NCBI GenBank assembly: GCA_017432345.1
Contig: JAFRJI010000010.1
Location: 1-54,894 of the forward strand
Reading direction: 5' to 3'
DNA length: 54,894 nt
Source of the DNA: Bacillota bacterium
GTDB taxonomy: Bacteria > Bacillota > Clostridia > Peptostreptococcales > Anaerovoracaceae
The notes under the pieces were generated by a model. The model was not told where the DNA came from. It saw nothing but the letters and a program-made list of their open reading frames with translations, and did no database searches. Each line of letters begins with the position of its first letter. The stretch's first letter is position 1. Shown piece after piece: positions 1 to 54,894 of this stretch. Both the position numbers and the translations under genes were made by a program.

Positions 1-612
1 AAGGATGTGAAGGAACAGGTCATCGAGGTGGCCAGAAGTGTTGACGCCCACGTCCTCTGCGACGAGGTGTACCGCGGCATTTCAGAAGACGGTAGTTATA
101 TGTACTCCATTGCAGACCTCTATGAGAAGGGCATCTCCGTCGGCAGCATGTCCAAGTCATGGTCCATGGCCGGCGTCCGTCTCGGCTGGATCGTCACGCA
201 GGATATGGATCTGATCCACCGCTGTCATGAGCGCAGAGACTACGACACGATCAGCTGTCCGGTCATCGACGACAAGCTGGCTGCACTGGCACTGGCCAAC
301 AAAGATAAGATCATCGAGAGAAACCGCGCGATCCTGAACACGAACCGTCAGATCCTGGATGATTGGGTCAACGCGACACCGGAGGTCTATTACCAGAGAC
401 CGGTCGCCGGAACGACCGCCCTCGTATATTACAAGAAGGACATGCCGTCCAGAGAACTTTGCGATAAGCTCATCAAGGAGACGGGCGTGCTCTTCACCCC
501 GGGCGAGTGCTTCGAGATGGAAGGCTCCGTCCGCATCGGATACGCGTTCGATTCCAAAGTTCTGAAGAAGGGACTGGATCTGTTCGCGGACTTCCTGAAG
601 ACGGTCGACTGA
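1..612 (+). CDS. Aminotransferase class I/II, C-terminal part (truncated by window edge)
   Basis: The reading frame is open from base 1, so only about the last 203 residues are present and the true start lies upstream. It matches the C-terminal two thirds of a fold-type I PLP aminotransferase. A CDEVYRG block carries the Asp that contacts the pyridine nitrogen. SMSKSWSMAGVRLGW holds the PLP-binding Lys (S-x-S-K) and the Arg-Gly-Trp segment, and RIGYAF near the end is the substrate-carboxylate Arg motif. The substrate cannot be read from the fragment; a broad-specificity aspartate/alanine-type enzyme is plausible. A rho-independent terminator follows about 30 bp after the stop, so this is the last gene of its transcript. 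Confidence 0.85.
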   Translation, partial: KDVKEQVIEVARSVDAHVLCDEVYRGISEDGSYMYSIADLYEKGISVGSMSKSWSMAGVRLGWIVTQDMDLIHRCHERRDYDTISCPVIDDKLAALALANKDKIIERNRAILNTNRQILDDWVNATPEVYYQRPVAGTTALVYYKKDMPSRELCDKLIKETGVLFTPGECFEMEGSVRIGYAFDSKVLKKGLDLFADFLKTVD

Positions 613-640
613 TAAACTAACAAAAAGCTAACAAAAAAAG

Positions 641-676
641 GCCCATCGGATCACAATCGGATCACGATGGGCTTTG
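641..676 (+). terminator. Rho-independent terminator after aminotransferase
   Basis: A GCCCATCG / CGATGGGC stem with an A/T-rich interior is followed by TTTGTTGTT. It lies 28 bp after the aminotransferase stop and just before the convergent HD gene's 3' end, so it may serve both strands. Confidence 0.75.
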
Positions 677-684
677 TTGTTATA

Positions 685-1575
685 TTATGGCTGCACGTTT
701 AGCTCCACCCATTTTTGAGAGATGTGATAGGACGACCTCTCTTCCGCAACGGCCCGGCAGATATCCAGCGTGGCCCGCATTTTGGCCGCCATTTTTTCGA
801 TGGAGATTTGCAGAGCCTCATCATCCGTCTTGACTTCCAGCAAAAATCCATCCGGGAAGATTTGGATGTCCGGCACCGCCTCATGCATGCGGTGGTGGAA
901 GATCTGATTGCTGTCGGTCAGAGCTTCGATATCATACAGCAGCTTGGGATTCCGGTCAGCAACGACATCGATTTCGTCCGCCAGACGAATCAATGCGGCA
1001 AGGTATGGCAGGCTGACTGTGTTTCCATCGGCGAGCTGCAGTTGTTCCGGGTATTCCTCGTGGTCGAACAGGTTCACGCGCCGATGACCCCTTGCGACCT
1101 GCACGATCGCGAAGGTCAGCTCGGGTGACGGTATCTCCAGAAACTCGGCATACTTTTTGATGAACAGCCCGCTGAACTCGTTGTGATAATCCCGCACAAA
1201 GTCGGGCACGTTGCGGTTCGGCCATTTCTGGAAATAATCTTTCGCGCCGAGCTCATCTTTGAATTCCTGATAATCTTTGGCAGTGATTGCCATTCCGATA
1301 TCGTGCAGGTAACAGCTCATGAGCAGCACATAGATTTCATAAGCGTTCATTTTTTCGATCTGTTCCGGCCCGATCAGGATATTGCAGAAGTTGACCACAT
1401 TCATGCAGTGCAGTACCGAATGATCGGTGTATTCCGGAAACAGCCGCTGGTATTGATCCAGAGCATACGGAAGCACAAACACTGTATCCGTGAATCTGCT
1501 GTGCAGATCAGAATCCAGTGTTTGCAGTCGTTTCTCTAATAGATAGTCACAGTCTCTCTCCAATGCCGTTTTCAT
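685..1575 (-). CDS. HD-domain metal-dependent phosphohydrolase-like protein
   Basis: This 296-residue soluble protein has the metal ligands of an HD domain in order: His52/His56 (DHSVLHCMNV), His91-Asp92 (CYLHDIGMA), His164 (ARGHRR) and Asp200/Asp203 (RLADEIDV). That predicts a metal-dependent phosphohydrolase, but substrate and partner are unknown. The layout resembles HD domains that elsewhere sit in larger signalling or conflict proteins; here it stands alone. It starts 8 bp after the stop of the secreted S8 protease on the same strand, so the two are probably co-transcribed. The SD in front of its ATG is poor, consistent with coupled translation. No helix-turn-helix or membrane segment is visible. 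Confidence 0.7.
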   Translation of the reverse strand: MKTALERDCDYLLEKRLQTLDSDLHSRFTDTVFVLPYALDQYQRLFPEYTDHSVLHCMNVVNFCNILIGPEQIEKMNAYEIYVLLMSCYLHDIGMAITAKDYQEFKDELGAKDYFQKWPNRNVPDFVRDYHNEFSGLFIKKYAEFLEIPSPELTFAIVQVARGHRRVNLFDHEEYPEQLQLADGNTVSLPYLAALIRLADEIDVVADRNPKLLYDIEALTDSNQIFHHRMHEAVPDIQIFPDGFLLEVKTDDEALQISIEKMAAKMRATLDICRAVAEERSSYHISQKWVELNVQP

Positions 1576-1583
1576 GATTGTTA

Positions 1584-4277
1584 TTACTTGACCTTTGCGG
1601 ATTTGATTTTGCTTTGGTTGCCGAGGTACTTACTCCCGTATTTGTTTTTATAGCCGCGAACCTGCACATAGTAGCGCTTGTTCTTTTTCAGCTTTTTGAT
1701 CGTTTTCGCTTTTTTGGATCCGCCTTTGACATTGACGACCTTTGCATTATCCATGTAAGGGGAGGTCGAATAGAGGACCTGATAGCCGTTCGCACCGGAT
1801 ATCTTTTTCCATGTGACGCGGATGGCTTTTTTCTTGGCTTTGACTTTGAATGATTTGGCTGGCTTAAACCAGACACGCTGGATCGGCGTGTAGTCGCCCC
1901 GGATCCACTGGTTATAGGAATCGTATGCGAAAGCACAGATTCGGAAGTCATAGCACGAGTTCAGCTTCAGGCCGTTCAACTCATAGTAACTATAACCGGC
2001 GGTCCAGTCATAGATCCAGTCATAATCGACGGCGTTGCGGTACAGGACCCTGTAATTAACAGCGCCCACATCCGTCCAGGTGATGGTCATCGTATTAGTG
2101 CTCGTGTCCGGGTACGTGTAGAGGTCGGTTATGTCGCCCACAAGGGAAAGATAAGGGGCGTCATCCGCGGCCTCGTCGGTAGGCGTAATGTCGTCAATGT
2201 TGATTTTTTCCCACTTGCCATACAGTGTGAAAGCGGACTTGACCGGTTCATCGAAATAGTAACGTGTGACGCAGGAAGACTCCAGATACCAACCGCAGAA
2301 CTTCCACCCGAAATCGGTCGGCAACATTGGCGGAAGAAGATATTCGTTCCAGGCGACGAATGTATAATCGTTTGTATATCCATGCCCCTGATAGTCGAAC
2401 TTGATTTGATAGTGGATCTTGTCCCACTTCGCATAAAGATTGCTCGAACCCAGCACGGGCTTGCCGAATTCATACGGCTGCGTGAGATTCTTATCCTGAT
2501 ACCATCCGCCAAACTCATGGCCTTCTTTGGAAGGGGTCGCCGGTTTTTTCAACGGCATGCCTTTTGGTACGGTGACCGTCAGATTCGGAGTTACGGAATT
2601 GTTGTAGTTGAAGACCATATTGCACTGGGTCTTGAATTGAGGCATTCCATAACCGAACTTTTCGTCCCATCCCGTATCCCCGAGATCCTTGCAGACTTTT
2701 TTCAGCAGGTCTACAGCGCCCTTATTGTCCAGATCCGGATAGTAGAGCCGCAGAGTCGCCAGGGCCGCTGTGATGTGCGGTGATGCCATGGATGTCCCGG
2801 ACATAGTGGTGTAGCAGGCTTTGTGGGTATCCCAATCATATCCCGCGCCGACGATATTTGTTCCCGGCGCACAGAAACTGACGTTGCTCCCGTAATTGGA
2901 GGAACTGCTCAAACCGAAGTTACCGCTGCTGAGTTTCAAGTTGCTGACCTCGATGACACTGCTGATACTGCTTGGGAAGTGCCAGCGTTTCGTGGAGTCA
3001 TCCCCGTCATTTCCGGCGGAAGCCACAAGGCACAGATCATATTTCGCAATCGCTTTGGAGAGCTCATTGCTGTAATAGAAGAAAGTGTCCTCCGTGATGT
3101 CATCCAGACTGGTAATGCCTTTGCCGTAATAGCCTCTCGTATCGCCGGTCGCATAATCATAGCAGTTGACTGCCAGACTGATGTTTGCAACTTTCGCCCC
3201 GCGTGCGCCAGCCTGCTCTACAGCCTTGACAATGGAGACGATATCGAGATTCGAATAATAACTCGGGCTGTCGACCTTACGGTTTTTGGAATTGCTACGG
3301 AGCGCGAAAACTTTCACCTGGGAAGGAGTCCCGTCCATAACTGTACTCATCACATGGGTGCCGTGGCCTTTCAGATCAGCATACTGGCAGGTCTTGGGCT
3401 GCCATCCGCTATCCGATTGGTCCAGGAGCGCAGAATAGTTGTATATGGAAGACGAAATCGACGCGCAGGAACCGGTGAGGATCCTGCTGGCATCGATTCC
3501 GTACCCGTCAATGATTTTTTCAGTCGTTTCATCTACACGGATCCCGGTATCGATGACCGCCACCTTCAATGTCCCGGAGGCAGGGTTCTGCGCACACCAA
3601 TCCCGGAGTTTGTCCATGTACATGACATCCACGCCCCAGGACAGGGACTTGTTGGTCGTATAACTGGAAAATGTCTGATCGCCGGTCGAAGGGTCATATT
3701 TATCTGCATTCGGGGAAGCAGGCAGATCGATCAGCACGTTTTCTTTTCCCCAGACTTCTGCCAGCGCCGCATAGGCTGCAGCGGTATCTTCCTGGGACGC
3801 GTACTGCAGATAGTAAGTCCCGTCATCGCTGTCATAGATGACATCCACCGCGCCGAACGTGTCTTCCAGCTGTCCTTCTTCCAGAAGCACGATCAAGGTC
3901 TTCATAGCAAACGGATAGGCGGCTCGCAATGTTCCGTCTTTCTGTTCATGAACGATGCATGGATCCTGCAGCAGGTATTCCAGGATAGCCTCTTTGTTTT
4001 GCGCTTTGCTGCCGCTTGTCAGCTGGCGGCTCTCTTTCTTGGAAAGGGCATAGACGTCCTTGATTGCCTCTTTGCTGGCGCCTCCGTCAACGACGGCTGT
4101 TCCATCCGCCGGGTCGATCGTCACCGGCAGGATCTGTTCGCCCTGTTCGAAGGTCAGCGGATCGAGATACACGCTCTCTTCATCGGTTCCCGCGGCCTGC
4201 ACCGTCATCATTAGCCCGGCTATGCAAAGGCAAAGGCAGGTCAGAAGAACGGTTCGCTTTCGTAATATCGCTTTCAT
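1584..4277 (-). CDS. Secreted subtilisin-like (S8) serine protease with InlB-type repeats and Lys-rich tail
   Basis: The protein has 897 residues. Residues 1-29 are a Sec signal peptide (KRKR-type start, hydrophobic core, cut near VQAAG). A propeptide-like region runs to about 205. The peptidase S8 domain follows with Asp243 (VAVIDTGI), His305 (GHGTHVM), oxyanion Asn423 (ASAGNDGD) and nucleophile Ser496 (SGTSMASPH). Two Listeria-Bacteroides-type repeats follow at about 565-685, each with a GGWY/CGWY...LYAKW/LYGKW signature. Two fibronectin III-like modules end the protein, the last strongly Lys-rich, which may bind anionic wall polymers (inference). All catalytic residues are intact. It is the first gene of a minus-strand pair with the HD protein and has its own promoter with an internal dyad. 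Confidence 0.92.
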   Translation of the reverse strand: MKAILRKRTVLLTCLCLCIAGLMMTVQAAGTDEESVYLDPLTFEQGEQILPVTIDPADGTAVVDGGASKEAIKDVYALSKKESRQLTSGSKAQNKEAILEYLLQDPCIVHEQKDGTLRAAYPFAMKTLIVLLEEGQLEDTFGAVDVIYDSDDGTYYLQYASQEDTAAAYAALAEVWGKENVLIDLPASPNADKYDPSTGDQTFSSYTTNKSLSWGVDVMYMDKLRDWCAQNPASGTLKVAVIDTGIRVDETTEKIIDGYGIDASRILTGSCASISSSIYNYSALLDQSDSGWQPKTCQYADLKGHGTHVMSTVMDGTPSQVKVFALRSNSKNRKVDSPSYYSNLDIVSIVKAVEQAGARGAKVANISLAVNCYDYATGDTRGYYGKGITSLDDITEDTFFYYSNELSKAIAKYDLCLVASAGNDGDDSTKRWHFPSSISSVIEVSNLKLSSGNFGLSSSSNYGSNVSFCAPGTNIVGAGYDWDTHKACYTTMSGTSMASPHITAALATLRLYYPDLDNKGAVDLLKKVCKDLGDTGWDEKFGYGMPQFKTQCNMVFNYNNSVTPNLTVTVPKGMPLKKPATPSKEGHEFGGWYQDKNLTQPYEFGKPVLGSSNLYAKWDKIHYQIKFDYQGHGYTNDYTFVAWNEYLLPPMLPTDFGWKFCGWYLESSCVTRYYFDEPVKSAFTLYGKWEKINIDDITPTDEAADDAPYLSLVGDITDLYTYPDTSTNTMTITWTDVGAVNYRVLYRNAVDYDWIYDWTAGYSYYELNGLKLNSCYDFRICAFAYDSYNQWIRGDYTPIQRVWFKPAKSFKVKAKKKAIRVTWKKISGANGYQVLYSTSPYMDNAKVVNVKGGSKKAKTIKKLKKNKRYYVQVRGYKNKYGSKYLGNQSKIKSAKVK

Positions 4278-4347
4278 ATCATCACACCTTCATACATCTA
4301 TAAACTGGCGTTGATTCATGCAAAATTCCATGGTGCTTTCTATACCG

Positions 4348-4376
4348 AGTATAACAGAATTGTCAGACAATTTCAA
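4348..4376 (-). promoter_or_regulatory. Promoter of the S8 protease with operator-like dyad
   Basis: On the minus strand, TTGAAA (4371-4376) and TATACT (4348-4353) are 17 bp apart. The spacer is almost filled by the perfect 15-bp palindrome AATTGTCAGACAATT (4358-4372), placed where a dimeric repressor would block RNA polymerase. Confidence 0.6.
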
Positions 4377-4396
4377 TCAAGGTCACTAACGGAAAC

Positions 4397-4425
4397 TTGA
4401 AATGCGGGAAGCAGTAGAATACAAT
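4397..4425 (+). promoter_or_regulatory. Promoter of iron alcohol dehydrogenase 1
   Basis: TTGAAA (4397-4402) and TACAAT (4420-4425) have a 17-bp spacer. They lie 48 bp before the dehydrogenase ATG and are divergent from the protease promoter. Confidence 0.55.
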
Positions 4426-4472
4426 AACATTAAACAGGAAATAAAGCATTCAAAGAAGAAGGGGAGAAACGC

Positions 4473-5639
4473 ATGTTAGGAAATTTTAGTTACCATATAC
4501 CGACCAAGTTATATTTTGGAGATGACTCCTTAAAGTATCTGAACGACGAACTGCCGAAATACGGCAGCAACGTGCAGCTCGTATACGGCGGCGGTTCGAT
4601 CAAGAAGAACGGCATCTACGATGACGTTATGAAAATACTGAAGGATAATGGCAAAAATGTCATCGAAGACGGCGGCGTCATGCCAAATCCTACGATTGAA
4701 AAACTCCGCGAAGGGGTCCGGATCGCAAAGAAGAATAACGTGGATCTGCTGCTGGCGGTTGGCGGCGGTTCTTGCTGTGACTATGCGAAGGCAGTATCCG
4801 TTTCCGCGCATTGCGACGAGGATCCATGGCAAAAATATTACGTCCGTTTTGAAGAACCGGATTGCGAGATCATTCCGGTGGGCTGCATTCTGACGATGGT
4901 CGGCACCGGCTCCGAGATGAACGGCGGAGCGGTCATCACCAACCATGAAGCAAAACGCAAGCTCGGCCATATCTTCGGACCGGAAGTCATGCCGAAGTTT
5001 TCGATCCTGAACCCGGTCTATACGATGACGCTCCCGCGGGAACAGATGGTATCCGGCATTTACGATATTTTCTGCCACATCTGCGAACAGTATTTCTCCG
5101 GTGAAGACGACAATACCAGCGACTACATTTCGGAAGGGCTGATGCGTTCAGTCATCCACAGCTCGCTGATCGCCCTCGATCATCCGGAGGACTACGAAGC
5201 CCGCTCCAACCTCATGTGGACCGCGACGTGGGCACTGAACACGCTAATCGCCAAGGGCAAGACGACCGACTGGATGACGCATATGATCGGGCAGTCTGTC
5301 GGAGCGCTTACCAACGCCACCCACGGCATGACTCTTTCGGCAGTGGTCCTTGCGTACTACCGCGTCATCCTGCCTAACGGACTTCCGAAGTTTAAGCGTT
5401 TTGCAGAAGAAGTCTGGGGAATCAGCGCGGAGGGGAAGACCGACGAACAGGTCGCGAACGAAGGGCTGGCGGCGCTGGAAGACTGGATGAAGAAACTCGG
5501 CGTAACGATGCACCTCTCGGAACTTGGCGTCACGGAAGACATGTTCGGCGACATTATCAACGGCACGCGCAATCTGCGCGGCGGCTACAAACGGCTAACG
5601 AGGGATGATCTGGTGCAGATCCTCACCGAGAGTCTGTAG
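4473..5639 (+). CDS. Iron-containing alcohol dehydrogenase (butanol dehydrogenase type)
   Basis: This is a 388-residue group III metal-dependent alcohol dehydrogenase, expected to interconvert aldehydes and alcohols with NAD(P)H. The Rossmann-like half carries GGGS (residues near 30 and 98), typical for NADPH-type BDH/YqhD enzymes. Metal ligands are visible as Asp and His in GIYDIFCHICEQYF and two His in DWMTHMIGQSV and NATHGMTL. A strong SD (AAGGGGAG) sits 7 nt before ATG. It is transcribed alone, between its own promoter and a strong terminator. The substrate is inferred only from family; short-chain aldehydes are typical. Confidence 0.9.
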   Translation: MLGNFSYHIPTKLYFGDDSLKYLNDELPKYGSNVQLVYGGGSIKKNGIYDDVMKILKDNGKNVIEDGGVMPNPTIEKLREGVRIAKKNNVDLLLAVGGGSCCDYAKAVSVSAHCDEDPWQKYYVRFEEPDCEIIPVGCILTMVGTGSEMNGGAVITNHEAKRKLGHIFGPEVMPKFSILNPVYTMTLPREQMVSGIYDIFCHICEQYFSGEDDNTSDYISEGLMRSVIHSSLIALDHPEDYEARSNLMWTATWALNTLIAKGKTTDWMTHMIGQSVGALTNATHGMTLSAVVLAYYRVILPNGLPKFKRFAEEVWGISAEGKTDEQVANEGLAALEDWMKKLGVTMHLSELGVTEDMFGDIINGTRNLRGGYKRLTRDDLVQILTESL

Positions 5640-5660
5640 CCACCCGAACGCATAAAGCAA

Positions 5661-5690
5661 AACCCCCTGAATCATTGGATTCAGAGGGTT
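5661..5690. terminator. Bidirectional terminator between adh and tRNA-Val
   Basis: A stem AACCCCCTGA / TCAGAGGGTT around an ATTG-centred loop has T-rich tails on both strands, so it can end the plus-strand dehydrogenase transcript and the minus-strand tRNA. Confidence 0.75.
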
Positions 5691-5698
5691 TCCTTTAT

Positions 5699-5774
5699 TG
5701 GTGACCCATACTGGACTTGAACCAGTGACCTCTTGGTTGTCACCCAAGCGCTCTCCCAGCTGAGCTAATGGATC
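5699..5774 (-). tRNA. tRNA-Val (anticodon GAC)
   Basis: The minus strand folds into a 76-nt cloverleaf. The acceptor stem is GATCCAT/ATGGGTC and the D arm GCTCAGCTGGGAGAGC. The anticodon stem CTTGG/CCAAG holds loop GTGACAA, which places GAC at positions 34-36. The T arm is ACTGG-TTCAAGT-CCAGT. Discriminator A and the CCA end are encoded in the DNA. GAC reads GUC/GUU valine codons. Confidence 0.95.
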
Positions 5775-5799
5775 GTGCCTATGAAATTGCTGCACTACT

Positions 5800-5827
5800 A
5801 TTATAACGTATTTTTTTGATTTGGCAA
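5800..5827 (-). promoter_or_regulatory. Promoter of tRNA-Val
   Basis: Minus strand TTGCCA (5822-5827), 16 bp, TATAAT (5800-5805), about 25 nt upstream of the mature tRNA 5' end. Confidence 0.5.
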
Positions 5828-5848
5828 CCCAAAAATAAGAGCGAAAAA

Positions 5849-7042
5849 ATGAAGAAAAATAAACGTATCGGAACACTCATTACAGCACTCATCGTCGTAT
5901 TGGCGGGCATCGTGTTTTTTGCAGGAGGCTTCAGTGGCGATAAAGGCGGCGAATATATCGGATTCTCGACGCAGCCGTCGTTCGATTCTATTCAGATGAA
6001 GTGGAAGCAGCGGGACGACGTCCACTATTACGAGATCAGCCGGGCGGAGGTGACCTTCGATGCCGAAGGGGAGGCCGTCACTCTTCCGCGGGATGCATAT
6101 GAACCGGTCAAGACCGTGGCGGGAGACAAGCGGCGCTATACGGACCGCGATGTGGAAACTGGACATACCTACGCGTATGTAGTCGAAGGCTATAAGAAAA
6201 GCTTCGGTCACTTAAAGTGCGTCTGCACGACTTATGAAGACGGTTCGATCGAATATGAAACGGCTGGGCTCGGCAGACCGGCGCTGCTGAATAACGGCGA
6301 GGGCGAGAACCACACGAACAGCAAGGACAAAATCTATCTCTACGTCCAGTGTTACACCGGCGTCGAGCCGACTGGCGGGATCCTCTACCGCAAAGGTTCC
6401 GATGAAGATAAATACCGTGTGATCGACTACAAGCTTTTGAGTAAAGAAGGATTCAGCAGCGGCTGCGAGATTTTGGACGATACCGTGACGCCTGGCGTGA
6501 CATACAGATACAAGATCCGCACGACAGCGGAGGATAAAGAGAAATCCTATCAGTCGCCAAAGTCAACTGCAATCCGGATCCCGGCTGTGAATTTTGATGC
6601 GCGTTACGACGTGCAGGCCATGACGGAGGAGGGCTTTGCAAAGGCTTTTGTGATTCGCGTCAGCAGCGATGCGTACAACGGGACGACGCTCTTTACGGAT
6701 GAAGCGGCGCAGTACCAGGTCCGCTATACCGATCCGGAAACGAAACAGGATGTGAGCGCGGTGTTTGATGCGGCGCTTCAGGAAAGCAGCGTGGACGGAC
6801 AGACGTGGCAGGCTGTGAAGAAACGTGTACGCCTGACGGCCGGAAGCACCATCTATCTGAAATACGCGCTGTCTGGAGAGGACACGCCGTATTTCGGGAG
6901 CAATACCGCGGCCGAATCGGTGCTGTCCATGGATGGCTATGAGAGCGGCGGCGCAGTCTACGAGGGTTCGGGCTACGGCGCGACGATGATGACGCTGGAT
7001 CTCGTGAAAGAAGCAGGAGAGGCTTGTTGCGATTTTGATTGA
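5849..7042 (+). CDS. Membrane-anchored fibronectin-III-like extracellular protein
   Basis: This 397-residue protein has a short basic start (MKKNKR) and a hydrophobic segment (about residues 7-27), giving a signal anchor or uncleaved Sec signal. The rest is polar and predicted extracellular. It contains two or three beta-rich segments with fibronectin III-like wording (a Y-x-I-x-R near strand C and a Y-T-D-x-x-V-x-x-G-x-x-Y-x-Y-x-V turn). No enzyme motif is seen. A TTG at 5816 extends the frame by 11 codons, but the ATG at 5849 starts the signal sequence and is preferred; its SD is weak. Function is unknown; a cell-surface adhesin or scaffold is possible. Confidence 0.6.
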   Translation: MKKNKRIGTLITALIVVLAGIVFFAGGFSGDKGGEYIGFSTQPSFDSIQMKWKQRDDVHYYEISRAEVTFDAEGEAVTLPRDAYEPVKTVAGDKRRYTDRDVETGHTYAYVVEGYKKSFGHLKCVCTTYEDGSIEYETAGLGRPALLNNGEGENHTNSKDKIYLYVQCYTGVEPTGGILYRKGSDEDKYRVIDYKLLSKEGFSSGCEILDDTVTPGVTYRYKIRTTAEDKEKSYQSPKSTAIRIPAVNFDARYDVQAMTEEGFAKAFVIRVSSDAYNGTTLFTDEAAQYQVRYTDPETKQDVSAVFDAALQESSVDGQTWQAVKKRVRLTAGSTIYLKYALSGEDTPYFGSNTAAESVLSMDGYESGGAVYEGSGYGATMMTLDLVKEAGEACCDFD

Positions 7043-7057
7043 TTATTGCGCATATTA

Positions 7058-7066
7058 TGGTATAAT
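7058..7066 (+). promoter_or_regulatory. Extended -10 of secreted repeat protein
   Basis: TGGTATAAT is a perfect extended -10 element, 60 bp before the ATG at 7126. No good -35 box is visible. Confidence 0.45.
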
Positions 7067-7125
7067 AAAGCATTAATATGAGGAAGTATGCAAGAATTCC
7101 CTAAAGGGGTAAACGGAGGTTAATT

Positions 7126-8199
7126 ATGCTACAAATCAGAAAAAAACTGTCGGCAGGTATATTGGCAGTGATCGTAACGATGGTATTGGCAATTACTGTT
7201 GGTACCGTACCGGCGCAGTTCGCGTATGCGGATGATGGAGCGGTCGCAAACGATCATTCCTTTGATTACCATTTGCCAGATGATGAAGAGTGGGATGTTG
7301 GGGACCAAACCGGTATTTCCATGCACGGCATGGTCACAGTGGATGGCAACAAATTTTACGATTATACGGTTAATAGTGTGACGGTAAAGGAACAGAGTGA
7401 TGATGGTGTAATGAATATCAATCCAACCGAACACGGATGGCATCTTCAGACCGGAAAGGTCGGCTCTGCAACGGTTGAGGTCGGATATACCAATCCGGAT
7501 GATTTGATTGAGGAGTATGAAGTTCCTCAGTATGACGTCCATGATTTTACGATCACGGTAGTGGAAGATGATAATTCATCATCCTTATATTCCCTCGATT
7601 ATCATCAGATGTACGATGAGAATTGGGGCGTTGGATGGACGACCGGCATCAGTTACACCAATCTCCTTACGGTCAAAGGACCGGACGGCACGTCGAACTA
7701 TGATTATAGCGTCAACACCGTAAATGTCGTCAGTGGCGATCCGGAGGTCATGAATATCACGAGAAATGAGCATGCCTTTGGCCTTCAGTCTGCGAAAGTC
7801 GGAGAAGTCACCATCGAGGTGGGGTATACGAATCCTCAGGAACTGGTCGATCAGAATATCGTCGACAGCCTGTATGGCGCATACCAATTCACCATCACGG
7901 TCACAGACGATGATAATGGCGCCTTCGATGTGAAAGCGAAGATGATAACCGCGAAGGCAAAGAAGACGACCAAAGTCAAAGCCAGCAAGGTATTCCTTGT
8001 CATGAATGCGAAAGGAACTGTGACCTATAAGAAACTCAAAGGCAACAAGAAGATTACTGTTGCCAAGAACGGAAACGTAACCGTTAAGAAAGGCCTTAAG
8101 AAGGGTAAAAAGTATACGGTCAAGGTCGCTGTTACGGATTCTTTCTCCGGACATACTTTAACTAAGGATGTCGCGTTTATCGTCAAAGTCAAAAAATAG
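7126..8199 (+). CDS. Secreted protein with two tandem Ig-like repeats and Lys-rich C-terminus
   Basis: The protein has 357 residues. A Sec signal peptide ends near FAYA (residue 35). Two homologous units of about 105 residues follow (about 44-150 and 155-264). Each has an FDYH/LDYH opening, a TGIS turn, a DY(T/S)VN(S/T)V strand, an MNI...(G/F)xLQ(T/S)xKVG core, VEVGYTNP and a final FTITV-DDD edge. The last 90 residues are very rich in Lys and Val, like the tail of the S8 protease upstream. No catalytic motif is seen. An SD (ACGGAGG) supports the start. The likely role is a surface-associated structural or binding protein; no named family is recognised. Confidence 0.7.
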   Translation: MLQIRKKLSAGILAVIVTMVLAITVGTVPAQFAYADDGAVANDHSFDYHLPDDEEWDVGDQTGISMHGMVTVDGNKFYDYTVNSVTVKEQSDDGVMNINPTEHGWHLQTGKVGSATVEVGYTNPDDLIEEYEVPQYDVHDFTITVVEDDNSSSLYSLDYHQMYDENWGVGWTTGISYTNLLTVKGPDGTSNYDYSVNTVNVVSGDPEVMNITRNEHAFGLQSAKVGEVTIEVGYTNPQELVDQNIVDSLYGAYQFTITVTDDDNGAFDVKAKMITAKAKKTTKVKASKVFLVMNAKGTVTYKKLKGNKKITVAKNGNVTVKKGLKKGKKYTVKVAVTDSFSGHTLTKDVAFIVKVKK

Positions 8200-8214
8200 T
8201 TAGATAAAAGAATG

Positions 8215-8246
8215 AAAAAAACCGTCTCGCGTGGAGACGGTTTTTT
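8215..8246. terminator. Terminator between convergent genes
   Basis: ACCGTCTC-GCGT-GGAGACGGT stem with A-run before and T6 after. It lies between the plus-strand secreted protein and the minus-strand repeat protein and can act on both strands. Confidence 0.85.
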
Positions 8247-8265
8247 ATTGTCTGTTTCCGTTGGA

Positions 8266-8583
8266 TCAGTCTTTCAGGTCGTCAATCTTATCCTTGATTT
8301 TGTCGTCGATATCAGTCTTTTCGAGTACATCGTCAATGGCATCGCCGGCCTTGTCCTTGAGATCCTTGGCCTTGTCGATCAGCTTGTCGTCGATGTCGGT
8401 CTTTTCGAGTGCGTCGTCAGCCTTGTCCTTCAGGCCCTTTGCTGCGCCAATGATCTTGTCATCGATGTCGGTCTTGTCCAGAGCCTCTTTCGCCTTTGCC
8501 TTGATTTTATCGTCGATATCAGTCTTTTCCAGAGCGCCGTCTACTGCGTCTTTCAGACCATCCAGCTTGTCTTTTAAACTCAT
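8266..8583 (-). CDS. Small highly charged protein with four KTDIDDK repeats
   Basis: The 105-residue protein is almost wholly Lys, Asp, Ala, Leu and Ile. KTDIDDK occurs exactly four times, at residues 20, 37, 61 and 89 (spacings 17, 24, 28). The segments between are amphipathic helix-like (LKDKA, AKDLKDKAGD). The start is set by AAAGGAG 8 nt before the ATG at 8583; the frame runs 17 codons further upstream but lacks an SD there. No signal peptide or membrane segment is present, so it is probably cytoplasmic and helical or partly disordered. No family is recognised. It could be a stress or nucleoid-type protein, but that is a guess. Confidence 0.65.
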   Translation of the reverse strand: MSLKDKLDGLKDAVDGALEKTDIDDKIKAKAKEALDKTDIDDKIIGAAKGLKDKADDALEKTDIDDKLIDKAKDLKDKAGDAIDDVLEKTDIDDKIKDKIDDLKD

Positions 8584-8733
8584 TTGAAAATCTCCTTTCG
8601 AATCGCGTATTGATATATCCATATTATATTGCAATTGTCAGCGCAAATCAATAGACGCATTGCCGCTGCGTTTTGGTTTACAAATATTTCCATTACAAAT
8701 TAGAGAAGGAACCCGACAGAGGTGCAAGTTTTT

Positions 8734-8742
8734 TGGTATAAT
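8734..8742 (+). promoter_or_regulatory. Extended -10 of serine-hydrolase lipoprotein gene
   Basis: TGGTATAAT lies 57 bp before the ATG at 8800. It is the same extended -10 as at 7058; no clear -35. Confidence 0.45.
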
Positions 8743-8799
8743 CTTGATATAATAAAATCAAATATGAAATTTATGACGTATATGTAAGGAGGAAACAGC

Positions 8800-10218
8800 A
8801 TGAAGAGATTGTTGTTAGTCATTTTGGCAATGATTCTTGGCCTTGGGATGGCCTGTGTATCGATGACAGGGTGCGGCGGAGAATCCGCACAGCTGGACAA
8901 AACGATTACGGCCATTGCTGACCGCGATGACGGGAAATCCCTGGCCGGCCTTGCCGTTGAGGCGATCAAAGACGGAGAAGTCGCCTATAAGACAGCGGTG
9001 GGATACCAGTATATCGATCCGGAAGATGAAACGGCGAATGTACCATTCACGACAGAATCCAAGGTGCGTATCGCATCCGTTTCAAAGACCTTTGTTGCCG
9101 TTGGCATCATGCAGCTGTATGAACAGGGTCTGATCGATCTGGATAAAGATGTTTCCAAGTATCTGGGATTCAAGCTGCGCAATCCGAAATATCCGGATAC
9201 AGCGATCACTTGCCGGATGCTGCTGAGCCACACGAGCTCGATCCTGGACGGCGAGACCTACGCGATCGCGCCGGAGTATTCCCTGAAGGAGTTCTTCGTG
9301 GAAGGCGGGAACGTGTATGAAGAAGCCGGCCATTTTGATAAAAAACATAAACCGGGAACATATTTTGAATATTCCAATCTGGGATTCGGCGTTTTGGGAA
9401 CGATCATCGAAGCCGTTTCCGGAGAACGGTTCGACAAATACATGACCAAGCACATCCTGGAGCCGATGGGCATGACCGCCAGCTTCACCCCGGGAGATTT
9501 CGATGAAGATACGCTGGGAAAAGTCGCGGCAGTCTACAAGAAGGAATGGGATGACGACGGCAACCCGAAAGAAGGCAGCAACTGGTATGCGGTCATTGAC
9601 GATTACGTCAACAATGAGGTCGAGGCGGATACGTGCATGGTATCGAATCCGGATACCGCGGCTGGTTATGAATTCTTCTCACTGAAGGATTACGAGCCGG
9701 GCACGAACGCGACTTGCATGAGCCCGCAGGGTGGACTCAGGATCTCTGCCGACGAGCTGGCGGATTGGGCGCTGATGTTCGCCAATGACGGTAAAGCAAA
9801 CGGCAACCGGATCTTGAAGAAGAAAACCATTGATTTGATGTTCACGCCGCAGTGGACCTGGGATGGTAAAGAAGAGGGCGGAAACGGCGATCCTCTGTAT
9901 GGGCTGTTCCAGCAGTGGGGCCTCGGAATCCAGCTCATCACCAACGGCATGAATGGTGACTACGGTGACACGTTCCTGGACGGCAAGAAGATCGAGAACC
10001 TTGGCGGCCACTATGGCGACGCCTATGGCATGTTCAGCATTTTCTTCATCGACCGTGACAACGATTGCGGATTCGTTTACATTTGCAGCGGCGCCGAGTG
10101 CGATCTGGAAGCGGAACCGGCTTACGGCCAGTATTCCGAGAACTGGATCTGGGAAGAAGAAATCGTGACCGCGCTGTATGACACCATCCTCGCGGAGTAC
10201 GCAATAGATAAGGAGTAG
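8800..10218 (+). CDS. Beta-lactamase/penicillin-binding-protein-like serine hydrolase lipoprotein
   Basis: This 472-residue exported lipoprotein has a signal with lipobox SMTGC (Cys25). The serine beta-lactamase/DD-peptidase (class C, AmpH/EstB-like) fold is shown by Ser93-x-x-Lys96 in ASVSKTF, Tyr191-Ser-Asn193 in EYSNLG, and GGHYGDAYG as a candidate third motif. Members act as D-amino acid amidases, esterases or peptidoglycan hydrolases rather than true beta-lactamases, so resistance is not implied. SD AAGGAGG is 7 nt before ATG. It is followed after a few bases by the flavin reductase and macrodomain genes, probably one transcript. Confidence 0.88.
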   Translation: MKRLLLVILAMILGLGMACVSMTGCGGESAQLDKTITAIADRDDGKSLAGLAVEAIKDGEVAYKTAVGYQYIDPEDETANVPFTTESKVRIASVSKTFVAVGIMQLYEQGLIDLDKDVSKYLGFKLRNPKYPDTAITCRMLLSHTSSILDGETYAIAPEYSLKEFFVEGGNVYEEAGHFDKKHKPGTYFEYSNLGFGVLGTIIEAVSGERFDKYMTKHILEPMGMTASFTPGDFDEDTLGKVAAVYKKEWDDDGNPKEGSNWYAVIDDYVNNEVEADTCMVSNPDTAAGYEFFSLKDYEPGTNATCMSPQGGLRISADELADWALMFANDGKANGNRILKKKTIDLMFTPQWTWDGKEEGGNGDPLYGLFQQWGLGIQLITNGMNGDYGDTFLDGKKIENLGGHYGDAYGMFSIFFIDRDNDCGFVYICSGAECDLEAEPAYGQYSENWIWEEEIVTALYDTILAEYAIDKE

Positions 10219-10226
10219 TGATTACC

Positions 10227-10787
10227 ATGACAAGAAAGAATTTTGGAGCCAATTCATTTATTACACCGGAACCGGTGCTGATGATCGCCGCCTATGATGA
10301 AGACGGCACGCCGGATATCATGAATGCCGCATGGGGCGGCGTTTCCGGAACGAACCAGATTTCCATGTGCATCAGTCCGGGACACAAGACCGTCAAGAAC
10401 ATTCTCATCAAGAAGGCGTTCACGGTCAGTTTCGCGACAGCGGACAAAGTCACCGAATCGGATTATGTCGGAATCGTATCCGCGAATGATGTGCCGGACA
10501 AGTTCGCCCGCGCAGGTTTCACAGCTACAAAGAGCGAATTCGTCGACGCGCCGATCGTTGACCAGTATCCGGTTGCGATCGAATGCGAGATGGTCAGTTA
10601 CGACCCAGATACGCACATCATGATCGGCAAGATCGTCAATGTCTGCGCGGAAGAAAGCGTGCTCACGGACGGCGCCATCGACCTGGCGAAAGTGCAGCCA
10701 ATCGTCTATGACGGCCTGAACCACAACTACAACGTCCTCGGCGGAGTCGTCGGCAAAGCCTTTGCAGACGGCGAGAAGCTGAAATAG
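10227..10787 (+). CDS. Flavin reductase family protein (FMN-binding split barrel)
   Basis: The product has 186 residues. The N-terminal block ([17 protein letters not shown], then [18 protein letters not shown]) and [10 protein letters not shown] are typical of the flavin reductase-like/DIM6 family, which binds FMN and either reduces flavin with NAD(P)H or acts as a flavoredoxin electron carrier. The ATG at 10227 is chosen over the GTG at 10218 because the AAGGAG overlapping the previous stop sits at a workable distance. The partner oxygenase or reductase is not evident nearby. Confidence 0.85.
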
Positions 10788-10800
10788 GGGAGGTAGAACA

Positions 10801-11316
10801 ATGACGACACGAATCGAAGCACAGCTTGGAGATATCACAAAAATAACGGATGTGGAAGCGATCGCCAACGCGGCTAACACCTCGCTGCTCGGCGGCGGGG
10901 GAGTCGATGGTGCGATCCATCGGGCTGCTGGTCCGGATCTTTTAAAAGAGTGTCGGACACTTCACGGCTGCGACACCGGTGATGCGAAAATCACAGGTGC
11001 CTATAATCTGCCGTGTAAATACGTGATTCATACGCCGGGTCCGATTTGGTACGGAGGAAACCGCAACGAGCCGGAACTGCTGGCATCCTGCTATCGGAGG
11101 TGCCTGGAGGTCGCTGTCGAAAACGGCGTCCGCAGCGTTGCGTTCCCGTCCATTTCCACGGGCGTCTATCGCTTCCCATTGGAGCAGGCGGCAGGCATCG
11201 CGGTGAGAACCGCCCGCGCGTTCGTGGCGGAGCACCCGGATGCGCTGGATCTAATCAAGTGGATACTGTTCGACGAACGGACCAAAGCCGCTTACGACCG
11301 GGCGCTGGCTGAATAA
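10801..11316 (+). CDS. ymdB: Macrodomain ADP-ribose/O-acetyl-ADP-ribose hydrolase
   Basis: The 171-residue single-domain protein has the macrodomain signature [18 protein letters not shown] (ADP-ribose distal-ribose loop with catalytic Asn and Asp), [10 protein letters not shown] and the phosphate loop [10 protein letters not shown]. This is the MacroD/YmdB branch, which deacetylates O-acetyl-ADP-ribose and removes mono-ADP-ribose from acidic residues. GGGGAGG precedes ATG. It lies in a run with flavin reductase and topoisomerase III but without a visible ADP-ribosyltransferase or sirtuin. The gene symbol is by homology class. Confidence 0.9.
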
Positions 11317-11360
11317 ATGATAACCATGATCTGTTGGAATTAGAGAGGGGTAATTGGCTA

Positions 11361-13571
11361 ATGAAACTGATCATTTCTGAAAAACCGTCGCTGGGTCGGG
11401 CGATTATGAAGTCCCTCGGCGAGAAATTCACGAAACAAGACGAGTATTACGAATCTGAGAACTACTACGTCGTGCCTTTGCATGGGCACATTCTGGAACT
11501 AAAAGACTTCGAGGAGTACCCGGAGAACGAAGGGAAGTACATGTGGAGTGTCAAAAACCTGCCGTTCTTCCCGCAGACCTACGAGTACAAGATCTCGCGC
11601 GGCAATAAGAAGATCTACGACACTATCAAAAAGCTCCTGAAAAAAGATGAAGTCACGGAAGTCATCCATTGCGGCGACGCAGACCGGGAGGGGCAGATTA
11701 TCGTCGATCTGGTTCTCGAAAAACTGGGCAACACCAAGCCGGTCACGCGGCCGTTCATCAAATCCACCACGCCGGAAGGACTGCAAAAGGCTTTCGCGGA
11801 GCGCAAACCGAACGAAGAGTACATCAACGTCAACGCAGAGGGTAAGACACGATCATATGTGGATTTTGATTTCGGAATCAACCTGTCGCGCTACGCCACG
11901 AAACGGACCGGCACGAAAGAAGGTCTGAATGTCGGCCGGGTCATCGGCGCTATCGTGACGGAAATCTATAACCGCGATCTGGCGATCGAGCAGTTCGTGC
12001 CGCGCGACTATTTCAAGGTCGAATCGGATCTGGAAATCAAGCTCACCTCAAAAGAGGAGTTCAACGTCGATGCCAAAGAACCGGATCGTGCAAAGGCTGA
12101 GGCCGCCGCATACGCGGCGCGGCTCAACGCGGCAGACGCCATCGTGAAGGATGTCAAGAAATCGAACCAGACCAAGAGATCGCCGAGATTGTTCTCGCAG
12201 ACTGATTTGCAAGGCGCGGCGAACAAGCGGTTCGGTTTCGCTCCGAAGCGCACGCTCAAAGCTGCCCAAAGCCTGTACGAAAAGGGACTGATCACCTATC
12301 CGCGAACCAACACCAGCTATATGGCGGAAGGTGACCGGGGAATGATTGCGGGAACTTTGAAAAAACTGGGACCGGAGTTCGAGATGAAGCCGGTCTTCGA
12401 TAACAGTAAGGTCGACGGCCACTCAGCCATCACGCCGACGGGATCGTACCGGGAAGTGACCGGGGATGAGTTGAAGATCTACCAGATGGTGCTGGACCGG
12501 TTCAAAGCTGTTTTCTGTAAAGAACCGTGCACCGTTCTGAAGACGGCAATGACTATCGACTGCATCGAAAACGGCAGTGACATCATCGAAACGTTCAAGG
12601 TCAGCGGGGAAGTGCCGCTGACGCCAGGATGGAAAAAATATGAGCCGGTATCTGAGCAGACCACTGTGCTGCCGGAACTGAATGTGGGCGATGCGGTCGA
12701 CCACGATTTCCAGCCGGTGGCGGCACAGACGAAACCGCCGGCGCACCACACCGTAACATCGCTCGGCAAATGGATGCAGAACCCGTTCCGCAAATCCGAC
12801 GAGGATGAGATCGACTATGCGAAGATGTTGTCCGGAATGGAAATCGGAACCGAAGCGACACGCGCCGCCATCATCGATAAGGCCATCGCCAAAGACTATA
12901 TCAAATTGACGAAAAATACCTACACCATCGAACCGAACGGACGGTTCCTCGTGGAAACGTGCCGTGCACTGGGAATCGACATGTCCAGCGTCAAAACGGC
13001 GGAGATGGGTAAGAATACAAAAGCCGTGTCCAGAGGAGAGCGGACATCGGAAGAAGTCCTGACGGAAGTCCGGCAGGAAATCGAAGAAATCATCGGCAGC
13101 GGCGCCTCACTGGGCGAGGCGACTGAGTCGGATCTGATCTGTCCGCGCTGCGGAAAACATTTGAAGGATTCGCTCAGCAAACTGGAATGCGACTGCGGCT
13201 ATACGATCTGGAAGACCGTCGCCAAAAAGCGTTTGGACGAAGCTACGATCAAGTCTATAATAAAGGGTGAAAAGACGCCTTTGCTCAAAGGATTCAAAGG
13301 CAGAAGCGGCAAATCGTTCAGCGCGTATCTGATTCCGAAGGAAGACGGCAGCGTTGCATTCGAATTTCCACCACGTGAAGAGAAGGTTTCCATCGGAAAC
13401 TGCCCGAAATGCGGCAAGCCGGTCTACGAAAACAAGAAAGGCTTTGGCTGCAGCGGCTGGAAAGCAGACGGAACGGGTTGCGATTTCGTGATCTGGAAGT
13501 ATGACCGCGCGACGAAAAAGAGAATCGGCATCAAGGAAGCAAAGAAATTATTAATACAAAAGGAGGACTAA
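11361..13571 (+). CDS. topB: DNA topoisomerase III (type IA)
   Basis: This 736-residue enzyme relaxes or decatenates DNA by single-strand passage. The N-terminal Toprim domain carries HCGDADREGQ (Asp106, Asp108, Glu110, metal binding). The active-site Tyr313 lies in LITYPRTNTSY. The C-terminal 150 residues have two Cys4-type zinc ribbons (CPRCGKHLK...CDCGY and CPKCGKP...CSGW...CDF), as in the TopB/TraE forms of Bacillota. The start is the ATG at 11361 preceded by GAGAGGGG; a GTG/ATG extension at 11334 adds nine residues not typical of the family. It ends 1 bp before the MscS gene start. Confidence 0.95.
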   Translation: MKLIISEKPSLGRAIMKSLGEKFTKQDEYYESENYYVVPLHGHILELKDFEEYPENEGKYMWSVKNLPFFPQTYEYKISRGNKKIYDTIKKLLKKDEVTEVIHCGDADREGQIIVDLVLEKLGNTKPVTRPFIKSTTPEGLQKAFAERKPNEEYINVNAEGKTRSYVDFDFGINLSRYATKRTGTKEGLNVGRVIGAIVTEIYNRDLAIEQFVPRDYFKVESDLEIKLTSKEEFNVDAKEPDRAKAEAAAYAARLNAADAIVKDVKKSNQTKRSPRLFSQTDLQGAANKRFGFAPKRTLKAAQSLYEKGLITYPRTNTSYMAEGDRGMIAGTLKKLGPEFEMKPVFDNSKVDGHSAITPTGSYREVTGDELKIYQMVLDRFKAVFCKEPCTVLKTAMTIDCIENGSDIIETFKVSGEVPLTPGWKKYEPVSEQTTVLPELNVGDAVDHDFQPVAAQTKPPAHHTVTSLGKWMQNPFRKSDEDEIDYAKMLSGMEIGTEATRAAIIDKAIAKDYIKLTKNTYTIEPNGRFLVETCRALGIDMSSVKTAEMGKNTKAVSRGERTSEEVLTEVRQEIEEIIGSGASLGEATESDLICPRCGKHLKDSLSKLECDCGYTIWKTVAKKRLDEATIKSIIKGEKTPLLKGFKGRSGKSFSAYLIPKEDGSVAFEFPPREEKVSIGNCPKCGKPVYENKKGFGCSGWKADGTGCDFVIWKYDRATKKRIGIKEAKKLLIQKED

Positions 13572-13572
13572 T

Positions 13573-14394
13573 ATGGATACTGGTACTATTAGCGCATGGG
13601 GAGCGAAACTGATCGACCTGGCGTCAGCAGTCGGCGTTAAGATCATTCTGGCGTTGTTGATCTTCATCATCGGACGCATCGTAATCAAAAAGATCCTGTC
13701 TACGATCGGCAAGATCAAGGCGATGGAGAAGATCGATCCGGCAGTGCGTTCATTCCTGATGAACTTCTTCAAGATCGCGCTGTATGTCGTTCTGGTCATT
13801 TCGATCATCAGCGTACTGGGCGTTCCGATGGCTTCCGTTATTACCGTTCTGGCGACCTGCGGACTGGCCGTTGGCATGGCACTGCAGGGAGCCCTGGCCA
13901 ATCTGGCCGGCGGCATCATGCTGCTGGTTTTCCGACCGTTCAACATCGGTGACTTGATCGTGGCAGGCGATGCAACGGGCGTCGTTAAGGAAATGAATCT
14001 GTTCTACACCGTTGTGAACACGCTGGACAATCAGGTAATCACGATCCCGAACGGCGGACTGATGGGAGGCAACATCACCAACGTGACCAAAGAAGACGTT
14101 CGTCGTGTGGACCTGACCTTCAATATCAGCGGCGCGGACATCGCAGGCGCGCGCAAGGTCATGGTGGAGCAGATGAAGGCCAACGAAAAGGTGCTGGATA
14201 CTCCGGAACCACCAATGGCGGAGCCACTGGAAGGAATCCCGGGCGGTATGTCATTCACGGCCAGAGCCTGGACGAAGACAGCGGACTACTGGGATGTTTA
14301 CTTCGGACTTATGGAAGCGATCCCAACCGCTCTCGGCGAAGTCGGCGTTGGCGGACCACTCCCGGCGTACAATATCATTAACGAGAATAAATAA
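13573..14394 (+). CDS. mscS: Small-conductance mechanosensitive channel (MscS family)
   Basis: The 273-residue protein has three predicted N-terminal membrane helices (about 18-40, 60-85, 88-112). The pore helix TM3 is Gly/Ala-rich (ATCGLAVGMALQGALANLAGG) and runs into the family signature FRPFNIGD and the beta domain (NLFYTVVNTLDNQVITIPNG). It vents solutes on hypo-osmotic shock. It starts right after topB with its own AAAAGGAGG SD and is followed by a terminator, closing the plus-strand run that began at 8800. Confidence 0.93.
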   Translation: MDTGTISAWGAKLIDLASAVGVKIILALLIFIIGRIVIKKILSTIGKIKAMEKIDPAVRSFLMNFFKIALYVVLVISIISVLGVPMASVITVLATCGLAVGMALQGALANLAGGIMLLVFRPFNIGDLIVAGDATGVVKEMNLFYTVVNTLDNQVITIPNGGLMGGNITNVTKEDVRRVDLTFNISGADIAGARKVMVEQMKANEKVLDTPEPPMAEPLEGIPGGMSFTARAWTKTADYWDVYFGLMEAIPTALGEVGVGGPLPAYNIINENK

Positions 14395-14420
14395 GACAGC
14401 AATAGCAAAAAAGACAAATA

Positions 14421-14460
14421 AAAACGGGGTTGCCGCATTGAGTGCGGCAGCCCCGTTTTT
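14421..14460. terminator. Strong terminator between mscS and convergent adh2
   Basis: AAAACGGGGTTGCCGCA / TGCGGCAGCCCCGTTTTT is a long GC-rich stem with A and T tracts on both sides, serving both converging genes. Confidence 0.9.
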
Positions 14461-14469
14461 GTGCGGTTA

Positions 14470-15651
14470 TCAGATCCCGGCCTTATACACGTTATCCAGA
14501 AGCGCTTCGTAATCGGCGATTTCCATCGGCCGCGGATTGCTGCCGTTGGAACCGTTGTTGTAAGCCATTTCCGCCAGCGTACGGAAGTCCTTCGGATCCG
14601 GATTCAGCGAGGCGAACGTCGGTAGTTCGACATCGACCGTCAGCTGTTTGACGTATTCCACGGCCTTTGCAGCACCTTCCTCATTGGAATCGAACGGCAA
14701 TCCCATCGCTTCCGCGACACGGGCGTACCGGTCGATGCAGTAGTCCATATTGTACTCCATGACGAATGGAAGGAAGATGGCGTTGCACGTTCCGTGCGGC
14801 AGGTCGTACATGCTGCCGAGCGCTTCCGCGATGCAGTGAACGCTCGCCACATCGGAGTGGCTGAACGATATCCCGCCCAGCATGCTGGCCATCAGCATAT
14901 TGCTGCGGGCTTCCAGATCCGAGCCGTCCTTGAACGCGCGGACGAGGCTTTTTGCAATCAGCTCGATGGAATAGAGTGCCGCAGCGTCACCAATCGGTTC
15001 GGAGCAGGTCGCCGTGAAACCCTCGATGGAATGGGTCAGCGCGTCCACACCGGTCGCCGCCGTAAAAGCCGGTGGCACGGAAACCGTCAGCTTCGGATCG
15101 CAAAGGGCTGTCGTAGCTGCGGTATACGGGCTCTTGACCGTCATCTTGTAATGGTTCTTTGTGTCCGTGATGACCGACGAGAAGGTCAGCTCGCTTCCGG
15201 TTCCTGACGTGGTCGGAATCGTGATGAGCGGCGGATTCGGCAGAGTGGCTGCCGTCTTGCCCTCGTACGGTTTGATGAATTCCGCGTCGTGTGCCAGAAG
15301 CACGCCGACGGCCTTCGCGCAGTCGATCGGACTGCCGCCGCCAACGGCGATCAGGAAATCAGCGCTAGCGGCGCGCGCAGCTTTTGCACCGGCCTCCGCG
15401 TTCACATCCTTCGGATTCGCCTCGACTCCGTCAAAAAGCGAGTACTCAACGCCCGCTTTGTCCAGCAGGTCGGTCACGATGCGGTCGATGCCGGCTTTGC
15501 GGATGCCCGGGTCGGTGATGACCAGCGGCTTCCGACCGCCCACGTTCTGGATCTCTTCTGCAAGCTGACTGACGCAGCCCGGTCCGAAAATAACTTTGGT
15601 CGGCAACGTGAATTCGAACGGATTCATGCATTTATAGTTCATGTCGTTCAT
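14470..15651 (-). CDS. Iron-containing alcohol dehydrogenase 2
   Basis: This 393-residue group III alcohol dehydrogenase has the nucleotide loop GGGSPIDCAK and TTSGTGSE, the family signature. Metal ligands are Asp and His in TGVDALTHSIEG and two His in HSDVASVHCIAEALG and YDLPHGTCN. The sequence resembles 1,3-propanediol/ethanol dehydrogenase-type enzymes more than the butanol dehydrogenase type at 4473. Start at 15651 is fixed by AAAGGAGG 7 nt upstream; the frame extends 22 codons further without an SD. Its promoter overlaps the divergent glyoxalase promoter around a 13-bp dyad, hinting at shared control of aldehyde metabolism. Confidence 0.9.
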   Translation of the reverse strand: MNDMNYKCMNPFEFTLPTKVIFGPGCVSQLAEEIQNVGGRKPLVITDPGIRKAGIDRIVTDLLDKAGVEYSLFDGVEANPKDVNAEAGAKAARAASADFLIAVGGGSPIDCAKAVGVLLAHDAEFIKPYEGKTAATLPNPPLITIPTTSGTGSELTFSSVITDTKNHYKMTVKSPYTAATTALCDPKLTVSVPPAFTAATGVDALTHSIEGFTATCSEPIGDAAALYSIELIAKSLVRAFKDGSDLEARSNMLMASMLGGISFSHSDVASVHCIAEALGSMYDLPHGTCNAIFLPFVMEYNMDYCIDRYARVAEAMGLPFDSNEEGAAKAVEYVKQLTVDVELPTFASLNPDPKDFRTLAEMAYNNGSNGSNPRPMEIADYEALLDNVYKAGI

Positions 15652-15675
15652 GGTGAAACCTCCTTTAATATCGAT

Positions 15676-15728
15676 ATTATAACACGAGCCAGTATGGCTT
15701 GTATTCTGCTTTTTCAACGTGGTAAAAT
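15676..15728. promoter_or_regulatory. Divergent adh2/glyoxalase promoters with 13-bp dyad
   Basis: Plus strand: TTGTAT (15699-15704), 18 bp, TAAAAT (15723-15728) for the glyoxalase gene. Minus strand: TATAAT (15676-15681) for adh2. The perfect dyad AGCCA-GTA-TGGCT (15687-15699) lies between them, touching the plus -35 and the minus spacer, well placed for one regulator controlling both. Confidence 0.5.
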
Positions 15729-15755
15729 ACAGATGTACCGAAGGAGGGTAAAACG

Positions 15756-16127
15756 ATGAAATTCAAAATGATACATGAAAATTACAACGTCAAAGATCTG
15801 GACGCGTCGCTGGAGTTTTATGAGAAGGCTCTCGGTCTCCATGAGGTCCGGCGCAAGACTGCCGAAGACGGTTCGTTCATCATCGTCTATGTGAGCAATG
15901 AAGAGGCGGATTTCGAACTGGAACTGACCTGGCTGGCAGGCCATCAGCAGAACTACGATCTGGGAGAAGAAGAGTTTCATCTGGCCTTCCGCACGGACGA
16001 TTACGACGCGGCACACGCACTGCACGAAGAGATGGGATGCATCTGCTTCGAGAATCCGGCCATGGGATTGTACTTCATCAAAGATCCGGATGGGTACTGG
16101 CTGGAGATCGTACCAGAAAGGGAGTAA
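15756..16127 (+). CDS. gloA: Glyoxalase I-like VOC metalloenzyme
   Basis: The 123-residue two-repeat vicinal-oxygen-chelate protein has candidate metal ligands His8 (MIHENYNV), the Glu in DFELELTW, His in EFHLAFRTDD and Glu in YWLEIV, matching the H-E-H-E set of lactoylglutathione lyase-like enzymes. The usual reaction is isomerisation of a methylglyoxal-thiol hemithioacetal. Whether this organism uses glutathione or another thiol cannot be read here. GAAGGAGG precedes ATG. It heads a tight run with flavodoxin, HAD hydrolase and SGNH hydrolase. Confidence 0.88.
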   Translation: MKFKMIHENYNVKDLDASLEFYEKALGLHEVRRKTAEDGSFIIVYVSNEEADFELELTWLAGHQQNYDLGEEEFHLAFRTDDYDAAHALHEEMGCICFENPAMGLYFIKDPDGYWLEIVPERE

Positions 16128-16132
16128 TAGAA

Positions 16133-16588
16133 ATGAAAACATTAGTAGCGTATTTTTCTAAATCAGGGGTGACCGGCGAATGCGCGAAGAAGATCGCGGA
16201 GATCCTGGGCGCCGACACCTTCGAAATCAAAACGGAGAAACAGTATCCGCCGGGCTTTATCAAGACCATCAAGGTCTGCCGCAAGGAAATGAACAGCGGG
16301 GAACGGCCGGCCCTTGTAGGGAGCGTGCCAAACTTTGACGAATACGATCGCGTATTCATCGGATTCCCGGTGTGGTTCGGGACCTGTCCGATGGCAATCG
16401 TCAGTTTTCTGGAGCAGTACGACTGGAGCGGCAAGGACATCTATCCGTTCTGTACCAGTACGTCCACCGGTATCAAGGCCGGGGAAACGGATATCGCCAA
16501 ATACACAGGCCAGAACGTGCACCAGGGCCTGCGCATGAAGAACATCAAGAGCCTGGATGAGGAAGAGATCCGCCGCTGGGCACTCTGA
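16133..16588 (+). CDS. Flavodoxin-like protein
   Basis: The 151-residue protein opens with KTLVAYFSKSGVTGECAKKIAEI, a flavodoxin FMN phosphate loop (S-K-S-G-x-T, here slightly altered). FIGFPVWFGTCPMAI supplies the Trp that stacks on the isoalloxazine, and the CTSTSTG block completes the FMN site. It fits flavodoxin 4-type small electron carriers or NADPH-quinone-type oxidoreductases. The ATG at 16133 has AAGGGAG upstream; the longer frame overlapping the glyoxalase gene is not used. Confidence 0.88.
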   Translation: MKTLVAYFSKSGVTGECAKKIAEILGADTFEIKTEKQYPPGFIKTIKVCRKEMNSGERPALVGSVPNFDEYDRVFIGFPVWFGTCPMAIVSFLEQYDWSGKDIYPFCTSTSTGIKAGETDIAKYTGQNVHQGLRMKNIKSLDEEEIRRWAL

Positions 16589-16616
16589 AGAACTTTGCAA
16601 GGAAAAGGATGAACGC

Positions 16617-17432
16617 ATGAAAAAACCGATCGTCGCATTGATGTATGATTTTGATAAGACCCTGTCTCCGAAGAACATGCAGGACTACGGATTCATGAAA
16701 GGCCTCGGCGTCACCAGCGGGGAATTTTGGGAGACCTGCACGAAGATGACCAAGGAGAACCAGATGGACAGCATCTTGGCGTATATGTACCTGATGCTGG
16801 AGAAGGGCCGCGGCAAGTTCCTGCTGCGGCGGGAAGAATTCCAGAAGCTGGGAAGGAGCGTGAAGCTGTTCCCGGGCGTCACCACCTGGTTCGACCGCAT
16901 GAACGAATACTGCGAAGAAAAGGGGCTCGTCTGCGAGCATTATCTCCTGTCATCCGGCCTGAAGGAGATCATTGAGGGCACCGAGATCGCGGGCAAATTC
17001 AAAGAAATCTACGCGGCGGAGTTTTTGTATGACGAAAAAGGCGTCGCGATCTGGCCGGCCATGGCGGTCAATTACACCAGCAAGACGCAGTTCCTCTACC
17101 GGATCAACAAGGGTATCCTGGACGTCACGGAACAAAAGGAACTCAACCGGTTCGTTCCGGATGACGAGCGCCGCGTGCCGTTCCGGAACATGGTGTACTT
17201 CGGTGACGGAGACACCGACGTCCCGTGCATGAAACTGACGAAACTGAACGGCGGGCATTCCATCGTCGTCTATCAGAAAGATAAAGAAGAAGCCGAGCGC
17301 CTGATCAACGAGAACCGCGCCAATTTCGCTTTCAAAGCGAACTACAGCAAAGGCTCCGCACTCGAGAAGGCGGTTAAGGCGGTCATCGATGAGATTGCCA
17401 CGACGGAAGTACTGAAGCGAATGGAGAAATAA
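16617..17432 (+). CDS. HAD-superfamily hydrolase
   Basis: The 271-residue haloacid dehalogenase-type phosphatase has motif I MYDFDKTLS (nucleophile Asp and acid/base Asp), motif II SSG in LLSSGLKEI, a Lys in the cap-proximal region and motif III/IV GDGDTDVP. Layout suits a small-molecule phosphatase with an inserted cap between motifs I and II. Substrate unknown. AAGGAAAAGGA precedes the ATG at 16617. It ends 4 bp before the SGNH hydrolase start, so the two are translationally close. Confidence 0.88.
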   Translation: MKKPIVALMYDFDKTLSPKNMQDYGFMKGLGVTSGEFWETCTKMTKENQMDSILAYMYLMLEKGRGKFLLRREEFQKLGRSVKLFPGVTTWFDRMNEYCEEKGLVCEHYLLSSGLKEIIEGTEIAGKFKEIYAAEFLYDEKGVAIWPAMAVNYTSKTQFLYRINKGILDVTEQKELNRFVPDDERRVPFRNMVYFGDGDTDVPCMKLTKLNGGHSIVVYQKDKEEAERLINENRANFAFKANYSKGSALEKAVKAVIDEIATTEVLKRMEK

Positions 17433-17436
17433 GAAA

Positions 17437-18120
17437 ATGTGTGAACCGAAAACGATTCTCTGCTACGGGGATTCCAACACCTACGGATACGTTCCCTCAA
17501 CAGGGCTGCGTTACCCGGAAAACGTACGCTGGCCGGGCGTGCTGCGGAAACTGCTCGACGAAGAAACGCAACAGGGCGGTGAACGGTACGTCGTGATCGA
17601 AGAGGGCTGCAATGGGCGGACGGCTTCCGTGTTGCCGGAAGACGAACCGTGGAAAGACGGCCGGCCGTACCTGAAGGCCTGCCTCAACAGCCACAAACCG
17701 ATCGAGTGGGTCGTGCTCATGCTCGGCAGCAACGATCTGAAGCACCAGTTTCATGCAAAACCCCAAGACATTGCCGGCGGGATCCGCTGGATCCTGCAGA
17801 CCATCGAGGAGTTCCTGTTAGACAAACAGGGGTATTGCCCGAAAGTTTTGCTCGTATCGCCGCCGCTCGTCGGCAAGGGAATCGAAGAATCGCCGTTCGC
17901 GGACCGGTTCTCGGAAGACGCGATCGAGAAGTCAATGAAACTGGCTGAGTTGTACGAAGCCGAAGCAGAAGCCTTTGCGGACGATGGAAAGGGCATACAA
18001 TGCGCGTTCCTCGACTCCTCGAAGATCATCGATCCGTCGGAGATCGATTCCCTGCATTTGATGCCGGACGCGCACGAAAAACTGGGGCAGGAAATTGCGA
18101 AAATACTGTTGCAGAAATAA
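17437..18120 (+). CDS. SGNH/GDSL-family esterase
   Basis: The 227-residue hydrolase shows all four SGNH blocks: block I CYGDSNTYGY (nucleophile Ser), block II Gly in EEGCNGRTAS, block III LGSNDLK (oxyanion Asn) and block V DSLHLMPDAH (Asp and His of the triad). No signal peptide, so cytoplasmic. The sequence is closest in style to TesA/arylesterase-like acyl hydrolases. It is last in the glyoxalase-flavodoxin-HAD run and is followed by a terminator. Confidence 0.9.
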   Translation: MCEPKTILCYGDSNTYGYVPSTGLRYPENVRWPGVLRKLLDEETQQGGERYVVIEEGCNGRTASVLPEDEPWKDGRPYLKACLNSHKPIEWVVLMLGSNDLKHQFHAKPQDIAGGIRWILQTIEEFLLDKQGYCPKVLLVSPPLVGKGIEESPFADRFSEDAIEKSMKLAELYEAEAEAFADDGKGIQCAFLDSSKIIDPSEIDSLHLMPDAHEKLGQEIAKILLQK

Positions 18121-18138
18121 CAGCGAAAAAGCATAACG

Positions 18139-18166
18139 AACAGGCAGTAATCACTGCCTGTTTTTT
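18139..18166. terminator. Terminator after SGNH hydrolase gene
   Basis: AACAGGCAGT-AATC-ACTGCCTGTT with a T6 tail, 20 bp after the stop and 14 bp before the 3' end of the convergent LysO gene. Confidence 0.85.
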
Positions 18167-18179
18167 CATGAGATGATTG

Positions 18180-19190
18180 CTACAGAGCCAGGAAGAATGG
18201 CACCAAGAACGGTACCGACATGGAGAGCGAGAAGCCGGTGATAAAGGAATAGACCGTCGTGGAGCCGTTGGTGGAATGTTCAACGATCGGAAGGCAGACG
18301 TCCATGCTGACGGAGGCCGGCATACCGAGGCATTCAACGTATCCGAATTTCTTGGCGACGAACGGAACGAAAACGATCGCGAACAGTTCGCGCATGACGT
18401 TGTGCAGGAACGAGATGGCTCCCGCCACTTCGAATCCGGCATCCATGATGATCCCGGCGCCCAGCGAGTACCAGGCAAAGCCCGCGCCGATGGCCAGACC
18501 TTCGTTCGCGGCCAGCGGCAGCACCAGCGTGCAGAGCAGCGCGCCGACAAAGGTACCGATGGCGACCGAAAGAGGCAGGATCAGGATCTTGAATCCGACC
18601 CGCCGGATATTCGAAAAGACCTGCCCTTCGAGCCCCAAATCGAGGCCAACAAAGATCAGCAGGACGACCAGGCCGATCGAAATGGCCAGACTGCTGCCGG
18701 CCGAGACCTGTTCAAATCCGTACCGTTTTAGAAAGAAAAAGTAACCGCTGGATATGCCGCCGGCAACGCTGACGAGAATCATCGCGGTCATCTTATCGAA
18801 AATCGCTGCGAAGGCACTGGTCGGTTCTTTTTCTGCAGCAGCTTCGATTTCCTGTTCCGCAGCGGAGATGGTTTCCGCGGAAGCGGGCGCAGAGCTTTTT
18901 GCAAGACCTTCACGGTCGAGACCGATGAGCTTGCGCGCGAAGTGGATCGCGACGATCGAACAGACCAGGACCACAATCGTGAACAGCAGGGAGTAGAGCC
19001 CATAAGTGTCGAGGTTGCGGACGACTTCCTCGTTGGCGCCAACGCGCACACCCATCGCAAAAACAAGGCAGAGTACCGATACGGTTTGTGCCGTACCGAA
19101 CCAGCCCAGTTTCGTTTTGAATCTGCGCAGCGGAATCGCCGCCAGATAGCCTATTAAGCAGATGCATGGGTAAATAATTGCGCTTGACAT
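18180..19190 (-). CDS. LysO-family amino-acid exporter-like membrane protein
   Basis: This 336-residue protein has about eight membrane helices, split by a charged Ala/Glu-rich cytoplasmic linker (about residues 90-125). The second half has the LysO/DUF340 signature: DLGLEGQ, GFAWYSLGAG, DAGFEVAGAISFLHNVMRE and GMPASVSMDVCLPIV. E. coli LysO exports lysine and its toxic analogue thialysine; the substrate here is inferred only from family. It lacks an SD, and a TTGAGA-17-TACTAT promoter places the -10 box 6 nt before ATG, so the mRNA may be leaderless. It is divergent from the aldehyde dehydrogenase. Confidence 0.85.
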   Translation of the reverse strand: MSSAIIYPCICLIGYLAAIPLRRFKTKLGWFGTAQTVSVLCLVFAMGVRVGANEEVVRNLDTYGLYSLLFTIVVLVCSIVAIHFARKLIGLDREGLAKSSAPASAETISAAEQEIEAAAEKEPTSAFAAIFDKMTAMILVSVAGGISSGYFFFLKRYGFEQVSAGSSLAISIGLVVLLIFVGLDLGLEGQVFSNIRRVGFKILILPLSVAIGTFVGALLCTLVLPLAANEGLAIGAGFAWYSLGAGIIMDAGFEVAGAISFLHNVMRELFAIVFVPFVAKKFGYVECLGMPASVSMDVCLPIVEHSTNGSTTVYSFITGFSLSMSVPFLVPFFLAL

Positions 19191-19196
19191 ATTAAT

Positions 19197-19225
19197 ATAG
19201 TAACAAAAACACGATGCTTTCTCAA
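19197..19225 (-). promoter_or_regulatory. Leaderless-type promoter of LysO-family gene
   Basis: Minus strand TTGAGA (19220-19225), 17 bp, TACTAT (19197-19202). Only 6 nt separate the -10 box from ATG and no SD is present. Confidence 0.5.
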
Positions 19226-19236
19226 TGGGGAAAATG

Positions 19237-19245
19237 TGTTAGAAT
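19237..19245 (+). promoter_or_regulatory. Leaderless-type extended -10 of aldehyde dehydrogenase gene
   Basis: TGTTAGAAT (extended -10, 19237-19245) ends 6 nt before the ATG at 19252. The sequence AGAACC between them is not an SD. The -35 region is weak. Confidence 0.45.
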
Positions 19246-19251
19246 AGAACC

Positions 19252-20631
19252 ATGGAAAAAGAAAGAATACACGAAATCGTAGAAAAGCAGCGTGCCTTTT
19301 TTAACACCGGCAAAACGCTCGACGTATCTTACCGGATGGCCGCGCTGAAAAAACTGAACAAAGCAGTCAACAAGCACGAAGACCGGCTGGCAGCCGCGCT
19401 CAAGGCGGATCTGGGGAAGTCCTTCACGGAAAGCTACATGTGTGAAATCGGCATCACGTACAGTGAGATCACGTACATGAGGCGGTGGGCACGCTGGTTT
19501 GCCAGGGACAAGTACGTTCTGACGCCGCTGGCCCAATTCCACGCGACCAGTTTCGTGAAGCCGATGCCGCATGGCGTGACGCTGATCATGAGCCCGTGGA
19601 ATTATCCGGTCCTGCTGACGCTGGAACCTTTGGTGGACGCTCTCGCGGCGGGCAATACGGCGATCGTCAAGCCGAGCGCTTATTCGCCGTACACCAGTGA
19701 CGTTCTCAAAGAGCTGATCGAGGAGACGTTCGATCCGGAATACGTGGCGGTCGTTACCGGCGGAAGGGAGGAGAATACATATCTACTGGATGAAAAATTC
19801 GACCACGTCTTCTTTACGGGGAGCAAGGAAGTCGGCCGCACCGTGATGGCAAAGGCGTCGAAGCATCTGTGCCCGGTGACGTTGGAACTGGGCGGCAAGA
19901 GCCCGTGCATCGTCGGCAAGACGGCGGACATTCCGCTCGCGGCCAAAAGGATCGTCTTCGGCAAACTGCTGAATTGCGGGCAGACCTGCGTGGCGCCGGA
20001 TTACGTTCTCTGCCACCCGGAAGTGAAACAGGAACTCATCGAAGGGCTCATCGCGGAGATCAAAACCCAGTACGGCGAGAATTATCTGGAGAACGAGGAT
20101 TACGGCAAGATCGTTACAAAGAAGCATTTCGACCGCATCAACAGACTCATCGACGCCGGCAAAACGGTGTACGGCGGCGGCAGCAATGAAGCGACGCTGC
20201 AGATCGAACCGACGATCATGGACGGCGTGACCTGGAATGACCCGGTCATGCAGGAGGAGATTTTCGGGCCGGTGCTGCCGATTCTGGAATACAAGAATCG
20301 CAAGGACGTGATCGATACGATCAATTCCCGTCCGCGTCCGCTGGCGTTGTACGTGTTCACCGATGAAAAGGAATTCGCGAAGGAGATCACCACCCGGTGT
20401 GCCTTCGGCGGCGGATGCATCAACGACACGATCATCCATCTGGCCACCAGCAACATGGGCTTCGGCGGCAACGGCGAAAGCGGTATGGGCGCGTATCACG
20501 GCAAAGTCGGATTCGACGAGTTCTCATCACGCAAAAGCATCGTAGATAAGAAGACCTGGCTCGATCTGCCGATGCGCTACCAGCCGTACAACCCTGTTAA
20601 CGAGAAATTGCTGAAAATGTTTTTGAGGTAA
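19252..20631 (+). CDS. Aldehyde dehydrogenase (class 3-like)
   Basis: This 459-residue NAD(P)-dependent aldehyde dehydrogenase is of the shorter class 3/YwdH type. MSPWNYPV and GNTAIVKPSAYSP form the cofactor site, VFFTGSKEVGR the Rossmann turn, VTLELGGKSP the general-base Glu and NCGQTCVAPDY the catalytic Cys. The C-terminus (ARE-like PVNEKLLKMFLR) fits long-chain or fatty-aldehyde members. It oxidises aldehydes to acids and could pair metabolically with the two iron alcohol dehydrogenases. Start ATG has no SD; see the leaderless promoter. Its stop touches the next gene's ATG. Confidence 0.92.
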   Translation: MEKERIHEIVEKQRAFFNTGKTLDVSYRMAALKKLNKAVNKHEDRLAAALKADLGKSFTESYMCEIGITYSEITYMRRWARWFARDKYVLTPLAQFHATSFVKPMPHGVTLIMSPWNYPVLLTLEPLVDALAAGNTAIVKPSAYSPYTSDVLKELIEETFDPEYVAVVTGGREENTYLLDEKFDHVFFTGSKEVGRTVMAKASKHLCPVTLELGGKSPCIVGKTADIPLAAKRIVFGKLLNCGQTCVAPDYVLCHPEVKQELIEGLIAEIKTQYGENYLENEDYGKIVTKKHFDRINRLIDAGKTVYGGGSNEATLQIEPTIMDGVTWNDPVMQEEIFGPVLPILEYKNRKDVIDTINSRPRPLALYVFTDEKEFAKEITTRCAFGGGCINDTIIHLATSNMGFGGNGESGMGAYHGKVGFDEFSSRKSIVDKKTWLDLPMRYQPYNPVNEKLLKMFLR

Positions 20632-21714
20632 ATGGCAGACAGCATTAACAGAAAAACCGTAATCAGAATCGCCGGTGCGTACGTCGCCTGGGTCATGGGC
20701 TCCGGCTTCGCGACGGGACAAGAGATCCTGCAGTTCTTCACCAGTTACGGCTATCACAGCTTCGCGCTGGTGGCAATGAATCTGGCAGGATTCCTCATCA
20801 TCGGTCCGATGATCCTGGAGGCGGGATTCGCGCACAAAGGCTTAGAAGGATACAGCCACTTCCAGTATTTCTGCGGGAAAAAACTGGGGGTCTTTTATGA
20901 TTGGTTTTTGCCGGTCAGCATGTTTGCCGGCATGGTCATTCTCATTTCCGGGTCTGGCGCGACGCTGGAAGAGTACTATGGATTGAACCATTACGTCGGC
21001 GCGCTGATCATGGCGTCCGCCGCGCTGGCCGCGTATATCGTCGGGTTCCAGCGGTTCGTCAAAGTCGTGTCGTTCATCGGTCCGACCATCATCGCGTTCA
21101 TGCTGTTCGTCGGAATCATCACACTGGTGCGTGACTTTGACGGTTTATATGACGTCAATAACTACCCGCAGCAGATGGAAGCAAAACAACCGGTTCCGTG
21201 GGCATGGATGTCGGGGCTTTTGTACATCGCGTACAATCTGTCCGGCGGATCGAAGTATTATACGGCGCTGGGCGGCACCGCGGCGACGAAGCGGGAAGCC
21301 GTTCTGGGCGCGGTCGTCGGCAGCATCGCACTGATCGCGTCGATTCTGCTGATGAACAGTGCGATGCTCACGGACATCGGGAACACGGCCGTGCAGCAGG
21401 TGCCGACGCTGTTCCTGACGAAAAAGATATCGTATTCGCTGGGCGCCGTTTTCAGCATCATCCTGATCATGGGAATATTCTCCTCGTGCAGCGCGATGCT
21501 TTGGACGGTCAGCGAGAAGTTTGTCAAGCAGGGCACACGAAAGAGTTACATCTTCGCTGCCTGCGCATGTGTGGTGGCGTTCCTGCTGGGGCTTTTGCCG
21601 TTCGCGCAGTTGGTCGGAAAGATCTACACGGTCCTCGGATACGTAGGATTGGTGTTTGCGGCCTGCGTGATCTACAAACGCATCCGGGTGTGGAGATCCG
21701 GAAAGGAATCGTGA
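20632..21714 (+). CDS. YkvI-like membrane transporter
   Basis: This 360-residue integral membrane protein has about ten helices. It starts with the conserved first helix AGAYVAWVMGSGFATGQE (unwound GSGFATG as in the LeuT/APC fold). It continues as YkvI-type proteins do: FLIIGPMILEAGF, GSGATLEEYYG and LYIAYNLSGGSKYYTALGG. The physiological substrate is not established for the family; amino acid or small-organic-ion transport is inferred from fold. The ATG directly follows the dehydrogenase stop (TAAATG), and GAGG inside the end of the previous gene acts as SD, so translation is coupled. Confidence 0.8.
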   Translation: MADSINRKTVIRIAGAYVAWVMGSGFATGQEILQFFTSYGYHSFALVAMNLAGFLIIGPMILEAGFAHKGLEGYSHFQYFCGKKLGVFYDWFLPVSMFAGMVILISGSGATLEEYYGLNHYVGALIMASAALAAYIVGFQRFVKVVSFIGPTIIAFMLFVGIITLVRDFDGLYDVNNYPQQMEAKQPVPWAWMSGLLYIAYNLSGGSKYYTALGGTAATKREAVLGAVVGSIALIASILLMNSAMLTDIGNTAVQQVPTLFLTKKISYSLGAVFSIILIMGIFSSCSAMLWTVSEKFVKQGTRKSYIFAACACVVAFLLGLLPFAQLVGKIYTVLGYVGLVFAACVIYKRIRVWRSGKES

Positions 21715-21745
21715 TCCGGAGATATATGAGTGAGGTTGAGTGACG

Positions 21746-22603
21746 ATGAAGACTCTGTTCAAAATCGGTGAAATAGCGGAACTGTTCCATCTGAATATCA
21801 AAACCCTTCGTTTCTATGATGAGATCGATCTGGTCAAGCCGGAAGTCGTGGACCCGGATACGGGATACCGTTACTACAGCACGGCACAGTTCGAGCAGCT
21901 CAATACCATCCGGTATCTGAGGGAGCTGGATGTGCCGCTCAACGAAATCCGGGAGTTCCTCAGCAACCGCGAGACTGACAAAATGGAAAAGATCCTCCGC
22001 ACGCAGATCCAGCAGGTGGAGGAGAAACAGCGCGATCTCGAGATCGTCAAAAAGAAACTCAACAGCCGGATCCGCCAGATCAATGACGCGAAGACCGGGA
22101 ACCGCAACGTCGCGGAGATCAAACGCATTCCGGCCAGACGCGCGCTGCTGCTGAAGTATTCGATGCAGCCGGACAGCGACCTGGAATATCCGATCCGCCT
22201 GCTGGCAAAGGACATTCCGAAGGCATCGGTCTTTTTGGGGAAAATCGGGCTTTCCATCGATGCGGCGAACATCGATGCAGGGAAGTTCGAAACATACGAT
22301 TATATATTCCTGCTGCTGGACCCGGACGAGGACACCGTCGGCGCAGTGAAGACGGCAGGAAAGCAGCCCAATACCGAAAGCGTGCAGCTTAAGGGCGGCC
22401 GGTATGCCGTCATCCGCTTCCGCGGAACACACCGGGATGCGGAGAAGAATTACAAGAAACTGATGCGCTTTATCCGCAAAGAGGGCTTTGAAGCCTGCGG
22501 CAATTCTCTGGAGATCACGCTGATCGACGCCGGTTTCACGACCGACGAAAGCCAGTACGTGACGGAGATCCAGATTCCGATCCGGAAGCAGCGAAATAAA
22601 TAA
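21746..22603 (+). CDS. MerR-family regulator with GyrI-like effector domain
   Basis: The 285-residue regulator has an N-terminal MerR winged helix (FKIGEIAELFHLNIKTLRFY then YYSTAQFEQL, residues 3-70) and a dimerising coiled coil (about 80-115, Glu/Lys/Gln-rich). Residues about 125-285 form a GyrI/BmrR-like ligand-binding domain, as in multidrug-sensing MerR proteins. The ATG at 21746 is preferred over GTG at 21740. A textbook MerR-type promoter (19-bp spacer with dyad) lies just downstream of this gene, in front of the DUF554 gene, so that gene is the likely target. Confidence 0.9.
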   Translation: MKTLFKIGEIAELFHLNIKTLRFYDEIDLVKPEVVDPDTGYRYYSTAQFEQLNTIRYLRELDVPLNEIREFLSNRETDKMEKILRTQIQQVEEKQRDLEIVKKKLNSRIRQINDAKTGNRNVAEIKRIPARRALLLKYSMQPDSDLEYPIRLLAKDIPKASVFLGKIGLSIDAANIDAGKFETYDYIFLLLDPDEDTVGAVKTAGKQPNTESVQLKGGRYAVIRFRGTHRDAEKNYKKLMRFIRKEGFEACGNSLEITLIDAGFTTDESQYVTEIQIPIRKQRNK

Positions 22604-22614
22604 TAAAAAAAGTG

Positions 22615-22645
22615 TTGACCTTCCAGTTACTGGAGACTTTATAAT
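22615..22645 (+). promoter_or_regulatory. MerR-type promoter with 19-bp spacer and central dyad
   Basis: TTGACC (22615-22620) and TATAAT (22640-22645) are separated by 19 bp, too long for normal sigma-A use but diagnostic of MerR-activated promoters. The spacer contains the dyad TCCAGTTACTGGA (22622-22634) centred between the boxes. It lies 12 bp after the MerR gene stop and drives the DUF554 gene, probably with the decarboxylase behind it. Confidence 0.75.
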
Positions 22646-22700
22646 AGAATCATCAAAGAAAGAAACAGAGAGATTCTTCAGAAACCGGGAGGAAAGACAA

Positions 22701-23381
22701 ATGATCGGAACACTTGTAAACACGGGAACGATCATCGTAGGCAGCCTGATCGGCGGCCTGTTCAAAAAGATCATGAGCGAGCGCGTCAACAAGGCGCTGT
22801 TCATCGCCATGGGAATGGCGGCATTCGGGCTTGGCATCAATGCCGTCGTACAGAATATGCCGAACAGCCAGTTTCCGGTGCTCTTCGTTGTGAGCCTGGC
22901 GCTGGGCGGTGCCATAGGAACTTTGCTCGATCTGGACGGGCGCGTATCGCGTCTAACTTCGAAACGCACCGATGGCGGCAAACTGGGACAGGGCATCGTC
23001 ACCGGCAGCCTGCTGTTCTGCGTCGGAACGCTTTCCATCCTCGGACCGGTGCAAAGCGCTTTGTATCAGGATCACACGTTCCTGTTCACGAACGCGACAC
23101 TCGACCTGGTCACATCGATGGTGCTGGCGTCCACGTACGGCGTCGGGATGGTGCTTTCCTCGATCATCCTGTTCTGCTGGCAGGGGAGCATTTACGGACT
23201 GACGCTTCTGATTGGCAATTTTATTACGGACACGATGATGTGCGAAATGGGCATCGTTGGCGGATTTCTCATCGCCATGTCCGGCCTGGGAATTTTGGAA
23301 ATCAAGGACTGCAAGACCCTGAACTTCCTGCCGGGCCTGTTCATCCCGCCGATCTGGTGTCTGATCTACGCGCAGTTCTAA
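22701..23381 (+). CDS. DUF554 family membrane protein (YdfK/YqgA-like)
   Basis: The 226-residue protein has about seven hydrophobic helices and the DUF554 landmarks: an N-terminal GTLVNTGTIIVGSLIGG, FGLGINAV, GTLLDLDG, SLLFCVGTLSILGP and the C-terminal LNFLPGLFIPP. Function is unknown in the family; transport of a small solute is often proposed. Start follows CGGGAGG. The gene lies behind the MerR-type promoter, so an effector sensed by the upstream regulator probably induces it. Confidence 0.88.
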   Translation: MIGTLVNTGTIIVGSLIGGLFKKIMSERVNKALFIAMGMAAFGLGINAVVQNMPNSQFPVLFVVSLALGGAIGTLLDLDGRVSRLTSKRTDGGKLGQGIVTGSLLFCVGTLSILGPVQSALYQDHTFLFTNATLDLVTSMVLASTYGVGMVLSSIILFCWQGSIYGLTLLIGNFITDTMMCEMGIVGGFLIAMSGLGILEIKDCKTLNFLPGLFIPPIWCLIYAQF

Positions 23382-23402
23382 CGAACCGCTAAGGAGAATC
23401 TT

Positions 23403-25307
23403 ATGAATAACGTTGGCATTACGAATTTCCTTTTTGCCCACGCGGCGAAAAAACCGGCATCGTTCCACATGCCGGGGCACAAAGGCGCGAAGTTCTATAA
23501 AAGCAATGGATTCGGCAAGTTCATGAAGAACATCGCCGATTACGATATTACCGAGATCCCCGGCGCGGACAATCTGTTCCAGACCGAAGGAATCATCGAA
23601 GAAACCGCGAACAAATACGCCTCTCTCTACGAGGCGGAACAATCATATCTTCTGATCAATGGGACCAGCACAGGTCTCATTGCATCTATTCTGGCAACCG
23701 TCCCGAAGGGCGGCAAACTCATCATGGCCAGAACCTGTCACAAGTCCGTATTCAACGCGCTGACGCTGGGCGAGATCACACCGATCTATGCGTACCCGGA
23801 TGTCATTTTCCAGTACGGCATTTCCGGGGCGGTGTCACCGGAAGAAATCGAAAGCCTTTTGCAGGAGCACCCGGACGCGTCGGCCGTGATCCTGCCGAGC
23901 CCGAACTACTACGGCATCTGCAGCGACATCAAGGCGATTGCGAAAGTCGTTCACAACTTCGGCAAAGTTCTGATTGTCGATCAGGCGCACGGCGCACACC
24001 TGAAATTCTTCAGCAGCTACGGTCTGAGGCGACCGCTGATCAGCCGTCCGGGCGGCGGCAAAGTCACCGCGATCGATGTCCGCAAAGGTGCCGAGGCCCA
24101 GGCGGAATACTACAAAAACCACGGTACCGGGCAGAGCCTCGGTGAGAAGGGCTGGAAGTGGAGCATGCCGTTGCCGGCCGAAGAGTGCGGCGCCGACATC
24201 GTCGTCAACAGCACGCACAAAACCCTTGGTTCCTTCACGCAAAGCGCTGTACTCAACGTTATGGGCGAAGCGTTCAAAGAAGCGGGCGGGCATATCGCGG
24301 AAGTCGATGCCGGCTATCTCGTGGAAGACCCGGACAGCCCGTTCGCGAAAGACCATACCAAATGCCGCGTGGACATCGCGCTTCTGGAAGACCGCCTGCA
24401 GGCGATCCAGAGCACCAGCCCGTCGTATCTTCTGATGGCGTCGCTGGATGTCAATGCGGACATCATCGAAAAGCACGGAAAGAAATTGTTCACGGAATGG
24501 CGGCGGAACATCGTCTGGTTCTTCCGGAAAGCAGCGACCATACCGGAGCTGCGCGTCATGACCGTGGAAGCGGATGAGAAATCCGTCGTGGCGGAAGCCG
24601 CGGAAAAGTCTCTCGGCATTTTGAAGAAAGTGCCGGGACTGCGTGACAAGAATTTTGCAAAGAACGACGCGCCCCGGCGGCAGACCGGCAGCCTCGACAA
24701 CACCAAGATCAACATCGACATGAGTGCTTACGGGATCGACGGTAACCGTCTGGAAGAAATGCTGAACGAGCAGGGCATCTTCCCGGAACTGGTCACAGGC
24801 AACATCGTCATGTGCATGACCGGAATCGGCAACAAGCGCAAGGATTACAAGCGCCTCTACAAGGCGCTGGCGGAAATCGCCTTCCGGAACCGCGGCTCAC
24901 TGGTGAAGCTGTCGCACGACGACCGGATCGAGTACAAACCGGTGCAGCAGCTGGAAGCACCGGAAGAGGAAACCGGCACCGGTTCGTCCGGTACCGATCC
25001 TTCACCATCGGACGATGGTCCGAAGAAGAACGCCGGCGGCGGCTCCTTCGCCGCGAAGAGCGCGGCACTCTGGTCGAAGCGGAGAATTTTGCATGAACTT
25101 CCGGCAGAGAAAGAATCGCTGCCGTTGGAGGAATGCGCCGGCCGTATCTGCGCATCCTCCATCATCCCGTATCCGCCGGGAATTCCTTTGATCTGCCCGG
25201 GCGAGGAAATCGGCGCGGAGGAGATCCAGTACATCAAGTACCTCCGCCAGATCGGCGACAAAGTCATCGGCATCAGCAGCGAAGGCGAGATCATCGTCGG
25301 CAAATAG
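23403..25307 (+). CDS. Orn/Lys/Arg decarboxylase-family PLP enzyme with Gly-rich insertions
   Basis: The 634-residue enzyme is of the short, receiver-less class of the Orn/Lys/Arg decarboxylase major domain (SpeA/Cad-like). It shows FHMPGHKGAKF at the start, NGTSTGLIA, ARTCHKSVF, Asp193 in VDQAHGAH and the PLP Lys273 in NSTHKTLGS. Usual members are about 480 residues. Here roughly 45-50 extra residues (about 206-258, Gly/Lys-rich) separate the Asp and Lys blocks, and a Gly/Ser/Pro-rich linker sits at about 520-550 before the C-terminal domain. The product would be a polyamine (agmatine, cadaverine or putrescine). AAGGAG precedes ATG, and the gene is 21 bp after DUF554. Confidence 0.88.
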   Translation: MNNVGITNFLFAHAAKKPASFHMPGHKGAKFYKSNGFGKFMKNIADYDITEIPGADNLFQTEGIIEETANKYASLYEAEQSYLLINGTSTGLIASILATVPKGGKLIMARTCHKSVFNALTLGEITPIYAYPDVIFQYGISGAVSPEEIESLLQEHPDASAVILPSPNYYGICSDIKAIAKVVHNFGKVLIVDQAHGAHLKFFSSYGLRRPLISRPGGGKVTAIDVRKGAEAQAEYYKNHGTGQSLGEKGWKWSMPLPAEECGADIVVNSTHKTLGSFTQSAVLNVMGEAFKEAGGHIAEVDAGYLVEDPDSPFAKDHTKCRVDIALLEDRLQAIQSTSPSYLLMASLDVNADIIEKHGKKLFTEWRRNIVWFFRKAATIPELRVMTVEADEKSVVAEAAEKSLGILKKVPGLRDKNFAKNDAPRRQTGSLDNTKINIDMSAYGIDGNRLEEMLNEQGIFPELVTGNIVMCMTGIGNKRKDYKRLYKALAEIAFRNRGSLVKLSHDDRIEYKPVQQLEAPEEETGTGSSGTDPSPSDDGPKKNAGGGSFAAKSAALWSKRRILHELPAEKESLPLEECAGRICASSIIPYPPGIPLICPGEEIGAEEIQYIKYLRQIGDKVIGISSEGEIIVGK

Positions 25308-25334
25308 AAACACGATCAGCGAAAGACCATGGCT

Positions 25335-25361
25335 CCACCGATTCAGTCGGTGGGGTTTTTT
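25335..25361 (+). terminator. Terminator after decarboxylase gene
   Basis: CCACCGA-TTCAG-TCGGTGG stem followed by GGTTTTTTG, 28 bp after the stop. Confidence 0.85.
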
Positions 25362-25385
25362 GATGCGTCTGCCAAGCAAAACTAC

Positions 25386-25414
25386 TTGACAGGCAGGTCG
25401 TGGTGCCGTATACT
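25386..25414 (+). promoter_or_regulatory. Promoter of the ylxM-ffh ribosomal cluster
   Basis: Near-consensus TTGACA (25386-25391), 17 bp, TATACT (25409-25414). The inverted pair CTTGACA (25385-25391) and TGTCAAG (25422-25428) brackets the promoter and could be an operator. Confidence 0.7.
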
Positions 25415-25470
25415 GTCAGGGTGTCAAGTCGAAGTGCTTGTCAGAATGGATGAAATCCGGAGTCGATGCA

Positions 25471-25851
25471 ATGAAGATTGATGAAATAGCGAGACAGAGC
25501 CTGTTGTATGATTACTATGGCGCGCTGCTGACGGAGCGTCAGCGGGAAGTCATGGAATTGTACCACGAAGAGAATCTGAGCCTGGCTGAGATCGCGGACG
25601 AGATGCGCATCAGCCGGCAGGGCGTTCACGATGCTTTGAAGAAGGCGGAGCGCGCGCTGAAGGGGTATGAGCAAAAGCTCGGGCTCGTGGACAAATTTCA
25701 GAAGACGAGCGGATCGATCAACGAGATCGACCGGCGCATCGAGGGTCTGATCGGCGGCCTTACCGGGAAAGCGGATTCCGGGCAGGAACAGGATTCCATC
25801 GCCGGCGAGCTGACCGCCATCAAGGCGATCATCGACCAGATAGAAACGTAG
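25471..25851 (+). CDS. ylxM: YlxM/p13-like helix-turn-helix protein
   Basis: The 126-residue sigma-factor region 4-like protein has a helix-turn-helix at YHEENLSLAEIADEMRIS then RQGVHDALKKAE (about residues 28-62). YlxM homologues are almost always encoded next to ffh and are thought to modulate SRP function (the Streptococcus homologue acts on SRP). The ATG at 25471 has CCGGAG 7 nt upstream; the frame extends to TTG 25438 without an SD. The C-terminus is longer than in typical 110-residue members. It precedes ffh by 30 bp. Confidence 0.88.
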   Translation: MKIDEIARQSLLYDYYGALLTERQREVMELYHEENLSLAEIADEMRISRQGVHDALKKAERALKGYEQKLGLVDKFQKTSGSINEIDRRIEGLIGGLTGKADSGQEQDSIAGELTAIKAIIDQIET

Positions 25852-25881
25852 AAACCGAACCAAAGATAAAGGAGCGATCCT

Positions 25882-27219
25882 ATGGCTTTTGAAGGATTAT
25901 CGGATAAACTGCAGGGAGTCTTTAAGGGACTCAAGGGCAAAGGCAGCCTGACGGAGGCGGACATCAACGCAGCGATGCGGGAAGTCAAGCTGGCACTCCT
26001 CGAGGCGGACGTCAACTTTAAAGTCGTCAAAGAGTTCGTCGCCAATGTCAAGGAAAAAGCGCTTGGCGAAGAGGTCATGGCGAGCCTGACGCCGGCCCAG
26101 CAGGTAATCAAAATCGTAAACGACGAGCTCGTCGAGCTGATGGGCGGAACCAGCAGCAAGCTGACCTATTCGCCGAAGGGCTTCACGACGTACCTCATGG
26201 TCGGCCTGCAAGGTACCGGTAAAACGACCACCTGCGGCAAGCTGGCCCTGTGGCTCAAGAAGAACGGCAAGAAGCCGATGCTTTGTGCGTGCGACATCTA
26301 CCGGCCGGCGGCAATCGACCAGCTGGAGATCGTCGGCGAGAGCGTCGACGTACCGGTCTTCACCATGCGCGACAGCAAAGACCCCGCAAAGATTGCGAAG
26401 GCCGCGATGCGGGAAGCCGAGATCAAGGGCTACAACGTCCTGATCGTCGACACAGCCGGACGTCTGCAGATCGACGAAGAGCTGATGGACGAGCTCAAAG
26501 TTCTCAAGAAAGAGATCAAGCCGCATGAGATCCTGCTCGTTGTGGACGCGCTGACCGGTCAGGACGCCGTCAACGCGGCCGAAGGCTTCAACGAAGCGCT
26601 CGGCATCGACGGCATCATCATGACCAAGATGGACGGCGACTCCAGAGGCGGCGCGGCGCTCAGCACCAAGAAAGTCACCGGACGCCCGGTCAAGTTCGTC
26701 GGTATGGGCGAGAAGATGGATGAGCTGGACGAGTTCCATCCGGAGCGTATGGCCAGCCGTATCCTGGGCATGGGCGACATGCTCTCCCTCATCGAGAAGG
26801 CGCAGGAAGACTACGATGAGCAAAAAGCCATCGAGATGGAGCGGAAGATCCGCAAGAACAAGTTCACGCTTGAGGACTTTCTGGAGCAGATGGGACAGAT
26901 CCGGAAGGTGGGCGGCATCGGCAAGATGCTGGACATGCTGCCGGGCGTGAGCAACAACAAGAACGTGGACCTGGATCAGAGCGAGCGGGAATTCGTCGCG
27001 TTCGAAGCGATCATCCAGTCCATGACCAAGGCGGAGCGGGAGAACCCACAGATCCTCAACGCCAGCCGGCGCCGCAGGATCGCAGCCGGTTCCGGCCAGC
27101 CGGTCCAGAAGATCAATCAGCTGGTCAAGCGGTACGAAGAATCGAGAAAGATGATGAAATCGATGATGAGTCCGCGCGGCAGCGCCAAATTAAACAGAAT
27201 GTTCGGAGGCCTCAGATAG
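25882..27219 (+). CDS. ffh: Signal recognition particle GTPase Ffh
   Basis: The 445-residue SRP54 homologue has an N-domain four-helix bundle (1-90). The G-domain has P-loop [15 protein letters not shown], the [11 protein letters not shown] insertion box, DTAGR and [10 protein letters not shown]. The Met-rich M-domain (about 300-445) binds 4.5S RNA and signal peptides ([29 protein letters not shown]). It delivers nascent membrane and secreted proteins to FtsY. AAGGAG precedes ATG. It is the second gene of the ylxM-ffh-rpsP-khpA-rimM-trmD order conserved in Bacillota. Confidence 0.98.
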
Positions 27220-27292
27220 CCTTTGGCAGATAAATCAAGTTCAATATTTTGAATCAATAACCATATTTAATACATTAGGAGGAAAAGAAAGA

Positions 27293-27532
27293 ATGGTAAA
27301 GATCAGATTGAAGAGAATGGGAGCACACAAGAAGCCTTTTTACAGAGTCGTCGTTGCGGATTCAAGAGCACCGAGAGACGGCAGATTCATCGAGGAACTG
27401 GGATACTACAATCCTCTGAAAGATCCTGTCGACATCAAGATCAATGAAGAATCAGCTAAGAAGTGGCTCGAAACGGGAGCTCAGCCTACAGAAACAGTCA
27501 AGAAGCTGTTCAAGCAGGTCGGTATCATTTAA
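27293..27532 (+). CDS. rpsP: 30S ribosomal protein S16
   Basis: The 79-residue protein carries the complete S16 signature [20 protein letters not shown] at its start and [12 protein letters not shown]. It binds 16S rRNA in early 30S assembly. Strong SD (TAGGAGG). Length is typical. It is followed after 15 bp by the KH-domain gene. Confidence 0.98.
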
Positions 27533-27547
27533 GAAAGCGGTGGTCCT

Positions 27548-27778
27548 ATGACAGAATTAGTTAGTGCAATTGCTAAGTCACTCGTTGAACATCCGGAATC
27601 GGTCGTTGTTTCCGAATCGGAATCCAATGGCACTACGATCATACAGCTCAAAGTCGCAGACGACGATATGGGCAAGGTAATTGGCAAGCAGGGAAGGATC
27701 GCGAAAGCCATCAGAACAGTTGTCAAAGCGGCCGCAACGAAAGCGAATGCGAAAGTTGTGGTTGAAATCGTTCAATAA
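27548..27778 (+). CDS. khpA: KH-domain RNA-binding protein KhpA
   Basis: The 76-residue single type II KH domain has the core GKVIGKQGRIAKAIR, whose GxxG loop contacts RNA. KhpA (YlqC) heterodimerises with KhpB/Jag and affects cell size and sRNA stability in Gram-positives. It lies between rpsP and rimM as in most Bacillota. Start at ATG 27548 with a weak GGTGG SD. A stable hairpin with T-run follows, so part of the transcription may stop here. Confidence 0.95.
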   Translation: MTELVSAIAKSLVEHPESVVVSESESNGTTIIQLKVADDDMGKVIGKQGRIAKAIRTVVKAAATKANAKVVVEIVQ

Positions 27779-27792
27779 AGACAGACGCAATT

Positions 27793-27846
27793 TCGGGTAA
27801 CAGGTCAGCGGCGGATAACCGCTGCTGACAGGTCACCCATTTTTTA
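27793..27846 (+). terminator. Long-stem terminator or attenuator between khpA and rimM
   Basis: GTCAGCGGCGG-ATAA-CCGCTGCTGAC forms an 11-bp stem with one wobble. Flanking GGGTAAC/GTCACCC extends it, and an A plus seven or eight Ts follow. It ends only 22 bp before rimM, so it may lower expression of rimM-trmD relative to the ribosomal genes. Confidence 0.7.
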
Positions 27847-27867
27847 TAACGGCGAAGAAACATTTTC

Positions 27868-28368
27868 ATGATGGAAAAGATTGAAATAGGAAAAATCACG
27901 AGTGCTGTCGGACTGAAGGGCGAAGTCAAAGTCTACAATTATTCCGACAGCGCGGACATATACCGAACGACGGAAGAAATCTTTGTCGGCGAAAAACGGC
28001 GAAAGATCCAGAACGTGCGGACGCAGAAAAGCATGGTCATCCTCAAGCTGGAAGGGATCGATGACCGGAATGCGGCAGAACGGGCGCGCGGTGAAGTGCT
28101 TTGCATAACGGAAGCGGATCTGCCGGAACTGCCGGAGGGGCAGTTCTATATCCGTGACCTGATCGGCATGGACGTCGTCGACGCGGAGACCGGCGATGCG
28201 GTCGGCACCGTCCGGGACGTGATCCAGAACACGGCTCAGGATATTTTTGATGTGAAAACACCGGACGGGAAACAGGTTCTCATACCGAAGGTCCCGGAGT
28301 TTATTATAGAAATCGATAGCGAAACGCGCGTAATAAAGGTCAAACTGATCGAGGGGATGCTGCCATGA
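27868..28368 (+). CDS. rimM: Ribosome maturation factor RimM
   Basis: The 166-residue protein has an N-terminal RimM beta-barrel (IGKITSAVGLKGEVKVYN) and a C-terminal PRC-barrel (FYIRDLIGMDVVDAETG, VLIPKVPEFI). RimM binds S19 and helps mature the 30S head. The start codon lacks a good SD, and no other start fits. It overlaps trmD by 4 bp (ATGA), indicating coupling. Confidence 0.97.
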   Translation: MMEKIEIGKITSAVGLKGEVKVYNYSDSADIYRTTEEIFVGEKRRKIQNVRTQKSMVILKLEGIDDRNAAERARGEVLCITEADLPELPEGQFYIRDLIGMDVVDAETGDAVGTVRDVIQNTAQDIFDVKTPDGKQVLIPKVPEFIIEIDSETRVIKVKLIEGMLP

Positions 28369-29102
28369 AGATCGATGTACTGACATTGTTTCCGGAAATG
28401 TTCGTTCCGGTCCAGACAAGCATGCTCGGAAAAGCGGAGGAGAAGGGGATTTTGCAGATCGACATCACCGACATCCGCGATTTCAGCAACAACAAACACA
28501 AGAAGACGGACGATTATCCGTTCGGCGGAGGCGGCGGCATGGTCATGATGCCGGACCCGATCTTCGGCGCGCTCGAACACATCGGCGCCAAAGGCAAAAA
28601 GCTCATCTACATGTCCCCGCGGGGGAAAGTGCTGGACGAAGCGAAAGTGCGGGAACTGGCTGAACTGGATGAACTGGTCATTCTTTGCGGGCACTACGAG
28701 GGCGTGGACCAGCGCGTGCTGGATTACTGGGAAGCGGAGGAGATCTCCATCGGCGATTACGTTCTGACCGGCGGGGAACTGCCGGCGATGGTGCTCATCG
28801 ATTCCGTGGCGCGGCTTTTGCCCGGCGTTTTAGGGAACGCCAATTCGGCCAATGAAGAATCGATCTATTCGGGGCTTTTAGAGTACCCGCAGTACACGCA
28901 GCCCCGGGAATACGCGGGCATGGAAGTGCCGGAAGTGCTGCTGAACGGCCATCACCGACTCATCGAAGAATGGAAGTTCCGCGAGTCACTTCTTCTTACA
29001 AAAGCCCGGAGGCCGGACCTCTTCGAGGCGTTCATCAAGGACACCGGGGAATTCACCAAAGCGCAGAAAAAGATCATCGAAGAAGTAAAGGACACAGATT
29101 GA
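28365..29102 (+). CDS. trmD: tRNA (guanine-N1-)-methyltransferase TrmD
   Basis: The 245-residue enzyme methylates G37 of tRNAs to prevent +1 frameshifting. Trefoil-knot SAM motifs are clear: FGGGGGMVMMPDPI, ILCGHYEGVDQRV and IGDYVLTGGELPAMV. Normal length. Start inside the end of rimM with GAGGGG upstream. In many Bacillota rplS follows; here it does not, and a separately promoted HlyD-like gene comes next. Confidence 0.98.
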   Translation: MKIDVLTLFPEMFVPVQTSMLGKAEEKGILQIDITDIRDFSNNKHKKTDDYPFGGGGGMVMMPDPIFGALEHIGAKGKKLIYMSPRGKVLDEAKVRELAELDELVILCGHYEGVDQRVLDYWEAEEISIGDYVLTGGELPAMVLIDSVARLLPGVLGNANSANEESIYSGLLEYPQYTQPREYAGMEVPEVLLNGHHRLIEEWKFRESLLLTKARRPDLFEAFIKDTGEFTKAQKKIIEEVKDTD

Positions 29103-29127
29103 AAGTCACGGTGCGTTGGTGTAAAAT
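29099..29127 (+). promoter_or_regulatory. Leaderless-type promoter of HlyD-like gene
   Basis: TTGAAA (29099-29104, overlapping the trmD stop), 17 bp, TAAAAT (29122-29127). The ATG at 29134 is 6 nt after the -10 box; no SD precedes it. Confidence 0.55.
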
Positions 29128-29133
29128 AAAGTG

Positions 29134-30180
29134 ATGAAAATGAACATCCCAATACACATTCCAATAAACATCCCGAAGAAGACGAGAAAAATCGTGGCTT
29201 GTTATCTGGCCGCGTTGATCCTACTATATGTTGTGATATATGTGGTCCCAAGGGTGACGGACCTCTTCGAAACGACGCAGATCCTGGAGAACGGGACGCT
29301 GGTCATTTCGTGTGAAACGGAGGGGTATATCGTCAAGGATGAGGCCATCAATCTGGCCTATAAATCGGGTCTGATCCGCTACGAAGTCGAGCCGGGGACC
29401 GTCGTCAAAAGACATACCAAAATCGTATCGATCAAGTCTGAAGAAGGCGAGGTAGAGGAAGACAAAAACATCCACGGCAAATACGCCAGGGCGCTGGAGA
29501 ATCTGCAGGGCTACAAGGGCGTGCAGCCGGGGGCCAAGTCCCAGATCAGCGGAACACTGACGCTGACCATGGACGGCAACGAGAAGTATTTCCGGATTGA
29601 GAATCTGGACAATATCACCAAGGACGGCGTCAGCAAGCTGGATTACGGCAAGATCGATCTGGAACGCAGCAAAGCCATCAAAGGCGAGCCGATCTTCAAG
29701 GTCTCCAGCGATAACAAATGGTACGTCGTCTGCTGGCTTTCCAAGAAGGAAGCAAAGGACTACGACGTAGGAACGGAAGTCAGGCTGGAGATGCCGGGCG
29801 GAAACGTGGCGGCGGAAGTCTATTCCGTGAAGAAAGAAGGCAAGGAGCAAAAAGTCGTCTTTCACACGAGCGGATATTATGAACCGCTTGCGGAAACCAG
29901 ACGGGCGGAAATGTCCGTCGTCAGGAGCAACAATACGGGCCTGATCGTGGACAACGAGTGCATCATCGAAGTGGACGGTGTCAAGGGCGTCTACGTGGTT
30001 GACAAGGACGGCGACTACGTCTTCAAACCGGTCAACATCACAGCCTCGGACGGGAAACAGTCCGTGCTTTCCGAAAAGACATTTACGAACGACAAATATG
30101 AGCTGGTCGAAACGGTCATCGTGCACGACGAAGTGCTGCGGGATCCGCAAAAGGCCTTGGAAATGGAGGATAAGAAATAG
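29134..30180 (+). CDS. HlyD-like membrane-anchored protein of the division cluster
   Basis: The 348-residue protein has one N-terminal membrane helix (about 20-40, preceded by KKTRK) and a large extracytoplasmic part. The lipoyl/barrel-sandwich pattern of membrane-fusion proteins is visible: YEVEPGTVVKRHTKIVSIKS, a Gly-rich return strand and VRLEMPGG. Proteins of this type are commonly encoded beside ylmE-sepF in Clostridia, but their role is unknown; no ABC exporter is adjacent. The long coiled-coil of exporters such as HlyD is reduced. The ATG at 29134 follows a leaderless-type promoter. It ends 2 bp before the YggS-family gene. Confidence 0.75.
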   Translation: MKMNIPIHIPINIPKKTRKIVACYLAALILLYVVIYVVPRVTDLFETTQILENGTLVISCETEGYIVKDEAINLAYKSGLIRYEVEPGTVVKRHTKIVSIKSEEGEVEEDKNIHGKYARALENLQGYKGVQPGAKSQISGTLTLTMDGNEKYFRIENLDNITKDGVSKLDYGKIDLERSKAIKGEPIFKVSSDNKWYVVCWLSKKEAKDYDVGTEVRLEMPGGNVAAEVYSVKKEGKEQKVVFHTSGYYEPLAETRRAEMSVVRSNNTGLIVDNECIIEVDGVKGVYVVDKDGDYVFKPVNITASDGKQSVLSEKTFTNDKYELVETVIVHDEVLRDPQKALEMEDKK

Positions 30181-30182
30181 AC

Positions 30183-30944
30183 ATGGAGGACATCAAGAAG
30201 AATTTGGAGACAGTCAATGGCAAAATCGGCGAGGCGGCAGCCGCGTGCGGACGTGACGCGGACGACATCGTGTTGGTCGCCGTCAGCAAGACGCGCACAC
30301 CGGAAGAGATCAATATCGCCATCGATGCGGGCGTTACAGATATAGGGGAAAACAAAGTTCAGGAAATCATGGATAAGTTTGATGCGATCAAACCGGTCCG
30401 GTGGCACCTGATCGGGCATCTGCAGACGAACAAGGTCAAGTACATCATCGACAAAGTGGACATGATCCACTCCGTCGATTCCATGAAACTGGCCAAGGAG
30501 ATCGATAAGCGTGCAAAGGCCCACGACAAGATCATGGACGTCCTCGTCCAGATCAACCCGGCGCTGGAAGAAAGCAAGTTCGGCGTCAGCATCGATGAAG
30601 CGGGCGATCTGGTAAGGGAGATCCTGGATAATTGCGAGAACATCCGGATCAAAGGCCTCATGAGCGTAGCGCCGATCGCGGAAGATCCGAGAGACGTAAA
30701 GCCGTACTTCGACGGAGTCAAAGAAAAGTATGACGAGCTGGCAAAGATCGAGCATCCGAACCTCGATTTCAAGTATCTCTCCATGGGGATGTCCCACGAC
30801 TTCCCGGTGGCGATCGAGTCGGGTTCCAACCTCGTCCGTGTCGGCAGCGCGATCTTCGGAGAAAGAGACTACGAGCTGTACCGGCAGCAACAAGCGGAAA
30901 AAAAGGCGAGAGAACAGGCGAAAGAACAGGAGGGTAACAAGTAA
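30183..30944 (+). CDS. ylmE: YggS/YlmE-family PLP homeostasis protein
   Basis: The 253-residue type III-fold PLP protein has the PLP Lys in VAVSKTRTPEEI, DIGENKVQE, RWHLIGHLQTNKVKYI and the C-terminal LSMGMSHDFPVAIESG plus VRVGSAIFGER phosphate loop. PLPHP proteins buffer pyridoxal phosphate and affect amino-acid pools; they are not known to have a robust enzymatic activity. The C-terminus has an extra Lys/Glu/Gln-rich tail. The stop overlaps the sepF start (TAATG). Confidence 0.95.
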   Translation: MEDIKKNLETVNGKIGEAAAACGRDADDIVLVAVSKTRTPEEINIAIDAGVTDIGENKVQEIMDKFDAIKPVRWHLIGHLQTNKVKYIIDKVDMIHSVDSMKLAKEIDKRAKAHDKIMDVLVQINPALEESKFGVSIDEAGDLVREILDNCENIRIKGLMSVAPIAEDPRDVKPYFDGVKEKYDELAKIEHPNLDFKYLSMGMSHDFPVAIESGSNLVRVGSAIFGERDYELYRQQQAEKKAREQAKEQEGNK

Positions 30945-31420
30945 TGGGAGTATTTAACAAGTTCAAAGATCTGGTAGGATTAGAAGAATACGAGGAGGAA
31001 GAGATGGAATACGAAGAGGAAACTTACAAGCCGCCGCAGCCACAGCAGCCGCAGCCGAGGCCGGTATCACCGAGATACAACACGGCAAACGTTGTGCCAA
31101 TGCAGAACAAAACGGTCAAGTCCATCACGAACGCGTTCAAGCTGGTCGTGATCGAACCGACCGGATTCGACGAATGTTCCAAGCTGGTCGACAGCCTAAA
31201 AAGCAGAAAGCCGATCATTGTCAACCTCGAAAAACTGGAATCCGATACGGCGAGAAAGATTTTTGACTTCCTGGGCGGCGCCACTTACGCACTGAATGGA
31301 AACGTTCAGAAAGTCGCCAACAACATCTTCGTATTTGCACCGGAAAACGTTGCGATTTTCGCAGAGGGCGAGAACAAACCGTACAGTTTCTCCGGCAGCG
31401 AAGAGAATCCGTGGAAGTAA
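30944..31420 (+). CDS. sepF: Cell division protein SepF
   Basis: The 158-residue protein has an N-terminal amphipathic membrane-binding helix (MGVFNKFKDLVG), an acidic Glu/Tyr and Pro/Gln linker (18-50) and the C-terminal SepF domain (LVVIEPTGFDECSKLVD, KPIIVNLEKLES, ARKIFDFLGGATYALNG). It polymerises on the membrane and ties FtsZ to it. AGGAGGG precedes ATG inside the end of ylmE. Confidence 0.97.
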   Translation: MGVFNKFKDLVGLEEYEEEEMEYEEETYKPPQPQQPQPRPVSPRYNTANVVPMQNKTVKSITNAFKLVVIEPTGFDECSKLVDSLKSRKPIIVNLEKLESDTARKIFDFLGGATYALNGNVQKVANNIFVFAPENVAIFAEGENKPYSFSGSEENPWK

Positions 31421-31432
31421 AGGAGGCAGAGC

Positions 31433-32008
31433 ATGATCAAACCTGCTGATATTCAGGAAAAAGAATTCACCCGTGCCATGCGCGGATACAAAGAAGAGGA
31501 AGTCAACGAATTCCTCGATCAGATCACGGTCGACATGGACGAGCTGCTGAACGAACTCAAGGAGACTCGTGAAGAGAACAACCGTCTCGTTCAGGAATTG
31601 GAGCGGATCCGCGAATCCGAAGGTTCCCTGGTCGAAACGCTGACCGCGGCCAAGTCCCTGATGGCGGACATCTCAGCCAGTGCGGATAAGCGCGCGGAAG
31701 TGCTGCTCAAGAACGCCGAACTGGATGCGGAGCTCATGAGAAAGAGCGCCCGGGAAGACGCGGAAGCGCTGGCCAAGGAAAGCATCGCCATGAAGGAACG
31801 CTTCATCAACTTCCGGAATAGCTATAAGAACCTTCTGGAATCAGAACTCCAGAGATTCGAATCGCTCAGCGGAGAACTTTTGCCGGAGCTCGGCGTCGAC
31901 GACTTTGACGACCTGCCTCAGAGCGAAGAACCGGAAACGGTCGAGAAAGAAGAAGATCCATTGGATCCGGATTCCCTCGACAAGACCTATCGTAACCTGA
32001 AATACTAA
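31433..32008 (+). CDS. divIVA: DivIVA-family cell division/polarity protein
   Basis: The 191-residue protein starts with the DivIVA membrane-binding domain (MIKPADIQEKEFTRAMRGY, EEEVNEFLDQI) followed by long coiled coils (about 35-75 and 80-145) and an acidic tail. DivIVA proteins sense curved membranes at poles and septa and recruit Min, chromosome or wall-synthesis factors. AAGGAGG precedes ATG; spacing to sepF is 12 bp. Confidence 0.96.
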   Translation: MIKPADIQEKEFTRAMRGYKEEEVNEFLDQITVDMDELLNELKETREENNRLVQELERIRESEGSLVETLTAAKSLMADISASADKRAEVLLKNAELDAELMRKSAREDAEALAKESIAMKERFINFRNSYKNLLESELQRFESLSGELLPELGVDDFDDLPQSEEPETVEKEEDPLDPDSLDKTYRNLKY

Positions 32009-32015
32009 GATCCAT

Positions 32016-32471
32016 ATGCTATACATTATCGTTATCGTAGGAGTCATCATATTGGATCGCATTGTAAAGACTGCTGTCGCCGGCTCAATGAACGTTGGCG
32101 ACAGCATAGCTGTCTTAGGCGATTTCTTTCACATCACGTACGTCCAGAATACAGGGGCGGCATTCAGCATGCTGCAAAACCACCCAACGATCCTGATCAT
32201 TTTGCCGGCCGTCGTGATCGGCATCGGGATCATCGTCATCTGCGCCGGAACGAAAAAGTACAAGCCCGTTTTTCTGTGGGCACTGGCGCTGATGTGCGGC
32301 GGAGGCCTGGGGAATCTCACTGACCGGATCACCTATGGGTATGTGGTCGACATGTTCGACTTCGGCTGGTTCCCGGTCTTCAACGTGGCGGACATCTGCG
32401 TCTGCACCGGATGCGGCCTGCTCATGATCTATTTGATCGTCTATGAAAATAAAAATGCTACAAGGAAATGA
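32016..32471 (+). CDS. lspA: Lipoprotein signal peptidase (signal peptidase II)
   Basis: The 151-residue protein has four membrane helices and both catalytic Asp motifs: GGGLGNLTDRITYGYVVDMFD and FNVADICVCTG. ITYVQNTGAAFSML is the conserved family block. It cuts lipoprotein signals before the lipid-modified Cys, so it would process the lipoproteins at 8800 and 52683. It lies between divIVA and the pseudouridine synthase. The SD is weak; translation is probably coupled to divIVA 7 bp upstream. Confidence 0.97.
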   Translation: MLYIIVIVGVIILDRIVKTAVAGSMNVGDSIAVLGDFFHITYVQNTGAAFSMLQNHPTILIILPAVVIGIGIIVICAGTKKYKPVFLWALALMCGGGLGNLTDRITYGYVVDMFDFGWFPVFNVADICVCTGCGLLMIYLIVYENKNATRK

Positions 32472-32474
32472 TCC

Positions 32475-33413
32475 ATGGAGCGAATCGAATTACAAGTCAA
32501 TAGCGACATGGCCGGGAAGCGGCTCGACGTTGCCTTATCCGCATGCCTCGAAGATCTCTCCAGAAGTTACGTGCAAAAACTCATCGAAGGCGGAAGCGTA
32601 ACCATCAATGGAGATTTTTGCTGTGAGAAAAAGCAAAAGGTCAAGGACGGCGACGTGCTCGCCATCGAGATTCCGGACCCGGAGAAACTGGAAGTGCTCC
32701 CGGAGGACATCCCGCTCGACATTGTCTACGAAGATGACGATATAATCGTGGTGGACAAGCCGGCGGGCATGGTGGTCCATCCGGCCAACGGCAACTGGTC
32801 CGGGACGCTAGTCAACGCGCTCATGTATCACTGCGCAGGCAACCTGTCCTCCATCAACGGCGTGATCCGGCCGGGCATCGTCCACCGGATCGACAAGGAC
32901 ACCAGCGGCCTGCTGATGATCGCCAAGACGGACCGGGCGCATTTGTCGCTGTCGCAGCAGCTGGCGGAACACACGATCAACCGCCGCTACGTCGCCATCG
33001 TCTACAACAATTTCAAAGAAGACGAGGGCACCATCGACGCACCAATCGGCAGAGACCCGAAGAACCGCCTCCGCAACGCGGTGATTCTTCCGGGTGCAAA
33101 AGGCTCAGACTCTGCGAAAGAAGCCATCACCCATTACCACGTCCTGGAGCGTATGGGTAGATACACGCTGATCGAGGCGAAGCTGGAAACGGGCCGGACC
33201 CATCAGATCCGCGTGCACATGGCTTACATCGGCCACCCGCTGCTGGGCGACGAACTGTATGGGCCTGCAAAAAACAAAGCTGGCGCGAAGCGCCAGATGC
33301 TTCACGCCAAAACACTCGGCTTTGTACACCCGGTGAGGAAGGAGTATTTGGAGTTTGTGAGTTCGCTGCCGGATGATTTTATAAAGGTGTTAGAGAGAGC
33401 CAGGCGAGAATAA
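32475..33413 (+). CDS. rluD: RluD-family rRNA pseudouridine synthase
   Basis: The 312-residue enzyme has an N-terminal S4 RNA-binding domain (KRLDVALSACLEDLSRSYVQKLI, residues 14-60). The RluA/RluD catalytic domain follows with VVDKPAGMVVHP, the catalytic Asp in GIVHRIDKDTSGLLMIAKT and the RTHQIRVHMAYIGHPLLGD block. It isomerises uridines of 23S rRNA helix 69 by homology. AAGGAAA precedes ATG. Directly downstream of lspA, the common Bacillota order. Confidence 0.95.
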   Translation: MERIELQVNSDMAGKRLDVALSACLEDLSRSYVQKLIEGGSVTINGDFCCEKKQKVKDGDVLAIEIPDPEKLEVLPEDIPLDIVYEDDDIIVVDKPAGMVVHPANGNWSGTLVNALMYHCAGNLSSINGVIRPGIVHRIDKDTSGLLMIAKTDRAHLSLSQQLAEHTINRRYVAIVYNNFKEDEGTIDAPIGRDPKNRLRNAVILPGAKGSDSAKEAITHYHVLERMGRYTLIEAKLETGRTHQIRVHMAYIGHPLLGDELYGPAKNKAGAKRQMLHAKTLGFVHPVRKEYLEFVSSLPDDFIKVLERARRE

Positions 33414-33436
33414 AGATGCATGACTGATTCAGTCGA

Positions 33437-33571
33437 CTATCTGGTGCTACGCACATTGGTATCGAGCTGAAACGAGTCCTTCAGATACTTCAAGCATTCT
33501 TCGCAGACATAACCGCCCTTGAATGCAAAGGTATCATATGTACTACCGCAAATGCTGCATTTCTCTCTCAT
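33437..33571 (-). CDS. Tiny zinc-ribbon protein (44 residues)
   Basis: Two CxxC knuckles (CSICG at residue 5 and CEECL at residue 23) are separated by a Tyr/Phe/Gly-rich turn and followed by a basic tail, suggesting one zinc site. The start at 33571 is set by GGAGG 6 nt upstream; the frame runs 24 codons further but without support. The knuckle spacing resembles treble-clef or ClpX-type zinc fingers. Similar orphan small proteins occur in Clostridia, but no function is known. It is convergent with rluD, with a short GACTGATTCAGTC dyad between them. Confidence 0.65.
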   Translation of the reverse strand: MREKCSICGSTYDTFAFKGGYVCEECLKYLKDSFQLDTNVRSTR

Positions 33572-33733
33572 TGTGCGCCTCCATTCTTGATTGCTCGCCT
33601 GGACTTGTAAGACAACTATAAACGCAGCAAATAGGGAATGCAATCATTAAATGTATATTTGTAACATAAAACCCATTTTTTGTAAGAACAAAAACGTTGA
33701 ATTGGAACGAAGAACTTTGTGAGGTATGGAACC

Positions 33734-34597
33734 ATGTATGAAACTTTCAAACTGACCAAGACGGAATACGGAACGATCAAAGCGTATCTCTGGCATGTGC
33801 CGGATCCGAAAAAAGTCGTCTGCATCATCCACGGTCTCGGCGAATACGCCGGCCGGTATGACCGCGTCGCGCAGCGCCTGCAGGAAAACGGCGTTGCTGT
33901 CGTATCGATGGACGAGCGCGGACATGGCCTGACGGAAGGCCCGCGCGGCCACTGCGCGCCGCGCCAGAAAGTGCTGGATGACATTACGGTGCTGCTGCAG
34001 TACATCGAAGACAAGTATCCGGACAAGGACATCGTGATGTACGGGCACAGCATGGGCGGCAACATTACGATGGATTACCGCAGCCGGGGAGAACGTTGCG
34101 ATCTGCCGAAGGCGTATGTGATTTCTTCGCCGTGGATCACGTTGGTCCGCTCGATTCCGAAGCCGCTTCTGGCGGTGGTCAAGCTGATGGCCAAGATAAA
34201 GCCGACGCTGGCGATCCACTCTAATGTGGACGAGGAAGTGCTCGGAAATCCGGAATTCGTACTGCCGTACAATGAAGATCCTCTGGTGGACAACAAAATC
34301 TCCATGGGATGCGCGGCGGACTGCTACGACATTGGCTTTGCCCTCCGTGACGGAACTCTCAAAGACAAAGGTCTTGCCTGGAGCATCCCGACGCTGCTCA
34401 TGATCGGTTCCGACGATAAGATCTGCGATCCGCAGGGATCCAGAGACATGTTCGCGCGCATGCAAAAAGCCGGCGAAGAGGTCGGCTTTGTGGAGTGGGA
34501 AGGCTACTGCCATGAGATCCATAATGGCGGCGGCGAATTCACCGGCGATGAGGTCATCGATCGTATCGTGCAGTTCGTGCTGGATCCGCAGGTTTAA
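33734..34597 (+). CDS. Alpha/beta hydrolase (monoacylglycerol lipase-like)
   Basis: The 287-residue serine hydrolase of the hydrolase-4/MGLL group has oxyanion block IIHGLGEYAGRYD, MDERGHGLTEGPRGH, nucleophile elbow GHSMGG, the acid Asp in MIGSDDKICD and catalytic His in GYCHEIHN. It probably cleaves lipid esters or lysophospholipids. GAGGT 8 nt before the ATG at 33734 is preferred over the GTG at 33719. It overlaps the end of convergent rqcH by 4 bp. Confidence 0.92.
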   Translation: MYETFKLTKTEYGTIKAYLWHVPDPKKVVCIIHGLGEYAGRYDRVAQRLQENGVAVVSMDERGHGLTEGPRGHCAPRQKVLDDITVLLQYIEDKYPDKDIVMYGHSMGGNITMDYRSRGERCDLPKAYVISSPWITLVRSIPKPLLAVVKLMAKIKPTLAIHSNVDEEVLGNPEFVLPYNEDPLVDNKISMGCAADCYDIGFALRDGTLKDKGLAWSIPTLLMIGSDDKICDPQGSRDMFARMQKAGEEVGFVEWEGYCHEIHNGGGEFTGDEVIDRIVQFVLDPQV

Positions 34598-36291
34598 TCA
34601 CCGGCGGGCAGGCGGGGATCTACGTACAGCGTACGGTTGTGCGTAAAGATCACGAACCCCGGCTTGGCGCCGGACGGTTTCTTCACGTAACGGACTTTCG
34701 TGTAGTCCACGGGAACGTTGCCCGAAGACGAGAACTTGCTGTGATAGGCTGCGATGGCAGCCGTTTCGCACAGGTCCTCTTCGGTCGGTTCGTTTCCATT
34801 TAAGAATAATATGACATGAGATCCGGGTATGTCCTTGGTGTGGAACCAAAGGTCCTGCCCGGATGCTTTTTTCATGGTGAGCCAGTCGTTTTCGTTGTTG
34901 TTCCGTCCGGCCATAACGATCTTGCCGGACGTCAGTTTATACGTGTACGGCTGCGGTTTGTATTTTTTTTGCGCCCCGTTCTTCGGCGGCTTGCGGTAAC
35001 GGATGTAGCCGGAATCAACCAGCTCCCGACGGAGCAGGTCGATCTCTTCGATGGTCTTGGCGAGATCCACGAAGGAAGCGACGGATTCCAGATATTCGAT
35101 GTCCGCGGTCGTCTCTTCGATCTGGAGCTTTTTTTCTTTGATAGCGGTCTTGGCCTTGGCGTAGCGCTTGAAATAATGCTGCGCGTTCTTTGCCGGCGTG
35201 TATTTCGGGTCGAGCGGGATCTTCACATCGGCGCCATCATAGTAACTGGTGACGGTTACCTCTTTCATGCCCGGATTGACCAGGTGTAGATTCGCGGTCA
35301 GCAGCTCCCCGTAGAGCCGGTACTTGTCGGAGTTCTCCGCTTTGAAGAGATCCTCCTCGAGCCTTTGCATCTTGAGTTTCAGTTTGTCGAGATGCGTCTT
35401 GACGACCCGCTGCAGGTCATTGGACTTTTGCTTGACGGTGTTGGACGATTCCCGGCCGGCGAAGTAGAAACCGGCCGCTTCGCTGAGCGTGTCGAAGTGC
35501 AAAGCCCTGTAGCGCGGGTCTTCTTCGTAGACGGACAGCGGCAGGATGTGAAAGTCCACCGGTTTGTCATCCTCGTCGAGGTAGACCAGCGGGGTGATGG
35601 TGCCCTGGTCGATCGTGTCGATGAGATGCCGGAGGAAGGTGTATGCGTCGCCGCCCGAAGCGATCGCCTGCGCGAGGACCGGGGAGATGCCCTGGATCCC
35701 GGCGAGAAGGCTGCGTTCTGGCTGGAGCTGGCCGTCTGTCAGTGCGGTCATCTGCTCGCGCGTCACTTCCGTGAATGGAATTTTGCTCTGGGCAGGCGGA
35801 TACTCGTACGCCTTGCCCGGAAGGATCTGGCGCGCCCGGTTCACATCGATGCTGACGTGCTTGATGCTGTCGATGATGCGGCCCGTCTCCATGTTGATCA
35901 GCAGCACGTTGCTGTGCTTGCCCATGATCTCGACGATCAGCTTCCGGTTTTCCGCGAAGCCCAGCTCGTTCGTGGTCTCCAGCAGGATCTCGATGATCCG
36001 GTCGTTTTCATGCTGCGTGACCGAGGTGATGCGCGCCGCGTTCAGATGCTTGCGGAGCACCATGCAGAAGACCGGCGGCTTGGCCGGGTTTTCCGGCGTT
36101 TCGCTGACTAGATACGCAGCGGAATGGTTGCCGCTGGCGGACAGAAAGAGCCGCCGCTTGCCGCGCTGTGTGTGTATGACAAAAAGCAGCTGCTCCGGCT
36201 GCGGCTGATAGATCTTTTCGATTTTGCCCAGGGTGAGGGCTTCGCTGAGTTCCCGGACCATGGCCCGCGTGACGACACCGTCGTAGGACAT
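34594..36291 (-). CDS. rqcH: Rqc2 homologue RqcH (NFACT ribosome quality control protein)
   Basis: The 565-residue protein has an NFACT-N domain (SYDGVVTRAMVRELSEAL; GNHSAAYLV; FCMVLRKHLNAARIT), helix-hairpin-helix segment, long coiled coil (about 285-430) and the NFACT-R domain (GRNNNENDWLTMKKASGQDLWFH, DIPGSHVIL, VRYVKKPSGAKPGFVIF). RqcH binds obstructed 50S subunits and adds C-terminal Ala tails that mark nascent chains for degradation; it was earlier called FbpA. CAGGTG precedes ATG. It is divergent from yicC. Confidence 0.96.
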   Translation of the reverse strand: MSYDGVVTRAMVRELSEALTLGKIEKIYQPQPEQLLFVIHTQRGKRRLFLSASGNHSAAYLVSETPENPAKPPVFCMVLRKHLNAARITSVTQHENDRIIEILLETTNELGFAENRKLIVEIMGKHSNVLLINMETGRIIDSIKHVSIDVNRARQILPGKAYEYPPAQSKIPFTEVTREQMTALTDGQLQPERSLLAGIQGISPVLAQAIASGGDAYTFLRHLIDTIDQGTITPLVYLDEDDKPVDFHILPLSVYEEDPRYRALHFDTLSEAAGFYFAGRESSNTVKQKSNDLQRVVKTHLDKLKLKMQRLEEDLFKAENSDKYRLYGELLTANLHLVNPGMKEVTVTSYYDGADVKIPLDPKYTPAKNAQHYFKRYAKAKTAIKEKKLQIEETTADIEYLESVASFVDLAKTIEEIDLLRRELVDSGYIRYRKPPKNGAQKKYKPQPYTYKLTSGKIVMAGRNNNENDWLTMKKASGQDLWFHTKDIPGSHVILFLNGNEPTEEDLCETAAIAAYHSKFSSSGNVPVDYTKVRYVKKPSGAKPGFVIFTHNRTLYVDPRLPAGD

Positions 36292-36303
36292 AGCGCACCT
36301 GCC

Positions 36304-36332
36304 TTGTCATTTCATTCAAAATCATCTACAAT
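36304..36332 (+). promoter_or_regulatory. Promoter of yicC
   Basis: TTGTCA (36304-36309), 17 bp, TACAAT (36327-36332), giving a leader of about 35 nt before ATG 36375. Confidence 0.5.
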
Positions 36333-36374
36333 ACCAATAGTATCATAAATCAACAGAAGAATGGAGAGTATTGT

Positions 36375-37259
36375 ATGATAAAAAGCATGACAGGGTTTGG
36401 AAGAGGAGAGTTTTCGGACGGGAAACGCAACGTGATCTGCGAGATCAAAACGGTCAATCACAGATACACGGACATCATCGTGAAGATGCCGAAACGCTAC
36501 TCTTTCGCAGAGGAGAGGATCAAAGGCATCCTTAAAGGAATCATCAAGCGCGGCAAGGCCGATGTGTCTGTAATCGTGGAAAACATCACGGAAGGCGACA
36601 TCACGGTCAAGCTGAACGTGCCGGTCGCGACGCAGTACATCGCGAATCTGCAGGAACTGAAGAAGGAATACGATCTGGCCGGTGACATCGACATCGCGCT
36701 GGTATCGTCCATGCCGGATGTGCTCAAGGCAATCCCGGACGTGGAAGACGAGGAAGAAGTGGCCGCGGTCATCTGCAAAGCCTGCGAACTGGCGGCGGAG
36801 AATCTGGACGAGATGCGGATCCGCGAGGGCGCCAAGCTGGCGGAAGATCTGCTGATGCGGAAAGATCTGTTCCAAGACATCGTGGACGGGATCGAAGCGC
36901 GCGCGCCACTGGTCGCAAAGGAATACACGGAGAAACTATATGCCCGGATCAAAGAAATCGTCGAAGACAAGATCGACATTCCGGAAGAGCGGATCCTGAC
37001 GGAGGCAGCAATCTTTGCGGACAAGTCCAACATCACGGAGGAACTCGTCCGGCTGCGCAGCCACATCGAGCAGCTTGGAAGGTTTTTGCAGGGCGAAGGC
37101 GATCCGGTCGGCAAAAAACTAGACTTCCTGATCCAGGAAATGAACCGGGAAGCCAACACCATCGGATCCAAGTCCAACGACCTGGAGATCACGTCCTGCA
37201 TGCTGGAGGCAAAGGCCGAGATCGAGAAGATCCGCGAGCAGGTGCAGAACATCGAATAG
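36375..37259 (+). CDS. yicC: YicC-family endoribonuclease-like protein
   Basis: The 294-residue protein has N-terminal YicC-like (IKSMTGFGRGEF, EIKTVNHRYTDIIVKMP) and C-terminal DUF1732 blocks (NITEELVRLRSHIEQLGRFL, GKKLDFLIQEMNREANTIGSK), complete and of normal length. E. coli YicC is an endoribonuclease implicated in sRNA turnover. GGAGAG precedes ATG. In Bacillota it often precedes remA-gmk-rpoZ; here remA is missing and gmk follows with its own promoter. Confidence 0.95.
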   Translation: MIKSMTGFGRGEFSDGKRNVICEIKTVNHRYTDIIVKMPKRYSFAEERIKGILKGIIKRGKADVSVIVENITEGDITVKLNVPVATQYIANLQELKKEYDLAGDIDIALVSSMPDVLKAIPDVEDEEEVAAVICKACELAAENLDEMRIREGAKLAEDLLMRKDLFQDIVDGIEARAPLVAKEYTEKLYARIKEIVEDKIDIPEERILTEAAIFADKSNITEELVRLRSHIEQLGRFLQGEGDPVGKKLDFLIQEMNREANTIGSKSNDLEITSCMLEAKAEIEKIREQVQNIE

Positions 37260-37320
37260 AAGCGCGTCCAGCAGTGCCGAAATCATTGTGTATCACCAGT
37301 TGGGAAGGCGTCTCCGCCTA

Positions 37321-37348
37321 TTGACATCAGGACGTGGAATGATATAAT
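37321..37348 (+). promoter_or_regulatory. Promoter of gmk-rpoZ
   Basis: Consensus TTGACA (37321-37326), 16 bp, TATAAT (37343-37348), about 45 nt before the gmk ATG. Confidence 0.75.
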
Positions 37349-37392
37349 ACTTTTTTGATGAAAACAGATGGTTGGCCAGTGAGGAATGTTAC

Positions 37393-37974
37393 ATGACCGA
37401 AGGAAAGTTGTTTGTCATATCCGGCCCATCCGGCGCCGGAAAAGGTACGATCTGCAAGAGATTGCTGGAATCGGATGAGAACATACGGCTTTCTGTGTCC
37501 ATGACGACCCGGCAGCCGCGCGAGGGTGAAGTGGAAAGCGTCGATTACTTCTTTGTGGAACGCGAAGCGTTTGAAAGGCTTTTGCAGGAAGGGGGTCTGC
37601 TGGAACACAACCAGTACTGTGAAAACTATTACGGCACGCCGAGAGCGCAGATCGTGCAGTGGCTCCGGGAAGGATACAACATCATCCTGGAGATCGACTA
37701 CCACGGCGCGTTTCAGGTGCGGGACTCTTACCCGGACTGCGTTTTGATCTTCATCATGCCGCCGTCCATCGAGGAACTGGAGGCGAGGATCACGGGCCGC
37801 GGCACAGAGTCCGATGAGGCCAAGCAAAAGCGCCTGCAGGAAGCATTGGGCGAGATCGCGCAGTCTGACCAATATGACTATATCGTTGTAAATGATGATC
37901 TCGACGCGGCAGTGGAGCGCGTGCGGGAGATTATGCATAAGGAGGAAGAATATGTTATATCCATCAATCAATAA
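37393..37974 (+). CDS. gmk: Guanylate kinase
   Basis: The 193-residue enzyme phosphorylates GMP to GDP. The P-loop is SGPSGAGKGT, the GMP-binding block is SVSMTTRQPREGEVESVDYFF, and LEIDYHGAFQV occupies the place of the usual EID-x-QGA motif, with His for Gln. The lid is RITGRGTESDEAKQKRL. ATG 37393 is chosen for its GAGGAA SD; a TTG at 37372 extends the frame by seven codons. It overlaps rpoZ by 23 bp. Confidence 0.96.
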   Translation: MTEGKLFVISGPSGAGKGTICKRLLESDENIRLSVSMTTRQPREGEVESVDYFFVEREAFERLLQEGGLLEHNQYCENYYGTPRAQIVQWLREGYNIILEIDYHGAFQVRDSYPDCVLIFIMPPSIEELEARITGRGTESDEAKQKRLQEALGEIAQSDQYDYIVVNDDLDAAVERVREIMHKEEEYVISINQ

Positions 37975-38143
37975 AATCAGAACCAAAGCGGACAGCCGTT
38001 ACACGCTGGTCATTTTAGCTGCCAAGCGTTCCCGCGACATCATCGAGGGCATGCCGAAACTGACCGAAGAAGATGTCACAAAACCGGTATCCATCGCGGC
38101 CAACGAAATCGCAGAGGACCTGATCACATACAGAGAAGGCTAA
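37952..38143 (+). CDS. rpoZ: RNA polymerase omega subunit
   Basis: The 63-residue protein has the omega core YPSINKIRTKADSRYTLVILAAKRSRDI and VSIAANEIAED. It stabilises beta-prime folding in RNA polymerase. Strong SD AAGGAGG lies inside the end of gmk. Size matches short Clostridia omegas. A 7-bp dyad TGTAACC-AAAA-GGTTACA (38150-38167) follows the stop, and a T-run terminator follows at 38222. Confidence 0.93.
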   Translation: MLYPSINKIRTKADSRYTLVILAAKRSRDIIEGMPKLTEEDVTKPVSIAANEIAEDLITYREG

Positions 38144-38221
38144 GCGAAATGTAACCAAAAGGTTACAATTTGGAACTTATTGACCCCAGTATGGGACAGT
38201 TTGGGGACAGATTCATCTCTT

Positions 38222-38256
38222 GACTTATGAAATACTTTTCATAGGTCATTTTTTTA
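38222..38256 (+). terminator. Terminator after rpoZ
   Basis: GACTTATGAAA-TACT-TTTCATAGGTC stem (one G-T pair) and T7 tail, about 80 bp after the rpoZ stop. Confidence 0.8.
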
Positions 38257-38308
38257 TGGCTTTATCCGAAAAACTACAGTAGTTCGTTTGAAGAGGAGGA
38301 GAAAAACC

Positions 38309-38692
38309 ATGACAAACCGAATCGAAATCAAGATCTCAGGGAAACGCTATTCTGTCCCGTACGAAGACATCGTCTATTTTGAAAAGAACTTGAGAAAGAT
38401 CATTCTGCACACGAAGAAAGGAGAATTGGAATTCTACGGCCGCTACTGTGATGTAATGCCGCAGCTCGACGAGCGCTTCGCCTGGTGCCATCGGAGCTAT
38501 GTCCTGAATATGCGCGAGATATCCATCATCAGCCCGGAGGAAGTTGTCCTGTCCGACGAAACGCGCTTCCGGTTTTGCAAGAGCTGCTACAAGCGGCTGA
38601 TCAACGCCTTCGATGCTTTCCTTGACGAATCTGTTACTGAATCGGGTGCATCCGATGTAGCTCCAGATACATCCGGCGCGGATCTTAATTGA
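38309..38692 (+). CDS. Stand-alone LytTR DNA-binding protein
   Basis: The 127-residue protein consists almost only of a LytTR domain: VPYEDIVYFEKNLRKIILHT, GELEFYGRYCDVMPQL, WCHRSYVLNMREI, and RFRFCKSCYKRLINAFDAF near the end. No receiver domain or membrane part is fused, and no kinase is adjacent. Such small LytTR proteins usually regulate nearby genes, often bacteriocin, competence or inhibitory systems (LytTR regulatory systems pair with a membrane inhibitor, absent here). GAGGAGG fixes the ATG at 38309. The repeat array and nuclease gene follow; a regulatory link is possible but unproved. Confidence 0.88.
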   Translation: MTNRIEIKISGKRYSVPYEDIVYFEKNLRKIILHTKKGELEFYGRYCDVMPQLDERFAWCHRSYVLNMREISIISPEEVVLSDETRFRFCKSCYKRLINAFDAFLDESVTESGASDVAPDTSGADLN

Positions 38693-38775
38693 TTTGGTGT
38701 GGATTCTAGTTCATCCGACGCAGTCAGAGCATAGGAGGGGCGCGACTTCTACAACAGGCAGATTGTAATTTAACG

Positions 38776-39123
38776 CAGATGTCCACCGATTTATACAGTT
38801 TTGTGCATTTGCATGGTGCGTTGGTGGACGGTCAAAGGTCTGCCAAGGTGATTGTCCCACCGATTTGATTTAATAATAGCCTTTGACAAGGGTCACGGTG
38901 GACGAATCATTTGATTATACAAGAATCGTCCACCTATATGGACTGAAAAGCTGACTAGACAGTCAAATCGGTGGAACACAAATCCTGCTAATGGAGAATC
39001 GTCCACCGACAAACGCTGGAAAGCTGATTGGGCCATCAAATCAGTGGAACATAGTATTTTGCAATGAAGAATCGTCCACCGACATAGTCCGCAATATGTG
39101 ATAAACGGGAAAATCGGTGGAGA
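38776..39123 (+). repeat. Array of five 55-bp inverted-arm elements at ~73-bp period
   Basis: Five elements start at 38776, 38854, 38923, 38996 and 39069. Each is exactly 55 bp: a 12-bp arm (consensus GAATCGTCCACC), a 28-bp variable middle and a 15-bp arm (consensus TCAAATCGGTGGAAC). The second element lies in reverse orientation; the first is degenerate. Elements 3, 4 and 5 are spaced exactly 73 bp apart with 18-bp linkers. The arms pair (TCCACCGA with TCGGTGGA), so each element can form a hairpin in DNA or RNA. The last arm runs into the SD of the nuclease gene. The array fills the 440-bp gap between the LytTR and nuclease genes; no ORF is credible there. Function unknown. Confidence 0.8.
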
Positions 39124-39134
39124 AAGGAATAAGC

Positions 39135-40004
39135 ATGATGGATTTCAGAGATTATGTGCAGAGGAGCATAGCTGCCGACCAGCGGCTTGCGAAGTATTAC
39201 CGTACGGTCGCCGGGCCGAAGCAACCCTTGGTCCTAAAATGCAGGTATCGATCAAGAAAGGGAACTTTGGAATACTATGTCAGGAACGTGGAAACGGGCG
39301 AGGAACGATATCTTGGAATCAAAGACTACAAAAAAATCACTGCGTTGCAGAGGCAGAAGTTCGCGGAACAGAAACTCGAGATACTGGAATGCAACATCAA
39401 CACCAAGGCAGAACTTTGCGGATTGCTTTTGGATGATGACATGGAGAGCGTTCTGGCAAGCCTGCCGCGTGCCTATCGGCCGAACGAGAAACTAGAAGAG
39501 GCATATGCAAAAGCTTTGGTGGCCGCTGGGCAAACGACCAGAAGCAAAGCGGCGAGCGAGGTCAAACAATCGGAGAATCCTTTCAAGCCAGAGAACCTGA
39601 AGATCCGGACAAGCTTTGGGTTGTTCGTGCGGTCGAAGGGGGAGCTGGCCATTGCTGAGGTCCTTCATGGCATGGACATTCGGTTTTATTATGAGAAAGC
39701 ATTGGCTCTGCAGGTGCAGAGGCGGGAGGAGACGGGCGTTCCGTATAGGGCGAGACATACATATTATCCGGATTTTACGATTCCGTTGAGGGATGGAACA
39801 GCAGTTTATTGGGAACATCAAGGGCTTTCCGCGGATCCGAATTATGCCTATCGAAGTGCACAGAAAGAAGTCGATTATAACCAGAACGGTATCTTTCAGG
39901 CACACAATCTGATTGTGACGGGAGAAGGCCCTAACAACATGATTGATATGGATGGAATCACGCGCATGATTGACGGTTGGCTGATGCCATTGTTGGCAAT
40001 ATGA
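39135..40004 (+). CDS. Orphan PD-(D/E)XK-type nuclease-like protein
   Basis: The 289-residue protein has an N-terminal Tyr/Arg/Lys-rich half (1-150, helical; no known domain recognised). The C-terminal half looks like a restriction-endonuclease fold: Glu170 in VRSKGELAIAEVL, Asp213 in TYYPDFTIPL, and Glu227 in VYWEHQGL where an E-x-K is usual. A later Lys (SAQKEVDY) and NLIVTGEG complete the pattern. No partner methylase is nearby. AAAGGAA before ATG 39135 (or 39138) is immediately downstream of the repeat array. The gene is followed by a short terminator and a 14-bp palindrome. Nuclease activity is inference from motifs. Confidence 0.65.
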   Translation: MMDFRDYVQRSIAADQRLAKYYRTVAGPKQPLVLKCRYRSRKGTLEYYVRNVETGEERYLGIKDYKKITALQRQKFAEQKLEILECNINTKAELCGLLLDDDMESVLASLPRAYRPNEKLEEAYAKALVAAGQTTRSKAASEVKQSENPFKPENLKIRTSFGLFVRSKGELAIAEVLHGMDIRFYYEKALALQVQRREETGVPYRARHTYYPDFTIPLRDGTAVYWEHQGLSADPNYAYRSAQKEVDYNQNGIFQAHNLIVTGEGPNNMIDMDGITRMIDGWLMPLLAI

Positions 40005-40080
40005 AACCAGCGGTGAAGAAGAATACATTGGGCGCAGAAACAGAACGTGTCGATTAGCCAAAAAGGTTGAAAAACGAATG

Positions 40081-40123
40081 TGCATTTAAATGCAGAAAAC
40101 CCTTGCAACCATAGGGTTTTTGT
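40081..40123 (+). terminator. 14-bp palindrome and short terminator after nuclease gene
   Basis: TGCATTTAAATGCA (40081-40094) is a perfect palindrome. AAAACCCT-TGCAACCA-TAGGGTTTTTG (40096-40123) behind it is a short terminator hairpin. Confidence 0.55.
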
Positions 40124-40328
40124 AGTATATTTATCTTCGGTGCCGTCTTGACATGGCGGCGCTGAAAAATCAATTTAACACACGGCAGTTTCAGGGAGGC
40201 CGGTGCCTTAACGGTCATGAGAAAAACATGCTGTCGCGCGAAGGGTTTTGCAAAGGGCCCGAAGCGTGCAGAAGGTTGCTTTCCGATGGACTGCGGTGGA
40301 AGGAAAAAACCGAGAGGAGAAAGAAAAA
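40124..40328 (+). other. Leader region of rpsB
   Basis: This roughly 200-bp stretch has no credible ORF. It contains a TTGACA (40148-40153) without a good -10 box and several GC-rich inverted segments (for example GCCGTC...GGCGGC near 40142-40160). Ribosomal protein S2 genes are often autoregulated through a structured leader; this may be such a leader, but I do not recognise a specific Rfam motif. Confidence 0.35.
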
Positions 40329-41114
40329 ATGTCAGTAATCTCAATGAAACAGTTGCTGGAAGCAGGTGTTCACTTCGGACACCAGACCAGAAGATGGAAC
40401 CCTAAGATGGCTCCGTACATCTTCACCGAACGTAACGGGATCTACATCATTGACCTTCAGAAGACCGTCAAGAAGATCGACGAAGCGTACGATTTCATGA
40501 AGGAAGTCGCAGCTAGCGGCAAGCCGGTTCTGTTCGTAGGAACCAAGAAGCAGGCGCAGGCAGCAATCGCTGATGAGGCGAAGAGATGCGGCATGTTCTA
40601 CGTCAACCAGAGATGGCTGGGCGGCATGCTGACCAACTACAAGACGATCTCACAGAGAATCAAGAGACTGTACGAAATCCAGGCAATGGAAGAAGACGGA
40701 ACGTTCGACAAACTGGCCAAGAAAGAAGTCATCAAGCTGAAGCTGGAAGAAGCGAAGCTGGAGAAGTTCCTGGGCGGAATCAAAGAAATGAAGGGCATGC
40801 CGGGCGCACTGTTCGTCGTTGACCCTAAGAAAGAAAAGATCGCCGTCAAGGAAGCGCGGATCCTGGATATCCCGGTCATCGGTATCGTTGACACGAACTG
40901 CGACCCGGATGATGTCGATTTCGTAATCCCTGCGAACGATGACGCGATCAGAGCAGTCAAGCTCATCGCAGGATGCATGGCAGACGCGATCATCGAAGCG
41001 AACCAGGGCGAAAGCTTTGACGAAGGCGAACCTTCCGAAGCTGCTGAGGAAGAAGTTCCTGTAGAAGAGGAAGCAGAAGCTAAGGCTGAAGAAGATGCGA
41101 AGGAGGAAGAATAA
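40329..41114 (+). CDS. rpsB: 30S ribosomal protein S2
   Basis: The 261-residue protein has the S2 signatures [20 protein letters not shown] and [33 protein letters not shown] and [14 protein letters not shown]. It carries an acidic Glu/Ala tail of about 30 residues. GAGAGGAG precedes ATG 40329; the frame opens 27 codons earlier without support. The TAATG stop/start overlap couples it to tsf. Confidence 0.97.
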
Positions 41115-42205
41115 TGGCTGTAACTGCAAAATTGGTAAAAGAACTGCGTGACATGACAGGCGCAGGCATGATGGATTGCAAGAAGGCGCTGGTCGAGACC
41201 GATGGCGACCTCGATAAGGCCGTTGAAGTCCTGAGAGAAAAGGGACTGTCCAAGGCAGCCAAGAAAGCCGGCAGAATCGCAGCAATGGGTCTTGTAAAGA
41301 CTGCTTTTTCAGAAGACGGCAAGACAGCTGCAATCGTAGAAGTCAACTCTGAAACAGACTTCGTCGCCAAGAACGATGAGTTCATCGGATTCGTTGACGG
41401 ACTTGCAAAGTTGGCTGTAGATGCGGAAAGCAATGACATCGAAGCATTCAAGGCTATGGCTTTTGAAGGTTCCACAGTTGGCGAAGCTCTGACGGCTCTC
41501 ATCGCAAAGATCGGTGAAAATATGTCCGTAAGAAGAATCGACAAGGCTTCCGGAGAAGTACTGGCTTCATACATTCACGGTGGCGGAAACATCGGCGTTA
41601 TCGTTGCTGCTGATGGTGCAGACAATGACGACAACAAGGCTGCACTGAAGAACATTGCAATGCAGGTTGCAGCAATGAACCCTCAGTATGTAAGCAGAGA
41701 TGAGATCTCAGACGAAGAAATGGTCAGCCTGAGAAAGATCACTTTGGAAAGCGCGCTGAACGATCCGTTCTCACTTCCGAAGCCGATTCTGAACGGACTT
41801 CTTGACAAGGCTGTTGATGGAGTATGGGGTGAAGAAGATACTTCAGTCCTGGCTGAGAAGAGAGCGGACAGAGGTTTCAACTTCAACTATCTGCCAAACT
41901 TCCTTTCCGAAGAAGCAAAATCCAAGCTGGCTGGTCTGGCTGTTGCTGCAAAGGCTGAGATCTCCGACAACAAGATCTTCAAGGGTCTGGTTGAAGGCCG
42001 TATCTCCAAGCAGCTGAAGGAAATCTGCCTGCTTGATCAGGTCTATGTAAGAGCGGAAGACGGCAAGCAGACGGTTGCTCAGTATCTGGGATCCGTTGAC
42101 AAGGATCTGAAACTGACGAAGGTCATCAGATACGAAGTCGGCGAAGGCATCGAAAAGAAGCAGGAAGACTTTGCAGCGGAAGTTGCAGCACAGATGAAGA
42201 AGTAA
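41114..42205 (+). CDS. tsf: Elongation factor Ts
   Basis: The 363-residue nucleotide-exchange factor for EF-Tu has an N-terminal UBA-like domain (KLVKELRDMTGAGMMDCKKALVE) and TDFVAKNDEF, the two family signatures. It is longer than the E. coli protein (283) because of an extra segment of about 80 residues (about 200-290, FSLPKPILNGLLDKAVDG onward), a form seen in several Clostridia. pyrH and frr, the normal next genes, are absent; a terminator follows. The last seven codons and terminator recur, diverged, 2 kb downstream. Confidence 0.96.
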   Translation: MAVTAKLVKELRDMTGAGMMDCKKALVETDGDLDKAVEVLREKGLSKAAKKAGRIAAMGLVKTAFSEDGKTAAIVEVNSETDFVAKNDEFIGFVDGLAKLAVDAESNDIEAFKAMAFEGSTVGEALTALIAKIGENMSVRRIDKASGEVLASYIHGGGNIGVIVAADGADNDDNKAALKNIAMQVAAMNPQYVSRDEISDEEMVSLRKITLESALNDPFSLPKPILNGLLDKAVDGVWGEEDTSVLAEKRADRGFNFNYLPNFLSEEAKSKLAGLAVAAKAEISDNKIFKGLVEGRISKQLKEICLLDQVYVRAEDGKQTVAQYLGSVDKDLKLTKVIRYEVGEGIEKKQEDFAAEVAAQMKK

Positions 42206-42228
42206 CTATATCGTTTGAAAAAACCTTG

Positions 42229-42264
42229 AAAGCCTTGGGAATATCGCATTCCTGAGGCTTTTTT
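42229..42264 (+). terminator. Terminator after tsf
   Basis: AAAGCCTTGGGAAT-ATCGC-ATTCCTGAGGCTTTTTT, 24 bp after the tsf stop. A diverged copy is at 44238-44276. Confidence 0.9.
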
Positions 42265-42769
42265 GTGTTTCCGGGCAGTTTCCGCAAGTTATCGTAAATT
42301 ATCGTATCTTACCGGCATTTTTGGCTTTTTTTTGGCCAGCATTTGGCCTTTTTGCCCGGGCCAAAACCAAAAAGAAACTCTGCTGCGAACTTTGTTGATT
42401 TTACGGTTCGGAGGGAAAGTTGACAGCAGGGTTCATTTGTCAACTCGGAGGCGAACTTCGCCTCATTCTTCCCGGTGGCCTGTGATAAGCTCTGAAACGA
42501 TGTGATAACTTATGGCGTCCTGCGGCCTGTTCACATTTTCAGCCTGTCTGAATCTATACGATACCTTACCACCGGACAAGCAGGAAGAAAAGTGTGCGAT
42601 TCCTGGACCTCTGTTATGAGTATTATGACGAAACACCTGAACTTTTTTATGATCTTTTCTTTGATATTATTGTTATTCTTAATTGGTTTAATAGATGACT
42701 TAGTCCAACAATTATTAATGGTGGCAATAGTGTTAGAATAATTATAAACTCACTTGTGACAAAGAGCAA
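42265..42769 (+). other. Non-coding stretch with inverted repeats
   Basis: No credible gene is seen in about 505 bp. Visible structure: a long A/T- and GGCC-based inverted repeat (about 42317-42374: TTTTTGG...TTTTGGCC opposite GGCCAAAA-CCAAAAA); a perfect GAGGCGA-ACT-TCGCCTC dyad (42448-42464); repeated TTATCGTA; and an A/T-rich right end. A hydrophobic frame ending at 42741 lacks an SD. The stretch looks like decayed or transferred DNA. Confidence 0.5.
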
Positions 42770-43615
42770 TTACTCTTCTGTGACTTCTGTTTCAGACTCT
42801 TCCTCGGCAGGCATCTCCGGCTGCAGCGTCAGACCGCCAACGAGTTTTGCCGCCGCCTTCTTGCTTTCGCCATGCTTCAGGAACGCATATCCAGCGGAGC
42901 AGAAAACGATCGCTCCGATGAAGTTTACAAGCAGATCCTTCATCGTATCCAGTATTCCGATATCCAGATATCCTCCGTCTATTGTGATATCTCCCGAACC
43001 GGTATGTATTACAGTTCCTGTAATGTCTTCAACGCGTACAACTTCCTGACTGTGTGTCTCATCAAGCGTTACGGACTGGAAGTGATCCACGATGAAGTCC
43101 TTCTGCATGTCCTGATGTAGGAAAATATCAGCGCCGCATTCGAAGAACTCCCAGAGCACGCCGATGGTCATGGAGAAGCAGAACGCAACCATGGTCAGAT
43201 AAAGTGGCGACAGTTCGATGTTCTTACTCGTTCTGTTCAATATGTCAATCGTTGAGAATCCCACGGCTGCGAACAGGAATCCGTTCAGCGTGTGCAGCAT
43301 AGTATCCCAGATTGGGAACTGCGTATAGAAGTGTCCCAGCTCACCCAGGATCTCCGCCGCGAAGATGAAGCAGTACATGATTCCTTCAAGCAATGGCGGA
43401 ATCTTGATCTTCAGCGTCTCTTCCAGCAGACTCGGTATGAAAAACAAGGCCAGAACCAACAGGCACGTAACGGTTGCCTCATAATTACCGAGGATGATCG
43501 TTCTGATCATGATCAGAACGACCAGCAGTCTGAGGATTGAGTACAGGATAAACACGCCTTTCTGGTCTTTGACGTGTTTGCCCAGATCTTTAATGTACTG
43601 ATTTGGTGTTCGCAT
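42770..43615 (-). CDS. YjdF/DUF2238-like integral membrane protein
   Basis: The 281-residue protein has about six helices. The DUF2238-type core is visible as FPIWDTMLHTLNGFLFAAVGFS, then a helix ending in FCFSMTIGVLWEFFECGADIF. An acidic soluble loop (about 178-225) and a C-terminal Glu-rich tail follow. Family function is unknown. AGGAA lies 9 nt before ATG. It is the only intact gene in the segment bracketed by the two tsf 3'-end copies and is oppositely oriented to tsf. Confidence 0.75.
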   Translation of the reverse strand: MRTPNQYIKDLGKHVKDQKGVFILYSILRLLVVLIMIRTIILGNYEATVTCLLVLALFFIPSLLEETLKIKIPPLLEGIMYCFIFAAEILGELGHFYTQFPIWDTMLHTLNGFLFAAVGFSTIDILNRTSKNIELSPLYLTMVAFCFSMTIGVLWEFFECGADIFLHQDMQKDFIVDHFQSVTLDETHSQEVVRVEDITGTVIHTGSGDITIDGGYLDIGILDTMKDLLVNFIGAIVFCSAGYAFLKHGESKKAAAKLVGGLTLQPEMPAEEESETEVTEE

Positions 43616-43718
43616 ATAATTGTATTCCTATTGCTTTTTTTACTCGGTTAATATATCACAATCACGTGTGAATTACAAGACATGTTGCTTTTTCGGGCGG
43701 CAAAAACTATTGTTTAGC

Positions 43719-43919
43719 ATGATAACAGTCGGACGGTGGCGAAAGCCACCGTTTCATGGCTTGAATGCGGCGTGCTACCTTCCTGATTACAAGTTGGATG
43801 ATATCTATGAATTCACCCAAGATGAAATCAATGAATACCAGAAGATAATCAGGTCCACCCCACATCTTATTATGCAGTTCTCACAGCAGGGAGGGTTTGA
43901 AAATGCCTCGGGTCTTTAA
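43719..43919 (+). pseudogene. Fragment of a small protein encoded before DUF4160
   Basis: The recognisable part is the C-terminal 50 residues (YLPDYKLDDIYEFTQDEI, then STPHLIMQFSQQGGFENAS), which read like a conserved protein. Upstream the frame crosses a CGGTGGC-GAAA-GCCACCG hairpin (43733-43750) and lacks an SD, so the 5' half is probably lost. Its stop overlaps the DUF4160 start, the tight arrangement of a two-gene module. Confidence 0.4.
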
Positions 43920-44180
43920 AATTGGCTCGTACTGGCTCTATTTCTGGACAAACGAGAACAAACCTCTCGAGCCGATCCATGTGCATATTTCCGAGGGGAA
44001 ACCAACCGAAAATGCAACAAAGGTATAGATCACGCAGTCGGCAACTGCCTGATATGTCAAAACAACTCGCATATCCCTAAGCATGTACTGAGAAATATCA
44101 TACGTATCATTGAAGCAAGAAGCGATGAGGTCATTGCGAAATGGATCGAGTACTTCGGAGACATATCCTATTATTGTTAA
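43903..44180 (+). pseudogene. DUF4160 family gene, inactivated
   Basis: Translation gives the classic DUF4160 opening MPRVFKIGSYWLYFW then EPIHVHISEG and NATKV. An in-frame TAG at 44026-44028 stands where the family has Trp. A one-base loss near 44038 then shifts to a frame reading GNCLICQNNSHIPKHVLRN, RIIEARSDEVIAKW and SYYC, the normal C-terminal half. Two lesions make sequencing error unlikely. DUF4160 proteins are small and often sit in toxin-antitoxin-like pairs; function unproved. The coding end merges into the second copy of the tsf 3' end. Confidence 0.8.
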
Positions 44181-44276
44181 AATGTCGCAGTACAGATGAA
44201 AAAGTAAACTTTTTCTGAGCATTTAGTTTGGAAACCCTTGAAAGCCTTGGAAATACTGCATTCTCAGGGATTTTTG
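44181..44276 (+). repeat. Diverged second copy of tsf 3' end and terminator
   Basis: Codons reading N-V-A-V-Q-M-K-K-stop (44181-44207) match the E-V-A-A-Q-M-K-K end of tsf. After a gap, GTTTGGAAACCCTTGAAAGC and GCATTC match the tsf terminator region at 42214-42264. Identity is clear but imperfect (many transitions). Confidence 0.7.
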
Positions 44277-44304
44277 CTTGTCTTCGGAGAATGCAGACGG
44301 GTTA

Positions 44305-44332
44305 TTGACATATGCCAACAATGGTGTATACT
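44305..44332 (+). promoter_or_regulatory. Promoter and dyads before DUF134/NifX regulator
   Basis: TTGACA (44305-44310), 16 bp, TATACT (44327-44332). Two related dyads, ATATGCCA-ACAA-TGGTGTAT over the spacer and TGGTATATGCCA (44345-44356) downstream, suggest autoregulation. Confidence 0.6.
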
Positions 44333-44369
44333 GATTGTAGTTAGTGGTATATGCCAGAAAGGAATCGTT

Positions 44370-45101
44370 ATGTCCAGGCCAAAGAGATGCAGGAGAATAT
44401 GCGGATATCCGGACTACTGGAGTTTTCTGCCGGAAGGATCAGAAATCACCGAGACGATAGCGTTCAAACTGGATGAGTTAGAGACTATTCGACTGATCGA
44501 CTATCAGAGAATGACGCAGGAAGAATGTGCGGATGCGATGGAAGTTTCCAGAGCGACAGTGACGAGTATCTATGAACAGGCACGCTACAAAATAGCAGAT
44601 GCAATGCTGAACGGAAAGCGTATTCGCATTACAGGGGGTACATATCGGATCGATTCCATTCCGGCAAGCGCTCAGATCAAAGAAAAAGGAGACGGTATCA
44701 TGAGAATTGCAGCTACGTATGAACAGGACATGATAGGTCAGCACTTCGGGAGAACGGAGCAGTTCAAGCTCTACGATGTTCAGGACGGACAAATTACATC
44801 ATCTCAGATCATTGACGCAGGCGGTATGGGGCATGGCGCATTGGCAGGATTCCTCCGCGCTGCCGAAGTTGAGGTGCTGATCTGCGGTGGCATCGGCATG
44901 GGCGCCAGAATGGCACTGGAAGAAGCAGGTGTGGAGCTTTTGCCGGGGGCAGCGGGGAATGCAGATGAAGTCGTCAGAAGCTATCTGGAAGGAACGCTGG
45001 AATATGATCCTGACACTGCCTGCAGCCATCACAACCACGAACATAGTGAGGGACGCGAATGTCACCATGGCGGTTGTGGATCTCACGGCTGTCATTCATA
45101 A
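44370..45101 (+). CDS. DUF134 helix-turn-helix protein fused to NifX/NifB-type domain
   Basis: The 243-residue fusion has residues 1-95 as DUF134/UPF0251: RPKRCRRICGYPDYWSF then LDELETIRLIDY and an HTH (MTQEECADAMEVSRATVTSI). Residues about 110-215 form a dinitrogenase iron-molybdenum cofactor-binding-like (NifX/NifY) fold: MRIAATYEQDMIGQHFGRTE, GGMGHGALAGFL, and VLICGGIGMGARMALEEAG. The last 25 residues are His/Cys-rich (HHNHEHSEG, ECHHGGCGSHGCHS), a probable metal site. Together this suggests a metal- or FeS-sensing regulator. AAAGGA sets ATG 44370; the frame's 44 extra upstream codons overlap the promoter. The DUF3830 gene follows. Confidence 0.9.
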   Translation: MSRPKRCRRICGYPDYWSFLPEGSEITETIAFKLDELETIRLIDYQRMTQEECADAMEVSRATVTSIYEQARYKIADAMLNGKRIRITGGTYRIDSIPASAQIKEKGDGIMRIAATYEQDMIGQHFGRTEQFKLYDVQDGQITSSQIIDAGGMGHGALAGFLRAAEVEVLICGGIGMGARMALEEAGVELLPGAAGNADEVVRSYLEGTLEYDPDTACSHHNHEHSEGRECHHGGCGSHGCHS

Positions 45102-45142
45102 TAAGGGCGAGGAACGAAGTAAGCTAGAGAGGAGAATTCAAT

Positions 45143-45559
45143 ATGACAAGAGTTAAAATCACCTCCGGAGAATACAGTTTCACTGCGGAGCTTCTAGAAG
45201 AGGAAGCGCCAAAAACATGTGAAGCATTCAAGAAAATGCTGCCTCTCAAAAGCGAAATGATTCATGTAAGATGGAGCGGGGAAGGCGTCTGGATCCCATA
45301 TGGCGATCTGCGTCTGGGCCTTGATTATGAGAATCACACATCACATCCATCAAAGGGAGAGATGCTGCTGTACCCGGGAGGCATCAGTGAAATGGAAATC
45401 ATTCTCGCCTATGGCCGATGCTGTTTTTCCAGCATGCATGGACAGCTTTCGGGGAATCACTTTCTGACGATTACAGAGGGACTGGATGATCTGTACGACT
45501 TCGGTCGAAAGATTCTGTACGAGGGTGCGCAGTCGATTGAAATAACCACAATCGAATAA
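45143..45559 (+). CDS. DUF3830 cyclophilin-like protein
   Basis: The 138-residue single-domain protein has the DUF3830 blocks FTAELLEEEAPKTCEAF, MIHVRWSGEGVWIPYG, GEMLLYPGGISEMEIILAYG and LSGNHFLTITEG. The fold is cyclophilin-like, but the proline isomerase residues are not conserved in the family and the function is unknown; members often accompany amidohydrolase or transport genes. AGAGAGGAG precedes ATG. It is 41 bp after the DUF134 gene and 5 bp before the hybrid kinase, probably one operon. Confidence 0.82.
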   Translation: MTRVKITSGEYSFTAELLEEEAPKTCEAFKKMLPLKSEMIHVRWSGEGVWIPYGDLRLGLDYENHTSHPSKGEMLLYPGGISEMEIILAYGRCCFSSMHGQLSGNHFLTITEGLDDLYDFGRKILYEGAQSIEITTIE

Positions 45560-45564
45560 GAATT

Positions 45565-47823
45565 ATGATGTACTCAGTCATTGGGATATTGGCGACAATA
45601 ATCCTTTTCATCATTAATAGAGACTTACTGTGGCTTCACGCCGGTAGGGAATTCACAAGGACGCAGCGATACTATCGCAGTTTTTTGCTGTGTGTTCTGT
45701 CTTACTACATTACTGACGCTTTGTGGGGAATACTGGATGCAAACGGGCTGACCACCTTGCAGTTTGCAGATACAGCAGTATATTTTGTCGCAATGGCAGC
45801 TGCTGTATGGATGTGGACAAGATATGTCGTTGAATATCTTGAGAACGAGAATGTTTTTGGCAAGATTCTTTATCATGCAGGCAGAACGTTCTTTTTCCTT
45901 GAAGTAATCGCTGTTATAGTGAACTGCTTCTATCCGATTATGTTCTGGTTTGACGAAAGCGGCGGATATCATGCAGGAAGCGTCAGATACGCTACTCTTT
46001 CGATACAGATTCTGCTGTTCCTGCTCACATCCGGGTATACACTTAATGTTTCTTCGAAATCAAAGGGGCAGATAAAACGTCGGCATCAGACAATCAGTCT
46101 TTTTGGCGTGGCCATGGTGATACTCATCGCTCTGCAGATTGGTTATCCACTACTGCCGTTTTATGCCATGGGATACATGCTCGGCACCTGCGTCCTGCAC
46201 GTCTTCGTTGTGGAAGACGAAAAGGATGAATACAGGAACAATCTGAAAGAAGCACTCATCGTGGCCGAGGAAGCGAATAAGGCAAAGACCGTCTTTTTGT
46301 CAAACATGAGCCACGAGATACGTACTCCTATGAATGCAATCATCGGTCTTGACAGCCTGGCGCTGCGGAATGAATCGATTCCGGAGGAAACGCGGGAGTA
46401 TCTGGAGAAAATCGACGGAAGTGCAAGGCATCTCCTTGGGCTTATCAATGACATACTCGACATGAGCCGTATAGAATCAGGCCGCCTTGTGTTGCGTAAA
46501 GAAGAGTTTTCATTCAGCAGCATGCTGGAGCAGATCAACACAATGGTGATGACCCAGTGTGAGGAAAAGGGCCTGCATTATGAATGTAATCTGTTTGGAG
46601 GCGTCAGCGATTATTATCTCGGAGACGATATGAAGCTTAAGCAGGTTCTGATCAATATTCTCAGTAATGCGATCAAGTTCACAGATTCACCGGGCAGTAT
46701 CTATATGACGGTGGAGAGAACCGCAGTCTATGGAGATCACTCCACACTGAAATTTGTAGTTAAAGATACTGGCATAGGAATGGATGAAACATTCATACCA
46801 AAGATTTTTGACGCCTTTACACAGGAGGACGGCAGCCGGAGCAGCAAATACGGCAGCACAGGTCTTGGCATGGCGATAACTAAGAATATAGTTGAACTGA
46901 TGAACGGTACGATTTCCGTTGAATCGGAGAAAGGTGTTGGAACCGAGATCACAGTAACAGTAACGCTGAATAACTCGGAGAATCAGGGATCGGTCACGAA
47001 TTATATCGATCCGAGGGATATGCGTATCCTGGTCGTTGATGATGAGGAGATCGCGGCAGAACATGCCCGGATTGTATTGGACGAAGTGGGTATCAAAGCA
47101 GATACGTGCCTTGATGGGCAGACGGCACTTCACATGCTAGAGATCCAGCATATGAAACAAGAGCCGTATAACCTTGTTCTCCTTGACTGGAAGATGCCAG
47201 GAATGGACGGCATTGAGGTCGCGAAGGAGATAAGGGGAAGGTATGATAATGAAACGACAGTGATCATCCTGACTTCATTCAACTGGGATGAGATCATGGA
47301 TGAAGCTATGCATGTCGGCGTAGACAGCTTCCTGGCAAAACCTTTATTTGCATCCAACGTGATCGACGAGTTTGAGCGTGCCGCACGAAAAAACAGCATG
47401 AGCATATACAAGGATAGAGTCAGAGCTGAGCTGAAAGGCAGGCATATCCTCATGGCAGAAGATGTGATGATCAACGCAGAGATAATGAAACAGATCATTA
47501 CAATGCGCGAGGCGGAGATCGATCACGCCGAAAACGGCAGGATCGTGCTGGAAATGTTCGAAAAGAGCCCTGTGGACTATTATGACGCCATTCTTATGGA
47601 CGTGCGCATGCCGGAGATGGATGGGCTTGAGGCCACGATGGCAATTCGGGCGCTCGACAGACCTGACGCACTGACAATACCTATCGTAGCGCTTACAGCA
47701 AATGCCTTCGATGAAGATGTTCAACGCTCATTGCAGGCGGGAATGAATGCGCATCTGACCAAGCCTGTGGATCCGGAACACCTGTATCAGACGCTGGAAG
47801 AATTGATAGGTGAAAAACTGTAA
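45565..47823 (+). CDS. Hybrid sensor histidine kinase with two receiver domains
   Basis: The 752-residue membrane kinase has an N-terminal sensor of about six helices (residues 1-212) with short loops, a coiled linker and HisKA with phospho-acceptor His250 (SNMSHEIRTPMNA). HATPase_c follows with N box (QVLINILSNAIKF), DTGIGM, and [16 protein letters not shown]. Two receivers end the protein: the first at about 490-610 (ILVVDDEE, acceptor Asp in LLDWKMPGMDG) and the second at about 630-750 (HILMAEDVMIN, LMDVRMPEMDG). No Hpt or output domain is attached, so a separate phosphotransfer partner would be needed. The SD is weak; it follows DUF3830 by 5 bp. Confidence 0.95.
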   Translation: MMYSVIGILATIILFIINRDLLWLHAGREFTRTQRYYRSFLLCVLSYYITDALWGILDANGLTTLQFADTAVYFVAMAAAVWMWTRYVVEYLENENVFGKILYHAGRTFFFLEVIAVIVNCFYPIMFWFDESGGYHAGSVRYATLSIQILLFLLTSGYTLNVSSKSKGQIKRRHQTISLFGVAMVILIALQIGYPLLPFYAMGYMLGTCVLHVFVVEDEKDEYRNNLKEALIVAEEANKAKTVFLSNMSHEIRTPMNAIIGLDSLALRNESIPEETREYLEKIDGSARHLLGLINDILDMSRIESGRLVLRKEEFSFSSMLEQINTMVMTQCEEKGLHYECNLFGGVSDYYLGDDMKLKQVLINILSNAIKFTDSPGSIYMTVERTAVYGDHSTLKFVVKDTGIGMDETFIPKIFDAFTQEDGSRSSKYGSTGLGMAITKNIVELMNGTISVESEKGVGTEITVTVTLNNSENQGSVTNYIDPRDMRILVVDDEEIAAEHARIVLDEVGIKADTCLDGQTALHMLEIQHMKQEPYNLVLLDWKMPGMDGIEVAKEIRGRYDNETTVIILTSFNWDEIMDEAMHVGVDSFLAKPLFASNVIDEFERAARKNSMSIYKDRVRAELKGRHILMAEDVMINAEIMKQIITMREAEIDHAENGRIVLEMFEKSPVDYYDAILMDVRMPEMDGLEATMAIRALDRPDALTIPIVALTANAFDEDVQRSLQAGMNAHLTKPVDPEHLYQTLEELIGEKL

Positions 47824-47952
47824 GAAGGACTGGGAAAAGAGAATACGAAAGAGGCAAGGGCCTGGAAAACATCGCGACGATATGGATCCAGGCTCTTTTG
47901 TTATAACTGTGATTATGGTAGAGTACGCCGATCACAATGATGAGAAATGTAA

Positions 47953-48147
47953 ATTCATAATGTCACAGTATTTGTCGGAACAAGTGAGATATTCTTCCCT
48001 GACATAACGAAGTTCTACCGGATGCTGGATAACGATCCATCAAACGGTTTGATTATCGGTGAAGAGATGAACCATGTCTGTCCACTTTTCCCGATTCCGG
48101 AAGCAAAACCGGCAGTAGACAAAATCATCGAAATTGTTATGAGATGA
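47953..48147 (+). pseudogene. C-terminal fragment of an alpha/beta-hydrolase (esterase)
   Basis: About 60 codons read VTVFVGTSEIFFPDITKFYRML, then GEEMNHVCPLFPIPEAKPA, like the end of hormone-sensitive-lipase-type esterases, with the catalytic His in the NH-V motif. A TAA directly precedes the fragment (47950) and no nucleophile block is found upstream, so the gene is a remnant. The rest of the 515-bp gap between the kinase and carbonic anhydrase genes holds a terminator and a promoter region but no other gene. Confidence 0.55.
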
Positions 48148-48165
48148 CCATCGTCTGAATGAAAA

Positions 48166-48199
48166 AAAACCTCGGGAACACCGCGTCCTCGAGGGTTTT
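48166..48199 (+). terminator. Terminator-like hairpin
   Basis: AAAACCTCGGGA...TCCTCGAGGGTTTT hairpin with a short T-run. It shares CCTCG/CGAGG with the hairpin at 52515. Confidence 0.5.
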
Positions 48200-48338
48200 G
48201 GTGATATAATACGGGCAGAACGCCCGCATCAGGGCAGAAGCCTGGTTTGATAAATGCACCTCTTTTGATAACGCGGGTTTTATGATACATTAATATGTAT
48301 AGAAAACATAAAGAACAATCTATGAGGAGAGGAATAAT

Positions 48339-48905
48339 ATGATTTCCGCATCAGAAGTAAAGAAGAAACTGATTGAAGGCAACCAGCGATATCTAAATGC
48401 AAAGGCAGGAGAGGGCGATGTCTCACTGCACTTGCGTCAGAAAACAGCTGAGGAAGGCCAGCAGCCATACGCAATTATCATTAGCTGCTCAGATTCCAGA
48501 GTCATCCCGGAAAGCATCTTTTCTGCCGGGATCGGAGAACTGTTTGTGATCAGAGTCGTAGGGAATGTACTGGATAATCATCAACTGGGAAGCATCGAAT
48601 ACGCTGCCGAACATCTGGGAACGAAACTGATCGTCATGTTGGGACATACCGGATGCGGCGCCATAAAAGCAGTTATTGACGGACATTCCGGTGGGTTCAT
48701 CGATTACATCCTGAAGGATATTGCCCTCGCGATCGGCGATGAAAAAGATGAATTCAAAGCGACCTGTCTGAACGTACAGCACGGCGTAAAGAGGATCCGC
48801 CATGAGCTGGAAATCCATCCTATTGAAGATGAGAAGGGACTGGAGGTTGTAGGCGCCATCTATCATATAGAAGATGGGACATTCGAGTTTTTGCCGGAGG
48901 ATTAA
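48339..48905 (+). CDS. Beta-class carbonic anhydrase
   Basis: The 188-residue enzyme interconverts CO2 and bicarbonate. Zinc ligands are in ISCSDSRV (Cys, with the Asp-Arg dyad) and MLGHTGCGAIKAV (His and Cys), the full set of the beta class. GNVLDNHQLGSIEYAAEHLG is the expected active-site helix. The C-terminus is short compared with plant forms. GAGGAGAGG precedes ATG. Its stop is 4 bp before the start of a hybrid histidine kinase, implying co-translation; the kinase might sense a related signal. Confidence 0.95.
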   Translation: MISASEVKKKLIEGNQRYLNAKAGEGDVSLHLRQKTAEEGQQPYAIIISCSDSRVIPESIFSAGIGELFVIRVVGNVLDNHQLGSIEYAAEHLGTKLIVMLGHTGCGAIKAVIDGHSGGFIDYILKDIALAIGDEKDEFKATCLNVQHGVKRIRHELEIHPIEDEKGLEVVGAIYHIEDGTFEFLPED

Positions 48906-48909
48906 TGCC

Positions 48910-51803
48910 ATGAAATTGAGAATAAAGAAGAATCAAAAGAAGCGCATACTGCCTGTCCTCAGCGCCGTGATTATTTGCCTGCTTGCGGGTCTGTGGATGA
49001 TTCAGCCGGACTTTGCACGCGCGGCGCAGACGGATGAGGACCCCGTCCTGATCGGCTACTATGAGAACGAGGTGTTCCAGGAAGGTGCAAAGGCAGGGGA
49101 GGTCAAGAAAGGGTATGCCTATGAATATTATCTGAAGCTGTCCGAATATACCGGATGGAAATATGAATATGTTTACGGCAGTTTCAGCGACCTGTATCAG
49201 ATGCTTTTGGACGGTAAGATCGACCTGCTGGCTGGTCTCGCCTGGAAGGAAAACAGGAAAGATCTGATCAGTTATCCGGAGCAGCCCATGGGCAATGAGA
49301 TCTACAGCCTGGTCAAGCATAGTATGGATATGGATATCACGACCGATCCGGCAAGCCTTTCCGGAAAAACGATCGGTGTGCTGGACAGTGCGATGGAGGA
49401 TGTTCTGAATCGCTTCCTGAAGGAACGGAATGTGGAGGCCGATGTAAGGCCTTATCCGGATTACAAGACTCTTTTTGCTGATTTTGATTCCGGAAAGTTG
49501 GATGTCCTTGCGGCAGAAGGCGATGGAGCCTATGGCAGAAAAGATGCAGAGGTTGTGATTCCATTCGGGGAATCGGATTACTATCTCTGCGTTTCAAAGA
49601 AACGCCCGGATCTCTTAAAAGAGCTGAATGATGCCCAGGAAATGCTTTCCGTGGAGGAACCTAATTATATCTATTCGCTGAAGGCGAAATATTATCCGGC
49701 GACATTGTCCGCGATGGCTTTTTCTGAAGCAGAAAAAACATGGCTGGATGAACATTCTGAACTGCGTGTCGGATATCTGGAAAACTATATGCCTTATAGT
49801 GATACCGACGAACAGGGGAATGCGACAGGCATCGTGAAGGATATGACATCAGAAATTCTGAAGCAACTGAGAATCGATGATTTGAAGGTCGATTACCATG
49901 GCTATCAAAGCTTTGATGAAATGATTGCAGCTATCGATGAAGACAAAATCGATGTGGCATTTCCGGTGGGCGGCGGGCTTTACTATTCTGAAGAGAACGG
50001 GATCTACCAGTCGAATCCGGTTGTCTCAGTTTCCACGCAGCTGGTTTACAGAGATGAATACTCCGAGGATACGATCCGTCACTTTGCGGTGAACGAAAAC
50101 AACCGCATGCAGTATTATTATGTTCTCACAAATTTCCCTGATGCTGAGATCACATTGTATCCATCGATCGATGAATGCTTGGAAGCGGTGTTAGCCGGGG
50201 AAGTGGGATGCACAACACTGAATGGACTCAGAGCGAACGACATCTTGAAAAACAGTAAATACGGTAAACTGTCCCTGCAACAGTTGGGACGGAACGATGA
50301 TCGTTGTTACGGTGTGAAAATCGGCAACGAAGGGCTGCTGAAGATCCTGAACAGAGGAATCAATATTGTTGGGGCTGATTTTGCCCAGAGCATTGCCCAT
50401 CGCTATACCAGTGAGCTGTACACCTACACGATCAAAGATATCATTATGGATCATGTTGCACTGTTCGTGCTGTTGATTCTTGCCATTGCTGCAATCATCA
50501 TCTTTTTCCTTGCTCGGGACATGAAACGTTCTAAAAAAGAAGTCAGGGAAAAGGAATCCGCCCGGCTGATACTGGAAGAGAAAAACCAGGAACTGGCGCA
50601 GAGCAGAGAAGCCCTCTCTCATGCATTGGACGAAGCAGAGTCCGCCAACCGGGCCAAAACTGCTTTTCTGAATAATATGTCCCATGATATGAGAACGCCG
50701 ATGAATGCCATCGTCGGATTCACAGATCTCGCAGGGGAACATGCAGATGACGGTGAGCAGGTGAGGAACTATCTGGATATGATTTCTGTGTCCAGCCAGC
50801 ATCTTCTGTCTCTGATCAATGATGTGCTGGATATGAGCCGGATCGAAAGCGGCAATCTGAATATCGAAGAAGAAAACGTCGATCTTGCGGAACTGATCAA
50901 TGAACTCAGAACGATCACACAGACGGATGCCGCATCGAAAAATCTGGAGTTATCTTTTGATACTGAAGGGCTGCAGCATTGGAATGTTGTCACAGACAGA
51001 CTCCGGTTGAGCCAGGTGCTGCTCAATATCTTCTCCAATGCTGTTAAATTCACGCCTGAAGGGGGAAAAATCTGTTTTAGCGCAGAGAAAAACCTTCTGA
51101 TACTGAAGGAACGGCGGAATATGAGTTCCGGATCAAGGACAACGGAATCGGGATGAGCGAAGAATTCCGAGAAACCATTTTCGACGCATTCACACGCGAA
51201 CGCACAACCACAGTGAGCGGAATACAGGGGACCGGTCTGGGCATGGCCATCACAAAGAATATCATTGACAAGATGAGCGGATCCATCACCGTTAATTCGG
51301 AAGAAGGAGAAGGAAGCGAGTTTATTGTTTGTATTCCTTTCAAAGTCATTTCTGCCCCGGAAGTAAAGTCCAAGGGAGCACATCCAGCAGAATCAGAACA
51401 GCAGTATGATTTCACTGGGAAACGAGTGCTTCTGGTAGAGGACAATGAGATGAACTTGATGATCGCAATAGCCATTCTGGAAAAAACCGGAGTGACCATT
51501 GATGTTGCGGAGAACGGGCAGATAGCTGTTGACAAGGTGCAGAACGCAGCAGCAGGGTATTACGATATCATCCTGATGGACATTCAGATGCCGGTTATGG
51601 ACGGTTATGAAGCGACACGGCAGATCCGCGCGCTGGAAGATCCGCGTAAAGCAGAAACACCAATCGTTGCAGTGACGGCTAATGCCTTTGAGGAGGACCG
51701 CAAAATCACCATGGGGGCGGGGATGAATGGACACCTTTCGAAACCATATGACATTCCTGAAATCATGAAAACGATGAGCAATCTGATGGACAGCACAGAA
51801 TAA
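48910..51803 (+). pseudogene. Hybrid histidine kinase with two SBP-like sensor domains, split by a 1-nt frameshift
   Basis: The protein would have about 964 residues: signal/anchor (1-38), two tandem substrate-binding-protein-like (SBP_bac_3) sensor domains (about 45-260 and 275-515), one membrane helix (about 517-540), coiled coil, HisKA with His592 (NNMSHDMRTPMNA), HATPase_c and a receiver ([21 protein letters not shown]). The frame ends at a TGA at 51154-51156. The second part, in another frame, continues exactly with [26 protein letters not shown] and the receiver. Adding one A to the A5 run at 51088-51092 restores a single frame. It may be a true mutation, slippage or a sequencing error. 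Start 48910 has CCGGAGG upstream. Confidence 0.85.
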
Positions 51804-51865
51804 AATGCACGTTAATGGTTCATAATAAATACATAGCTACTTTGCATAAGGGGAGGAATAGTGAT

Positions 51866-52492
51866 GTGAACAACCCATGGGAAGAGATAAAACTGGATGA
51901 TTATGAGAATCATATGAAGCTTGATTCCGTGCGGCAGCTTCAGGGAATGAACTCCATTATGAAGGATCAGTTCGAAGCATATCCGGTATCGACGGTTATG
52001 GTTCTGGGAGTAGCCGGAGGAAACGGGCTGGAACATGTTCGCCGGGATAAATATCGGATCATTTATGGCGTCGACATCAATGAAAATTATCTGCGAGCTG
52101 TTACCGAACGCTATCAGAAACTGTTGGATGTGCTGGAATGTCTCCGGATAGATCTACTGAAAGATCCGGACAAACTGCCCCATGCCGAGTTGGTCATTGC
52201 AAACCTTCTGATTGAATATATCGGTTATGAAGCCTTTCAAGATGCGATCCGGACAATCGGGCCCAAATATGTATCCTGTGTGATCCAGATCAATACAGAT
52301 GATGCGGAATGGGTCTCTGACTCTCCATACATCCACGTATTTGACAGATTGGACGAAGTCCATCACCAAATGGACGAGCAAAGGCTCAAAACAAGCATGG
52401 AAGAGATAGGGTACGTCTTGACATTAAGGACATCGGAAGCCTTGCCAAACGGGAAAGCACTGCTGAGAATGGATTATGAAATAACAATTTAA
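51866..52492 (+). CDS. Class I SAM-dependent methyltransferase-like protein
   Basis: The 208-residue protein has motif I MVLGVAGGNGLEHV (Gly-rich SAM loop), an acidic strand end IIYGVDINENYL (motif II Asp) and motif IV-like AELVIANLLIEYIG. Substrate is not apparent. The start is set as GTG 51866 because GGGGAGG (51850-51856) lies 9 nt before it; the ATG at 51815 has no SD. It follows the split kinase by about 60 bp and is closed by a terminator. Confidence 0.7.
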   Translation: MNNPWEEIKLDDYENHMKLDSVRQLQGMNSIMKDQFEAYPVSTVMVLGVAGGNGLEHVRRDKYRIIYGVDINENYLRAVTERYQKLLDVLECLRIDLLKDPDKLPHAELVIANLLIEYIGYEAFQDAIRTIGPKYVSCVIQINTDDAEWVSDSPYIHVFDRLDEVHHQMDEQRLKTSMEEIGYVLTLRTSEALPNGKALLRMDYEITI

Positions 52493-52514
52493 GACTCATT
52501 TGGTGAACCGTCAG

Positions 52515-52548
52515 AACCTCGAGAATCATGCATTCCCGAGGTTTTTTG
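52515..52548 (+). terminator. Terminator after methyltransferase-like gene
   Basis: AACCTCGAGAAT-CATGC-ATTCCCGAGGTTTTTTG. The GAAT/ATTC inner stem and GCATTC loop resemble the tsf terminator at 42229. Confidence 0.9.
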
Positions 52549-52591
52549 TTTCATATAATGTAGTTATTATTGTTCTATTAGTGCATTTGAA

Positions 52592-52620
52592 TTGATTGCC
52601 TGGAATGCCAATGATATAAT
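52592..52620 (+). promoter_or_regulatory. Promoter of the ABC importer operon
   Basis: TTGATT (52592-52597), 17 bp, TATAAT (52615-52620), 62 bp before the TTG start. Confidence 0.6.
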
Positions 52621-52682
52621 TTACACAACTATACGCAGCAAGAATTTGGCATAATCATCAAAACGAAGAAGGAGGTGACATT

Positions 52683-53975
52683 TTGAAGAAGAGAATGAAA
52701 CTGCTCTCTATGGCGGTGGCGTTCGTCATGGCATTCTGCTTCATGACCGGTTGCGGTGAGACGTCTTCGGAAGACGAACCGAGCGGAAGCAGCAACGGCA
52801 TCACGATCTTCAACTCCAAGATGGAGATCCAGGATCAGATGCTGGAGATGGCGGAACGCTACACAGAGGAGACAGGCGTGCCGGTAGAAGTGTATTATTC
52901 TTCCGATACGGTATCTGCGCATCTGGCCACAAGGTATGCGTCGGGCAACCCTTACACGCTGTCCATGGTTGATGCAAAGGATGTCTATTCATTGGCGGAA
53001 GATCACGCTGTCGACATGAGCGATCAGGATTGGGTGAAGGATACACAATACGCCATCAACATCGGCGACAAGGTGTATGGATTCCCGGTCTGTATCGAGG
53101 CGAGAGGCGTTATCTACAATAAGGATGCCATCGAGAAGACTACAGGCAAAAAGTTCAAACCGGAGGACTACAAGACATGCAAGGCGTTCAAGGGCCTGAT
53201 CAAGGCGTTGAAGAAAGGCGGCATGGAATCCCCAACGGGAGTCTTGAAGGAAGACTGGTCACTGGGAGCCCACTACTTGGCACAGGTATATGAGGAGAGA
53301 GATGATCCGGACGCATTCGTTAGAGGTCTTTCCGACGGATCAGTGAATCTGATCGAAGACAAGAAGTTCAATGCGTTGATGGATACGTTCGATGTTCTGA
53401 AGAACAACAGCTATTCCAAGGGAAGCGCAATTTCTGCGGAGAGAGAGGTCACGGAGCAAAAGCTGGCAGAGGGCGAGATCGCCTTCCTGTTCGGCGGCAA
53501 CTGGGACTGGTCTGTTATCAGCGCATTTGACTACACAGAGAACATGGGAATCATGCCGGTGCCGCAGGATCTGAAGGACGGTATGAATGAAATGCTGGTC
53601 GGCGGAGGATCCAAGTTCATCTTCCTGGATTCATCCGATAACACTTCCGATGAACAGCGTCAGCAGGCGAAGGATTTCCTGAACTGGCTCGTGTACAACG
53701 ATGATGGACAGAAGTTCCTCGTCGATGACTGTGCGCTGGTTCCGGCATTTTCCAACATCACAAGAGAAGTCGTAGATCCGTTGGGCCAGTCCGTCAAATC
53801 CTATGCGGACAGCGGCGCACTGATCCCGAACTACAACTATCTGCCGGACGATCACTATGCGATCCTGGGAGCGCAGTTCCAGAAGTATCTGGCAGGGAAG
53901 AGCGACCGCAAGGGCTTCGCGAAGGACGTAACGACCTACTGGAAGACCAAGACGCTTGTACCACACGAGAACTAA
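52683..53975 (+). CDS. ABC transporter substrate-binding lipoprotein (sugar type)
   Basis: The 430-residue exported lipoprotein has a signal ending in lipobox FMTGC and a Ser/Glu-rich linker, followed by a family 1 (MalE-like) binding fold: ITIFNSKMEIQDQMLEMAERY, YGFPVCIEARGVIYNKDAIE, GEIAFLFGGNWDWSVI and a C-terminal Tyr/Trp-rich end. The start is TTG with an ideal GGAGGTG SD 6 nt upstream; no ATG fits better. The partner permease gene follows after 18 bp. The sugar cannot be told from sequence. Confidence 0.93.
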   Translation: MKKRMKLLSMAVAFVMAFCFMTGCGETSSEDEPSGSSNGITIFNSKMEIQDQMLEMAERYTEETGVPVEVYYSSDTVSAHLATRYASGNPYTLSMVDAKDVYSLAEDHAVDMSDQDWVKDTQYAINIGDKVYGFPVCIEARGVIYNKDAIEKTTGKKFKPEDYKTCKAFKGLIKALKKGGMESPTGVLKEDWSLGAHYLAQVYEERDDPDAFVRGLSDGSVNLIEDKKFNALMDTFDVLKNNSYSKGSAISAEREVTEQKLAEGEIAFLFGGNWDWSVISAFDYTENMGIMPVPQDLKDGMNEMLVGGGSKFIFLDSSDNTSDEQRQQAKDFLNWLVYNDDGQKFLVDDCALVPAFSNITREVVDPLGQSVKSYADSGALIPNYNYLPDDHYAILGAQFQKYLAGKSDRKGFAKDVTTYWKTKTLVPHEN

Positions 53976-53993
53976 TGCAGGGAGGAGGAAAAT

Positions 53994-54872
53994 ATGGAAC
54001 GAAATACAATGTCGTATAAATCAAGGCAATTCCTGATGTTTGCCGGCCCTGCACTGATCCTGTTCTGTATGGTCATCATCATTCCGTTCATCTACGGTCT
54101 GTATCTGACCTTCACGAGCTGGGACGGCGTATCGCCTGACAAACCATTCGTAGGATTTGCGAACTATGTTTCTGCTTTTAAGGATGCCTATTTCTGGGCT
54201 TCCATGGGCAGGACCATCTTCTATTCAGCATTTGCTGTAATATTCGTTAATGCGGTTGCCTTTGCACTGGCGTATCTGGTGACCAGCGGCATCAAGGGAC
54301 AGAACTTCTTCCGTGCCGGGTTCTTCATTCCGAACCTGATCGGCGGCATCGTCCTCGGTTATGTATGGAAGTTCGTCTTCAATCGTGCCTTTGTTGCCAT
54401 CGGTGAAGCGTTCGCTGACGGAACGGTTCCGTCGCTGCTGTCATCGACAGGCGGGGCCATGTTCTGCCTGATCGTCGTATCGGTATGGCAATATGCCGGG
54501 TACATGATGTTGATTTATGTAGCCGGATTCATGGGCGTTTCCGACAGTCTGAAAGAAGCGGCCATGATCGACGGATGCACACCGGCCCAGGCAATGCGCA
54601 ACGTCACGATTCCTCTCATGAGGACATCGTTTGTAACTTGTATCTTCTTGAGCATCACCAGATGCTTCGTTGTGTACGATGTCAACCTGTCGTTGACAAA
54701 CGGCGAACCGTTCATGTCTTCAGTTCTCGCTGCGATGCACGTATACAACAAGGCATTTATCTACAAAGACTTCGGTACGGGCCAGGCGGAAGCTCTGATC
54801 CTATTCGTGGTCTGCGCGATCATAGGTATTGCTCAGGTATATATTGGTAAGAAAGGGGAGGTGCAGGCGTAA
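53994..54872 (+). CDS. ABC transporter permease (MalF/UgpA-like)
   Basis: The 292-residue inner-membrane subunit has six helices. The EAA loop that docks the ATPase reads EAAMIDGCTPAQAMRNVTIPLM. The N-terminus (FAGPALILFCMVIIIPFIYG, then TSWDG and FVGFANY) is typical for sugar permease 1. GGGAGGAGG precedes the start. The stop overlaps the next gene (TAATG). Confidence 0.95.
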   Translation: MERNTMSYKSRQFLMFAGPALILFCMVIIIPFIYGLYLTFTSWDGVSPDKPFVGFANYVSAFKDAYFWASMGRTIFYSAFAVIFVNAVAFALAYLVTSGIKGQNFFRAGFFIPNLIGGIVLGYVWKFVFNRAFVAIGEAFADGTVPSLLSSTGGAMFCLIVVSVWQYAGYMMLIYVAGFMGVSDSLKEAAMIDGCTPAQAMRNVTIPLMRTSFVTCIFLSITRCFVVYDVNLSLTNGEPFMSSVLAAMHVYNKAFIYKDFGTGQAEALILFVVCAIIGIAQVYIGKKGEVQA

Positions 54873-54894
54873 TGAATCAGAACGAATTAGCTGC
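54872..54894 (+). CDS. Start of second ABC permease (truncated by window edge)
   Basis: ATG 54872 overlaps the stop of the first permease, with GGGGAGG upstream. Only MNQNELA is visible. By operon order a MalG-like permease is expected; this is inference from position. Confidence 0.6.

Follow-up and report, generated by a model that had tools for sequence, protein, structure and literature searches.

Phased arrays of inverted repeats accompany a family of PD-(D/E)XK nuclease-like genes in Bacillota and may form a dispersed repeat system with them

The repeat array and its nuclease-like gene

The window, the whole stretch of 54,894 nucleotides that was analyzed, carries an array of inverted repeats between lytTR (38309-38692) and rpsB (from 40331), and a gene encoding a nuclease-like protein directly follows the array. 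The features are listed below.

38700..40091, plus strand: array-plus-nuclease insert between lytTR and rpsB, approximate extent (right edge from the alignment to one relative, left edge approximate)
38782..38828, minus strand (reversed): repeat unit 1, arms TCCACCAA/TCGGTGGA as read on the minus strand
38856..38902, minus strand (reversed): repeat unit 2
38929..38975, plus strand: repeat unit 3, arms TCCACCTA/TCGGTGGA
39002..39048, plus strand: repeat unit 4, arms TCCACCGA/TCAGTGGA
39075..39121, plus strand: repeat unit 5, arms TCCACCGA/TCGGTGGA, reaching the ribosome site
39135..40004, plus strand: gene for a 289-aa protein with an N-terminal coiled-coil/three-strand domain (1-130) and a C-terminal TnsA/T7-endonuclease-I-like PD-(D/E)XK domain (about 141-289)

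The array (38782-39121) consists of five 47-bp units laid out as 8 + 31 + 8, with inverted 8-bp arms close to TCCACCGA/TCGGTGGA and unit centres at steps of 74, 73, 73, and 73 bp. A gap of 13 bp, which holds an AAAGGA-type ribosome site, separates the final arm from the ATG at 39135. The 7-mer GTCCACC is present in six exact copies (both directions counted) within 450 bp, a number matched by none of 200 dinucleotide shuffles, and only one of 119 other 450-bp tiles of the window reached p<=0.01 in the same test. The five-unit inverted-arm array is thereby confirmed as real. The initial annotation, which had described five 55-bp elements at steps of about 73 bp ending at the ribosome site, was right in number, step, and end point; the constant unit is 47 bp rather than 55 bp, and the split into 12, 28, and 15 bp is only one way to draw it. 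One reversed element had been reported, and the asymmetric inner end AAATCGGTGGA (orientation by eye) marks two, units 1 and 2. The 28-bp middle, described as varied, is variable only in part: in the aligned, oriented units of the same genome, A20 is kept in 12/12 and A19 in 11/12 (orientations were chosen by hand, and three of the 15 units listed for the genome were left out). An Rfam scan of the window region gave two chance-level matches only, far under the gathering scores.

The putative active site of the protein comprises E170, D213, E227, and Q229. The E ... PD ... ExK pattern on the common fold, by which PD-(D/E)XK enzymes are recognized, is present; position 229, where the catalytic lysine is expected, is a glutamine in the window copy and is unconserved across the family. 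The gene product, recognized as nuclease-like from the outset, is thus likely a DNA-cutting enzyme, its cutting being predicted from the domain, and it is a member of a large uncurated family of TnsA/T7-endonuclease-I-like PD-(D/E)XK proteins. Pfam gave weak single-member matches only, with Phage_endo_I found in 3/43 family members, NCBIfam gave one weak unrelated match (1/43 members), and the Y1 family was absent from the matches of both. Weak matches to endonuclease and Holliday-junction-resolvase families were obtained from PHROGs (up to 14/43 members), and Foldseek against viral models returned 13 matches at E<=0.001, several of them named endonucleases, with TM under 0.5 in all. Unlike TnsA of Tn7, the protein has no TnsB/C/D partner gene adjoining it in the window, and unlike T7 endonuclease I it has no phage context; from both it differs by an N-terminal domain of its own.

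Homologues are present in 180/296 genomes and 48/92 genera of the same GTDB family, and some genomes hold at least eight homologue matches. A further homologue of the window's own genome (L033, G000 C7) lies 57 bp from a contig end, so that its flank, and perhaps an array, is missing. In a phylum-wide sample, 13/299 genomes, among them the own genome and another of its family, had a homologue at E<=1e-10, some of these being only the nuclease domain of a large open frame. The named relatives are 23 loci of metagenome assemblies assigned to Bacillota, Clostridia, Clostridiales, Lachnospiraceae, Tissierellia, and similar groups, including assemblies from horse and goat gut.

The PADLOC candidate PDC-S68 was matched by 43/43 members (best E 1.2e-34), and this would suit a defence module in which the nuclease attacks invading DNA and the arrays serve as decoys or self-marks. 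However, the PDC-S68 profile is about 1,200 residues long, and the window copy aligns to its C-terminal end, the nuclease domain being what the two share. In addition, six pattern stretches were found in viral contigs and no relative of the nuclease was detected there by the search used; six plasmid and three phage records matched the nuclease-domain part only, save one 74% match at E 3e-4. A defence role is therefore regarded as improbable. The nuclease domain was also observed inside large AAA ATPase or helicase-like proteins (plasmid matches and long open frames), close to PDC-S68.

The gene is absent from the matching site in relatives: in the stretch examined at rpsB, 0/29 relatives carry a nuclease homologue (four of these loci cover under 1 kb of upstream sequence). 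The gene at 38309-38692 encodes a LytTR domain and holds the same place next to rpsB in 21/29 genus relatives, where it is found on the same strand 150-479 bp upstream, as against 1,638 bp here. Homology to one relative (G279) starts again at 40092. In the rpsB and yajC-secD comparisons, neither an exact insertion of a unit opposite a clean empty site nor a definite target duplication could be mapped.

Arrays and arm sequences across the nuclease family

For 49 homologues, the 450-bp flanks of the gene were searched for arrays (threshold p<=0.01, 200 shuffles), which were found upstream of 12/49, downstream of 13/48, and on at least one side of 22/49, so that a downstream position is about as common as an upstream one. 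At L016 and L023, the words detected downstream are possibly not arms (leaving L023 out brings the union to 21), and the best-scoring word of L012 is not the arm, though arms are visible there. Control tiles taken from these loci at a distance of 1 kb or more from the gene gave arrays in 0/152 (100 shuffles). A second set of 21 loci, chosen from 48 by leaving out genes already tested and matches inside larger proteins, had an array at 13/21; L184, L199, and L201 in this set are still genes of the first set, and none of the three counts as an array. The initial proposal of an array-nuclease module is borne out by these counts (22/49 and 13/21, against 1/119 in window tiles and 0/152 in control tiles), and arrays are a property of the family. 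By the same criterion, the other 27/49 homologues of the first set lack an array; L003, L006, and L032 among them show one or a few inverted pairs.

The window's own arms had been suggested as the sequence to look for in homologue flanks. Arrays are frequent there, with arms of nearly always another sequence: the arms are almost all locus-specific, for example CAGGGACAC, AGGTATAC, GTCTACC, TAGACAA, TTACACAT, and TTCCGCA, and common arms were seen between the own genome and G235, L012 and L049, and L107 and L110. Even paralogues within one genome (G463) have four different arms, GACGTAA, TAGGCTA, GTATTAC, and TACGTGA. Two unit widths occur in the family, with arm starts about 39-43 or 23-31 bp apart. 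Similar array copies flank the gene on both sides at L011, L012, and L013 (by eye), and L187 (G543) has arrays on both sides, one of nine units (from 928) and one of 13 units (from 2676), at 53-bp steps; its middles are mostly near-repeats, the larger array alternating between two middle types, and an Rfam scan of the locus gave no match. At L013 (G128), two near-identical array copies stand as direct repeats on either side of the nuclease gene.

The arms are also found away from the nuclease gene. The pattern CCACCG-N29..34-CGGTGG matches the own genome 13 times (control 0), with 11 of the matches in four arrays on contigs C45 (the window), C11, C39, and C47; the other two have 46-bp spacing, one being inside an open frame. 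The three arrays outside the window are intergenic, placed at birA-like/mmdA, yajC-secD, and cobT-aminotransferase (names from reading of open frames), and no nuclease homologue was present in the 6.5-7 kb examined around them. Elements scattered without the nuclease had been named in advance as the mark of an unrelated dispersed repeat; such orphan arrays do exist, but they share the arms of the nuclease locus and are thus not unrelated. Between YajC (from residue 90) and secD, 1,091 bp are present here, compared with 341 bp in the three nearest relatives and 289-887 bp in 25 others (one not measurable), and the extra sequence exceeds what the array accounts for. In the comparison of the C11 and C39 arrays, identity was 59/64 in the arms, 88/124 in the middles, and 64/102 in the linkers (Fisher p 3e-5), indicating that the arms are conserved, or re-copied, more strongly than the rest.

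Across the genus, 13/49 genomes match the pattern; outside the own genome, reversed-pattern controls come close to the matches in number, with 18 matches against 13 control matches, and in G235 alone three against three. The three matches of G235 have the exact spacing and the longer arm CCACCGA/TCGGTGG, which is true of 0/15 other outside matches, and one of the three units adjoins a 49%-identical nuclease homologue. Another short tandem repeat, CACGTATCTGGCCGCGAGG-like, was noticed beside an orphan TCCACCGA unit of the same genome (L092 1201-1300, G235 C25).

Dispersed arms were found in three of the four arm families searched. The TCAACCTT arms occur in 2/12 genomes, with four matches in G211 (two of them at the gene) and two in G069 (control 0), some as single units. 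The TCCCCACT arms, those of L011, are confined to G098, with seven matches at the gene and four elsewhere, on contigs C82, C98, C115, and C205, far from the gene (0/15 other genomes; control 0). The fourth pattern, for CTCATACAT arms, was blind: it gave 0/12 genomes, missed even known arrays, and is uninformative. An intergenic position of the dispersed copies was read for the own and TCAACCTT families. Genomes that hold an array have few copies, with 4 to 13 exact matches to the pattern.

These observations bear on whether the nuclease and the repeats belong together at all. It might be proposed that a third party, such as a Y1 transposase, makes the repeats and that the nuclease gene only lands in or near them; orphan arrays and homologues without arrays would then be expected, and the gene of L013 between direct array copies could represent an insertion into an array. 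We consider this rather unlikely, since the arms follow the nuclease: among the 49 genus genomes, CCACCGA/TCGGTGG at exact spacing occurs only in the own genome and in G235, whose homologue has such arms, and the paralogues of G463 differ in theirs. A further point in its favour is CGTC, the tag of repetitive extragenic palindromes (REPs) for which, in the accessible part of PMC3733652, no dedicated transposase is known. According to the same source, those REPs are palindromic and dispersed, with stems of 8-9 bp and loops of 4-5. CGTC stands at one foot of 5/5 window units (feet 38778-39077), with 31 bp between the arms here; it was found in 2/14 other own-family units (7/19 in all) and in 0/90 units of 19 other families, and in own-family units two to three of its bases fall within the arm, and it never occupies the four bases immediately outside. 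Because it is so rare outside the window units, the CGTC foot was not built on as a sign of kinship.

Alternatively, the array might be an operator with a small regulon, in which the protein switches its own gene by binding the arms and the dispersed arrays are additional control sites. Sites at the promoter of the regulated gene would fit the window itself, where the array reaches the ribosome site and includes, at 38883-38910, a promoter-like match (one of four in the region, 2.1 being expected with sd 1.5), and both the arm constraint in the orphan arrays and helical phasing, which suits cooperative binding, would agree with it. Position speaks against it as a general account, with arrays downstream of the gene in 13/48 homologues (the words of L016 and L023 possibly not being arms) as against upstream in 12/49; moreover, orphan arrays adjoin unrelated genes, and the active-site pattern of the nuclease is kept. 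There is perhaps a small chance that it holds.

The same positions speak against a type III toxin-antitoxin leader, which the initial annotation had raised together with the operator. Type III toxin-antitoxin loci place a tandem repeat RNA gene immediately before that of an endoribonuclease. Repeats in tandem preceding a nuclease gene are indeed a shared trait, whereas the arms here are inverted, the arrays also lie downstream and elsewhere, and the nuclease fold is of DNA type.

Spacing and folding of the units

The units are phased on the DNA helix. All 28 unit-centre distances from 18 arm families (values clustered by hand) lie at most 3 bp from a multiple of 10.5 (p 5e-6 with one per family). 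In a second set, made of loci not used to frame the test, 13 values from nine loci all fell within 2.5 bp (p 3e-5); here L110, a twin of L107, was excluded, no distance could be obtained from L185, L099, and L101, and at L204, L206, and L207 the unit width was taken from one exact pair. The period that fitted best was 10.5-11 for the first set and 10-10.5 for the second.

When an arm departs from its consensus, the partner arm seldom matches the change (6/76 compensated). Read in gene sense, with orphan loci left out, arm mismatches comprise 20 G-T, 14 A-C, and 23 others, with no clear strand bias; an apparent wobble excess in stored orientation (33 G-T versus 10 A-C) shrinks to these numbers and was discarded. 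A general inner structure, suggested by hairpins noticed by eye, was likewise rejected: across 20 arm families the middles fold about as well as mononucleotide shuffles (mean z -0.4). The exception is L011 (z -3.5), the other family means being -1.4 to +1.4 per strand. In this locus of G098, the 37-bp units have a 14-pair stem in which 96.4% of cells are paired and three pairs are changed on both sides. Its covariation score and its number of doubly changed cells were reached by 0/500 shuffles, the number of doubly changed pairs by 81/500, and the pair types by 236/500 (ten related sequences). The inner covariation of L011 speaks for a possible hairpin or cruciform over a purely double-stranded site. 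A shared core, TTGAAA, was also considered; it is present in 6/9 long-unit families, lies 15-17 bp from the arm in four of them, and was equalled in 6/300 shuffles, a weak to moderate signal, and the window's own units have another centre.

The initial annotation had offered a repeat RNA as one reading of the array. The lack of a clear G-T over A-C bias (20 to 14), the two reversed window units, and the helical spacing point instead to double-stranded DNA rather than a processed repeat RNA. On balance, the units would function as sites in double-stranded DNA, and in some families a hairpin or cruciform may play a part.

The RNA reading has a specific form in TIGR-Tas-like guide arrays, in which transcribed units would use two variable 9-10 nt stretches to guide the nuclease. 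As described in the accessible part of PMC12045711, TIGR-Tas arrays resemble the present ones in lying up- and/or downstream, in repeat letters that are constant per locus and differ between loci, and in units with two short variable stretches. TIGR-Tas proteins have a Nop domain. The nuclease fold here is another one, and a candidate likeness of the protein to TasH is level with matches to prefoldin and Rad50 coiled coils; for the N-terminal domain alone, TasH is not among the best 50 matches (VIA-align), which is no proof of absence. The arms here are inverted, both unit directions occur within one array, orphan single units exist, and no box C/D pattern was recognized (by eye), so a guide layout running in one direction is a poor fit. 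With its near-repeated middles, the 22-unit array of L187 lacks the many different spacers of a guide array, and the want of a clear strand bias and the phasing argue in the same direction. Guide RNA is accordingly given little credence.

Relation to known repeat systems and a possible mode of action

The closest working analogue is the REPtron, in which REPs, arranged as bacterial interspersed mosaic elements (BIMEs) or REPINs, are associated with a TnpAREP/RAYT enzyme. In the accessible parts of the published accounts, REPINs are two inverted REPs with a diverse spacer, duplicated by a RAYT (PMC8049555), and tandem BIMEs and REPtrons are described in PMC8266576. Likenesses emerge from these sources and PMC3733652: the enzyme gene adjoins its own repeats; short repeats form inverted pairs with a variable middle, tandem or single, between genes; and the repeat type goes with the enzyme. 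In the present system, too, inverted pairs with a variable linker were found both beside the gene and dispersed between genes (own, TCAACCTT, and TCCCCACT families dispersed).

There are also differences. The REPtron enzyme is a Y1 HUH transposase, and the protein here is of PD-(D/E)XK type. GTAG, the REPtron foot tag, was found as a foot (four bases outside plus four of the arm) in 4/109 units, all from L022, and in 0/19 units of the window's own family. Several unlike copies share one genome, units are placed on whole helical turns, and middles fold no better than shuffles outside one family. Classical REPs number hundreds to thousands, compared with 4 to 13 here. With an unrelated enzyme and no constant GTAG foot, the system is not a member of the REPtrons. 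No description of this nuclease-repeat pairing was found in the literature searched (open papers only), which suggests that it stands apart from the described repeat-and-enzyme systems that were found.

The best explanation, in our judgement about evenly poised, is a dispersed system of two parts, repeats and nuclease, analogous in operation to the REPtron but with an unrelated enzyme, its proteins binding their own arms and keeping or spreading the arrays. Each family member would own a short arm sequence of 7-10 bp; arms would be paired in inverted orientation, about 30 or 41 bp apart, as units that stand alone or in arrays at whole helical turns, next to the gene and, in the families tested, elsewhere between genes. 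Because the arms change with the family of the gene, the protein would be their natural reader, and most probably it would bind the arms that belong to it in double-stranded form, as a multimer along a single helical face. It would then nick or cut at or near a unit; either extruded cruciforms or the unit itself could be the substrate of the T7-endonuclease-I-like domain. Repair, recombination, or copying would thereafter keep, multiply, and move units, arrays, and sometimes the gene too. Cuts followed by repair or recombination could give rise to the tandem steps, to the array copies flanking genes, and to the scattered copies. The sequences themselves show that arrays go with the gene, that arms differ between loci and recur at dispersed sites, that relatives lack the gene at the matching site, that units are helically phased, and that arms are better conserved than middles. 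That the protein reads the arms, that it cuts, and that cutting drives the spread are inferences.

Such a system would be a variant of the theme of an enzyme with its own repeats, and there is a reasonable chance that it merits separate classification. More tentatively, and at somewhat less than even confidence, we propose a separate class in which a site- or junction-cutting PD-(D/E)XK nuclease recognizes an address of 7-10 bp that is private to it, set out in phased inverted pairs, and spreads such addresses through the chromosome, with several mutually blind address families per genome.

The phased arrays would allow a direct test of the binding mode, and the many natural protein/arm pairs would offer ready material for studying how short DNA addresses are recognized by a small protein. 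If the two-part system is real, the family would supply a candidate enzyme for palindromic repeats without a RAYT, a question that PMC3733652 had left open, and enzyme-driven repeat families like REPINs would have arisen a second time, from an unrelated nuclease.
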